Origin: Daucus carota subsp. sativus
Taxonomy: Eukaryota > Streptophyta > Magnoliopsida > Apiales > Apiaceae
Reading direction: 5' to 3'
NCBI RefSeq assembly: GCF_001625215.2
Contig: NC_030389.2
Span: forward strand, 44,381,454-44,445,453
DNA: 64,000 nt
Of this stretch, positions 1 through 64,000 are shown piece by piece; position 1 is the stretch's first letter, and the number at the start of each line of letters is the position of its first letter. Position numbers and translations under genes: made by a program. The notes beneath the pieces were generated by a model that did no database searches, was not told where the DNA came from, and was given only the letters and a program-made list of their open reading frames with translations.

Positions 1-1042
1 GGCTTCCTTATAGCAAGATTCTCTGATCCCCCTTTGTACAACCAGTAAAACGCAATCAACGTTCTCTAATGAAAATTCATCAGATGACGAGGGAATAGAG
101 GAAAAGCAAGAACAACAAGCTTATGTATTTCTGTTAAGACAAGTAATACAGAATAAGAACTTGAATGTTTATGCATTGTGACATATACAGTTCCGAAAAT
201 GCTATTATATTAAAAAGCATCAATATTTATAGCCAATACATTTCAAAATCAAGAAAAGAGCAATAACTTTTAGGATGGCCAGTAATTCTTCAGAAACCAT
301 CATAGTGGAAGGCATTATTCTACTATAGTTTTCATCATTTATATATTTTTCGACATCTAAAGAAAGGGTTACAAAAACATCTCTACAGTAAAGAGCAGAA
401 CAAGTTCCGCTGCCTATCACACTAATATCACACCCTGCTTACTAGTAGGATATACCGGCTTTGTTTGGTTTGGTTTGCTACGGGAAAAACTTTGAGCTAA
501 CGAACGAGTACTCTTAGCCTGCCAGCCCGAGTCCTGACTCCTGACATACTTTTCGTTCCCAAGAGAAAACAGAACAATAGACAAACAAGGCTCTTATAGC
601 CAGTTATTATTCAGTTTCTCTAATTCTTTAGCTAATCTTGATTACATTAGGTCCAGAGCAATTTGTGCTTCAATCAGTTTGTCCAAGCCTGATGTGCCAT
701 TAGCAAAAGGCTAAACATATTTAACATTTTGAAACGCTGAGAGTAATGCATAAATTTTTAATAACAATGATTATGATATTTTGCACTTTCGGATTTTGAA
801 CCCTTAATCTTTTGAAAAAAAGCTAAATATAACAAAATTAAGATCAGAAGAATATATAGGACAAAATTTATCATTAAAAATTCTTGAAAATAAAAGTTAC
901 ATTACATTGTTGATCTAAGAATGTAAACTGAAATCTTGTAACCTATGCTACGCGTTTATGATTACAAGGAAAAAAAATTACTTGACAAAAAAAAATTAAA
1001 TTCAGCCTACCTACACATAATTCAGAACAATAAAAAGATGGA
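1..1042. other. Intergenic start of tandem unit 1
   Basis: No gene is supported here. The stretch is an AT-rich intergenic block that recurs, diverged, at about 5,550-6,930 and, truncated, at about 10,345-11,010. Shared landmarks are a CAAGATTCTCTGATCCCC segment near the start, an ACCAGTAAAACGCAATCAA segment, and a later block containing GGTTTGGTTTGCTA. Short reading frames in it are not conserved between the copies. Confidence 0.7.
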
Positions 1043-2224
1043 TCAGTTGAAGAAAACTTTAGGAACTACTTCCCCTATTACTTCCCCTCTTGCATTGCTC
1101 GAATAAGATGTGGCTTTCTTCTTTTCTTGACTCGATCTTAAGTGTATGGTATCCAACACTATGTCTTCGCAGGGCACTGTCTTGCTGCATTCTATCTTCA
1201 CAGCCGTCTCTCTCTTCGAAGTCCCCATTACATTTACAAATTTCACATTACTCACCTTCACAGCCGAATCATGATCTTCGCACTTTTCATGATCACAATA
1301 AAACTGATCAATAATTATAGGATTATCACAATTCTGACAGAGTATATGCTCAAACCTTATGTTCCTGGCATACCCTTTCCCCCCCTGCCATGTCTTAATT
1401 CTAGCACCATTCGTCGTGCCAGTGAACACAGCCCCTATAACTTCAACATCATCGACTTCATCATAATCGCCATGCTTTCCTAAACTCCCTATACTAATCC
1501 CATGACCAGGACCGCATATAATGTCATTGATTCTCAGCTTCTTAGAACCGCCTCCAATAGATATGCAATCGTCTCCGGTCCCTATGTTACAATGCTGAAT
1601 GTGGACATCCGTGGAATCGCCTATATGAATACCATCCGTGTTAGGACTATGACCCGGGGCCTCTATCTTTAAATACGAAAGGTATGCAGTTTGCACCCCA
1701 TTAAGCACAATGTGCATCTTTGGATTATCTTTAAATCTCAATCCACTAAGCCTAACATTCCTAGAATTAGTAACCCTCAACGCAGCAGGCTTGTCTTTAC
1801 CGCGCTTCATGTCCCACCATTTTTGCCCGCGTCCAGAGATTGTTCCAGAGCCAGAGACCTCAATTCCATCAATATGAGAGAAGTGTAACCAAGTATCACA
1901 ATTATCAGAACCACACTTCCAATTTTTAGGCTCACTAGGCGCGGTGATTGTGCCATTGATCTCCACTCTCACGAATTCTGCCTTGCATGGGCCTTTAAGA
2001 AGCAGAGGTTGAGTCAGAAACACGCGATTTGGAGGAAAGTACATGGTTGCTGAGGAAGCAGATAATTTGCATGTGGCCTCCCATGCTTTCAACAAACTAC
2101 TAGTATCGTCGTTGAGGCCATCGCCGATTGCACCATAGGAGAGAACATTATTCACCACTGGTTTACTTAAAACTACAGGAAGAAGAAGCAGAAATATAAA
2201 GACCTTAAGAAAGCTTAGCATCAT
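1043..2224 (-). CDS. Polygalacturonase (GH28), copy 1, intronless
   Basis: This encodes a secreted glycoside hydrolase family 28 protein of 393 residues that would hydrolyse alpha-1,4 galacturonan in cell-wall pectin. A hydrophobic signal peptide occupies residues 1-20, followed by the family opening VLSYGAIGDG. All four GH28 signature blocks are present: NTDG (195-198), GDDC (217-220), GHG (240-242) and RIK (275-277). They supply the catalytic aspartates, the histidine and the substrate-binding Arg/Lys. The length is normal for plant exo-type polygalacturonases, but the gene has no intron, whereas many family members have several; this suggests an old retroposition or intron loss. The start is the first of two adjacent ATGs. 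It is about 95% identical by eye to the copy at 6,931. Exo versus endo activity cannot be settled from motifs alone. Confidence 0.95.
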   Translation of the reverse strand: MMLSFLKVFIFLLLLPVVLSKPVVNNVLSYGAIGDGLNDDTSSLLKAWEATCKLSASSATMYFPPNRVFLTQPLLLKGPCKAEFVRVEINGTITAPSEPKNWKCGSDNCDTWLHFSHIDGIEVSGSGTISGRGQKWWDMKRGKDKPAALRVTNSRNVRLSGLRFKDNPKMHIVLNGVQTAYLSYLKIEAPGHSPNTDGIHIGDSTDVHIQHCNIGTGDDCISIGGGSKKLRINDIICGPGHGISIGSLGKHGDYDEVDDVEVIGAVFTGTTNGARIKTWQGGKGYARNIRFEHILCQNCDNPIIIDQFYCDHEKCEDHDSAVKVSNVKFVNVMGTSKRETAVKIECSKTVPCEDIVLDTIHLRSSQEKKKATSYSSNARGEVIGEVVPKVFFN

Positions 2225-2677
2225 GATGAACTCTTTACGAACGCTTAATATATTTCTAACTTGTTGATTGTATTTAAGAATGTATCGTAGAATATGAAAA
2301 TTGTTGAGAGGGATCGTTGAATTTATAGAAGATCGAACATTCAGATTTTTAAGAGAGGAAGAACACTATTCATTCTAATTTCTTCTCTTATTAGGAACAG
2401 TAATTCTAAGAACTCGAATCGGCTTATAAGAAATTTATAGAACTTCTTCTCTGATTAGAAGTGGCAGTAATAAGACTTGATTCTGCCGATATGAAATATA
2501 ATTTCTTCTCGTGTGAGAAGCCGGCTGACCAGCAGCTCTGGTTTAAATGAATTATTTTATTTAAATAAATTATTTATGTTATTATTTATTAGAAGTATAA
2601 TGTTTTTTATTAATATATTTATTTAAATTGTTATTATTCAGATATTAAATATTTATATTAACATTTGATTCTATTTT

Positions 2678-3347
2678 TACATTATAATTAAAAAGAAAGT
2701 TTTCTTTTTTCTCTCTTCTCTCTAGCCGCCTCCCTCTTTTCATTCTCGACGGGGCTTCCATCGGTTTTCCGGTGGAAAGCCCCAAATCTTTCCGTTTGAT
2801 TGCTAGTTCTTATTGTTCTTGCTTTTTCATTGATTTTCTTAATAAATCTCCTTCTTCAAGAGGGAAAGTTTCTTAGATCTATATCACCGGAACTTTTGAT
2901 TTTCGTTCATATTCGCTTCCAGAGAGCTTTTTGGATTTGTGGGTGGATCGATTATCTCCTACTTGTCGTGGTGCAGATCTAATTGCTTTAGTTTTTAGTT
3001 GGATTTTCTCTAGTTTATTTTGATTATAATTTGATTTCTCTCCCTGGTGAGAGTGTGTGATTTTTCTCTCCTCTTTTGTGAGAGTTGGTTTGGATTCATC
3101 GATAAAAGCCTTCGGGAATTGCATTTGTGGTTGATAGCTCAAACGGAGTTTTTGAAAAAGATGGTGAACACAGAGCAAGGATCTATACATGTACCATCGT
3201 CAATTTCAACATCGCTTATTTGTCTCATCTTGGTTATGAAGACAGGCATGTTAATTTTTTCTATGTTTGTTCGATTCGATCATTCTTGTAGATGCCGTAT
3301 GGCTATTATTTAATGAATTATTTTCTTTTCTTCAAAAAAAAAAAAAA
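2678..3347 (+). mobile_element. Poly(A)-tailed LINE-like retroposon with 17-bp target duplication
   Basis: The insertion ends in a run of 14 A and is bracketed by a perfect 17-bp direct repeat, ACATTTGATTCTATTTT, at 2,661-2,677 and 3,348-3,364. That is the signature of target-primed reverse transcription. Its 3' end (GTAGATGCCGTATGGC, then AATGAATT, a T-rich stretch, TC and poly-A) resembles the ends of plant L1-type LINEs. It recurs at 61,231-61,286 with the same TGTGAGAGTTGGTTT segment upstream. No reverse transcriptase is encoded, so this is a non-autonomous or 5'-truncated copy. It is absent from tandem unit 2, so it arrived after the polygalacturonase duplication. Confidence 0.8.
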
Positions 3348-3391
3348 ACATTTGATTCTATTTTAGTTCTTAATTTATTCTCAAATACATA

Positions 3392-3642
3392 CTCCCTCCG
3401 TCCCCCTCATTTGTTTACATTGGGGGACGGGGGCGCGGCACGCATTCTAATGCTCTCGTAAAATGTAGTTTAATTAATTATTTTGAACTTTTTTTTCTTC
3501 TGAATAAAAATTTGATGTTTAAATTTTTATGCAAAAAAGAAAAAATTTAAAAATAAGCTACAAAACTATGTTTTATATATGCCTTAAAATGCGTGTCGAG
3601 CAGTGTGAAAAAACTGTAAACAAATGAGAGGGACAAAGGGAG
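3392..3642. mobile_element. Stowaway-type MITE (Tc1/mariner)
   Basis: The 251-bp element begins CTCCCTCCGTCCCCCTCATT and ends with a near-inverse copy (ATGAGAGGGACAAAGGGAG). It is flanked by TA on both sides (3,390-3,391 and 3,643-3,644). It has no coding capacity. It lies just beyond the retroposon and is also missing from tandem unit 2. Confidence 0.85.
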
Positions 3643-4781
3643 TAACATGTATTTATTTTAGAATGATATGTTTATTTTAGTAAAATAATTATGTTATTTT
3701 ATGATTTTTAAAGAGAGAATAAATATTCAGAATCAATAAAATAAATTCAAGTATAGGATTCTTAAATTATAAAAAATCTCTAAAAATCTCTTAGAACTTT
3801 ATTTTTCTATTTACTTATACAGAGATCTTTATTTTTCTACTTGCTCTTGGAGACCGAAAGGTGTTGCTCTTTCAGAATTTTGATTCTTCGTATAATTTTC
3901 TACATAGGTAGAAAGGACTACAAAAAACAGCTCTACACTAAAGAGTAGAATAAGTTGCTCTGCATATCACACTCATATCAAACCCTGCTTTCTCGGCAGG
4001 ATACCCCTTATACCGGCTTTGTTTGGTTTGGTTTGCTACGCGGAAAAACTTGAGCTGATGAACTAGTGCTCTTCGCATGCCAGCCCCAGTCCTGACATAC
4101 TTTTCTTTCCAAAGAGAAAACAGAACATCAGATAAACAAGACCCTGTAGCCACTTTTTATTCAGTTTCTATAATTTTGCACCTATTCTTGATTACATTAG
4201 GTCCCGGCAATGTCTGAGCAATCTCCGATGGGGTTGGCTAATCTGATTGGCCATAATGATTGTTAAAATATTATAATTTGAAGTTCATCCGGACCTAGAG
4301 TAGAACTCAGGACGAATCTGATTCCACTGCTAATTGAACCTTGCTGCACCCTTTTGCTGCCATCATCGGAACCTGAAAGGTCATGAACCTATCTTTTCTT
4401 TCATTGCCAAATATAGAGGTGTCAAGGTTCATCTTAGTCACTTGTATCCGCGACTTGCTTACTTCTGTCACTAAAAAATTTAAGAACCAATTGTTCCTAT
4501 TATGAAAAGAGAGTGAAGTAATAGTATCTTGAAGATGCTTTTACAAGGAGTGCACTATAGCAGGAATACTACTACCGGAGAAAATACAATCTGACCTTAA
4601 AATGAGATTCGCCTGCAAGACGACAGTGCAGCCTTGTATGAAGATAGTTTAAGAAAACTTACTTGAAAACGGATAAGAGAGGCCAAAGATAAATTCACCT
4701 GTAGGATCCCAAGTACTTGTGAAAGATAGGAGTGCAGTTGAATAGGTGGAAGATGTTATGCAACGTCTTCTCCTCACCACT

Positions 4782-4873
4782 GATTGTTCCCTCAATTTCC
4801 CTCAATGTAGTAATAAAGTCGTATTGCAGTACTAAAACATCCATTACGACACTGAGGGAAATTGAGGAACAAG
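4782..4873. repeat. Foldback hairpin in unit 1
   Basis: Two arms of about 32 nt, starting GATTGTTCCCTCAATTTCCC on the left and ending GGGAAATTGAGGAACAAGC on the right, are near-perfect inverse complements around a loop of about 28 nt (4,815-4,842). Arms 4,790-4,814 and 4,843-4,867 differ at three positions. The same foldback is kept in unit 2 at 9,352-9,441. It could be a minimal MITE or a hairpin RNA source. Confidence 0.7.
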
Positions 4874-6326
4874 CTGTGGAAAGTGTACTAGCCCCTCCTC
4901 CATGAAACAAGCTTCAAAGTGTTAAAAGACTCTGAATACAATCTTTCAGTCAGTGCCATGATTTTATAGACAGATAATAATAATCACCACACTAACTACA
5001 AAGTAGGGTCAGAGAGACCAATACATGAGTAAACTGATGCCCTTTCCAAGTAATCGGGGTACTGTTTGTTTTTGTGAAAACTTGCAACTTCTAAAAAAAT
5101 AAGAAAGGTTTTAAAATAGTTAATAAAAATATAATTGGACAAACTCAGGGTGGGGGTTGGGGTGACACTTTTGAATTTCAGGTCGTGTTTGTAAATGTGT
5201 TGATTCCGCGTTGTTTAAATTCTATTAAAATATGATAAAAACGAGGACATCCTGAGAGAACATTCTTTAACTTATATTCTAAACCTTAATCTGAATTTTG
5301 AGGACCATGTGTCTTGGGTTCTGTATTTTCTTTTGACCAAATTTTTATCAGTGCCTGTTCTCCACTAATACAAAAGCTATTTCCAGAGACGTACCGAGTA
5401 CTCATCAGGAATGCATCTGAACAAAAATGAAGTGCTGCAATATTAAAGAATGAAACAGTTTTCGCTGAATATAAGTATAGTGATGACTGATGACATAGTG
5501 TGATGACACTATAAAAAGATAAAATAAGATTAGCTGGGCGTCATGATAGCAAGATTCTCTGATCCCCCTTTCTATCACCAGTAAAACGCAATCAACGTTC
5601 TCTAATAAAAATTCATCAGATGACTGATGACGAGGGGTAGAGAAACAAGCTTATATAATTCTGTTAAGACAAGTAATACTGATAAAGAATTTGAATGTTG
5701 TGCATTGTGACATATACAGTTCTGAAAATGCTATTATTTTCAAAAGCAACAATACTTATAGCCAATACATGTCAAAATCAAGAAAAGAGCAAAAACTTTT
5801 AGGATGGCCAGTAATTCTTCAGAAACTATCATAGTGGAAGGCATTGTTCTTCTATAATTTCATAATTTATATATTTTTCTACATCTTTAGTAATAATTTA
5901 CTTATCTAAAGAAGGGTTACAAAAACATCTCTACTGCAAAGAGTAAACAAGTTCCGCTGCCTATCACACTCATATCAAACCCTGCTTCCTAGTAGGATAT
6001 ACCGGCTTTGTTTTGTTTGGTTTCGTTTGCTACAGGGAAACACTTGAGCTGGTGAACGAGTACTCTTCGCATGCCAGCCCAGGTCCTGATTCCTGACATA
6101 CTTTTCGCTCCCAAGAGAAAACAGAACAATAGACAAACAAGGCCTTAGATGCAGTTACTATATATTCGGTTTCTGTAATTCTTCAGCTATTCTTGATTAC
6201 ATTAGGTCCATGGCAATTTGTGAGCAATCTCCAGTGGGGTTGGCTATTTTGACTGGCTATAATGACTGTTAAAATACTGGTTAGGAAAAACCGAAAAAGG
6301 TGTTTAATTCCAGTGGGGTTATTATA

Positions 6327-6535
6327 GCAGCAGAAGGGTGCAACTAGTAAGGTCTAATTAGTGGTAGAATCAGATTCGTCCTGATTTCAACTCTAGTTCT
6401 GGACTTCTGCTTGAACTTCAAATTAATATATAAAAGTTCAAATCTAGGTGGTTCTTTAAAGAAAGCCTTCAACATTTGTTGAAGAATCCTAGTTCCGTGA
6501 CTGGTCCGATGACCTTGGACATGGCAGAAGCAATT
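6327..6535. repeat. Left arm of inverted repeat flanking polygalacturonase 2
   Basis: This segment is the reverse complement, with scattered differences, of 8,835-9,028. Landmarks are GCAGCAGAAGGGTGCA here against TGCACCCTTTTGCTGC there, and GGCAGAAGCAATT here against AATTGCTTCTGCC there. The equivalent place in unit 1 (about 650-690) lacks the segment, so either unit 2 gained it or unit 1 lost it. The two arms enclose the whole copy-2 gene. Confidence 0.75.
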
Positions 6536-6930
6536 AACATGAGAGAGGCATTAACAATGGCTGTGCTTGAATCATTTTGTCAAAGCCTGATGTGCCATTA
6601 GCAATTCAATAAGGTAGTGCAAAAGGTTAACCATGTTAATCATATTGAACGCTCAGAGTAATGCATAATTTTTCAAGAACAATGATTGTCATATTTTGAA
6701 CCCTTAATCTTATGGGAAAGAAGAGCTAAATATAACAATATTAAGATCAGAACTACTGAACTATGTATAGCACAAAATTTTGCCATTAAAAAAATTTGAA
6801 AATAAAAGTCACATTACATGTTGATCTAAGAATGTGAACTGAAATCTCATAATCTATGCTACGACCTTCATGATTACAAGAAAGTAAAATTTTACTTGAC
6901 ATAAAAAAAGAAAAAATTCAGCCTACGTAT

Positions 6931-8109
6931 TTAATTCAGAACAATTTTAGGAACAACTTCCCCTCTTACTTCCCCTCTTGCATTGCTGGAATAAGATGTG
7001 GCTTTCTTCTTTTCTTGACTCGATCTTAAGTGTATAGTATCCAACACTATGTCTTCGCATGGCACTGTCTTGCTGCATTCTATCTTCACTGCTGTCTCTC
7101 TCTTCGACGTCCCCATTACATTAACAAATTTCACATTACTCACCTTCACAGCCGAATCATGATCTTCGCACTTTTCATGATCACAATAAAACTGATCAAT
7201 AATTATAGGATTATCACAATTCTGACAGAGTATATGCTCAAACCTTATGTTCCTGGCATACCCTTTTCCCCCCTGCCATGTCTTAATTCTAGCACCATTC
7301 GTCGTGCCAGTGAACACAGCGCCTACAATCTCAACATCATCGACTTCATCATAATCACCATGCTTCCCTAAACTCCCTACACTTATCCCATGACCAGGCC
7401 CGCAAATAATGTCATTGATTCTCAGCTTCTTAGAACCGCCTCCAATAGATATGCAATCGTCTCCGGTCCCTATGTTACAATGCTGAATGTGGACATCTGT
7501 GGAGTCGCCTATATGAATTCCATCCGTGTTAGGACTATGACTCGGAGCCTCTATCTTTAAATAAGAGAGGTATGCAGTTTGCACCCCATTAAGCACAATG
7601 TGCATCTTTGGATTATCTTTAAATCTCAATCCACTAAGCCCAATATTCTTAGAATTAGTAATCCTCAAAGCAGCAGGCTTGTCTTTACCGCGCTTAATGT
7701 CCCACCATTTTTGGCCGCGTCCAGAGATTGTTCCAGAGCCAGAGATCTCAAGTCCATCAATGTGAGAGAAGTGTAACCAAGTATCACAATTATCAGAACC
7801 ACACTTCCAATTTTTAGGCTCACTTGGCGCGGTGATTGTGCCATTGATCTCCACTCTCACCACATCCGCCTTGCATGGGCCTTTAAGAAGCAGAGGATGA
7901 GTCAGAAACATGCGATTTGGAGGAAAGTACATGGTTGCAGAGGAAGAAGATGATTTGCATGTGGCCTCCCATGCTTTCAACAAACTACTAGTATCGTCTT
8001 TGAGGCCATCGCCGATTGCACCATAGGAGAGAACATTATTCACCACCGGTTTACTTAAAACTAGAGGAAGAACAAGCAGTAAAATAAAAACCTTAAGAAA
8101 GCTAAGCAT
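6931..8109 (-). CDS. Polygalacturonase (GH28), copy 2, intronless
   Basis: This is a secreted GH28 pectin hydrolase of 392 residues, the tandem paralogue of the gene at 1,043. The signal peptide (residues 1-19) and the NTDG, GDDC, GHG and RIK catalytic blocks are all intact, each one residue earlier than in copy 1 because this copy starts with a single Met. Most differences are conservative; one is GHSPNTDG in copy 1 against SHSPNTDG here. The reading frame has no stops or frameshifts, so both copies look functional. The proximal promoters are still nearly identical for about 200 bp upstream of the ATG, including a CTTAAATACAATCAAC stretch, so overlapping expression is likely. The gene is enclosed by the inverted repeat arms at 6,327-6,535 and 8,835-9,028. 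Confidence 0.95.
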   Translation of the reverse strand: MLSFLKVFILLLVLPLVLSKPVVNNVLSYGAIGDGLKDDTSSLLKAWEATCKSSSSSATMYFPPNRMFLTHPLLLKGPCKADVVRVEINGTITAPSEPKNWKCGSDNCDTWLHFSHIDGLEISGSGTISGRGQKWWDIKRGKDKPAALRITNSKNIGLSGLRFKDNPKMHIVLNGVQTAYLSYLKIEAPSHSPNTDGIHIGDSTDVHIQHCNIGTGDDCISIGGGSKKLRINDIICGPGHGISVGSLGKHGDYDEVDDVEIVGAVFTGTTNGARIKTWQGGKGYARNIRFEHILCQNCDNPIIIDQFYCDHEKCEDHDSAVKVSNVKFVNVMGTSKRETAVKIECSKTVPCEDIVLDTIHLRSSQEKKKATSYSSNARGEVRGEVVPKIVLN

Positions 8110-8834
8110 GATGAACTCTTTACGGACGCTTAATATATTTCTAACTTGTTGATTGTATTTAAGAAGGGATCGTAGAATATGAAAATTGTTGAGAGGGATC
8201 GTTGAATTTATAGAAGATCGGCATTCAGATTTCTAAGAGAGGAAGAACACTACTCATTCTAATTTCTTCTCTTATTAGAATTAAAGCAGTAATTTAAGAA
8301 CTTCGAATCGGCTTATAAGAAATTTATATAACTTCTTCTCTTATTAGAAGTTGTAGTTCTGAATTCTGATGACTATTATATTTCGTATAGGATGTACTAC
8401 TTCTCAAGCAGCAGTGATAACCACCGGCGCGGGGTTTAAATAAATTATTTTATTGAAATCAATTAATTAATTTTATTATTTATTAAATTTAGAATATTTT
8501 ATTTGATTCCGTTGCAAAAAAACATCTCTACAGTACAGAGTAGAACAGTTCCGCTGCATATCACTCAAATCAAACCCTGCTTACTCGTACGATATACTGG
8601 CTATGTTTGGTTTGGTTTGCTATGCGGAAAATCTTGAGCTGATGAACTAGTACTCTTCGCAAGTCAGCCCCAGCCATGACATTGTTTCTTTACAAATAGA
8701 AAACAGAACAGCAGATAAACAAGACCCTATAGCCAGTTTTTATTCAGATTCTATAGTTCTTCTGCTATTCTTGATTACATTAGGTCCAGGGCAATGTCTA
8801 AGCAATCTCCGGTGGGGTTGGCTAATCTGACGTA

Positions 8835-9028
8835 AATTGCTTCTGCCATGTTCAGGGTGATCGGACCAGTCACGGAACCAGGATTTTTCAACAAATGTCG
8901 AAGGCTTTCTTTAAAGAACCGCCTGAATTTGAACTTTTATATTATAATTTCAGGGTCATCCGGAACTAGAGAACTCAGGACGAATCTGATTCCACCGCTA
9001 ATTGGACCTTGCTGCACCCTTTTGCTGC
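8835..9028. repeat. Right arm of inverted repeat flanking polygalacturonase 2
   Basis: This is the reverse-complement partner of 6,327-6,535. A shortened version of its distal part (CAGGACGAATCTGATTCCAC and following) is also in unit 1 at about 4,310-4,362. Confidence 0.75.
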
Positions 9029-9351
9029 ATCATCGGAACCTGAATCGTCACGAACCTATCTTTTCTTTCATTGCCAAATATGGAGGTGTCAAGGTTCATC
9101 TTAGTCACTTGTATCCGCGACTTGCTTACTTCTGTCACTAAAAAAATTAAGAACCAATTATTTCTAGTACATATAGAGAGTGAACTAATAGTATCTTGGA
9201 GATGCTTTTACAAAGAGTGCACAATAGCAGGAACACTACTGTCGGAGAAAATAAAAGCTGACCTTAAAATGAGATCCGCCAAAGATAACTTCACCTCTAG
9301 GATCCCAAGTACTCGCGAAAGATGGGAGTGCAACGTCTCCTTCTCACCATT

Positions 9352-9441
9352 GATTGTTCCCTCAATTTCCCTCAATGTAGTAATAGAATCGCCCCGCCAG
9401 CACAGACATTCATTACGACACTGAGGGAAATTGAGGAACAA
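9352..9441. repeat. Foldback hairpin in unit 2
   Basis: This is the counterpart of the hairpin at 4,782-4,873. Both arms are preserved (CTCAATTTCCCTCAATGTAG against CATTACGACACTGAGGGAAA) while the loop sequence has diverged. Conserved arms around a changing loop are the pattern expected if the stem matters. Confidence 0.7.
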
Positions 9442-11590
9442 GCTGTGGAGAGTGTAATAGCCCCTCCTCCTTCATGAAAGAAGCTTCAAGTGTTGGAATA
9501 CTCTGAATGCAATCTTTCAGTCAGTGCCATGATTTTATAGACAGATAATAACCACCACACTAACTAGGAAGTAGGGTCAGAGAGAATACTATATAAGTAA
9601 ACCTGATGCCTGCTCCAAGTAATACCGGAACTGTTGGTTTTTGTGAAAACTCCCGACTTTTGAAAGAAATAAGCGAAATTTAAAAGAAAAATTAAAAAAA
9701 AATATGTGATCGTAAAAACTCAGGGCCGATTGGGGTGACAGTTTCGAATTTTGGGTCGTGTTTGTAAATATAGTCTGGGTCCTAGACATATATATTGTCG
9801 GTAGCGTACGTTCATCTGAGAAAAAGTGTTGAATAACTTAATCCTAAGTTTTTAAGTCTTTGATGTATATACAGGAGATGTTAAAATATCATTCAGCGGA
9901 AAATTGCCTCTATTCTAGAGTGTTTCACATCCATCACTTTTTCCCTGCTAAATGTATATGTTCCAGACTAGCTGCCTTGTAAATGTGTTGATTCCGTGTT
10001 GTTCAGACTCTACTGAAATATGATAAAAATTGAACATCATAAGAGAAATTACTTTAACTGATACTTTAACTCATATTTTAAGTCTCAAATTCAATTTCGA
10101 GGACCAAGTGTCTTAGGTTCTGTACTTTCTTTTGACCAAATTATTATCAGTACCTATTCTCCACTGATGCAAAAGCTATTTCCAGAGACAGGGAGTACTC
10201 AGGAATGCATCTGAACAAGAATAAAGTGCTGCAATATTACAGGAGGAATAAAGCATAAAGAATGGAACAGTTTTCACTGAATCTGAATAGAGTGATGACA
10301 TAGTGTATCACACTATAAAAAGATCGAATACGATTAGTTGGGCAACATCATAGTCAGATTCTCCGATTCCCCTTTCTACAACCAGTAAAACGCAATCAAA
10401 GTTCTCTAATGAAAATTCATCATATGACAAGGGAATAGAGGAAAAGCTAGAAAAACAAGCTTATATTATTGGGGTTCAGGTCTCTGACGTTCAGCACAAA
10501 AAAAAACGCCGAACAGCTTAACCATTTCATTTATGCTACAGTATCTTTCGGCGGAAAATCGCCTTATCCTAGTGTTTTTCACGTCCAGTGCTTTTCTTCC
10601 GCTGGATGTATATTACAGTAATTCGTATATTCTGGACCAGCGACCATATTATCATGTCAAGAAAAGTGAGAGAGGTGAAGAACTTGCATGTTTGTGCAAT
10701 GTGACATATACACTTCTAAATATGCTACTATTTTAAAAAGCATCAAGATCAATAGCCAGTACATGTTAAATCAGGAAAAGAGCAATAACTTTTACTCCTT
10801 TTAGGATGGCCACTAATTCTACAGAAACTATTATAGTGGAAGGCATTGTTCTTCTAGAATTTTCATCATTTATATATTTCTACATCTTTTGTAATAATTT
10901 ACTTGTCTAAGAAGAGGGTTACCAAAAAACATCTCTACTGTAAAGAGTGGTTCCAGTCTATCAGACCCATATAAAACCCCTCGGATATACTGGGTATGTT
11001 TGGTTTGATCCGCAAGATAACACCTTAGACACAGAGTTTTTGTAATCAGAACAAACTATTTCAACAAAAAGTCGAAGCAGTCTTTGGCAAAGTTTAGGCT
11101 TTGCATAGGCACTGATGGTAGAAAATTACTATTCACGAATTCAGGCAGATAACTTTTGTATCATAGGCTTGCTTCCTATCAAGACTCGGAAGGTTCATAT
11201 CTACAAGGTACCACTAATATATATACAGCAAATCCACAGAATAAAAGATTGATAATATTATAGTAAATCATAAGTATGTGCAGTCTTTTCTTATACATTC
11301 TGTTGCATGAAGGAAATAACATTACGCGTTTACAAAGAAGAGGAATAACTAGATAACAGCAACCCTTGCGACTGAAATCATTGTGTTCAAAGTGACATGA
11401 CAAATCTCTAGCCTAAAGCATAATAAAAAAGAAGAGAAACAAGGCTACACACGGGGCATCAAATATTTCTTATAAGCAGATTCATTTGTCAGTTGCAACA
11501 ATGTGACAACTGGAGAAACCATAGGAATTCAGTAATTTTCTTTCACCTCTTCAGGATAACTTTTATAGAACTTCACTTTTTTGTGTGCAG

Positions 11591-14500
11591 TCATCTCTTC
11601 CACTCTGCTTGGATCACCCTACTATCTGAAACCAAGCACAAAAATCACAACCCGTCAGAGGACAGCCCAAAGTATTAGGATTTTATCAGAATATCAAATT
11701 ATACTCTACTGCTAACTATGTAAGAGATATGTTGCACTGATTGTCAGATCTCAACAACCGCATTGCAGGAAATAAGCTGGATAGTAAGAGATGGAGTCCA
11801 AAAGCTATATTTGGGGGGGGGGGGGGGGACGGACAGAGATGGCTCATGTTCAACAGGCATACAGGAGCTAGCGAGTACTTCATAATTCAAAGAAAAAAAT
11901 GGGCAAGTAAAACACTGCAAAAAGCATGTGCACCACCATACTGGTCAAGTAGATTATGGGAACAAAGTAACTTATCACATTGTATCTAGCATTTTGGTTG
12001 TTGAATTTACTTTAGTGGCAAAAGTAAGACGTATTTAGAAAGTAATTATGTACTTGATGTTCAGTTCTTACCGCTACTATCTCTGGAAGACATTAAAGAT
12101 CTGTCTCCTCTCATTCCTCCCTTTATACTTGCTTGAATCAACTTATGCATTCGTGGGGATGAACCAAATTTACCACTGTTAGAAGATGGCAGAGAATGCC
12201 TCCTCCTTAAAGCATACTTCTCAGCATCATCTTGGTCAAAGTTTGGGGAGGCTTGGGCCCTTAGCTTAGCTTTTGCAGACTCAGTAGCCGCCATATAGCT
12301 GGGAACTCTCGGTGTGCTATGTATGTCCTTCTCTAAATAATCATGCTTAGCAGGAAGTGAAGCTCTTCTCATACTGGCTTTCTTGTTTTCGTCATTAATT
12401 AGAGCATTTTTTTTTTTAATTTCCTCATCTACTAAAGTGAGTTCCTCCTTTGTTTGCACTGGAGTGACTTCCTCCTTTTGTTGCACTGGAGTGACTTCCT
12501 CCTTTTGTTGCACTGGAGTTTCACTAGGTTGCAAAGGAGCATAAGAATGATTATCTAACTTGGAATCTGTTCCTTCTGCTGGTAGTTCTTGACTTATTTC
12601 AACATCAGATGGTTTTGACTCTGCCTTCTCTGAAACTTCAATCACTTTTTCAACAGGGTTGCTAATCCCTTCTGAGATATCTGACTTTGATGACTTCCCA
12701 ATAGAATGTTTTCTCCTTTCAGAACCAGCCACTGCTTTAACAGATGTTTCTACCAGAGGTTTGGATACCTTTTTGGGGTTACGTAGAACCTTTTTTGTCC
12801 CATTTTGTGGGTGCTCCTGAATAGACTTGACAGGATCTTTTGTAACTTTCTTAAGCTTGACTTTATTTCTTTCAGATTCCGGAACACTACGTTTTAAACC
12901 ATTGTCATTATCAGAAGAAGTAATCCGTGAAACACTGCCTCTTGATCTTGCTTTATCAGTACCAACTGATAAAGAACTGCTGCCAGTTACACCAATGGTC
13001 TCCTTAAATTGTGAATGAGGTCCAAGAACTTGTAACAAGGTCCACCGATTTAGCCAGTTCGATAAGGAATTCGGTTCTTCAGGTTCATAACAAAGTTGCA
13101 AAGGCATTGCAGCAGGCATTGAAGAAATAAGCTGAAAGTGAAGGTAACCTTTCATATCGTTGGATTTCAAAAAAGCATAATTTCAACATTACAAATAATA
13201 AAACAGAAAATCTTATAAGTTGAGATAATAGACCATCTCCAACCCATAACACTAAAATAGTGTAAATATTACACTATTATGGTGTTAAATTTACTGAATT
13301 TGTAAAGCCAACTTGAACCCATTTACACTATATATTACGCCAAAAAGAATCTTTGGTCTATAACAAGATATATTCCTCCCAACTTTTTCAAAAGTGCTTG
13401 TTTTATTGGGAATTTGGGATATAACAGGATACAAATGGGACCTACAGGAAAAAAAATTCCTTTGTTGGGATAAAATAGGATATAAACCTGAGGGTATACT
13501 TGGAATTTTAAAAAACTCTGGAATGGTGTAAAAATACACCATATGAACATTTGACACTAAATTTGGTGTCACACAATTCATTTAGTGTTTTTTTTACAAT
13601 ATTAAAGAGTTGGGTTGGAGTTGGTCTTAAAGTTACACTATTATAGAGTTTTAGTGTTGGGTTGGAGATGCTCTTAGTTCTCACACAAAGACCTCTATGA
13701 TAATATTATCACCCTTTGCCCAGTAGAAAAGCAAAACATATATTTGAAAATAGAATATTAGGATAAAAAATGATATTAAATTGAACTTCTGAAGCCAGCA
13801 TTGTGCAAGTATTGCATAAATGATTCAGCAAAATTGATTGAAGGGCAGTGAAAAATAATATATGGAACTTGCCTTGCCAACAAATGCAGTTTTCAAGAGC
13901 ATCTCTGTTCGCTGGGATCCTATGTTTCCAAAAGAACTTAAACACTGATCATCCTGAATTGAAAAAACATCATGTTAAATAATATATTTATATTACCAAC
14001 AACCATATATCACTAGGTGCCAAAAGAAAGAATACCCTAAAGTACTTTTGATCACCTCGAAGTAATGTGCAAACTTATATTCAGAGAGCATAATGGTTAT
14101 ACATTTCACAAGGCACCCAAAAGTGGTAAAGATTAATGAGACAGGTTGCCTACACTTACAATTTCTTTATGTGGCTCTCTTTCACGAATCTCACTACCAA
14201 TAGAGCGCCGCACTCTTTGGCCACGGACAAGTGCTTGAATTTTAATTATTCCTCGCACAGATTGTAAAGTAGCAACAGCTTGTCGCCTTACTAAATGACC
14301 ACGAGCTAGCGCTTGCAACCTTGTGATAGCCTCAAGTGAGTGGAGTTTTTCACGAGCCTTGAAACAAATAACAAACTATTAGTACAGATGAGCTTGGACT
14401 GACAGTGTTGATTGTATTGAAGCAAAGATATTCAACAACTTTTGAGAGCGTATATAACAACTATGGAACATTTTCTATATATATTGATAACGATGATAAC

Positions 14501-16556
14501 TTGAGAGCAAGAGAACCTGATAGCCTCTGATAGCAGCCTGTGCCGTGATAGCAGCTTGCTCAAGCCTCCTTTTCTCAGAGTCGTCAATTGGACTGATATT
14601 TCTGGGTGCATTTTCGTCATTGTGAATATCAGGTGAAGGTAATACTGGTTCAGCTTTAGGGGATACAGTAGCCTCTTCTTTCTTGATTGGTAGGTTCTCT
14701 TTTGTACTAGCACTCGTACCAAGAATTGGCTGCAAAACCAAAGAGGAATTCATAGTCAAGGAGATTGCATATTAACTTAATAAACACCATATCAATTGGA
14801 TTTATCTATGAGCATAAAACTCTGATGGGACTACTTTTTGAAAATTACAAGGATCCAATCACAAAAATACTGCTTCATACACCATTCTTTGCTTTAACAA
14901 TGAAGTACTACAATGTGTATATTTTCCACCCATATATAGCAATATCCGTGAGCATAAGCTCCAATTGGGAATTAATTCTTGAAAATTTAAAGGTTTGCAT
15001 TACAGAATTACCACTTGATATAAACCTTACATTTATTAAATGCAATACTAATATAGTAATATGTCAATATTTTCAAACCACACACATACAAAATTTTAAA
15101 GAACACCAGATATGTCGGACATCTGAGTGAGGATAAATTTTAACGGGAAAGATCAACTCACATAATTATTACTTTATAACCACCAAGAATGCCCATCTTT
15201 CTTTAACGCCAAAAACTCAAAACACAAATACATGTACATACATACATACAACACCACAAAGATCAGAACTTCAAGTCATCTTTAGGGCTTTAACCATGTA
15301 CAATACCCATTCTCTGCTGCAACACTACAAAGGCACATATTTCTCATACATACATACAAACACATAAATCAATACCAACCTTAAAAGATTTTGATCTTTC
15401 TCAGTAAGCACGCAAGAATTAGTCCCTAAATACACAATCACTACTTAATAACCATATACACTATCAGTCTATCAGTCTACCATTTTTTACTTAAAAACTA
15501 TAATACAAAATCCAGATTTTTCCCAATATAACATATATATCATAACCAACCCCCAAAAAAATTGATCTTTCAGTAAGCACGAACTCAGAGAACTAGGACA
15601 AAATCACATAATCACTACATAATAACACACACAATAGCCATTCTTTGCTTCAATACTAATTTACTAAATGCAAATATATCCCATGTTTACAAAAACAAAC
15701 ATACACCAATCATAACCCAACACGGCAACACCACAAAAAGTTGATCTTTCAGCAAACATGAACTCCAAGTATCAGGCCCTAATCACATAAGTACAACTAA
15801 TAACCATATGTGACAGCCATTCTTGACTTGAACATTAGAATACTCCAATGCAGATATTACCCATTCATATGAATCAGGCCCTAATCACATAATTACAGCT
15901 TAATAACTGTAAACAACTCCCACTCTCAACTTCAACAGTAATATATCAAAACGCAAACATACATAATTTTCAACAAAACCCCACCAAAATTTAATCTTTC
16001 AGCAAGCCTAAACTACAAAAATCAGCCCAAAATCACATAATTACTACTCAATATCGATACACAACAACCATTATTTACTTTAACACTGAAACACTAAAAT
16101 GCACATAAATCTTAACCACCCCCACAAAAATTAAATCTTTCTGCCACCATGAACTCCAAGAATCCACCCCTAATCACACAATCACAACTCAATAACCATA
16201 CACAAAAAGCCATTAATTACTTCAACACTAAATCACTAGAATGCACTTCATACCCACATAAACAAACACAAAAATACACAGAAATACACATAAATAAATC
16301 ATACCATCTTCCTTTAGGCCCTCATCACACAATCACAACTTAACAACCATACACAAAAACCCATTCATCACTTCAACACTAAATTACCAAAATGCACTTC
16401 ATACCCACATAAACACACACAAAAACACTCACAAAAACACACAAAAATAAATCATACCATGTTCATCTGTCTTGGGTTTGGAGCAGAAGCAGCAGATTTA
16501 GAACCCTTCTTCCCAAAAAGAACCTTCTTGATCCATTTACCTGGAGATTTCCCCAT
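11591..16556 (-). CDS. IQ-domain (IQD) calmodulin-binding protein, six exons
   Basis: The model joins 16,458-16,556, 14,517-14,729, 14,160-14,357, 13,873-13,953, 12,072-13,131 and 11,591-11,625, and all phases agree (561 residues). The N-terminus MGKSPGKWIKKVLFGKK is typical of IQD proteins of the IQD28-31 type. The IQ67 region spans about residues 90-160; the IQ motif begins AAITAQAAIRGYQ and is split by the usual phase-0 intron before AREKLHSLEAITRLQALARG. The C-terminus has a DUF4005-like stretch (PSYMAATESAKAKLRAQASP, then YALRRRHSLP) and ends VIQAEWKR. IQD proteins bind calmodulin and usually sit on microtubules, the membrane or in the nucleus as scaffolds. Exon 5 contains three tandem copies of a VTPVQQKEE-like unit. 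The intron after exon 4 uses a GC donor (AAG|GCAAGT). Intron 1 is 1.7 kb of degenerate tandem repeat. The 35-nt last exon is easily missed. Confidence 0.92.
11813..11828 (+). repeat. Run of 16 G
   Basis: This is an uninterrupted G16 tract in the intron before the last IQD exon; on the transcribed strand it reads as C16. It could form a G-quadruplex or simply be a homopolymer of uncertain length. Confidence 0.8.
13229..13677. mobile_element. MITE in IQD intron 4
   Basis: The ends are inverse complements: ACCATCTCCAACCCATAACA on the left and GTTGGGTTGGAGATGCTC on the right. An extra inner end (GTTGGGTTGGAGTTGGTCTTA, near 13,610) suggests a nested or extended copy. It is AT-rich and non-coding, and lies wholly within the intron 13,132-13,872. 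I could not fix the target duplication. Confidence 0.65.
14880..16440. repeat. Degenerate tandem repeat filling IQD intron 1
   Basis: A block with the pattern CCATTCTTTGCTTCAACACTA followed by ACTAAAATGCA and AATCACATAATCAC recurs near 14,882, 15,303, 15,640, 15,818, 15,910, 16,068, 16,208 and 16,360. The spacing settles at about 140-180 bp. The copies are diverged but in one orientation. The strand matching the transcript is pyrimidine- and T-rich. Confidence 0.7.
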
Positions 16557-17759
16557 ACCCACCAGACAAAGAAGCACAGTTTCCAAGAAATGAATCTCAC
16601 TTACTTAAAACAAAGTGTAAACAAATGTGGGGAAGCAGTTTAAACTCACACATCAGTTCAGATTTTGAAAAAGATTGGGTCAGTACAAACACAACCGTTG
16701 CTTAATGGGACAGTTTTCAGCTCTCCTACAAAAAGAAACATGGGCCTTAATTATAGTAGTGGGTTTTTTATGAGATGATAAATTCTTGCTGGTTTTGAAT
16801 CTTGGGCTTCATTTATGAAAAAGTCCATGATGAGTATTGAACTTGCCCTATTAAAAAGGACTTTTTGTTTTGCTCTATCTTTGGCAGTATGGTGTAAATC
16901 TGAAAGGAGTGTTTGCATCATATAATTTCCATCTACTAGAATGTTTTATTAATTTAAGCACCCGTTTGAAGTGTTTGGTTAAATTTCAAATTACTCGAAA
17001 GAAAATCTATTAGTTATTCGTCAAAATTTCATTTATTTAATTTAATGACCAGAATTAGGCGGGAAAATATAGCTCGGAGATGTAGAACAGGACACCAGTC
17101 GAGACGATCAATGCGATTTCGTAACTAGTTGGTATATCCGAATAATCAAATAAAAAAAATAAATCGAACAATTTCGAAAAATAAATTAAAATAGTATTAT
17201 TATTTTTATATATTATATATAGTATATACTTAATTGAGTCGATTTTATTAAATTCGAAATATTTATGATATATTATAATATATCCTGATTCGAGTTTTCG
17301 AGTCGAATTCGTACGCAACACTATTTCGTAAAATAAAATTATTTGAAGACGGAAACAATGATAATTTATGACAATATTTTTCATGATTGAAAACAAGAAA
17401 AATAATTTTATATGATTAAATGTTTCTACGACAATCTGTTTATAGAAATTCGAAGCTTGAACAACTTGCAAAAATAAAATAAAATAAGAGTCCGAATATA
17501 TTAAATTGAAGGTCAAGTTTGAAATGTGAGGATGCAGCTATATTTAGTTGGAAGAACTCTGTCATCTAGTATGATTCAAACTTTCAAACCTGATTCAAAT
17601 CAGAAAATAACGTCAATGATTGTCCAAAAATAATTTAACATCAATATCGTCTTTAAAAACGGAGTAGTTGAACTATAAATAAAATACGAAGTACTACTTC
17701 ATTTTGTTTTGTTCTTGATCAAAGTAGACTAGTACTTATTCTACCCAGCTCTGTTCTAA

Positions 17760-17915
17760 AAGTCGGTGATTAATCACGATTAATCACCGATTAATCCTTG
17801 TTCCATAACTCGTCGAACTGATTAAATCTCCGATCAATCCGATTAATCACCGATCAATTCAATTAATTTTCCGATTAATCCTTATTCCGTAACTTCACCG
17901 ATTAAGTCCGATTCC
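17760..17915. repeat. GATTAATC-rich repeat cluster
   Basis: GATTAATC or CCGATTAAT recurs at least seven times, with CCTTGTTCCATAAC and CCTTATTCCGTAAC between copies. A related stretch lies at about 35,365-35,575 (CCGATTAATCACTCTGATTA then TTTTTCTATAACG). It probably marks the end of a transposon family of unknown class. Confidence 0.5.
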
Positions 17916-17944
17916 CGCTTTTTACAACACTGTACCCCAGTGGA

Positions 17945-18176
17945 CTACTCCCTGGATTTTGAGATATAAGTCGCTTAATTTTTTTCACGCATTTTTATGT
18001 CATTTGATCACGTGCTAAAAATTATTGTTTTCAAAAACAAATTTGAATAAAAACATATAATTGATACTATTATTTATGAAAAAAATTCAAAAATAATGAT
18101 TTTAAGCATGCAGTCAAAAAACTTAAAAAATACGTGAAAAAAAGTCAAACAACCTATATTTCAAAACAAAAAAGTA
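17945..18176. mobile_element. Degraded foldback MITE
   Basis: TACTCCCTGGATTTTGAGATATAAGTC on the left pairs imperfectly with ACCTATATTTCAAAACAAAAAAGTA on the right. The TTTTTTTCACGCATTTTTA segment pairs with AAAATACGTGAAAAAAAG. It is non-coding. Confidence 0.55.
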
Positions 18177-19521
18177 TATAATTAAAATCCTCTGCATAAT
18201 ACTCTCAATATTGTGAGAACCGACCGGATTCTCTGCATAATACCCTCGATATTGTTCAGCCATCGATGTCATTCAATTTCTTTTTAAAAACTTTTCAAAT
18301 TAAGTCATTGTAATCTTTCGGTTGTTTATATGCAAGAACCGGAATATTTGTTTGGTCAAACCAAACCTATATTTTGTATTATTTTTGTTTATAATACCAC
18401 TATATTATATAGGATATATATAAGTCACCTATACTACTGTTTTATTTCAAAAAAACAAGGTCCTATAGATTAATTATATAACAGTATTGTCAACCAAATC
18501 TTGTAGTGGTAGAGATACAATATCATGAATATATGCGATCAAATAATTTCATTATTACATATATTTTCTTTTACGAGTCATTTTAGTTTTTTCGAGTATT
18601 GATCGAATAATAAAAACTATTATAATTTGAAATTATCAAAAAATATCATGTAAAAATAAAATCTTATTTTAGTTCTCGTTTGCAAGTCAATAAGTGATTT
18701 CAGAAACCCTACATATATGTAGCACGTATCATATTCATTTTCCTTGATATAATGATCATGTTATCTACACGATTTAAAAAGTTCTTTTATAGTGGACCAA
18801 TAAATAAGTATTTCTTTCTTGGAATCTAGTTCCTTAATATATGAATTTTAATTGAATTTCGAAAGTGACATTATATATTTAAGTAAAGTACAATTTATTT
18901 GAATTGATTGGTTAGAGATGGGTCACTGTTTTTCAGTTCTTGAAACTCGGCCTATTTTCACACAAAACTTTGTTAGTTTATGTCGACTAAACCTCATTTT
19001 CGTTTGTGACCCGAAATGAATAGCTTCCTACATCTTTCAAAAATAATCCCTCGTGCAAAAATATTAGAATCTTCAAAAATAATTATAAAATTTATTCGCC
19101 ACATAATCATGTGATAATTAAATCAGAATAAGTTTATATGAATTCAATTATGTCACTAACGACATATTACTTGGGATACCCATTCATTGTATCTAACATC
19201 GTAGGTAAAAAATCTACTAAAATATTTTTTTTGCCTCGATTGATTTTTTAACACGCATTTTTAAGAAAAGTGGTTATATTATTATAATTTTAATTTTAAT
19301 TTTTTCCAAACAAAAACAAATAACTAGTACTATAATTCATATAAAATAAACATTGAAAATAACGTCATGAAGAGACATGTAAGTGTGTCAAAATTCTAAC
19401 TAATACAAAAGTCTCAAGTGTGAAGTGGAAAATTCTATGTCTCCGATATTTATTTTTTGTTTTTTCTAAATTTTGTGTTTAATTGATTCTACTGCTCTTA
19501 AAGCCTAACATTACTCAACTA

Positions 19522-19834
19522 CTCCCTCCGTCCCAATGAATTATATACATTAGGATCGGACACGGAGACCAAGAAAAAGTGTAAGAAATGATTAAAGTTA
19601 TATGGAAAGTGGGTAAAGTGGTGGGACCCACATATTTTTTAATAATAGAATTGAGATAGTGGAGGAAAGTAGTGGGTGTAATAGTGTTTTTATTATTATA
19701 TAATGGAGATAGTGGGAGAATGTAGTGGGTGTAGTAGTGTTTTATATTATAAAAAATTGCTATTTTGGGAATGTATAGAAATGATGGGACATCCCAGAAA
19801 GGAAACTGTATAGAATTGATTGGGACGAAGGGAG
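19522..19834. mobile_element. Stowaway-type MITE
   Basis: This 313-bp element starts CTCCCTCCGTCCCAATGAAT and ends ATTGATTGGGACGAAGGGAG, with TA on both sides (19,520-19,521 and 19,835-19,836). It is AT-rich and non-coding. Confidence 0.85.
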
Positions 19835-19860
19835 TAAAATATAAAAGGTTTGGCTAGCAT

Positions 19861-20020
19861 GTGCTCATGGGCACATGCTAAGCGCGGAAATTTTTATATT
19901 TGGGAGATTTTGATTGGTGTGGTTGGTGTATTTGAAGGGAGTCCACCATTATCATGAGATAGGAGCCAATCAAAATGATCCAAGCACATAATTTTCCGCG
20001 CTTAGCGTGTGCCCACACCA
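19861..20020. mobile_element. Short inverted-repeat element (MITE)
   Basis: GGGCACATGCTAAGCGCGGA on the left is matched by TCCGCGCTTAGCGTGTGCCC on the right, with ATTTTGATTGG and CCAATCAAAAT pairing further in. The stretch at about 20,690-20,820 (GTGTGCCCACATCAT and CCAATCAAAAT) looks like a decayed relative. Confidence 0.7.
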
Positions 20021-20361
20021 TAGAAAAACCGAAATATAAATCCACATAAAAAAATTGTTACAGCCAAGCAATGCAATGATTGTAGCGACAAAACCAGCTA
20101 GAAAGTTACTGATCTTTCCAAGTAAATAATTTGAACAATGAGATTTGCACTAATTTCAATGAGCTAAATAAGCACGGGACCTCGTCATTAAAGTTAACCA
20201 CCTGCAAAAGCGTCATTAAGCATTACGTAAGGACAAAGTTTAACTGCATGAAAGTATTCACTTTTTATAATTACACCTAGATCACGTTCACATTAATTGC
20301 ATAACTAAATTAATTCTATAATTTTTATATTTCTTGAATGCATGTAATTAATTAAAAAATA

Positions 20362-20618
20362 CTTCCTCCGTCCCCTTTTACATGCCAATTTTACTTTTCG
20401 AGAAGTCAAATTGACCAACTTTTGATTAAAATTACGAGTTATCTACCCAATATTTCTAAAATCTGAAAGTTGCATATTAAAATAGACTCAATATATTTTT
20501 TAATGATATAATTTTTATTAATTTTCTCAATTATCTGATATATGTAAAATCCAGTCAAAATATAATCAATTTGACTGGTCAAAAGTCAAAATGGACATGT
20601 AAAAGGGGACGGAGGGAG
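20362..20618. mobile_element. Stowaway-type MITE
   Basis: This 257-bp element starts CTTCCTCCGTCCCCTTTTAC and ends GTAAAAGGGGACGGAGGGAG between TA dinucleotides. The inner arms (AAGTCAAATTGACCAA and TTGACTGGTCAAAAGTC) also pair. Confidence 0.85.
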
Positions 20619-21505
20619 TATGTGTTTTAGACACCCAAATCTTTGTACACGATCACTTTTGTTGGTATTTATTTATCGGTTTTTTAATTGTGTGCCCACA
20701 TCATATGTTATAAATTTGACTCATTTTGATTGGTTTTTGTTTCTTAATAATGGTGGAACCTTACAAATGCAACGATCACACCAATCAAAATATCTCAAAT
20801 TTATAGAATTTAATGCTTAGCATTAAATTCTTTATTTATTATTCTCTTATTTATTACAATATAAGGAATTTCTACATATTTTCACTTTTTACATTCATTA
20901 TTCATGTGTAAAATGATATTTTAATAATTGTATCATATGTAAGATTTGAAATAAAATATATCTCCTCCCCCCATTCCATCCTATCTAGTTTTTGTTTGAC
21001 TAAAAGAATTCCAACCTAAGTACAAGAATACTAATATATTCTTTAAAAATAACTATGAAAACCTTAATATTTGAAAAATAAACGAGTAGAAGTCGGTGTG
21101 ATTGACAAGTGATAATTAATAAAATAATAAGTTATTCACTAGTCTCTCCTCTCTAGTGTCCTCTTTGCATATCATTGAAGCACTGAAATTTTATTTGGAA
21201 AAAGCTTCACTTTTTGGTATGAAAAGAGATAAATGGACATGGGCCTCCGGGCCAGGGGTCTACTTGTATTATTATAACATTATTTATTGGGGGCCCTTGT
21301 GAACCCCACGTGCCTACGGCCCGTGAGTTGTGTATCAGATGCCACCTGGTTTACTACTCTTATGGCGGTCAACCCTTGTATAACGCAAAATGTGTTGACT
21401 TTGTTTACATGCATGTCGATTGTCGACTGCATTCAGCTTAATTCAAGCTCTTTCCAACGGCTTGATTCCTTGTCAGATTAAGAAGAGCTTGAGAACTTAT
21501 CTTCT

Positions 21506-21639
21506 GTCGTACCAAGTCCTGAGTTCGATTCCAGCTCATCCTGAGATGTCGTACACTCGTACCAAGTCCTGAGTTCGATTCCGGCTCATCCTGAGATGTC
21601 GTACCAAGTCCTGAGTTCGATTCCGGCTCATCCTGAGAT
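21506..21639. repeat. Triplicated SINE-like B-box unit
   Basis: Three direct copies of GTACCAAGTCCTGAGTTCGATTCC followed by GGCTCATCCTGAGAT, with a period of about 45-54 bp. Each copy contains GAGTTCGATTCC, close to the RNA polymerase III B box. A T- and A-rich tail follows at about 21,680-21,710. It is best read as a tRNA-derived SINE remnant whose B-box part has been tandemly multiplied. Confidence 0.6.
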
Positions 21640-22021
21640 TTTCGAGAACACATACTCACTTCACTTACAAGACAATAAATCATATTTATCAAAAAAAAAA
21701 ATGAAAAAAAAGTAGCGAAAACCGTTCTGAGTTTAAAAATCAAGCTTCTCAATTTATAAGTTAGCAAACTTTCGACTTAAACATCATGATATAAGTCGAA
21801 AATTCTAATTAATGACTTATTTTATTTTTAAAATTTAATTTACAAAAATATAAATAATCATTTTTGAAAATAATTTTATGTATTGGGATCCATTTTTGTC
21901 CTTATGACTTCAGATGCCTAATTTTGAAGGACTAGAAATCTCTAAAAGCCAGGCTGCATTACAAAAAATATATTTAAATATAAATAAGTTGAAATACTCT
22001 ATAACCTAGCTATGGATTTTA

Positions 22022-22234
22022 CTCCGTCTATCCCCTCATTTCTTTACGTTACTTTTTGGCACGCTTTTCAACCCTCATTTAAAGTATAGTTACATAATAT
22101 ATTTTTTAAATCTTTTTGCTTTGAATAAAAATTTGATATTTAAACTTTTATTCAGAAAAAAAAAATTTAAAAAAATTTTACAGAACTATACGTGCAAACA
22201 GTCGATGTAAACAACCTATAGAGACTGGAGGGAG
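22022..22234. mobile_element. Degraded Stowaway-type MITE
   Basis: It starts CTCCGTCTATCCCCTCATTT and ends with AGACTGGAGGGAG, flanked by TA on each side. Inner sequence (TTTTTTAAATCTTTTTGCTTTGAATAAAAATTTGATATTTAAA) resembles the MITE at 3,392, so the two belong to one family. Confidence 0.7.
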
Positions 22235-23211
22235 TACAAAATTAATAGGACCGACAAATATCATGCATGGTCTTTGAATAACTTGCAACTCTGGAATCTA
22301 CAGATATAAATGTCACATATGTCATATTCCACCTACCAACTTATTTTAGCACCAAAGTTTTAAATTCCGCGGACATTATTACGAGTTTATTTGACTTATT
22401 TTATAAATACAACGTTATTTCTAAGAATTTTTATTTATTTAAAAATTATTTTTTTAAAAAATATTTTATAATTTTACAGATTATATTTTAATTTGACTAA
22501 AATTCTCAATTGACCAAAAAATTGATAATTATTTTGATTTCCAATTTATACGGCCAATAACACCGAAATAAGAGAATCTTCAACCAGCACGTCCTTAGCT
22601 AAAATGTGAGTTGACATACCATAATTAAAAAATATAGCCAACCATGTGAAAAAATGCCACTCCAACCACAGTTATCTATTGTCTATAATTTTAATCAACC
22701 TCTTCTGGATGGTTATATACTTATATTTGTCGAATCTCTACATGTCTGTAAGAAATCTGTAGTAATATTACACCTCATTTACTACCATACCAAATTCATA
22801 TATTCTATTTTAACAATCTAAAATATTTATAATATATTAATTTTAAATTATAACCAATCAATATAGCTAATATCATTCAGGTTTCGTAAATTTTACCTAA
22901 TATCTTGCATCGGAGATGCTCCGATAGCAGGAAAATGTGTGTGGTTAACTTTTGTCCTTATGACTTGTGAGCTGTTATTCCCTCATGCAAGTTGCTAGCC
23001 TTTTAATACATCTTCACATGCACTTCCAAACTCCACAAATTCAATAATCATTTACTCCTCTACACATTCACTTCTTTTATTAGAATCATGCAGCTGCCTT
23101 TATGAAACCTACAGATCACCACTGCTGAAGCTACCCCATATCAAATACCAATGCCCCTTTTATCCACCTGCATTATTTTCTCCACATCCACTCTTTAACT
23201 CATGTTGCAAA

Positions 23212-26200
23212 ATGAAACAAGCTCACACCCTAAATCCCCTGTTTTTTCCCCTGTTTTTTGCTCTGTTTCTTGCTCTGTTTCTCCCTGTTTCGGTTTCGCA
23301 GATCAGTCCAGGGGAAAAGACCATTCTGTTTCAACTCCAGAGACTTCTTGAGTATCCACCAGTGCTTCAGGGCTGGAATAACTTCACGAGCTTCTGTTAT
23401 CTCCCTCGTTCGGATTATTTATCGATAGTGTGCTCAGGTAATCATGTCACCAAGCTGAGTATTACTGGAAACAGAACATCCAGGCAGATTTTGTCGAAAA
23501 AATTCTCCACAGACTCATTTTTCACTACTCTGACAAAGCTTTCGAGTTTGAAGTCCTTGTCACTTGTTTCTCTGGGACTATGGGGGCCTTTACCGCATAA
23601 AATCAACAGGTTTTGGTCACTTGAAGTGCTCAACATTAGTTCTAATCAGATATCTGGTAACATTCCAGTATCGATATCGACTCTCCCGAATTTAAAGACT
23701 CTTGTGCTGGCTAATAATTTGTTGAATGGGACTGTCCCAGATCTAAAAGGCTTAACAAACCTCGAAAATCTCGACTTGGGTAACAATTTTCTTGGTCCTA
23801 GATTTCCTGCATTTGGTGAGAAAATTGTTAGTCTTGTATTAAGAAACAATTCGATAAGATCTGAAATTCCTTCTGTTTTTGCAAAGCTTGTTAGGCTTCA
23901 GATTTTAGATGTCTCTTCTAATAAACTTGTTGGACCAATCCCTCCTTTTGTTTTCTCACTTCAGTCCATTAAGTACCTCAATCTTGCTAAGAATCAGCTC
24001 AATGGTGCACTTTCTGCACAGGTTTCTTGCAGCAAAAATCTTGTTTTTGTCGATATTTCGAATAATCTTTTGTATGGGAAGCTCCCTTCTTGCATTGCAT
24101 CAAGTACTGCCAATAGAACAGTCATAAGCCTATGGAATTGTCTGTCGAATACAAGCTCAAAGTATCAGCGTGCCAATTCATTCTGTCGAAAACAAGCTAT
24201 AGCTGTTAAGCCTCCTGCTAAGGCGAAACCGGATGAAGAATCAACCATGAAGCTTGGTCTTGTTCTTGGGATTATTGGAGGCATTGTGGGAGTTGTTGGT
24301 GCACTTGGGGTGTTGTTTTTGATCATTTTTCGAAGAGCACAAGCTAAAAAATCTGGAGTTTTTAGAAGTGACAGCTTTGTTTTCGACACGAATCCTGGTC
24401 TTGGCTCTCCAAAAGGGGATAGCAGTAAGTTTTTCTTTAGTATCTTTTATGATTTTAACCTAGAAAGCAAGGATTCTTCACTTATCTGCTGCACTTCGCT
24501 CTCGATACTTATGGATTTTTGGGTGCACGAGGATTCTTCTCTCACCCACGAATGAGAAGAAATAATGAACATACTTAAAAACACAATCGATTAAGTACAT
24601 TAATATGCATCAGTTGAGTTATCAAGTAAGAAAGAAACATATTATTAAGGATAATGAACTTATTTGGTTCATCATTTAATATAATTTAATATATTTAGTA
24701 TATGTCGAATCCCGTACTCGAATTTCCATAATTTTTAATTTGCCGAATTTCCGTCTTCCCGCACTAAACACTCCATACTGGCACCGCACTCATGCTTCCT
24801 AGACTTTTTGGATAGTGAGTTGTTACCATAGTGTCATGATGAATGCTTAATTTTTTGAAGGGCATAAACCACAAACAATGAGGAGAATGGCGACATTCGG
24901 ACTCCCTCCATATCAGAACTTCACGTTTGATGAAATGGAAGAGGCAACAAACAACTTTGATTCATCAAATCTGGTGGGAGAAGGTGCTCAAGGACAGGTA
25001 AATATATAAGCTACAATAGCTGTTGATGCGGGAGCCTTGTGTACTGTTTACGGTCCTTAGCAAATGTCAATCTTTTCAGTTGAGCCAGTTCAATTTTTTT
25101 CCTCTTATACTAATTGGCACAAGACTTGTTTTACTGATCTGCATTGTTGCTGCAGGTTTATAAGGGATGGCTGAGAGATGGCTCCACAGTAATAGTTCGA
25201 TGTCTGAAGGTGAAACAGAAGCACTCAACTCAAACACTGAAGCAACATGCAGAGATCGTTTCTAAGCTCAGACACCGGCATTTAGTAAGCGTTCTTGGAC
25301 ACTGCACTGTCTCACACACTGATCATCCCAGCTCCGCGAGCACTGTCTTTATTGTTCAAGAATACATGATCAAGGGATCACTTAAAGATCATCTTTCAGG
25401 TGTGTAATTTATTAGTCACTACTCTAGTGCTAATTGAAACCATTTTTTGTATCGACTTCAATTACTGATTTTTGTTATTTTTATATAGATATGAGAAAGA
25501 GAGAAGTGCTGAAATGGCCGCAGAGGATGTCCATAGCCATGAGTGTTGCAAAGGGAATCCAATTCTTGCACACGGAACTAGTACCTGCAATTTTCGGGAA
25601 CGATTTGAAGGTTGATAACATTTTGTTGGATGATGGTCTTGCACCGAAAATCACTAATTATAAGATACCCTTTCCAACCAAGGTAAAATTTTGAACTGCA
25701 ATAGTTACACATAATAAATTGTGTCATGACTCAACACATAAAAATCTGAATCTTGTAAAAAATTTACAGCAAGGTTCCGAAAGCCCTCTGAGCAATCGAC
25801 ATGGCACATCCAATCTTCAGAACAGGTTTGTCGCATCTCTCCATTTGTTCCAGGCAAGTGAATTTAATATATTCCAAGTTTTCTAATTAAAGCTGAATTT
25901 GTAGCACTGAAAATCTGGAGAAAGACGATATCTTTCAGTTCGGGGTAATATTACTACAGCTTGTCACGGGTAAACTACTCAACTCCACGGCTGAAATAGC
26001 AGATATGAAAGTTCAGGTATGTATATTGTTTCGTTTTATTAAGTACGTATGTTAAAATATAATGATCCTGGTAAAAAGCCGTTCCCTAACACCAAAGGCG
26101 TTCTACCAAGATCATTATATTCTAACAACGTGCATTTATAATTGTAAGAAATTTGGCATCAGCTGGCACATTTGCTATTGCAGCTAGAAATGAACTTAGT

Positions 26201-26417
26201 GGAATCACCAGCAACCTTACGAGAGGCAGTCGATCCTTTGATACGAGGCACATTTGCTTATGAATCACTGAAGACCGCAGTTCAGATCTCAGTGAACTGT
26301 CTTGGTGAAGATTCAAATAACCGTCCAACAATCGAAGATGTTCTTTGGCATATGCAGTATTCAATACAAGTACAAGAGGGATGGACAAGTAGCGGAAACC
26401 TTAGTACAAAAATGTAA
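23212..26417 (+). CDS. LRR receptor-like kinase, predicted catalytically inactive (At3g03770-like)
   Basis: The model joins 23,212-24,424, 24,861-24,997, 25,156-25,399, 25,489-25,682, 25,770-25,825, 25,905-26,016 and 26,184-26,417, all in phase (729 residues). It has a signal peptide (about 1-29), leucine-rich repeats (about 95-310), a transmembrane helix (about 347-371) and a cytoplasmic kinase-like domain from about 420. The glycine loop is kept (GEGAQGQV), but the ATP-binding Lys is Arg (TVIVRCLK), HRD is replaced by GND (FGNDLK) and DFG by TNY. It should be a pseudokinase acting as a scaffold or co-receptor. It resembles the Arabidopsis family annotated as probable inactive LRR-RLKs, including the ending RPTIEDVLWHMQYSIQVQEGW. 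Read-through of intron 1 would give a membrane-anchored form lacking the kinase domain. Confidence 0.93.
26051..26126. repeat. 76-bp foldback in intron 6 of the LRR pseudokinase
   Basis: GTTAAAATATAATGATCCTGG on the left pairs with CCAAGATCATTATATTCTAAC on the right, and the AAAGCCGTT and AAGGCGTTC segments pair further in. It is a near-perfect miniature hairpin inside the 167-nt intron 26,017-26,183. Confidence 0.7.
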
Positions 26418-27858
26418 CTGTGAATCCTCAGAATCTGCTGCTCTATGTTTTTCAGCCTTCCTAATGTAGATGGTAGATATATTGAACATAAAAATGATTA
26501 GGTCATTCGGGTTGGTTTGGGAATGCTAGTTAATAATCTGCGCACTTATTTTTTGTACCGTGTTGCTTTGTAATTTACTCTTTAGGGTAGTTTCGGTTGG
26601 CCTAGTTTGGAACGGATAGTTAATAATTTGCGCATCTATTTTTTCCTTCTTATTGCTTTGTAATTTATTCACACCGTCTGGTTTTCGAGATCCTTATGTT
26701 ACTACTCGTAATAGGAAACACATCTGCGTACATCTTATTCTCTCCATACACGAGTCTTTCTGGTTCACGTCAACTATGGACTCAAAGAACAAATTGACTT
26801 TGATAAAAGTATATTATGACAGAAGAGCATAGTCTTGGAAGCATATAATAGTTTGAAGCTTTAGCATTATTGACATACAACAATCATTGAATCTTATAAA
26901 GCAGGCCAGCTCACTGAACATTCTTGCTGTTTCTGAACTGGCAGGTGAGTTGGATCTGAGTCCACAATGCTTAAAGATTTGAGCTTTTCTCTGATTGTAA
27001 ATTCAGGCAACTACATGTTCACACTTCACAGTTCATATTGATGTAACAGCAACAGTGTTATCAGTTTAGAAGCCTTGAGTGACTCCCATCGACGGATCTA
27101 GTAAGAGGCACATGGGCAAATGTTCCCCTGAACTTTTTTCTTGACTTTTTATTTTCTTATTCCAAAATTTTCAAACTCATAGAAGTGCCCCTCATAAACT
27201 TAATAAATATACATAAGTGTTTTTTGAAAATTTGCTTGATGCCCTGAAAATTTGAATCCTAAATCCGCTCCTATGCCAACAGACGTAATCTGTGAACTGC
27301 ACAACAGGAAAGATGGTATAAATACTCTACCTACCTTAATCAATGATGTACCACAAGAAAGATACCGTCTGCTACACTGCTATCTAACTGTGAAGTGATG
27401 CATGCAATTCTCACAAACATCAATGCCTTTCAGATTCTGTCTAACATGGGAGGCCTAAATATGTCTCTATGTGTTTAAGAAAGTGCATCACTAATTACCA
27501 GAGATTAGCCGGAGCAATAATGGGTAATTTCGCAACTTGTAATCATGGTTCTAGAAATCGAGAATCAGAACTAATCGGTTGACGTACCGACTCTAGATTT
27601 TTGTAGGAGATTTATTGAAGAATTTTTTAGATAAATCGGACATTTTTATCAAATCGGAGGTGATCAATAAATTAATATCTTTTTTTAAAGAAACTAATTA
27701 AACTTTTTATAATAATCCAGAATTTTCGGAACACTGCTCAAAATTCTAGACGAAAACCACACAAGTAGATGAGGGAGGTATGACATTTACCGGGGTGTAT
27801 TGGATTGAGATTTTAAAAAGAATTTGAACAGGAATGATCAGCGAATGAATTACAAAAC
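26418..27858. other. Intergenic DNA between LRR pseudokinase and PPR genes
   Basis: It contains the 3' end of the LRR gene and then nothing coding that I can support. A roughly 90-bp segment is duplicated in tandem at about 26,505-26,670 (AGTTAATAAT, GCGCA, then TTGCTTTGTAATTTA, twice). The last few hundred bases are the PPR promoter. Confidence 0.55.
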
Positions 27859-29709
27859 ATGAAGCGGGAAATAACAAAACTAGTAGCGGACGGCCTATAC
27901 GAACAAGCTCTCTCTCTTTATTCCCGTTTTCACGCCCGCTCATTCCGCGCCGGAAAATTCACATTTCCGGCCCTCCTCAAAGCTTGTGCCAAGCTTAACT
28001 TACCTTCCCAGGGCCAAATACTCCATGCCCATCTCCTCAAAACTGGGTTTCATGATCACGTACACACTGCAACTGCTCTGGTAGACATGTACGCAAAGCT
28101 TCATTTTTTAGAAAATGCAGTCCAACTGTTTGATGAAATTCCTGAACCAAATATCGCTTTAGTTAATGTTATGGTTTCTGGGTTTTCGTTGAATGGGCGT
28201 TATGAGGAGGCTTTTAGGGTTTTTAGGGAAGTTGGTGTGGGGAGGTTGAGGCCTGATTCTGTTAGTATTGCTAGTTTGTTGTCGGTGTGTCGAGATGTTA
28301 GGGAAGGCTGTCAAGTGCATTGTTGGGGGGCTAAGATTGGGGTTGAGGTTGATGTTTATGTAGGAACTTCACTTGTGACAATGTACTCGAAATGTAAGGA
28401 GTTGGTCATGGCGTCGAAGGCGTTTGAGCAGATTGGAGATAAGAGTTTGGTCTGCTATAATGCACTTGTTTCAGGGTTGGTGTTAAATGGGGTTCCTTTG
28501 TTGGTCTTGGATGTGTTTAGGGAAATTATACGGTCAGTTGTGGAACCTAATTTTGTGACACTTGTTTCGGTTCTTTCTGCCTGTTCGGATAGTAGGTATG
28601 TTCATTTTGGTAGGCAGGTTCATGGGTTTATTGTCAAAATTGGAATGAACTTCGATACAATGGTTGGAACTGCACTTCTTGATATGTATTCTAAATGCGG
28701 TTGTTTGCATGCAGCTTATGATTTATTTAAAGAGTTGAAGGGAAGAAGGAGCTTAGTAACGTGGAATGCAATAATCGCAGGGATGATGTTGAATGGTGAT
28801 ACTGAGATTGCTATTGAACTTTTTACGCAAATGATTTATGAGGGATTAAAACCGGATTCAGCAACATGGAATTCGATGATTTGTGGCTTTTCACAACTAG
28901 GAAAAGAGACGGAAGCTTTTATTCTCTTCAGGAAAATGCAATCAGCTGGCGTTGCGCCAAATCTTAAAACTGTTACCAGCTTGTTATCTGCTTGTTCTGG
29001 TGTGCTTGCGCTGCGTTGTGGAAAAGAGATTCATGGACATGGTATTAGAACTGATATAAGTGATGATGAATTTTTTGCCACAACTCTTATTGATATGTAC
29101 ATAAAAAATGGGCAATCTTGTAATGCGAGACGAATATTTGATAAGTTTGAGCTAGAGCCTAAGGATCCAGCAATATGGAATGCAATGATTTCTGGATATG
29201 GAAGAAATGGAGAGCATGAAGCTGCTTTCCACATATTCGGACAGATGCTGGACAAGAATGTCAAACCAAATTCGGCAACTTTTAATTGCATACTATCTGT
29301 TTGCAGTCACTCTGGTCAAGTTGACAAAGGTCGCGAAATGTTTAGGTTGATGCAACTGGTCTATGGCTTGAAACCTACTACAGAGAACCTTAGTTGCATG
29401 GTAGACCTTCTAGGTCGATCTGGTCATCTCGATGAAGCTTGGAAACTATTGCAAGACATACCTGAACCTTCAAAGTCTATGTTCTCTTCTCTACTTGGAG
29501 CGTCAAAGTATCATTTAGAACCCAAGCTTGGAGAAGACATGGCCAAGAGACTGTTAGTTTTAGAACCTGACAACCCAACTCCATACGTTATTTTGTCAAA
29601 TATATATGCTGGGCTGGGACGGTGGCAAGATGCAAAGAGGGTAAGACAGATAATAGATCAAAAGAAATTGAAAAAGTTTCCTGCATATAGTTCGGTTGGT
29701 TTGACATGA
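27859..29709 (+). CDS. PLS-class pentatricopeptide repeat protein (E type), At2g02750-like
   Basis: This is an intronless gene of 616 residues, as usual for plant PPRs. It is built of P, L and S-type PPR motifs, for example GKFTFPALLKACAKLNLPSQ, TALVDMYAKLHFLENAVQLF, LVTWNAIIAGMMLNGDTEIA and PATWNAMISGYGRNGE-like units. It ends with an E-type tail (SMFSSLLGASKYHLEPKLGE onward) and has no DYW deaminase domain. Such proteins bind organellar RNA in a base-specific way and take part in C-to-U editing or processing in mitochondria or plastids. The targeting peptide is weak in this model, so the compartment is open. The start is the first in-frame ATG. The stop lies only 75 bp from that of the convergent CBS-domain gene. 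Confidence 0.93.
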   Translation: MKREITKLVADGLYEQALSLYSRFHARSFRAGKFTFPALLKACAKLNLPSQGQILHAHLLKTGFHDHVHTATALVDMYAKLHFLENAVQLFDEIPEPNIALVNVMVSGFSLNGRYEEAFRVFREVGVGRLRPDSVSIASLLSVCRDVREGCQVHCWGAKIGVEVDVYVGTSLVTMYSKCKELVMASKAFEQIGDKSLVCYNALVSGLVLNGVPLLVLDVFREIIRSVVEPNFVTLVSVLSACSDSRYVHFGRQVHGFIVKIGMNFDTMVGTALLDMYSKCGCLHAAYDLFKELKGRRSLVTWNAIIAGMMLNGDTEIAIELFTQMIYEGLKPDSATWNSMICGFSQLGKETEAFILFRKMQSAGVAPNLKTVTSLLSACSGVLALRCGKEIHGHGIRTDISDDEFFATTLIDMYIKNGQSCNARRIFDKFELEPKDPAIWNAMISGYGRNGEHEAAFHIFGQMLDKNVKPNSATFNCILSVCSHSGQVDKGREMFRLMQLVYGLKPTTENLSCMVDLLGRSGHLDEAWKLLQDIPEPSKSMFSSLLGASKYHLEPKLGEDMAKRLLVLEPDNPTPYVILSNIYAGLGRWQDAKRVRQIIDQKKLKKFPAYSSVGLT

Positions 29710-29784
29710 TATGACTCCTCCGGTACACTATCAGAAGTTGAAGTAAAACTAATATACATATGTTGTTACTCCAAGGACAGTCAG

Positions 29785-31618
29785 TTACTTTGTCTTGAAT
29801 GCATCAATCTTGACTTCGTAACTTGTTAATCCCAAATAGTTTTCAAAGTAGTTGGGTGGTTCAAAGATGAAGCATGATATGATGTCCCTGAGTGTAATCA
29901 CGCCAACAACTTCTTTGCCGTTGGCACCAACAACATAAACTCTATGAACCATCTTTGAAGCAAGTATGTGTATCACACTTCCAAGATTTGAGGAGAGACT
30001 ACACGTTGCAGGTATGGTGCCTTTCCCGAGATCACGGGCCTCTGAAGCAATGGTGTTCATGAAATCCTTCACAGTCAGTTCCCTGCAAGCATTATATACA
30101 GATGATGACAGCTGCATAAAATATTATGCTATATGAATATCATACACGTATACGCATGTCTAAGGATGTTCTTGGTCTGCTGGATGGATGAATTCAAGTA
30201 ACACAGTTGAGAGCTTTAATCTAAACTTACCTAAATTTTGCGAAAAGCTCACGGTTGAGCAACAGGAATCGGATATCTTTTATGCTTAGGCTGCCTATAA
30301 TATTCTTCTCCGGTCCTTCTATGACTGGAAGACCTCCAATTTGATTATCTTTCATTAGCTTAAATGCTTCCAATACCAATTCACTACTTTTGATGCTGAT
30401 GACCTGTAGAATGAAACAAAAACATTACTTTTTTTTCCAACTCCCTGCTGATCTTCTTTCAGACAAGAAGTATACCGAGTTAATCATTTATGTCACCTCA
30501 TCATTGGACATGAAAGGAAGCCCCAGTTCAGTGATTGGTTGAGCAGCGATACAATCAAACCAGTCCCTTCCTTGGCAGTTATCTAGACCCTTCACAACTG
30601 CAGACTGAGTTATGAAGTTTTTTATAGTTGGTTTTCCATCTTCAATTATAGGTACATTCCTTAGCCTATACTTGGAAAGAAGCAAGAGAACACCCAACAT
30701 TGAGCTATCTGCTGCAACCGGAATGAATGGTGCCCAACGATAAGATGTGATGATGGACCTCACCTGCAAATGATTCCCAATCAAACTAGATTGGTTGTCT
30801 TAAAAGCGGGGCAAAACTTTGTAAGACATGTTTATTTATTCTCCCATGTTTTGCACTTATTTGGCCTTTGGTTCTTGTTCTCTGAATTACATTATCTTGA
30901 AAATTAGTTTAAAAGTTATAATCACATGTTAGCTTACTGTAGTTGATGCAAAAGGTTCTTCTTCTAGCAGGACTTTATAAAAATCATCTCCCAATGTGTC
31001 AGCGGCTGAGGAAGCATCTTTTCCCACTTGATCTCCAGCCAACCCACCAGCTAGAGCTGCGCCAACTGCAGCAGCCGCTATGCCTGCAGCTGCCACGGGA
31101 CCTGTTCCACCTGCTGCTAGTGCCCCGAGAGCCCCAGCAGCGCCTGCACCTACTCCAGCAGCAGCTGCAGAGCTGGCTGACAAGGCAGCTGCAGCAATAT
31201 CGGCACTCTCTAAAACCCACAGAACAATGGCAGAGAAATCTATGGTTCCTAAGTATCTTTCTCTCCAGTCCACAGCTTTTACATCATCAGACTCGCACAC
31301 AGGAGCTGCTAGAATGTTGGCATCTGACAGAATCTTGATTGCCTCGCCAACTGACGCGTTTGCTTGAATTTCCAACACTACAAAGCCAATATAAATGGTG
31401 AGCCAGCACATTTCATTTTGTATCAAACAAAAATAATGTTAGAAGTCACCTTTGCCTCCAGGAACTATTGGGAAGGTCGAAACTGGAATATTTGCAAATG
31501 CTTTGTTCAAAGTCTCCTGCAACGACATTGGCAGTTTCTTTCTTTTCTGGACCATTTCAAAGTAAGCACCAGAGCTCGGATTCTGCAGAACTTGATTTAA
31601 GGCTTGAAATTGCGCCAT
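29785..31618 (-). CDS. CBS-domain protein, SnRK1 gamma-subunit-like
   Basis: The model joins 31,450-31,618, 30,938-31,377, 30,497-30,763, 30,231-30,403 and 29,785-30,082 with consistent phases (448 residues). It carries four CBS motifs arranged as in the gamma subunits of SNF1/AMPK/SnRK1 kinases. Recognisable parts are LEIQANASVGEAIKILSDA, RSIITSYRWAPFIPVAADSS, KYRLRNVPIIEDGKPTIKNF, IGGLPVIEG, and MVHRVYVVGANGKEVVGVIT near the end. These proteins sense adenine nucleotides or scaffold the kinase. An Ala/Gly-rich stretch of about 60 residues (about 115-176) lies within the first CBS unit. It resembles the At1g69800 type more than the classical KING1 type. The start is the first true ATG (MAQFQALNQ); the in-frame codon 21 nt upstream is GTG. 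True kinase association is inferred, not shown. Confidence 0.9.
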
Positions 31619-32333
31619 ATTTACTCGTATACCTGACACATATACCAGAAAATCGCAAGTGATGTTTTGGGTGTTTGATGTTTTGGGTGTTCTTTACGAA
31701 ATTTATGCATTATTTGACATGTAATGCTAGCTTTATCAAAACTTAATTAAAGATTATAGAATTGCACCGTGCATGAGAGATCAAAGAATTTGCAGCAGAT
31801 ATGGCCATTTTCGTGATCAGTATAAACCAAAACAAAACAAACTAGGAACAATAATTAGGATATAACAATTTAATCGGGCTATAAAATAAGAAATTTCACA
31901 CACCGGATTGATGGTCCTTGCAACGTAAGGAAGATCTCTATTCTTGAATCCTTTGTGTTAGTTTTTCCGCCTGAAACTAAAAGCAGGACGTTACGGTTAA
32001 TCAGATCTCCAAGTTTGACATTCCGACACGTATTATATTATATAACAAGAGATGCCACACTTACAACTTTTTGTATTTAGTATTATTAACTTATATCTCT
32101 TTTGAAATATAATTAATTCGGTGAAACATTTATCTCTTGTCATCTTAGATTCCGGGTCCGATTCTCGCTCATACGTAAACGCTTCTTAATTCACGTAAAT
32201 TTCATTATATTAATCATCCTGATATAAATGTACAGATCATAATATCAACTTTTACAGGGGAAGAAATATATTACAGGACCAAAACTGAACCTTGAGATTA
32301 ACTTTACTCCTAATGTTTTACACATCTTCGAAT
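31619..32333. other. Intergenic DNA upstream of the CBS gene
   Basis: It contains the 5' leader and promoter of the CBS-domain gene and the 3' end of the WRKY gene. A GGGTCCGATTCTCGCTCA segment near 32,154 resembles the B-box region of the SINE-like repeat at 21,506. Nothing else is supported. Confidence 0.5.
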
Positions 32334-34939
32334 TTACAACTTCCTAAAGTCACCTTTACTTGAAGCAAATGGAGAGAAATCAAACTTCAGGTTCCCAGCT
32401 TGTGGAAAAATCGAATTGAAATGACTTGTAGCAAACTGTGATTGCATGGTTTCTGCAATGCCACCACTCTTTTTTCCAACTATTGATGAAATTGCAGCTG
32501 CCAATGCAGATTGGAAACTCGGGTTCGATGTGATTTCCTTTGTTGCATCCGCGATTTTCTCTATAGAAAACTGCGGTTGAGTTTGATTAATAAAATTGTT
32601 CTTATGAGGCATTAATGGCAATTGGAGTTCTGTTCTGTTGTATAATGAGGCATAAGAGGAGGATGATATGCTCTGGTTTCTCCAGTGCTCGAATGAGGCG
32701 GATGAGGACGAGGAGGAAGCAGAGAAGTTGAGGGATGCAGCAGGGGAATATGTTGTGTGGTGAGGAGGTAAGAAGGTTGATGAGTACTTGTTGTAATGCG
32801 AGTAGGCGGATGGTGTGGTGAGGTCTAGGGTGATTGTAGGGTGTGACTGAGACGTCGAAATTGTTGTGTTAGGGGCATAAAATGGAGGGAATTTGGTGGT
32901 GGCAGAGGTCGCGGAGGGGAGGCTAAGGCTTGGCTGTGAGGTGGATGTTGAGGAGGTTTTCAGCATGGAAACCGCAGCAGAAGTGGTGGATGCCATTGCT
33001 GTGGCTGCAGGGGGGAGCCCGTGGTTGTGTGATCCTTCGTAGGTTGTTAAGAGGATCGACAAGTCCTCCTGACATCTCTGCACCTGAAATAAGATATGAC
33101 ATTGTCAGAATCAGAAGATTGAGTTGTGTTAATGAAGTTATCAGAGCTTAAAGCTTTGTAGAAGGATTGAAGATCACTCAAGTGAGCATACATGTTTTCT
33201 GACAGGGCATGAGGTTGACATTGTGCACCGATAATAGGCTCGAGGGCATGGATTTCCTTTCGCTATTTTCTGTCCATATTTTCGCCATTGACAGCCATCG
33301 TTCATCTACATGAATCATTAGCAGTTTTAGTATTCATCGTCCAAATATACAGTTGAGTGGTGTCAGAAAAAGTGATGTCGTAGAAATCACATAACTGTTT
33401 GATAGTTTTGTTTTTTTTTGATATTTGCATATTTTGAGTTATAGTATAAATGATAATGTTTTTGGCGAGATTTAATATCAGTTTCTCGCAAAAGTTGAAA
33501 AACAGCATTTTCAAAAAGTATGGAGGACCTACTTTTCCAAACAAACAGTTTTACTGTTGAGAAAGCTGTTTTTAGATTTATCAAACAGTTTTTCACATGT
33601 TTTTAAACAAAAAACTGCTTACTGTTAACAACAACATCAAACGGAGCCTAAATTCGACTGTGTTTTCAAGTGCAGGTTTCTGGAAATTATACTAACCGTT
33701 GGGCCATTGCATATTGCCCTGACAGCAACTCTAGCTTTCTTCGCAGGATGCTGCTGCAAGAGAGCTTCATCTTCCTCGCTTCTCGCCGCCTTTAATCCTA
33801 TACTTGAACCCCATTTTTGATCAGTTTCAGATTCTTCTTCGATCTTTGTGGGACTTTGGCTCTTTGAGACTCCTGCATCATTCTGATCCCCTGAATACTC
33901 ATATGATCTCCCATCCAACCTTAGCACGAGCCCTTGGTTCAAACTATCATCTTCTTGTTTGCTAGCTTTCGGAAGATGATCCTTGTTTTTGGCTACAGAC
34001 AATGAAGATCTTCCTAGGCAAAGAGCCACCAGATCATCTTCTCTAATATGATCCATTTCTTCTCTAGTTTCATCCATTTCTTGAGCTGGTGATTCACTTG
34101 ATTTCGACTGCAATCGAATAATATATGATCCTCGTAAATAGTTCTTCTAATATTAAATTCTCGTAAAAGAGACTAAACAATTTGCCATAATTTACTAAAA
34201 AATTGTAACTGGTCGAATTAACTAACTTGGTTTCTATTTAAATTGGAGAAGCAACGAAACATCACATGCATGCAGTCAAATCTAACGCTATTCTGGATAT
34301 GTACAAAGCCTTGACTGGGAGGACCAATGACTATGCATGTACTCAAGTTGATAGATAAGAAAAATTCATGTATGTATTTAATGCAAGAAAAAGTTCGAAA
34401 ACATGTATTTTATTTCAAACGATGAATTTTAAATTATAGAATTTCATTTGAGCTGTCATTTCAAATTCTTAAATTTATACTAATATTTGAATATTCTTGA
34501 TTTCAAATAAAATTCAAATTCATATGACCAAAAAATAAAAAAAAAATTAAATTCATATTTTCCAACAGGTTATTTATTTAATTCTAAAATTTCAAATGAA
34601 CCATAATATTATTGTTATTGTTGGATTTTACGAATATAAGTTTATATCAAATGAAATACTCAGCTAATCATAACACTAGTTATGATGAAAAGTTGAATTA
34701 TAATCATCACATATATATTCACATGAATCCGAATCGAAATCATGAAAATCTGATCTCGAGCTCTGATAAGATGTCGAGAGAAGGGCTCTTATCATAATTT
34801 ATAACCATAATCTATCATATAAATAATACATATATATCTATAAACTATAAATATTAAGAAGATAGAGCACCTTAGGTATCTCTGGTACAAGAGCAACCTC
34901 TTCCTTAATCTTGGAGCGTATTTGCAAAGCAGTTGCCAT
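32334..34939 (-). CDS. WRKY transcription factor, group IIb (WRKY72/9-like)
   Basis: The model joins 34,871-34,939, 33,697-34,107, 33,192-33,305 and 32,334-33,083 in phase (447 residues). The DNA-binding domain has WRKYGQK (residues 167-173) and a C-X5-C-X23-H-N-H zinc finger. It is interrupted after CPVRKH by the intron position (V-type) typical of groups IIa and IIb. The downstream [20 protein letters not shown] and [20 protein letters not shown] segments mark group IIb. It should bind W-boxes (TTGAC) in the nucleus and act in stress or defence transcription. The N-terminal coiled coil normal for IIb proteins is almost absent: after [14 protein letters not shown] the sequence goes straight to [11 protein letters not shown] second in-frame ATG lies 39 nt upstream of the chosen start. 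Confidence 0.92.
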
Positions 34940-37361
34940 ATATTGAAGAAATGAGCTGAATATGCATGCATTAGACATTCGGTAGCATATATATACACAG
35001 ATTAAGAATAGTAAAAGCACGAGATTGACTTTCTTGAGATACAAAGTCGCAGCTTTATATTATTTTCTATTTTGAAAAACACAGTTGATCAGCATTTGCA
35101 TGCTGGATAGATATATAGTATTGAAACTTAAACCGCCCAGTTGTTATTCCGAAAGTCTTCTAACTTGAATGTTTAACTACTCGTCCAACCTTTTCAACTT
35201 ATCATATTTTAACATAGGAAGATGACAGAATAATACAATAAAGATGTGATTCGAGTAAGAAAGAATAATTATTCCGCATTACATATAAAATATGGAACAT
35301 TATAACAATAATAAATTCAAAATATAAAATTATAATCATTTGATGTCTATCGATATAAGTATTCTAAAATTGGTGATTAATCTGAATTAATCGCTATTCA
35401 AAAAAAGTGTTTCGATTAATGCAGGTTAGTCAATAAAATATAATTTCTGAAGGTATCTATGAAAATTATTCAAAAATAGAAAAGCCGGGTAAAAATTGAT
35501 AAATTTAAAAATAATATTGAATTAACTCTAATTAGTGACCGATTAATCACTCTGATTAATCTTTTTCTATAACGGGGACTTATATACTCAAAAATAAATT
35601 AAATAATTATTCTAACTTCAAATGCAGTTGCATTCAAGTTAAACTAAAAGTCAAATTAAGAACTAGTCAATGGAGAGAGAATGCATGTTGGGTGCCATAG
35701 GGTGAGTTGAACATTTCGTCCAGCATAGACCTAAGATGACCTTGAGTTCTGATTCTTCTGAACTCTGAAGTACTAGTATGCATGTACAATTTATAAATTC
35801 CGCCATCTTGTTGACTTTTTGGGTCCCTTGTATATATGAAAAGTATAATATATACAATTGACATTGATGTCAACAAAATAGAGTCACTTGGTGATTAATA
35901 TATGTCTCGACCTTGTTATATACATGCACGTACCATCGGGGACAGCTGATGTTTTCATTTAGTGATAGGTTGGACGTACGCTAGGTCGAACCTGGGTGTA
36001 CCGAAACCCAGAGAGGATAAATTCATCATTGGATTATTACGGTTTATGTTAATGAATTAATCGGTGGTAAAATTCTTTGTTCTTGGGACAGCAGCGAGTT
36101 CTGGTTAATAAAATTTGATTTCAATGATCAGAATTAGGTAAAAAATAATAGATTTAAAGCAATCCATGATTTTGAATGTTACTGTTTGAAATAAATTTCT
36201 GATATCAAAATCGATCGACTTGATGTTCTATATAAATATATAAGAAAAAAGATGAATAATTAACATCCGAAGTTCCGAACTATGATGTTTCACCACCACC
36301 TTAGTTTCTCTGGCGACCATTCAAGATTCTGGAAGTCTGGAACACTTTTCAATTTTCATATTTTAATAGGGTTGGAGGATCTAAGAACATAAAATGACAA
36401 GTGGGGTTCAAAATCCACCCTTATGCTTGATCAAGAGGGCCTCGAACTTCGTGTAATTAATTCTTTAATCCAGCTCTAAGTCTTCATTAAGTTATTAATA
36501 ATGTAATCCAAGTTGTTTAAGAACTTAAACAAATAACTAAGATAATGCAGCAATACATCTACAAACTTACATTAAATAATTAGATCATATGATTAAACAC
36601 TTCACCTAATTCATCGAGCGTCAAACTTGATACGTACCTTCGTCAAACTTGAGTTCTGATAAGTGAAATCAGGTTAAATATGAGTCATCTAAAATTTTAA
36701 AGTGTCAGAAGAAAGATTCAAACGAATCTTATAATATATTTCAACATTTCTAACACATGTACCAAACTACAAACAAAACAAATTACTCTCACTACTTCAA
36801 TAATATACTTGTTCAAAAAAAAAATACATATTTTGATAATATAATATAATTATATATGTAAAATACATTTTATTTAATTAATTGAGAAAAATACGTTGCC
36901 AATAAACTAATTGCAGAAGATTGATTTACCACACATAAGTGATATCATCTAGCCAGCTTTCTCATACAAGTTATCTCCAATGTAATAATAAATTCCTTAT
37001 TTTAGCAAATAATGCATCTATGTATTGACCCTGCAATATAATATTAGATAAATTGCTGCATTTTCTTTCAAAATGGAGTTCTTTAGAAGTAAGTGACACA
37101 TAACACCAATTATATATGGTTACTTAGGTGGACAAGTAATTAACCTAAGAGTTAATAATTAGCCACAAGTGGACTGAATCTAAACTACTGCTTGAAAGAT
37201 TAATATAAGGATTAAGAAGTGGCTGTCATAATACATATACATAAGATTACATATATACTACATGACAATCTGGATTGTCATGATAGTTATATATACAAGA
37301 GAAGTCAATGAATTAAATCTAACAAACCATTAACAAAATGATCAACCATCTTAGTTAAAAA
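34940..37361. other. Intergenic DNA upstream of WRKY gene
   Basis: It holds the WRKY promoter followed by AT-rich DNA. A GATTAATC-rich stretch at 35,365-35,575 is related to the one at 17,760. No gene is supported. Confidence 0.55.
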
Positions 37362-37839
37362 CACCACAAGAAAACCGGCTATTTTCGACCGGTTAATTTC
37401 GACCGGCGGCTATTTTCGACAGTCTGCTGTATTTTTTTTTAAAATGTGGTATGTTAAATTCGACCGGATTTGGTCGAATTTAGCATGTATAAATTTGACC
37501 AATTTCGGTCGAAATTATACTTTTTGGGCGGCAAATTTGAATTTATTTGAATTTTTGAAATTTTCAAAATTTCGGTTGAATTTATAATTTCGACCAAATA
37601 GGGTCGAAATTAATTTCGACCAAATAGGGTCGAAATTAATTTCGACCAAATAGGGTCGAAATTAATTTCGACCGTATTTGGTCGAAATTAAATATTTTCG
37701 ATTGGGTTTTTAATTTCGACTAGCTTATATTCGACCAACTTTTTCCGGTCGAAAATAATTAATTTCGACCGTTAACGGTCGAAAATAGCTATTTTCGACC
37801 AGATTTTGACGGTCGAAAATAGCCGCTTTTCTTGTAGTG
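37362..37839. mobile_element. Non-autonomous CACTA element, TTTCGACC family
   Basis: This 478-bp element has ends CACCACAAGAAAACCGGCTA and the inverse of CACTACAAGAAAAGCGGCTA, and is flanked by AAA on both sides. The subterminal motif TTTCGACC, in both orientations, recurs throughout. At 37,585-37,690 a 26-bp unit (AATTTCGACCAAATAGGGTC and on) is repeated in tandem about four times. It has no coding capacity; it would depend on a transposase recognising TTTCGACC, unlike the large element at 43,243. Confidence 0.85.
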
Positions 37840-38287
37840 AAAAGTACTTAAATTATGAGCTTGTGATTAGTCAAAGCATCCTCAAATTTGTCTGGTATTG
37901 CCGAGGTGACTCAGGCCAACAAGACTTGCGTTTAGGACTCTCAACGCATAAGGCCCCAAAATTTTTGAATGTTGCAAATGTATGAAATATATATGGAGAG
38001 TACATGCTGATTAGGGTTTTGAAAACTGATTTTTGATTAGGGCCTGGCAAAGCCGCCCTTGCTGGTTGCTAATTGGAGATATATTAGTAACATATGAATG
38101 TTAAGTTATAATTGATGTTTGGTGAACAGGTGTAGAATATGATGCCCAGTTCCGAGTTGCAGAGATCAATTCTTGTTTAGTTATCAACAGATAAATTAAA
38201 AACTTTAAGGTATCACAGCTAGCGGGTTATAAGAGGTTTGATACCGTATTTAGTATTTAACTCTCAAAATCTCAAGGTTTCGGGGGT
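37840..38287. other. Intergenic DNA between two CACTA-like elements
   Basis: No gene or repeat structure is supported in this stretch. Confidence 0.5.
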
Positions 38288-38851
38288 CACCCTAACAAAC
38301 TCACCTATTTACGACGGAAATTAAGTCTTAATTTCATCGAAGTTATCAATTTATGATGGAATATTTCCGTCAGTTTTGCTCAAATAGTAAGTTCGAAAAT
38401 ACGTCACAATTTTTCAAATGCGTCGTAAGTATGGAAAAGCGTCGTAAGTTATATGATGGGATACACAATTTCATTATAATAATAGTTAAAATTACGACAT
38501 ATAATACATCGTGAGATACACATTTTATGACGGAAAGTTCCGTCGTATACACATTATGGGCACCATTTTCATATTTTTTGTTCGAGCAATTTTGATCCTG
38601 CGACGGAACTTTCCATCGGTAGTTATCTTATGACGGAATCTATTATGAACTTCCATCGTAAATTTAGGAGAAAGCTGAAAGTTACGACATATATTTCCGT
38701 CGTAAGTTCAAATTTATATACTACAAGAGACTGCTGTATTTTCCTGCATTCCCACCATTTTATGGCATCCAGATTTTTTCCATCGTAAGTTGAGGCGTGT
38801 AGGAGATTTGTCGGAAGTTATCCATCGTAAATGGCTGTGTTCGTGGTAGTG
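38288..38851. mobile_element. Probable degraded CACTA-like element, TTACGACGGAA family
   Basis: The motif TTACGACGGAA, its inverse TTCCGTCGTAA and variants recur at least ten times between 38,310 and 38,830. The right end, inverse of CACTACCACGAACACAGCC, lines up loosely with CACCCTAACAAACTCACC on the left, and ATTTACGA follows on both sides. The bases next to the ends (GGT and GCC) do not form a target duplication, so one boundary may be wrong or eroded. Confidence 0.5.
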
Positions 38852-39329
38852 GCCAGTGGGTGCTTCATATGTATAATAGTTTTTCTGTGTTAGAAATTGT
38901 GTATTGCTGGGATGTTTGTTGATAAATAATACAACTTGACCTTTTATTTGATGAAGTGACGATGAGCATATTGTGCAATTATACTGAAGTTTTGACACTT
39001 GATAAGATACCCCTCAACTGGATGATGCTATGTGCTTTTAGCCCCAAGATTGGGGCAAGGACATTACTTAGCCATGACAAATGAGCAGAAAAAGGACTAG
39101 GTCACTGGTGAGAGTAATCAATACCCGTATCAGACTTCAGAGTCTGAAGGTGTCTACAGAATTGCTAGTGCTTCAATTAATCTAATTTATTCTAGGCGGT
39201 GGTTAAGGTCTTGGAGGGTATCAGACATCTGGCAAACATGCTTGTCTAATGCTGTTTTTCTTGTAGTGCGGCTAGTACTAGAGCAGAAACTGATTGGTTC
39301 TGCACGGTGGTGAAGGTGTCTGCTGCATT
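38852..39329. repeat. DC1 3'-flank duplicate with unoccupied CACTA site
   Basis: This segment is closely similar to 42,979-43,242 joined to 56,534-56,757. At 39,105-39,107 it has a single CTG exactly where the other copy contains the 13.3-kb element between two CTGs. It thus shows the pre-insertion state of the target. I recognise no gene in it; short minus-strand peptides shared by the two copies have no clear family. Confidence 0.85.
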
Positions 39330-39540
39330 CACTACAAGAAAAACCGGTTATTTTTGACCGGTTATTTTTGACCGCCTTATTTTTGACCGAACGCGGTCAA
39401 ATATAAGGTCAAACTCGCATGCCACCAAGTCAGGGCTAAAATTGACCGATTAATTTTAACTGCTCATAATTTTGACCGTTTCGGTCAAAATAAGTTTTCG
39501 GTCAAATTTATCCGGTCAATTTTAAATGGCGGGCCCTGAA
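39330..39540 (+). mobile_element. Truncated CACTA end, TTTTTGACCG family
   Basis: It begins CACTACAAGAAAAACCGGTT, then carries ATTTTTGACCG and CGGTCAAA motifs in both orientations to about 39,520. No matching right terminus is found before the DC1 gene, so this is a single-ended remnant. It begins directly after TGCTGCATT; the paralogous copy at 56,757 has no insertion there. Confidence 0.7.
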
Positions 39541-39905
39541 AAAAATGGAAGGAAAGTTCCCGCCTAACTTTAATTAAGCAATAATTATGCTCCAATAAAC
39601 ATCGAGACACGGCTTTGATTTGGTTCAAGAATAAGTGAGTAGAGATTTCTAGATGCACAAGCTCAGAATTATAAGAACTCTTTCATGTACACATCATGAA
39701 AATAGTAGCCTTGTTGCTTTGATTGAATATTTATACGGACTTTTGTGTCGAATAACAAATTAAAAAATATTCCATATAAATTGAAGAAACAGAATCTCAT
39801 AATTCATATTAATTATCAAGTAAGTGATCAGAACAGGCTGCATGAGGCCGGATAGAGAGACAATTGAATACAAACTGATAGTGAATCGAAGTGTCATGTG
39901 ACAGA
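39541..39905. other. Downstream flank of DC1 gene A
   Basis: This is AT-rich DNA between the CACTA remnant and the DC1 stop codon, probably holding the 3' untranslated region. No other feature is seen. Confidence 0.5.
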
Positions 39906-42291
39906 CTACTGCATTTCAGCACAGCTTATACAGAATATAGATCTACATGGTCCGGCACATTCAAGGACTGGCTCACCAAGCTGTTTCTTCTGACATTTTT
40001 CACACACACGGACCTTTTTGTTTAAAACAAATGTGAGACTGTGAGGATGAAGCTTGTCGATGACAATGCCCGTTGCTCCAAACTTAACATTTAAGTAGCT
40101 GCGATGACTTGAATTTTCAAAACATCTGAAGAGATGAAATGAAATATCACAAGCACGGCAATGGTAGAACCAGTAGTTTGTGTCTATATCTTTCGAGCAG
40201 AACTCACAATTGAAATCATGCACATGATCGCTGACCATGCTTGGTTTATATATCAACTGAAGAGGGTGATGAGGATCCCATGGATGTTTAACTAAACTCG
40301 GTTTCATGATACAAGAACCACATATATGGTAATCACATTGTTCACACTTGTGGCTAACCTTCATTAGTATTAGCTTGTAACATGCTTTGCAATCTTTAGG
40401 CTCACGAACTAGGACTCGTTTCAGTTTGTGACGGTGAGCTTCATGTTTGATCATTTTGGGTAATGTAACACATCCAATATGAAAATTGAAACCCCCAAGC
40501 TTGAAGAATATCCCATTGCACCCTTCTCCACAACCACGACAGTAAAACAATTTGTATGGTTCGCTGTGCTTATTTGCATTGGCGTATAATCCGGCTAGAG
40601 GTAAAATGGACCAAAACAAATTAGACAATTTTTCCACATGAATCAGTATAAAATTTACTAAACTATATATATCCTCAAAGTGGAGATTAATGCATGCTCA
40701 TAATATTATCCTAAGAGAAATAGTTATACCTCTACCAATGTTGACCTTGATCCTTTTTGGCAATTCAGCACAGAACTTATGCATAAAAAAATTACAACTA
40801 ACACAACCATAGATTTGACCTTCATCAGTCCGGATGGATTGTATGCAGCCATCGCATAACAATGATAATTCATCATCTTGCTTATTTTTAAGCTCATTAA
40901 CATTAATGAGTTGCAAGGGATGTTCCTTGTGGGTCCAATGTTGAATTTCATTTCCTGAGCTCAAGATGCTAGCATTGTTGTTTTGAGTACTCTTGGCCTT
41001 GATAAATTTCTCCCGTAGTAATGTTACTGATAACTCATCAGGTGCTGGTAGTTGTTCCACCTCTGAATCATAATTTTCATTTTCGCCATCATCAAGAATA
41101 CCTAAAATGTAAGAAATTCAGTTAATTCGTACTGTTTGTGCAGAAAACTTATAATAATTTTTGACTTATAAGCCACAATATGAGAAGTTGAAAATCTTAG
41201 CTGACTTTTTTTTAATTTGACTTTACAAAAATGTATAGGATCACTTTAGAAAATAATTTATATTATAATTTTATTATTATATTAATAATTTTTATATATA
41301 ATAAGTCGTAGATATAAAAAATGATCCAAACACATAAAATAAAAAGTTACTTTTTACTTCTAACTTGTAAGCCGTAAGTACTTCTTTTGAATTAAAACAA
41401 ACGATACCATCTATGCATATTCAAAAAAATGTTATATATATAGTAGGAAAAAGATATATAATGAAAATGAGTACCTTTGAAGGATCTAGCACATTGGAAA
41501 TGAGTGAAGAACCTGCACTTGGGGCAATAATAAATCCAAACTAGTCGACTCAATTTTTTATTACAGAGTCCGCAATACTGTTCAAATTTGCGATAAACTT
41601 GCGGAAGAGATAATGAGAGAATTAAAGGATGCTCATCGTGAAATCGGAATTGGAAAGTGCGCGGAGCTTCAGCACAGCTCTTGTGCACCCAAAACTGACA
41701 TCTGGTGCATCTATAAGACATGTGTTTGATATTATCATCCACATTGCAAGCATGACATTTGAACGACGATGGCTGCTGAATTAAGGATACCATATGTTGA
41801 TAGTGAGACGGATGCCTAAATTTGCGGTCCTCCAAGGACATCTGAGTTCGGAACATAACACAATTGAGGCAAACATAACCATCAAAAGTGATTCTGTTCT
41901 CATTTCTTCTGTAATAGAAGAACTGTTTTGGACTCCATGATATATTCCTGTCACAGATGTCACATTCTATATTAAAACTAGTAAGTTCAAGAAACCGTAA
42001 ATACTTACTGAAGGAATAATCGACACAGAGGTGTAGAAGCTCTTTTGGATTGGCTGGATTTTGAATACGTTCTGGTAATTCTGCACAGTTTTTGTGTAGT
42101 AAAAAACTGGCACATGAATTATTATCTGCACTAGCATCAGTACTAGTGCCCGCGCCGGTGATCCTGCTGCAACTATAAACAAATGAATTGTATGAGAATA
42201 TTTGTTCACTGCAACCGCGACACAAATCACCATCCCTAGCAATATATATCTCATTCAGGATCAGCTCATGCTCATGGCTAGAGTGCTTCAT
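39906..42291 (-). CDS. DC1 (C1-like zinc finger) domain protein A, three exons
   Basis: The model joins 41,475-42,291, 40,730-41,101 and 39,906-40,594, all with phase-1 junctions (625 residues). It is made of repeated Cys/His-rich C1-like fingers. Examples are HELILNEIYIARDGDLCRGC, YCGLCNKKLSRLVWIYYCPKC, LLCDGCIQSI, HKCEQCDYHICGSCIMKPSL and HDFNCEFCSKDIDTNYWFYH. DC1 proteins are plant-specific, bind zinc and have been linked to stress, hormone and cell-death responses; ligand binding is unproven for most. The start is the ATG of MKHSSHEHELIL, which aligns with the start of gene C; an in-frame ATG lies 45 nt upstream. One finger reads SFHLFRCF where gene C has SFHLRCF, a one-residue insertion near a metal ligand. 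The 3' flank carries a CACTA remnant. Confidence 0.9.
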
Positions 42292-42757
42292 TCTTATATA
42301 TAACTTCGAATTTTGGTAGGAGATTTTTGCAGACATAACAATATTTATTTCAACCAGTTGCAATCAAAACCCTTTATATACGTGCAAACATTGATACATA
42401 TTGGAACGTGGCATCAAAGGCAGATATAAATTCTCCGAAATAAGGAAAAGAATAAGAACTAACCACTAAAGGTAGAAAAGTATGTTCAGAAAAGAAGCAT
42501 GTTCTTCATAAGGAACTTACTTTTCTTGATTCCATATTAAATTTTTGTATACTACTACTTTTGTGATGGAAATGGTCCATAACAGAAAATTAATACTCAT
42601 AAATAAATATAATAAAATAAATCAGTGAGTGAGCTCAGCACACCACAAGGATCTTAATTTATTTCATAAAAATAATAATCCTCGTATGTTTTTCTCACTC
42701 CATATACTTTAATAACTTTAATCAAGATACTTAGTATTATATATTTTGCTCCTTTTA

Positions 42758-42798
<41 letters not shown>

Positions 42799-42978
42799 TT
42801 TTAGAATATAATACTTTGAGTGCACATAAGATATATCACTCATATATAGGGAGAGAATCCTACTCCAATACAAACCAAATTAGCGTACAAACTAAAAACC
42901 CAATTTTTATTAAGTATTTTTAACTGCAAAAATCAATAATTAATTTGTTCATCACATATCACTATATTGTATAATAAT
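42292..42978. promoter_or_regulatory. Upstream region of DC1 gene A, with AT microsatellite
   Basis: A block with AAGGTAGAAAAGTATGTTCA, GAAGCATGTTCTTCATAAGG and later ATAATACTTTGAGTGCACAT is shared, diverged, with 56,760-57,135, 62,990-63,180 and 63,710-63,945. It therefore belongs to the DC1 promoter unit. An (AT)n run lies at about 42,765-42,796. The exact promoter elements are not identified. Confidence 0.55.
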
Positions 42979-43258
42979 GGCCCGTGGGTGCTTCATATGT
43001 ATTAATAGTTTTTATGTGTTAGAATTTGTGTATAGCTGGGATGTTCGTTGCTAAATAATATTTTACAACTTGACCTTTTATTTGATGAAGTGACGACCAG
43101 CATATTATGCAAGATATAATACTGAAGTTTTGACAATTGATAAGATACCCCTTAACTGGATGATGCTCTGTGTTTTTAGCCCCAAGATTGGGGCAAGTTT
43201 TTTTAGCCATGACAAATGAGGAGAAAAAGGACTACGTCACTGCACTACAAAAAAACAG

Positions 43259-43690
43259 GACAAAACCGACCGGCTAAAACCGACCGCCAAAAAAAAGTGT
43301 CGACTTAAAACCGACCGGACTAAATCGGTCGGTTACGTCTCAGAGCGACGTCGTTTTGCCTTGCTGGCAAGGCCAGGCATTTTATAACCGACCGGGACAA
43401 CAGTGGTCGGTTTTATGGCTGACGTGTACAACGCTTAACCGACCACAGCCTCGGTCGGTTATGTGTTTTTAAAGAATTTAATTGATTTTTAAATAAATTA
43501 TGAGTTTAAACGACGACGTGTGATCGCGAAAACGAAAACCGACCGCCAGCGGTCGGTTTTATCCTAATATATTCATATAATTTTTTTTATTTATGTGGAA
43601 AATGGATAACATAAACTCGTCAGGGAAGGGGTTACGACGCCGTTTTTGTATAAATATCATAACCGACCGGCACCGGTCGGTTTTAACTCG
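43259..43690. repeat. Left subterminal AACCGACCG array
   Basis: AACCGACCG or its inverse CGGTCGGTT (with the variants AACCGACCA and TGGTCGGTT) occurs about a dozen times, many as close inverted pairs. By analogy with En/Spm these are binding sites for the small transposon protein. Confidence 0.9.
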
Positions 43691-44283
43691 TAATTTTGAT
43701 TAATATGATTCTCCCCCACCAGTCTATCTTTCTTTTTCCCCAACTTATTTTCTTCCTCTTCTCTTCCCAAAAATCTCTCTCTACTCCCCTCTCTCTGTGT
43801 CTCTGCCAACTAATCTCTCCCTCTCCGCCAATAAAATGCACATGAAGAATATGGATTTTAAACTCCGTTCGGTCTCGATTGGATTTTGGATATCAATCTC
43901 AATTAGGGTTCAATCTCAATTTAAAGGTATATCGATCTCTCCCTCAGTTTCTCTTTAGCATTTTGTGTATGTATATATGTGTTTTTGTATGTATGTATAT
44001 ATATGTTTCTTTATGTATATGATTTTGAATTTGAGTTTGATTTTGAATTTGAGTTTGATTTTGATTTTTAGTTTCTCTTTAATTGTGAATGTTCTTTGAA
44101 TTCGATTTTTAGTCGAGTTTGTAAGCATGAATGCATGATAATGAAGAAGGAGTCCGTTTTTGAAGCAAAATATATAATCATTTCATTCATATTCATAATT
44201 TATAAGAACACCCATAAACATATATATTTATAAATACTTAAATAAAATTCATAATAAAACACTTGAAAACAACTGTAACAACT

Positions 44284-44598
44284 TCAAATCCCCGAAGGGC
44301 CCGCCTTGCCTTTGCCTTTGCCCGCCTTGTCCTCCTTGTCCTCGTCCTTCTTTTGTTGCTTCAACTTCGCGGTCATCATCCCCGCGAAGCGAATCAACCA
44401 CTCTTGCTTGCGTAGCGCTGCCCGCCTTTCTTCCTCTAACCGCTCTTGTTCGAGATAGTGATCCATTTGCATGAACATGATTGGGATTTTATAATCCCAA
44501 TCCATTTCCACCCAAATTTCATCGGGGATGTCGAGAATGCCATAGGAGACTCCATCGATTGTGACGGTGTTGTTGTTGTAGTTGATTGTGACTGCCAT
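44284..44598 (-). CDS. Small antisense ORF of the CACTA element, unknown function
   Basis: This is a 104-residue ORF starting MAVTINYNNNTVTIDGVSYG. The first half is neutral to acidic (ILDIPDEIWVEMDWDYKIPI). A charged, probably helical segment follows (YLEQERLEEERRAALRKQEW), then a Lys-rich tail KKDEDKEDKAGKGKGKAG ending GPSGI. I do not recognise a family. It lies between the left terminus and the transposase, transcribed towards the terminus, so its promoter would abut the array at 45,130. The lack of stops, the compositional order and the GKGKGKA-type tail (also seen in the TnpA-like protein) argue that it is real. It may be an accessory transposon protein or a chance ORF. Confidence 0.5.
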   Translation of the reverse strand: MAVTINYNNNTVTIDGVSYGILDIPDEIWVEMDWDYKIPIMFMQMDHYLEQERLEEERRAALRKQEWLIRFAGMMTAKLKQQKKDEDKEDKAGKGKGKAGPSGI

Positions 44599-45127
44599 TG
44601 TAATTTTGATTGTGATTGTAGTAGTTGTAGTTAATTTGTGGTAGATTAGAACCCTTTTTATAGCACAAGTGTTAAGCAACTAAAAAGTCTCTACATTGAA
44701 TTGTATTAGTGTTACAATCCCAAGAGTCACCCTTCCATTACCTTGTATTGAATTCTATGAGTTACACTCCCAATATTCATACCCCTTGATTGCTTAGGAA
44801 TTTGATAGGATTTTGAAATTTAAATATTATTAAGATTAATTTTATTTGATTTTGGACTTTGAATTTGATTTACTCATCTATTTTATTTGATTTTGAGTTT
44901 GATTTGATTTTGATATATTTTTTTGAGTTTGATTTTATAAAGCGTGTGAGTTTAATTTGTTGTTCGCATAAATTTTAATTTGAAATATTTTGAAGATTAA
45001 ACAATTTTTTAGGGAGTTATCAATGACGGGACTGGTTTTTATCAGACGACTTGTGAATAAATGGTTGCGTTTGTTATGAGTTTTCTGATATAAAACCAGT
45101 TCCGTCAAATTATTTTTTTAAAAATTT

Positions 45128-45722
45128 AAGCGACAAAACCGACCGACTAAAGTCATAACCGACCGAGGTTACCATTGCCGTAACTCAGTAAACCGACCGA
45201 TTGGGTCATAACCGACCGTTTATAGCATAATCAAGTGCAGAAAACCGACCGATATGGTGGTCGGTTTTGTTCTTATTAGTTTTATTTATCGGTTTATTTG
45301 GCTAAGTCTTGAGAATGCTCTGCGGCACCGAAGAACGACGTCGTTTGCATACTATAAAACCGACCGATCTCGGTCGGTTTTGATTATTTTATTTTTATTT
45401 CTTGATTTATTTTGGCTAAGTGCTAAGACGACGTCGTTTGTGCAAAATAAAACCGACCGAATTGTTGGTCGCTTTTGGTCGGTCGGTTTAACATGGTCGG
45501 TTTTAAATGCTGGGAAAGTAGCGTTCTGCTCGTTAACCGACCAGAAACGGACGTTCGTTTTATTTTGAAACATAACCGACCACCCGGTGGTCGGTTTTGA
45601 CCCCCATTATATATTTTATTATTTAAAAAACGGCGGGTAGGTGCGTTTTAGCAGTGATACGACATCGTTTTGTTTAAATAGACATAACCGACCGTTTATA
45701 TTTGACAGTCGGTCGGTTTTGT
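45128..45722. repeat. Internal AACCGACCG array upstream of the transposase gene
   Basis: There are about 15 copies of AACCGACCG, CGGTCGGTT and one-base variants, including paired inverted copies. The array ends about 320 bp before the transposase ATG. It looks like the terminal arrays but lies about 2 kb inside the element. Confidence 0.85.
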
Positions 45723-46038
45723 GTGAGCTAAAAAGTTAAAAACTACTCTCCACTTTCATTATACAACAAAGCTTGGAAATTATCAAATATCAAAAGAAGA
45801 AGAAGGAGAAGAAGAAAAAGAAGGAGAAGAAGAAAAAGAAGAACAAGAAAGGAAGGAATCAATTATCAAAAACAAAGTAAGCTACTCTTCTTAATTATGA
45901 TCACATTGTGATTTTTATTTATTTTGTTGAGAATAATTTGTATGAATGTTGTTTATATAAATTTCTTGGATAATTTGTAATGTGTATATGTTTTATGTTA
46001 TGTTAATACATACGTGGTGTGTATATATATTTATGTAG

Positions 46039-49000
46039 ATGACAAATCTTGATCGAAGTTGGATTAGTAACCGGTTGCAACGAGATAAAATTACTCTTAA
46101 TTTAGAATATAGGGAAGGTGTAGAGGAATTTTTGAATTTTGCAAGCTTGAAAATGGAGGGAGGTATGATGAAATGTCCTTGCAAGCTTTGTAAAAATTTG
46201 AATTGGTTAGGGGTAGATGATGTTCGGTTTCATTTGATATCCGAGGGTATGATGGAGAGTTATACGGTATGGACTTCGCACGGAGAGGTTTCGCAAAAAA
46301 ATAAAAAGCGAAAATCATGTGAAACGCGAGAATGTCGTAGGGTAGTAGATGATCATGTTGATATCAACTCCATGTTACATGATTTTGCCGGTTCGAATCA
46401 TGAATTTTATGATACCACGGGTACTACTAATGTTGAAGAAGCTCCTAATGATAGTGCTAAAGAATTTTATAAGGCGATTGTTGAAAATGGTGCTCCTATT
46501 TATCCCGGTTGCACAAAATTTACAAGATTAAGTTTTACCGCAAAATTGTTGGAGTTCAAAAATGCGTCTAATTGTAGTGACAAAGCCTTCAACAGTTTGA
46601 TTAAGATCATTATGGACGTGTTACCAAAAAAGCACACATTACCCGAGTCTTATTATGAGATGAAAAAGGTTATGAAAAGTTTAAGGGTGGAATATGAAAA
46701 AATTGATGTGTGCGAGAATGATTGTATGCTATTTTATGGAGATGACAAAGATAAAATTGTGTGTGATATATGTAGTTGTAATCGATATTTGGATAAATCA
46801 AGGAAAAATGGTAAGAAAATTCCGAGAAAGATTTTAAGACATTTTCCTTTGATTCCCCGACTGCAACGCTTATATATGTCGGCACATACATCCAACCACA
46901 TGAGGTATTACAAAAATCGAGAGGTCAATGAAAAAGAAATTTCTCACCCTGCGGATGGAGACGAATGGAAGAATTTTGACCTCCGATATCCATCATTTGC
47001 TCAAGAAATTCGTAATGTAAGACTTGGTTTTGCGACCGATGGTTTCAACCCGTTTGGGAATACGGGTAACAAAACATATAGTGTATGGCCCGTGGTAATT
47101 GTTGTGTATAATCTTCCGCCGTCCATGTGTATGAAGAGACCGTATATGTTTTTGATGGATATTATACCGGGTCCGGAGAGTATTGGGAAAAATATTAATA
47201 TATATCTTAGACCTCTCATTGATGAATTGAAGACATTATGGTATACCGGAGTGCAAACATATGACCAATCTCTAAAACAAAATTTTACCATGAGAGCGGC
47301 TCTTATGTGGACAATCAGTGATTTTCCTGCCATGAGTATGGTAAGTGGTTGGTCGGGGAAAGGAAAGCTTGCATGTCCAGTGTGTTTGGGAAGTGTGCAG
47401 GGGTTTCAGTTAAAACATTCTGGGAAATGTTCTTTTCATGGCACTAACCGAATTTTTCTTGAACCTAATGATCCATTGCGTAAGAAGAGTAGCTTGTTTG
47501 ACCATTCGGAAAAAAGGTTGTGGCGTGGACGCTTATCCGGGGAGGAAGTTAAAACTTGGATTGATAGCATAGACTTTCCACCACCCGGAAAGACTAACAA
47601 AAAGAAAAGAAGTGATGGATATGGGGTTGAGCATCATTGGACTCATGCCCCGATGTTCTATGATCTCCCTTATTGGTCTTCACATAGTTTGCGACATTCC
47701 ATTGATATCATGCATACCGAAAAAAATGTGTTTGAGAACATATTTTTTACCATTGTTGGGGGCAAGAAGTCAAAAGATCACCACAAGGCAAGGTCGGATT
47801 GCAAACACTTCGGTGTGTTGCCTCATTTGTGGATTGATGAAAATGGCAAAAAACCAAAAGCTCCGTACTCTCTTAGTAGAAAACAACTCAAACTTCTATG
47901 TCAGTGGATTCACGTTGAAACTTCCAGACGGTTATGTCTCAAATATATCTCGTTGTTGCAATGCTAAGGAGTGTAAGTTTTTTGGATTTAAATCGCATGA
48001 TTGTCATATTTTCCTTCAAAAATTGTTGCCTCTATCAATTCGCGAGCTTCTACCGGGACCAATTGTGGATGCCTTGACAATGATTTCCAATTTTTTTCAA
48101 GAATTATGTTCATCTGTGATTACGAGATCCGACTTGGATCTAATGACGAAATCGGTTATTAGAGCTTTGTGTTTATTGGAAACAATTTTTCCTCAGACTT
48201 GGTTTGATTCGATGGAGCATTTGGTAATACATTTAGCAGAAGAAATTAGACTAGCAGGACCCGCTTATTGGCATTGGATGTATCCAATTGAACGGTTATT
48301 AGGGAAATTTAAACAAAAGGTTGGTAATAAAGCGCGAGTCGAGGGTTCAATTGCCGAACGTTATATGGAAGAGGAGATTCTTAATTTTTGTTCCTTCTAC
48401 TTTGCCACGGACTCAATTCATAATAAAATACGTCGCAATGAAGCTCGTTTTGATGGTGATGGCTCCGAAAAATTAGAAGTTTTTGAATATCCAATTGAAT
48501 GTCTTGGTAAAGAGGGAAGTCGTTATTTGACCGATAAAGAGCGAAAGTTAGCAGAAGAATATGTACTTCTAAGCTCTCCAGAAATTCAACCTTATCTAAG
48601 GTATCATTTATAATTTAAATAAATTTATTTAAATTTATTTTAATTCATTTTAATTTATTATAATTTATTGATAATTTATTTTAATTTATTTATTATAATT
48701 TATTTCAGGCGGTTTACAGATCGTGTTATGAGTCAACGTCCGGAGACAACACCTCAACAATTAGATTGTTACATAAAGACCGATTTAAAGATTGGTTATT
48801 GAAAAAGGTATATATTGTTTTTTCAATTTCTTTTGAAATTTGAATATATTTCATCAATATAATTTTAATATTTTTAGGTTGGACGAAATGATGTAAACCA
48901 ACCTCTTCTTCAATATTTGTTTGAGGGACCGGCTATGCGGGTAATGACATTTGAGACTTGTAAAGTCAATGGATACAAATTTTGTACGAGAACATCTTCC

Positions 49001-49492
49001 GGTTCCGGTGTCATTGTTAAGGGCACTTCACATGATAACAATAGTGATTATTATGGACAATTGAAGGAAATTGTCAAGCTTATTTATCGAGGAGGAAATT
49101 ATGTATATTTATTCAAATGTATATGGTTTGATAGTGTCGGAAATGGTGTTGTGATTGATAAAAATAGGGTCGTGACCGTGGATATTACTTCAAGATTGAA
49201 GTCGGATGAGATTTTTATTTTGGCTAGTCAAGCTTCCCAGGTTTACTATGCTCCCAGTGTATTGAATCCACATGGCAAATATTTTACGGTCGTCAAGTCT
49301 AAAAGTCGTCCGATAAGCGAATCTATCAAAATATCAAATGATATTGAAGAAGCTTATCAAGAAGATAGATCAAATGCTACTAGTGCATTCTCTATATTTG
49401 TTGATTTTGCACAATATGGTTCCTTACCGTTCGTTCGACATGAAGAAGATGAACAAGAAGAAGAAGACAAAGATGAAGAAGAGGATGATGAT

Positions 49493-49524
<32 letters not shown>

Positions 49525-50676
49525 AGAAGAAGAAGAAGAAGAAGAAGAAGAAGAAGAAGAAGAAGAAGAAGAAGAAGAAGAAGAGAAGAAGAAGAAGAAG
49601 AAGAAGAAGAAGAAGAAGAAGAAGAAGAAGAAGAAGAAGAAGAAGAAGAAGAAGAAGAGAAGAAGAAGAAGAAGAAGAAGAAGAAGAAGAAGAAGAAGAA
49701 GAAGAAGAAGAAGAAGAAGAAGAAGAAGAAGAAGAAGAAGAAGAAGAAGAAGAAGAAGAAGAAGAAGAAGAAGAAGAAGAAGAAGAAGAAGAAGAAGAAG
49801 AAGAAGAAGAAGAAGAAGAAGAAGAAGAAGAAGAAGAAGAAGAAGAAGAAGAAGAAGAAGAAGAAGAAGAAGAAGAGAAGAAGAAGAGAAGAAGAAGAAG
49901 AAGAAGAAGAAGAAGAAGAAGAAGAAGAAGAAGAAGAAGAAGAAGAAGAAGAAGAAGAAGAAGAAGAAGAAGAAGAAGAAGAAGAAGAAGAAGAAGAAGA
50001 AGAAGAAGAAGAAGAAGAAGAAGAAGAAGAAGAAGAAGAAGAAGAAGAAGAAGAAGAAGAAGAAGAAGAAGAAGAAGAAGAAGAAGAGAAGAAGAAGAAG
50101 AAGAAGAAGAAGAAGAAGAAGAAGAAGAAGAAGAAGAAGAAGAAGAAGAAGAAGAAGAAGAAGAAGAAGAGAAGAAGAAGAAGAAGAAGAAGAAGAAGAA
50201 GAAGAAGAAGAAGAAGAAGAAGAAGAAGAAGAAGAAGAAGAAGAAGAAGAAGAAGAAGAAGAAGAAGAAGAAGAGAAGAAGAAGAAGAAGAAGAAGAAGA
50301 AGAAGAAGAAGAAGAAGAAGAAGAAGAAGAAGAAGAAGAAGAAGAAGAAGAAGAAGAAGAAGAAGAAGAAGAAGAAGAAGAAGAAGAAGAAGAAGAAGAA
50401 GAAGAAGAAGAAGAAGAAGAAGAAGAAGAAGAAGAAGAAGAGAAGAAGAAGAACTAAGAAGAAAGAAAGAAGAAGAAAGAAGAAGAAAGCAGAAGAATCC
50501 GAAGCAGAAGAAGAAGAAGAAGAAGACGAAAAGAAGAAGAAGAAGAATCAGAAATAAGAAGAAGAAAGAAGAAGAAGAAGAAGAAGAAGAAGAAGAAGAA
50601 GAGACGAAGAAGAAGAATAAGGAAGAAGAAGAAGAAGAAGAATCACTCAGAAGAAGAAGAAGAAGAAGAAGAAGAA

Positions 50677-50707
<31 letters not shown>

Positions 50708-51048
50708 AAGAAGACTAAGAAGAAGAAGAAAGAAGAAGAAGAAGAAGAAGAAGAAGAAGAAGAGAAGAAGCCTCCGAAGAATAAGGAAGACGCGAAGAAG
50801 AAGAAGAAGAAGCAGAAGAAGAAGAAGAAGACTAAGAAGAAGAAGAAGAGAGAAGAAGAAGAAGAAGAAGAGAAGAAGAAGAAGAAGAAGAAGAAGACTC
50901 CTCCTAAGAAAAGAAGACGAAGAAGAAAGAAGAAGAAGAAGAAGAAGAAGAAGAAGAAGAAGAAGAAGAAGAAGAAGACAAAGATGAAGAAGAGGATGAT
51001 TATGATGATGGATTGATGAAATTGATTAATATAATGAATATTTTATGA
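46039..51048 (+). pseudogene. TNP2-class CACTA transposase, frameshifted and repeat-expanded
   Basis: The gene runs 46,039-48,600, 48,709-48,807 and from 48,878 on. Domains in order: a transposase-associated domain (about residues 7-75, with CPCKLCKN), the TNP2 RNase-H-like core (HPADGDEWKNFD, GFATDGFNPFGN, SGWSGKGKLACPVC), a DUF4218-like part (LPDGYVSNIS, KSHDCHIFLQKLLPLSIREL, YPIERLLGKFKQKVGNKA) and a DUF4216-like part (GSGVIVKGTSHDNNSDYYGQ, NYVYLFKCIWFDSVGNGV). A frameshift falls near 47,900-47,915, before LKLPDGYVSNIS, and another near 48,755-48,770, before HKDRFKDWLLKK. The acidic tail (EEEDKDEEEDD) runs into the giant GAA tract; the original end and stop appear to lie at 50,971-51,048. 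The ATG directly follows an AG acceptor, so a 5' leader intron is likely. Confidence 0.85.
49490..50970 (+). repeat. Giant GAA/TTC microsatellite (about 1.5 kb)
   Basis: Nearly uninterrupted GAA repeats run from about 49,490 to 50,455, with a few one-base slips (AAGAGAAG) that change frame. A more degenerate section follows to 50,970, with inserted C, T and CT. A 30-bp block (GAAGAAGACAAAGATGAAGA and ten more bases) lies at both edges, at 49,460-49,489 and 50,971-51,000. The first copy is in frame with the transposase; the second is displaced by two. The tract is purine-only on one strand over most of its length and could form triplex DNA. Its exact length may be an assembly estimate. Confidence 0.9.
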
Positions 51049-51189
51049 TGTTGTTGAATTATTGATTATTGATTTGTTAGTTTCATGAAATTATTGATTA
51101 TTGATTTGTTAGTTTGTTGGATGGTTGTTGGTTTGGTCGCAGGTAAAGGCAGAGAAAGGAAACAACAAAACCTTGTTTTTTTTGTTAAA

Positions 51190-51395
51190 ATACGCAGAAA
51201 ACCGACCGACTAGTCATAAAACCGACCGCTTTTACCATTCAATACGCAGAAAACCGACCGAACTGCTATATAACCGACCACTGTTACCATTCGGTAAAGC
51301 AGAAAACCGACCGATTGCAAATATAACCGACCACGGTTACCATTCGGTAAAGCAGAAAACCGACCGATTGCAAATATAACCGACCGACTTTCCCT
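51190..51395. repeat. AACCGACCG array downstream of the transposase gene
   Basis: Nine or so AACCGACCG or AACCGACCA copies, all on the plus strand, lie within a partly tandem unit (GCAGAAAACCGACCGATTGC, repeated, with ACCATTCGGTAAA between). Confidence 0.85.
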
Positions 51396-51397
51396 AT

Positions 51398-52115
51398 ATA
51401 TTTTTAAAAAATCCGGTTCGCCTAATTTTCACGTTACGAAGTCACACATGTTAATTATAAACTTGACTAAGATGTTTTAATTTTTTAGACAATTCAAAAA
51501 ACATTTTTATATGTACGGATCCCCTAAACAGAAAACTAATCATATACCAGAAGTCTTATTTTGAATTACCTCGTTCACTCTTAATTATTCAAAAATTAGA
51601 TGTTTTATTATTTAAACGATCCAACCATACGGATGTTAATAAAATAATCTCATCAACGTCGAGACAAAAATTTCAGATGATTTCGATGAATCGAAATACA
51701 CTTTTATAACCTTTTTATTGTGAAAATATACATAAATAAAATTTTAAATTAAGAAAATATTTTTAAAAAACCCGGTTCGCCTAAATTTCACGTTACGAAG
51801 TCACACATGTTAATTATAAACTTGACTAAGATGTTTTAATTTTTTAGACATTTTAAAAAAAATTCTTATATGTACGGATCCCCTAAACAGAAGACTAATC
51901 ATATACCAGAAGTCTTATTTTGAATTATCTCGTTCACTCTTAATTATTCAAAAATTGATGTTTTATTATTTAAACGATCCAACCGTACGGATGTTAATAA
52001 AATAATCTCATCAACGTCGACACAAAAATTCAGATGATTTCGATGAATCGAAATACACTTTTATAACGTTTTTATAATAATACTTTATATAAACAAAATA
52101 TTAAATTAAGAAAAT
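51398..52115. repeat. Two tandem copies of a 359-bp unit
   Basis: The segment with CCGGTTCGCCTAATTTTCAC, then TATGTACGGATCCCCTAAAC and CGTTCACTCTTAATTATTC, occurs at 51,413 and again 359 bp later. The copies are about 95% alike by eye. No coding capacity is seen. It separates the transposase gene from the small-protein gene. Confidence 0.85.
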
Positions 52116-52126
52116 ATTTTCCCAAA

Positions 52127-52295
52127 AACACAAAACCGACCGACTATAGAGTAAAACCGACCGACCTTGAAAATTACGCGGAAAATGAATTTTTCGTGAA
52201 AAATTAAAACACCCGCGCGACAGAAACGACGTCGTTTGATGGTTCTGCACAGATTTCCAGGTCAAAACCGACCGGGTTGCCGGTCGGTTTTGGTG
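52127..52295. repeat. AACCGACCG motifs upstream of the TnpA-like gene
   Basis: Two plus-strand motifs lie at 52,135-52,165, and a tight inverted pair (AACCGACCGGGTTGCCGGTCGGTT type) at 52,265-52,288. The pair is about 160-180 bp before the ATG at 52,445. A TATAAA at 52,302 follows it. Confidence 0.75.
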
Positions 52296-52444
52296 CGTCA
52301 GTATATAAACAAAAAAAAGCCCCCTTTCCTCTTTTATTCTCACACGAACACTGCTGCTCCAAACTCTTTCCTCTCCAAACTCTTTCAAACTCCAAACTCG
52401 AATCAAACCCTCTCCTAACTCTTTCAAGGCAAGAATCAAGTGCA

Positions 52445-55400
52445 ATGGCGGCAAGAATCAAGAATCGGAAACCCTCTCCAAAATCCTCTTCAATGGTAGA
52501 ATCCTAACTTTTAATTTGTGTTGGTATAGAGCTTAAATTTGTGTTAGTATAGAGCTCTATTGAACTTCAATTTGTTTGATTTGTTTAGTTTTCAAGCTTT
52601 TATATGTATGCATTGTATGTATATAAAATTTGTATATGTTAGTTTGGAAATATACATGCAAGTTCTTGTCGTCGGTTATGTCATGAGAATGAAAACGATA
52701 GGTTTTAGTTTGTGTATGTTAGTTTTGGTTTGTATATGTTTTAGTTTTAGTTTGTATATGTTAGTTTTAGTTTGTATATGTTAGTTTTGGTTTGTATATG
52801 TTAATTTGTATATGTTAGTTTGGAAATCTCTGTTTTTTATTTGTTTTTATATTTTTGTAATTTTTAGTTTGTACTCACATTCATAAGGAGGGCTTGGAAT
52901 TTGGTTTTGTGTTTGTATTAAGGGGTTGTGGTTTGCATTTGGCATTTTGATATAATTAAGGTGTTGTGGTTTGCATAATTGGTTGTGAATGAAATTTATG
53001 TGATATAATTAAGGGGTTGTGGTTTGTATTTTGGCATTTTGATTTATAAGGGGTTGTGGTTTCATTCATTTTGGCGTTTATATGTTCAAAAATGAGTCGA
53101 TTCATAAGGTGTTGTGGCTTGCATAATTGGTTGTGAATGAAATTTATGTGATATAATTAAGGGGTTGTGGTTTGTATTTTGGCATTTTGATTTATAAGGG
53201 GTTGTGGTTTCATTCATTTTGGCGTTTATATGTTCAAAAATGAGTCGATTCATAAGGTGTTGTGGCTTGCATAATTGGTTGTGAATGAAATTTATGTGAT
53301 ATAATTAAGGGGTTGTGGTTTGCATTTTGATTCATAAGGGGTTGTAGTTTCCATTTAAAGTCGATTATTTTTTTATTCATATTCTAACCAATGGTGTTTA
53401 TGGTGTTTGATTAGGGCACCTTGTGGTGGTTTGTCATCCTTGTGGTGATGATCATTGCCTTAATGGCAAGAAAAGGCAAGGGCAAGGGGAAGGCCAAGGA
53501 GACAACCAAAGGCAAGGGAAAAGGGAAAGCCAAGGAGACAACTTCCACTCGGAAAGGTAAAGGAAAGTCTAGCACCTTGGCTATACGTGATGAGCCAACT
53601 GATTCGGATGAAGGCGGGGAGAATCCGAATGAAGAGGAAGTTCCAAGACGAAGGGTAATTAGGAGGCCACGATCCCATTCAGCCGGTTTGTTTGGAAAAG
53701 TCCCTCCGAAACCAATCCGTATCAATATTTCAGGAGGACAGTAAGTCTACTTGTAGTAACTTATATATATATATATGTATATCTATCTATATATATATAT
53801 ATATATATGTATCTTGCACTTGTTTAAATTTTGTTGACATATATATATATGTACATATAATCTCTTTTCACATTTTTGGTAGTATTGAAGATGATCAAGC
53901 AAAGAAGACTTTGCTTGCTATTGTTCGTGAAAGGTGGCCCGTTGGACATTACACGTTCACCGACATTGTTGAATATGATGATGAATGGCTAAAACACGTA
54001 GTCGAGGAATTTAATGTAAGCTACTCTTCTTATGCTCACATCGTGATTTGTATGCATGCTTTTTTATTTATTTGTATTATGTGTAAATAGTCTAACCATA
54101 TGTATGTAATTTATCTTGATTTTATTATAATTGTAGTTATATTTCAAGCAACAAAAGGGACAAAGCCGGTCCGAAGCAAAAAATATAATTGAGAAGCATA
54201 TCAAAAACACAATAAAGAGGACGTTGAATGAGCTCAAGACAAATATTGAGCAAAAATCAAAGGAAAGCGGAAAATCAAAATTGAGTTTAAGACCTGGATA
54301 TTGGTCTGAACTTTTTTGGAAGGATTTATTAAATTATTGGGAAAAGAATGAGGGGCACTTGCATAGGTCATCCGTTGGATCTACGAACCGCAAGAACGTC
54401 GAGCGGTTGCATAGTGCCGGTGCCCGGTCTTTTAATAAAGTGAAGGAGGTATATATAAATATCTATTATCATACACACCTTAATTTCTTAATTAAGATTT
54501 AATTCACATATATATTATATTGATGATTTAAATTGTTTTTGGAAGGAAATGAAAAGGAAGGAACGTGGAAAGAATCCAACTCGCCTTGAAGTATGGAACC
54601 GGACGCATACAAGGGTTGGAAGTGATCCCGAGCACCCCGTGTATACCACGCCTGCTGCAATGGCCATAGCGGTAATTAAATGATTGTCTTGTGGTTTTTT
54701 TTTAAAGTTTCAATGTCCATTTTACTTTTTAAGTTGTTTAATGTACTGATTGATGCACATTTCTCTGTAGACACGATATGCTTCTATTCTAGAAAGCAGG
54801 CCGGTGTCGGTTACACAAACAGGGGATAGAGACGAGCCCTTGGAATGGTGGTTGTCAGCAACCGGAGTTCCCGAAGGCAAAAAGCCTAAGAAGGACTACC
54901 TTGTTGGATTCCCCGAGGCTCGTGCTAGTCAACTTATTCCGACTCTTGCCTCACGTTACAGGGATTCAACAAGAGGCGAAGCCGGTGGATCTTCCGGTCA
55001 GAGACAAGAAGCCGTCATTCCCGACAATGTGTACCTCTCGGTCGTGCGCAATGTGCTCAATGAGGTCCGTGCGAACCCCCTTCAATTTCAGCGACAAATG
55101 TCTGAAGAAGAGATCGCGAATTTTGCAAAAACCGCACTAGAGGCCTCCGATCCAGCTGCCGATCCAAGTACAAGGGTTCAATGGAATTCTATGATTGGTG
55201 GGGAGATGGTACACATTGTGGGGTCGATGGTCGAGGATATACTCCTCAAAATGGAAAGGAAGGTTGAAGAGGTACGAATTCATATTTGTTATCTACTTGT
55301 ATTGATCGAGTATGCTTATTTTCTTATTGGTTGTCATTGTCTATTATATGTGCAATTAGGAAAAGGAACGCAGACTCGCAGCGGAGAAGGATTATACTGA

Positions 55401-55566
55401 TCCAGAGGAGCTGTCGGAGGAGGAACGCGGGGGACCCGAAGCCGGTGCTGATGCGGGTGCCAATGCTAGTGCTGCTTCAGGAGCGGATGCTAGTGCTGCT
55501 TCCGGAGCGGGTGCTACTGCCGCTGCGGATGGAGCTGCTTCCGATTCAGATGTTACATTAGATTAG
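52445..55566 (+). CDS. CACTA TnpA-like protein with Ptta/En/Spm plant transposase domain, intact
   Basis: Seven exons join in phase: 52,445-52,495, 53,415-53,740, 53,883-54,015, 54,137-54,448, 54,546-54,671, 54,771-55,271 and 55,360-55,566 (551 residues). The N-terminal part is Lys/Gly-rich (GKGKGKAKETTKGKGKGKAK). A conserved core follows (ERWPVGHYTFTDIVEYDDEW, SLRPGYWSELFWKDLLNYWE, RSSVGSTNRKNVERLHSAGA, NPTRLEVWNRTHTR), matching the Ptta/En/Spm plant transposase family (Transposase_24). The C-terminus is charged, then Ala-rich. By analogy with TnpA it should bind the AACCGACCG motifs and bring the element ends together. A hydrophobic stretch at the start of exon 2 (WWFVILVVMIIALM) is unusual, and a different exon 2 acceptor is possible. 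Motifs at 52,127-52,295 sit on its promoter, suggesting self-regulation. Confidence 0.88.
52690..53345. repeat. Minisatellites in intron 1 of the TnpA-like gene
   Basis: TTAGTTT(T/G)GTTTGTATATG recurs at 52,690-52,820. A unit of about 148 bp (GGTTGTGAATGAAATTTATG onward) occurs nearly three times, at 52,981, 53,129 and 53,277, with internal AAGGGGTTGTGGTTTG repeats. Confidence 0.8.
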
Positions 55567-55825
55567 TTTGGCTTTTGAATATTTGTGTTTTGAATATTGT
55601 GTTTAAGTTGGATTTGGAATTTGGTTAATGCTTGTGAAGGGCTTTTGGTTTGCCCTTGTAGACAATTATAAGTTTGATGTTTGGGATTGTAGTTATGGTA
55701 CATTTTGTTGTTATATATGGTGTTGTGGTTTATGTATTTTGGATATTGTTGATTGTTGGTTGTTGGTAGCAGGTATGGCAGTATATAGAAACAGCAGGAT
55801 TATTTTTTTTTGATAGAAAAACCAG

Positions 55826-56515
55826 AAAACCGACCGACTGAAGACAAAACCGACCGTCCTTACCATTCAATTCACAGACAAAACCGACCGACGTATACAT
55901 AACCGACCACGGTTACCATTCAAAAAAGCCAGAAAACCGACCGATTGCTTACTACTCGGTCGGTTATCTTTGGTAGATCGGTCGGTTATATACGGTCGGT
56001 TTTAATCCCTGCAAGCGCTCTGGTCGTTAACCGACCATGTCCTGTCGGTCGGTTATGGGAAACCGACCGAACGCGGTCGGTTATAAGGTCATTGTTTTTA
56101 GTTTGACTTTTCTGGTCAAACGTTTATAACCGACCACCTGCGGTCGGTTTTAGTTCCCCCAACAAATTTGACTTTTTTGGTCAACAGATTATAACCGACC
56201 ACATCCGGTCGGTTATATTATTCTTATATCGATTGACCATATTTTGGTCAAACATTTAAACCGACCGACTCCGGTCGGTTTTAGTTTACACGTGGCTGTG
56301 GCGTCCACGTGGCTCCAGATGGCATTGCTGCAGGGCCCAGGTAGCGACTTTCTTAAATAAGCAAAACCGACCGACATTTCGGTCGGTTTTAGTCTTTAAA
56401 CCCGACCAATAGCTGATAACCGACCAGGTTACAACCGACCAGCTTCTCCGGTCGGTTTTAGTGTTAAAACCGACCGTTTACCGTTGTAACCGACCGTTTT
56501 TGGCGGTCGGTTTTG
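55826..56515. repeat. Right subterminal AACCGACCG array
   Basis: More than 20 copies of AACCGACCG, CGGTCGGTT and one-base variants occur, many as inverted pairs around short spacers. This is the densest array, ending at the right terminal inverted repeat. Confidence 0.9.
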
Positions 56516-56533
56516 TCCTGTTTTTTTGTAGTG

Positions 56534-57060
56534 CTGGTGAGAGTAATCAATACCCGGATCAGACTTCAGAGCTGAAGGTGTCTACAGAATTGCTAGTGCT
56601 TCAATTAATCTAATTTGTTCTAGCCGGTGGTTAAGGTCTTGGAGGGTATCAGACATCTGGCAAACACGCTTGTCTGATGTTGTTTTTCTTATAGTGCTAG
56701 TACTAAAGCAGAAACTGATTGGTTCTGCACGGTGGTGAAGGTGCGTGTCTGCTGCATTTTTTATAAATAACTTCGAATTTTGGAAGGAGATTTTTGCATA
56801 TATAACAATATTTATTTCAATCAATTAAATAAAATCAAAACCCTTTATATAAACATTTAAACATATTGGAACGTGAAATTAAAGGCAGATATATATATAT
56901 ATGAAATCTCTGAAACAAGAATAAGAATAAGAACGAACCACTTAAGGTAGAAAAGTATGTTGATAAAGAAGCATGTTCTTTAATTATGAGGAACTACTTA
57001 TCTCCATATCAGTTTCTTGTATACTACTACTTGTGATGAAATAGTCCGTAACAGAAAATT
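56534..57060 (-). pseudogene. Remnant of a third DC1 gene (flanks only)
   Basis: 56,534-56,757 continues the 3' flank shared with 39,105-39,329. At 56,757-56,764 it joins directly to sequence matching 42,296-42,560, the 5' leader and promoter of DC1 gene A (TAACTTCGAATTTTGG, GGAGATTTTTGCA, ACAATATTTATTTCAA). The whole coding region is missing. The join falls on CATT, which in gene A is present at the 3' flank edge and at the start codon (inverse of AATG). This looks like a deletion between short matching bases. Confidence 0.75.
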
Positions 57061-59002
57061 AATATATATCCCTAGTTCCTATATATGTATATTCTTTTGA
57101 TATATGATACTTTGAGTATATATTATATATTATAAAGCAGTTCATTAGAGCTTAATGGTATAAAATTAAGAACATATTATATAAATATAGGTTAGTGAAC
57201 CCCTCCTTAAATACAAACTACAAACCTTCTATTTTAACTACCTACCTACCCAATTTTCAACTCTTAATCCCAACCATCACACTACGCCCCTCCACTTAAT
57301 CCCACTAGTGAGCAAAGTTGCTGCAGAATTTGGGAGTTCCTGTTGTATATTTTAGTGATTTTCACTTTACAAATTAGTAATTTGTGCTATATAAATTAGT
57401 GATGATCAGGTGAAACAACTAGTACAGGTGACACATTGATGGATTATGGTGACATATATAGATTGTATTTGTGTATATGGTATATATATATATGTAGATG
57501 GGAAGTTGATTATTAGTTGGCATATATAATGTCTTACCATCTCAAAACAAAAATTTATTTTAATTGAATAATAATATTGATTGTCGTTATTAACTATTAT
57601 CCTAATTAATTATAATAATTCGGTATAATTAATTTTTAGTACGGTTTTGACACTTTAAAAATAAATAGTTATTATTCATAATTAATATGCTCAAAGTATA
57701 AATTAAATGTACCATTCATTCTATTTTTTTTATTCTTCAATATGATACTTTGAGTGACTAACAATTATATTTCATTCAAAAAAATGTTTATTTATAGAAA
57801 CTTATTTTTCTGAAATATAACCTTTTACTAAAATTATAAATGATTCATCTTAAAATATAATGTTTTTTGACTGCTATTAAAAAAATATGAATATTTGATT
57901 ATGATAATATTTTAATAGAATATTATTTACGAATCCACAAAACTAAATATTTATACTAAAGATGATAGGTGCCAAACTTTTTTAAGCTCCGGAAAAGTAT
58001 CGGTATATGTTATTCAAACTCTTTTCTTATTTTATCTTATCCTTTTTCTATTGTATCTTGTTCTTTTTGTATATAGACGGGTGTCACATCAATGTTGTTT
58101 GTTTCATTCCTCTATAAATAAAATAGGGCTTTTTTAAAACCGTCTTCTTACAATTATTTATTTAAATACAATTTTTTAAAATATTTTTAAAAATTGATTT
58201 TTTAAATTTTATTTTCAAAAATACAGTTTGCAACCTCACACGCAACTTGATTTCATTTTTTTCTTCAAAATTTTTTGAAAGTTACAAATGAGATTACAAC
58301 TGATAACTAAAATAATGCAACTACAAATACAAACTTTACGGACAGATTCATGCATTTCACAAGATTGGGGTTTGTGAGGAAATATGGTAGGAAGGGGATC
58401 AAACTAGTTCTACATTGTCAAGAAATAAAGATATATATCATTTTTTACATTTTTTCTCATAAAATATTCTAATAATTGGCTTTCTTATAAAAAGTTTCAA
58501 CTTCTCTCACTTGTCATAATTATTCGTTATCTAGTCAAAATAATGTTGATCATTTATTTTATGGGATATCAACTCATTTAGTATCGCATTTTAAGTCATG
58601 ATGAGCACCCGTCTTTGGGTCAGTTAGTGCCAAATTTTAAGTCATGATGAGCACCCGTTTTAGATATAAATATTAAGGAGTTGTTTTATATTCGATATTT
58701 AGTAAAAAACAAGGACTTATTTAAAAAAGAGTAGAGTTAAACGTACTTTTCTACATAAATAAGTCCTTATTTCAAAAAAATAAGTTTAGCCAACGGCCGG
58801 ACTATTTATTGAAAAAATATTTGTAGTTAAATTAAGTTCCATATATAAAACTATATTTATAGATAAAAATATTAAGACTAATATATATGGAGTATAAATC
58901 ACACAATGTAAAGTAGTTGATGAAAATATTGAGCTTAAAAGTATAAATTACACAATATGATGCTACTTAATTCTGTATTCATTAGCTATAACAACAAGTT
59001 TA
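57061..59002. other. AT-rich interval between DC1 units
   Basis: No gene is supported. It begins with promoter-like DNA shared with the other DC1 units (GATACTTTGAGTATATATTA near 57,110). A short direct repeat, TTTTAAGTCATGATGAGCACCCGT, occurs at 58,588 and 58,633. The remainder shows nothing recognisable. Confidence 0.5.
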
Positions 59003-60762
59003 CTACAAATTCTTAATTAGATTCACAAGTGGTGTCATAATATCTGTTTCTGTTGATATACAGCTTGCACAGAATATGGATTCACATGTGCCATCACATT
59101 TAAGAACCGGCTCCACAAACAGTTTCCTTTGACATTTTTCACACCTACGTGACCTTTTGTTCAAAACAAATTGCAGACTGTGATGATGGAGTTCAGAATT
59201 GATCACACCTGTAGCCCCAAATTTAACATTTGAGTAGGAGGAACATCTTGATATTTCGAAACATCTGAGATGGAATGAAAGGTCACAAGTATGGCAATGA
59301 TAGAACCAAAAATTCGAGTCGATATCTTCAGAGCAATGCTCACAATTGAAATCATGCTCATGATCGACGACCATACCAGGTTCATATATCAAGTGGAGTG
59401 AGTGAGAATCCCATGGATGTTGGACCACACTTGCCTTCATAATGCATGAATTACATATATAGTACCGACATTTCATACAACCATGTCTATTATTCACTTT
59501 TCTTTCGCATCCATTGCATATGGAAGCAAAAAATGAAGCAAAAATTGGTGCTACGTTCATGATCATGTGTTTAAGTTTGTGAGGATGAGCTTCATGTTTG
59601 ATCATTTTGGGTAATGTAAGACATCCAATATGAAACTTCTTACCATTCCAATAAAGGTATATTCCATTGCCAAAATCTCCGCAACCAAAGCAAGAAAATA
59701 ACTTGTAACGTGTATTAACCATTCTTGCAGTGGCCACGCCTGGTATTTGTGAGACCAAGCCAAAATGAATTAGCTTGTATTTGGAGAGTATAATTTACCA
59801 ATCATGATCATAATAATATGTTATAATTGAACTGAACTTTAATCAATATCGTGTGCACTTCAATTAGTTAATCTATACCCTTTATTAATTTTAGTGGAAC
59901 ATCAAGTATCAAATATCAAAGTACTATAATTTCGTTATCATTTTATAGTTTTTATCATTTAATTATAATAATAATTATAATAATAATTATTATTATATTA
60001 TAGAGACTACCATATTGATTAGGATTTGTAATGTAACCATATATTATATATACCACCAACAGAATTGGTTAACAAAACTATTTATTTTAATTTCTAAAAC
60101 TCAAACAATTTAATTTACGAAACAACTCTATAATATTCGTATCATGTTTTAGAATTCAAATAATAAACAATCCATATTGATATTATTAGCCAAATCAATA
60201 TTAATTATAGTAAAAGGACTGAAACACAAGACATTTTCAAAAAATATTGATAATAAATTAATTTTGAATTTAAGTTATATGACTTGAAAACTCCCTTAGA
60301 GTTGTATATTAATTTGTCAAATAACTATTGAAACAACTATCAGTACTAGATGTATAAGAACTTTAACCTAACAATAAATCAGTAGACTCTTAAAAATCAC
60401 GAGTTATTTTTTTCAAATTTTATTGAAAAAACATCATCATTTTTAAAAATAACACCTAAATAAATCGTGTGCATTCAACACATTTGTACCTGTGCATCAA
60501 CATCGGGTGTACAACACTAATTATAACGCTGTTGAATATGTTTATAGAGATGCTTAAACTATACTATTTGGTTAGGGCCTAGAAAACACAAATATTGGTT
60601 ATATAATACGTTTAACTTAGTTTTTACATTGAAAAATTAGTTTTATGTATTTCTCCGACACAATTTTAAAAGATGTTCAACAAAATATGTTAAAAAATGT
60701 TGAACTCAAATTATTTATGTGTTGAACTAAAAAAGTTTGTAAGTTTGTATCAGAATCCTCAC

Positions 60763-60841
<79 letters not shown>

Positions 60842-62917
60842 TATATTAGTTAACATTATATTTATTTAGCAAAAAATATCATGACATATAATTTTAACTA
60901 TTTTCTTCCTATTTTTTTTGTTTTGAAATCTTATTTCCCATTCAATAAGTTCCCAATTTATTTGGGTTTTGTTAGTCTCTCCTTCTTGTGAGAGTTGGTT
61001 TATTTTGTTTTGGTGTGTTTTGATGTTCTTCATGACCGAGGTTATAGATCGGCATGATTTTCATGGGTTTGATTCAGATTTGAAGGTTTCAGAACACTCA
61101 GGTGAAAACCAATCAGATGGAAACAAGTGTGTATATTCAAATCATCTTCAAATCGCTCAGTTGCCTCTTCCAGAAGGAAGGATTCAACAGCGATATTCTT
61201 CGGCGCCTGTCCAATTTCAATTGTATTTGTAGATGCCGTATGGCGTTTGATCAATGAATTGATTCTTTTTTATCAAAAAAAAAAAACAAAAAAACTATAT
61301 ACTTATAGGATATTTGTCTGTATAAGATATATAACATATATAATAAGATGATTTGAGTGTATATAACTGTAGTGGGATCTAGTTCCAAAAATATTACTAA
61401 TTACCTTGGATGTATATAACTCAGTAATCAGCATGCATGTAATTCCTCTCTCTTTTTTTTTTTTTTAAGAAAACTCAAGATTCATGACACACAAAAAGGA
61501 AGAGCTATTAAAGGCAATACGAGAGAGATAGTGATACCTGCAGCTGCAGGGTATTGGATCTCTTGTGGAAACTCCGCACAGAACTTATGCAGAAAATATT
61601 TACAAATAGCACAACCGTAAAAGTGATCAGTCCTTATGGGTTGCGTGCAGCCATCACATAACAATAATGTATCCTCATCAATTTGATGATTTTTCAACTC
61701 ATCACCGTTAATGAGCTGCAGATGATGTCCCTCGTGACTCATATTTTTTATATCATTCACCCAGTTAAGTATGCTATCTGCAGTGTTGCTGCTGTAAGCT
61801 CGAATGCTAGCTGCCTTGATAAATTTCTCGCGTAGTAACTGTACTGATAATTCATCAGCTGCTGGCAGTAATTGCAGCAGATCGTCCTCGTATCTTTCAT
61901 TCTCACCGGAGCTGAGCAAAAAAAATAAAATATATAAGAATAAATAATGTTGCTAGATGTAAAGATAAAACTAGACTGTATATAATTCATGTAAGACTGC
62001 ATATATTTATACAGTGGCTATATGAAATTATGAACAAAATGATAGCAATGCTATAGATATTAGGACACGCATATATAAACACTGAAATTTAATGTTAAAA
62101 AACACCTTAAAAACCGGCCAGATCTAGCACAATGAAAATGAGCGAAAAATCTGCAATAGCGACAATAATAAATCCAAGTCACTGGACTCAATGTCTTGTT
62201 GCAGAGTCGGCAATATTGTCGGAATTTGTGGTAAAGTGGTGGAAGAGAAAATGAGAGAACAAGAGGATGCTTATCGTGAAATTCAAATTTAAAAGATGCA
62301 GGAGCATCTGCACAAGATTTGTGAATCCAAAACTGACAGCTGGTACATCTATAAGACATATCTACGATATTATCATTCACATTGCAAGCATAACATCTGA
62401 ATGAGGATGGATGCCGAATTAAGGATAATAAATGTTGATCGTGAGACGGATGCATAGATTTGTGATCCTCGGAGGACAGCTGAGTGTGGTACATAAAACA
62501 AATTAGGCAAATGATAGAATCAAAATCATTATCATAATAGAAGAAGTGTTTCTCTGACATCTCTATGTTACAGATGTCACAAATGCCTATAGTCTGGTAT
62601 AGTAACATATTGAACTGTAATTTAACAATACGGGAATGATCAAAACAGAGTTTAAGACGCCCTTTCAGATTAGTTGGATTTTGGACAACCGAGGGCAAAT
62701 CTGCACAATTTTTGTGCAGTAAAAAACTGGCACATGATTTATCATCTACACCAGTATCAGTACGGGTGCTAGTGCCAGCTCTAGTGATAGTACTGCAACT
62801 ATAAACAAATGATTTACAAGATAATATTTGTTCACCGCAGCCACGACACATGTCACCGTCCCTCGCAATGTAATTTTTGTGTAGGATCAGTGGATGCTCG
62901 TGACTGGGGTGTACCAT
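59003..62917 (-). CDS. DC1 (C1-like zinc finger) domain protein C, three exons
   Basis: The model joins 62,106-62,917, 61,538-61,911 and 59,003-59,739 (640 residues). The first junction is phase 2 and the second phase 1. It is a paralogue of gene A with the same finger order: HPLILHKNYIARDGDMCRGC, CDICNIEMSEKHFFYY, YCRLCNKTLSPVTWIYYCRYC, LLCDGCTQPIRTDHFYGCAI, HGCMKCRYYICNSCIMKASV, HDFNCEHCSEDIDSNFWFYH and RRCEKCQRKLFVEPVLKCDG. The start is ATG of MVHPSHEHPLIL; the codon 12 nt upstream is TTG. The exon 1 donor could also be at CCG|GTTTTT, which keeps the phase. Intron 2 is 1.8 kb because of a LINE-like insertion and a long AT repeat. The function is likely as for gene A. Confidence 0.9.
60765..60838. 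repeat. (AT)n microsatellite in intron 2 of DC1 gene C
   Basis: An uninterrupted run of about 35 AT units. It adjoins a sequence (inverse of GAGGTGAGGATTCTGATACAAAC) seen in related form near 42,855, which suggests it marks a transposon end. Confidence 0.8.
60960..61286 (+). mobile_element. LINE-like retroposon copy 2, in DC1 gene C intron 2
   Basis: It shares TGTGAGAGTTGGTTT and the 3' end GTAGATGCCGTATGGCGTTT, AATGAATT, TTATC and poly-A with the retroposon at 2,678-3,347. It is inserted antisense to the DC1 gene. The 5' boundary and target duplication could not be fixed. Confidence 0.65.
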
Positions 62918-64000
62918 TTTTATATGCAACTAGGAATTTTGTAGAGAATTTGAAGATGTTAAATAAAAATTGATATGAAACTCCTGTATATATATACATA
63001 TAAATGTATGTACTTTACGTGATATGACATTTTTAGAAAAATAAGAAGAATAAAAACTACTCACTCAAGGTATAAAAGAATGTTCATAAAAGAAGCAATA
63101 TATATAGTTTACTTTTTTCATGAGCTCCTTTATCTTTGAGTATAATACTTTGAGTGCATATAAGATATATCATCATTTATTTTCGTAGATACATTTATTA
63201 AAACTTGGTTGCTCGTATTATACTTTGAGTATACATTTGATATATTATTTATTCTCACAGATCGAATACATGCCTTCCAACAAATTTCTTCTATAATGAA
63301 GTTCATTAGAACTCATATAATAGCACATTTATATGTGGTTACTTTATCAATCTGTTTCATGCCCTCTAAAATACTGAATTAGTGTGGAATACAATATTGT
63401 ATTACAGCTCAGAGTAACATAGATCAGTTCTTTCTCATGTAACCACTGATCATGTAAGCCTTGATCTCACTTTGATAGAAAGCCACCAATTTCGATTTGG
63501 TCGTAACTAAGTTATCAATGTGTCACAAGTTCTATTCGAGTTAGAAAACCAGACTTCGGTCGAGATCGAGTAGAATCTGTCGCCGCAGAGAAAGTGAAAT
63601 GTGTATTTCTACGAACTGATACTCCACCCTATATACACAATCATAACATCTGCCTTTATAATGCATGCATTATTCGTGTCATCAAAGGCCGGCATGAAAT
63701 CTTTAAAAGGAATATGATCGGAAAAAGAAATAAAAGAATACGTAGTGATTACTTAAAGTGAAAAAGAATGTATGGAAAAGAAGTGACTTATTTACCAGTG
63801 ACCTTTGTAATTTATCTAACTCTACTGTTTATGTAATACCTAGTGATTACTCAAAAAATTAGCATTATAAAACTAATGATTTTTTCATTAGTTCATTTAT
63901 CTTTGAGTATAATACTTTGAGTGCACTTGATATATATATAGGGATGGTTCAATTACACACACATATATTTCCTAATATATTGCAAATTAATATTCAGTTT
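62918..64000. other. Upstream region of DC1 gene C and an orphan promoter copy
   Basis: About 62,990-63,180 is the DC1 promoter block of gene C (AAGGTATAAAAGAATGTTCA, TATAATACTTTGAGTGCATA). A second copy of the block lies at about 63,710-63,945 (AAAGTGAAAAAGAATGTATG, TATAATACTTTGAGTGCACT) with no gene following it on the minus strand before gene C. It is a partial duplicate. No other gene is seen to the end of the window. Confidence 0.55.

Follow-up and report, generated by a model that had tools for sequence, protein, structure and literature searches.

The window analysed here, a stretch of 64,000 nucleotides from the carrot genome (Daucus carota subsp. sativus; C9:44381454-44445453, forward strand), contains one full-length CACTA (En/Spm-type) transposon with a very long GAA tract in the acidic tail of its transposase gene. 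This element is probably a copy of a recently amplified CACTA family in which a coding GAA microsatellite was hyperexpanded by slippage during replication or repair, with one part of the assembled tract (zone 2, below) resembling raw sequencing reads. Slippage expansion of a pre-existing tract that was already near a threshold length is well supported by the comparisons with sister copies set out below.

The element is bounded by identical 30-bp terminal inverted repeats (TIRs) that start with CACTA, at 43243 and 56533 (CACTACAAAAAAACAGGACAAAACCGACCG), and a 3-bp target site duplication (TSD), CTG, lies on either side of it. The window contains 45 copies of the subterminal repeat ACCGACC, of which 44 lie within 43265-56489, some of them in the stretch that separates the element's two genes. 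A chimaeric join of two copies was considered and rejected, as the TSD and both ends match; this check of TIR and TSD covers the window copy alone among all copies. The first gene has the domain set Transpos_assoc, Transposase_21, DUF4218 and DUF4216, followed by the acidic tail, and the host of the repeat is thus a transposase gene with a Glu/Asp-rich tail, as a sequence-only reading of this DNA had proposed. Parts 1 and 2 of the transposase sit in different frames in the list of open reading frames (ORFs), the start of the part 2 ORF (47612) being a mechanical call. A piece of the second gene shows a weak likeness to Transposase_24 (E 0.001, 19.7 bits, under the curated cut-off of 28.7). Other repeats also occur in the element: a second, short AAG-rich array lies upstream of the transposase ORF (45794-45849), a tandem duplication of ~358 bp with pieces 87-96% alike lies between the two genes (51398-52130), and a 148-bp tandem unit, whose second copy is 99% alike, lies ahead of the second gene (52957-53400). 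A tRNA scan of the window found none.

Table 1. Positions of the transposon, its genes and the parts of its GAA tract within the window
Feature	Position	Strand	Basis
Complete CACTA (En/Spm-type) transposon, 13,291 bp	43243..56533	+	TIRs and TSD CTG/CTG
tnp2-type transposase ORF, part 1	46039..47967	+	Pfam Transpos_assoc PF13963, E 7.9e-21; Transposase_21 PF02992, E 5.7e-74
Transposase part 2, shifted frame, DUF4218	47612..48613	+	Pfam PF13960, E 1.7e-35
Private short lesion breaking the tnp2 frame, window copy only	47911..47912	+	Motif comparison across copies
Putative intron, GT..AG interval	48809-48879	+	Read from sequence; directly before the last exon
Last coding exon, DUF4216, runs into acidic tail	48880..49459	+	Pfam PF13952, E 2e-15 on 48881-49459
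Left copy of 27-bp block	49463..49489	+	Exact word match
Tract zone 1, near-pure GAA	49502..50453	+	Wraparound alignment to perfect GAA
Tract zone 2, raw-read-like	50454..50928	+	Wraparound alignment to perfect GAA
Tract zone 3, pure GAA, 50 bases	50929..50978	+	Wraparound alignment
Right copy of 27-bp block	50974..51000	+	Exact word match
Two private deletions of a single T, next to the tract	51012..51035 (after 51012, after 51034)	+	Sister comparison
Second-gene piece, weak Transposase_24 (Ptta/En/Spm) likeness	54224..54502	+	PF03004

The GAA array identified by Tandem Repeats Finder occupies 49442-50993, about 1.55 kb (period 3, 517.7 copies, 91% matches, 3% indels), a length and copy number taken from the assembly alone. 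It is flanked by a 27-bp word, GAAGACAAAGATGAAGAAGAGGATGAT, found on the forward strand of the window at 49463 and 50974, 1,511 bp apart, and nowhere else on that strand, so that the GAA repeat of about 1.5 kb between duplicated blocks described in the earlier reading is real. A purine run without interruption extends over 961 bases (49493-50453). Alignment to perfect GAA separates the tract into three zones (Table 1), the first of which contains eight departures in 952 bases (0.84 per 100 bases), every one a single-A deletion, whilst the second contains 58 in 475 bases (12 per 100), composed of 40 substitutions and 18 indels. The rates of departure in these two zones differ with p 5.6e-21 and the boundary between them is abrupt. 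The pure GAA runs of at least 29 units in the window copy measure 72, 66, 34 and 55 units, and the tract comprises over 300 near-pure units, perhaps 500 (about 317 to 518 as assembled). The assembled coding frame stops within the tract, at a TAA at 50555 inside zone 2. Frameshifts and a stop had been thought to end the protein before its original terminus; however, the stop falls in raw-read-like zone 2 together with 18 of the 26 indels, and this argument is largely untrustworthy because its letters lie there. That real frameshifts and a real stop ended the protein is therefore not supported.

Sister copies were sought with a probe of 361 bases from just left of the tract, searched against the 441,086,747-base assembly (11 contigs). 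This gave 41 matches at 40 places, the window included, of which 24 matches were at 99-100% identity and five at 79%; the 41st, a short match of 93 bases beside L002, was counted as part of L002. Sequence of 9.4 kb was fetched for 20 of the 40 places and of 701 bases for the other 20, the S numbers used below denoting loci L021-L040 and S21 the window copy. Thirty-three places with a readable left edge were scored (the window and 32 sisters), whilst L050, L052, L055 and L057-L060, which have no left anchor, were not; L055 and L057-L060 share 79% identity with the probe. The anchors of the first set enclose 1,561 bases in the window copy and, in all 19 sisters, 105-342 bases, always a multiple of three. 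In the second set, the left anchor is present in 15 of 20 copies, with tracts of 106-531 bases, 10 of the 15 being multiples of three. The terminus proper to the family is short and acidic, mostly ...FDEID, and is reached in frame by 28 of the 33 copies, those missing it being the window copy, L043, L047, L051 and L054. The longest pure GAA run among the 32 scorable sisters ranges from 4 to 37 units. The tails of two sisters, 342 and 531 bases long, keep the reading frame and have partial or heavy interruptions. The sister copies L041 (C6:13674530-13675230) and L040 (C6:13687000-13696443) lie ~22 kb apart and have very long in-frame acidic tails, of 182 and 119 residues respectively, from anchor to stop, interrupted by GAG/GAC. 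A further copy, L054 (C6:11665206-11665906), is much like L040 with many one-base indels and, judged by its letters, seems to be a duplicated assembly fragment that escaped polishing.

With up to three edits allowed per block, two blocks were found in the window copy and 14 of the 32 sisters, one block in 12 and no block in six. The 14 two-block sisters have pure GAA runs of just 9-29 units, and the edge duplication therefore predates the expansion and is not private to the window copy. This agrees with the proposal that the tail was duplicated before it expanded, and goes against a link between duplication and expansion in the window copy itself, as these sisters are duplicated yet have no long tract. 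A long tract with no edge duplication, the case that would have told against the earlier proposal, is absent among the 32 scorable sisters; the reverse case is that of the 14. Viewed in the window alone the two features look linked, but an origin of the edge duplication in the same event as the expansion is refuted by these short-tract copies and is given almost no credence. In the one-block form of the tail, a variable GAA/GAG run is followed mostly by a GSDDENENNGDGDDDYDD-like end, and these copies mostly terminate in GSDDENENNGDGDDDYDDGFDEID or a close variant; in the two-block form, present at many loci, the block flanks the pure GAA run on both sides. The two-block form thus seems, from its sequence, to be a derived subfamily with a second block in place of the GSDDENENNGDGDDDYDDGFDEID stretch, which may then have been multiplied by transposition.

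Tract length is labile among near-identical copies. In the ~2.69 kb that follow the tract on its right, any two of S24, S27, S28, S29 and S32 are separated by 0-4 substitutions and 2-7 small gaps, yet their pure runs measure 15, 20, 19, 15 and 17 units, respectively; between S27 and S28, the 2,695 bases compared show seven one-base gaps and not a single substitution, and the two runs are one unit apart. S23 lies outside this near-identical set, 74-77 substitutions from its members in the aligned stretch. The nearest to the window copy among the 19 sisters compared are S35, S38 and S34 (0.51, 0.59 and 0.78% substitutions). A 148-base gap, perhaps one of the 148-bp units described above, separates the window copy from S35, S38 and S26 in the aligned stretch. 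Across the 441-Mb assembly, an exact (GAA)40 has 76 matches, all 76 of them inside the window tract and none on the opposite strand, and the long tract is therefore not due to chance. The whole assembly-wide count of exact (TTC)29 and (GAA)29 is 10 + 119 = 129 matches, which is exactly what five loci would give together (L038 1, L040 9, L042 3, L044 1, window 115); hence every pure GAA tract of at least 29 units belongs to this CACTA family. By analogy with Arabidopsis IIL1 and human FXN, unit-by-unit slippage might give way to large expansion once a pure run reaches ~30 units, and it is this analogy that suggests a threshold step in the expansion model.

The substitutions of zone 2 comprise 25 A>C, 14 G>T and 1 G>C, such that 39 of 40 are A>C or G>T, and the single G>C has, by eye, an equal-cost alternative placement that removes it. 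Natural interruptions in 31 sisters (the 32 scorable sisters minus L054; 2,229 bases) are instead composed of 68 A>G, 26 A>T, 18 A>C, 3 G changes and 4 indels. A>G or A>T accounts for none of the 40 substitutions in zone 2 versus 94 of 115 natural ones (Fisher 6e-22), and natural decay of zone 2 was rejected on this difference in spectrum. When the bases are written in amino/keto letters, perfect KMM runs at least three units long make up 92% of zone 2; foreign bases nearly all keep the class of the base replaced, singly or in runs up to CTCCTCCT, and the longest stretch of successive flips is eight (50898-50905). These patterns suggest that zone 2, the far third of the repeat, is uncorrected sequencing error, probably in unpolished or gap-filled long-read sequence. 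Signal confusion in a two-colour PacBio chemistry, which would pair A with C and G with T, is offered as an idea for what caused both kinds of flip. Such signal pairing was not found among the matches listed in a literature search, and the words Sequel and RSII are absent from the main text of the carrot genome paper (PMC10581907).

The other noisy copy of the assembly, L054, has indels, no G>T and four A>C among GAC codons as in L040, so zone 2 is not simply the usual noise of this assembly. Import of zone 2 from another GAA-rich gene via mis-mapped reads was rejected, as a 32-base word, with up to three mismatches, is found here only; the import test covered two words, this one and GACTAAG in GAA context. 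GACTAAG in that context occurs twice in the assembly, both times in the window tract, whilst GAATAAG in GAA context occurs in the window tract and in one sister (C9:20227068), which led to rejection of a basecall motif common to other GAA tracts. Next to the tract, two of the three private one-base deletions fall within the first 42 of 2,700 bases (p 7e-4, the interval having been chosen post hoc), in a count of private differences over 14 rows that excludes the more distant S22, S31, S36, S37, S39 and S40. One-base gaps between sisters occur far from any tract as well, so these two T deletions are weak evidence.

A different reading of zone 2 is that it represents real DNA, altered by an odd mutational process on an exposed purine strand, one that turns A into C, and G into T, over several bases in a row. 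Oxidised guanine is known to give both kinds of change. The near-exclusive use of these two changes, the KMM regularity, the lack of G>T in the noisy control L054 and the occurrence of the two words tested in the window tract alone would all fit such a process. However, up to eight successive flips are unexpected under independent damage, 18 indels accompany the flips, the edge against clean zone 1 is abrupt, and an error that confused A/C and G/T signals would look identical. Real sequence in zone 2 is consequently considered very improbable, and sequencing error is preferred.

The whole long tract could also be a product of assembly, with contig ends that lay in a short GAA tract joined through low-complexity or mis-called reads and a true copy of 10-40 units, as in the sisters. 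The raw-read-like character and abrupt start of zone 2 are consistent with this, and an Extended Data legend of the carrot genome paper describes a gap-filling phase for the assembly (PMC10581907). In nanopore consensus sequences of the human FXN GAA repeat, most alleles show indels at 1-8%, a level that may, according to the authors, be an artefact of sequencing (PMC10053634), and repeat miscalling is documented at telomeres (PMC9414165). Against this, the low rate of departures in zone 1 suggests that several concordant reads agreed over its 952 near-pure bases, no other assembled locus has a (GAA)40 that could serve as a source of reads (an unassembled locus might), and the TSD and both ends give no sign of a chimaera. 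An assembly origin for the entire tract is thus judged rather unlikely. Only the window copy, in this assembly, extends beyond 40 pure units, zone 1 alone spanning 952 bases, and as no other assembled locus could have supplied nearly 1 kb of clean GAA, the expansion itself is probably real. We infer that the real tract is long, exceeding those of the sisters by at least several hundred bases.

A short lesion breaks the tnp2 frame of the window copy 1.5 kb upstream of the tract (47911); the motif at 47911-47912 is uninterrupted in 18 of the 19 other fetched copies and gave no match in the remaining one. From its sequence, the window copy is therefore likely to be dead for transposase, whatever the tract does, and was probably already inert. 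This bears on the proposal that the tract silences the element, through a triplex or R-loop or through 24-nt small RNAs that feed RNA-directed DNA methylation (RdDM). There is a plant precedent by analogy, since the intronic GAA/TTC expansion of Arabidopsis IIL1 gives rise to 24-nt small RNAs and RdDM-dependent silencing (PMC12177298), and the carrot tract includes the pure purine run of 961 bases. However, the carrot tract lies in the last coding exon rather than in an intron, and the broken tnp2 frame accounts for inactivity with no need of silencing. An active silencing role of the tract is accordingly regarded as unlikely, and expansion as a neutral accident in a dead copy is the most likely interpretation.

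The starting states of GAA.TTC hyperexpansions are usually pieced together from populations. Here, one doubled-haploid genome provides 32 scorable relatives (runs of 4-37 units) and one expanded copy, each with its sequence context known, which would make possible a copy-by-copy comparison of the threshold, the role of GAG/GAC interruptions and the effect on methylation. The same tract carries a warning that the letters of such repeats in long-read assemblies may be wrong in a patterned manner. A broader proposal is that this CACTA family spreads GAA.TTC tracts of threshold length across the genome, its transposition copying a near-threshold coding tract to dozens of loci, one of which would then run away, and that small RNAs from the runaway copy restrain its sisters in trans. 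The latter step is speculation, in which GAA/TTC small RNAs of a transposase-dead copy would match the GAA runs of its sisters, and the proposal as a whole is considered a long shot. Among the papers listed in the literature search, judged by their titles and the opening lines of their abstracts, none described an expanded GAA repeat in a plant transposon, CACTA or otherwise.

In common with other CACTA/En-Spm transposons, the carrot element possesses CACTA ends, a 3-bp TSD, Transposase_21, DUF4218 and DUF4216 domains and subterminal repeats; this copy differs in the hyperexpanded coding microsatellite within its acidic tail, a feature with no counterpart among the papers listed in the literature search. 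The closest plant parallel is IIL1 of Arabidopsis (Bur-0 and Irish accessions), where a GAA.TTC hyperexpansion also arose out of a short polymorphic tract. Unexpanded IIL1 alleles have 0-36 repeats worldwide and 3-28 in Irish accessions, alongside an expanded state (PMC5006647), and the likeness to the longest pure runs of the carrot sisters (4-37) is striking. The IIL1 tract, however, is intronic and lies in a host gene, whereas that of carrot is coding and belongs to a multicopy transposon with many sister loci. The human FXN repeat of Friedreich ataxia shares the GAA unit, and the ~317 to 518 units assembled in carrot exceed its pathogenic threshold, given as over 66 repeats, with 600-1200 common (PMC10053634). 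In contrast to the carrot tract, which is known from sequence alone, the FXN repeat is a human intronic tract whose instability and disease have been studied.
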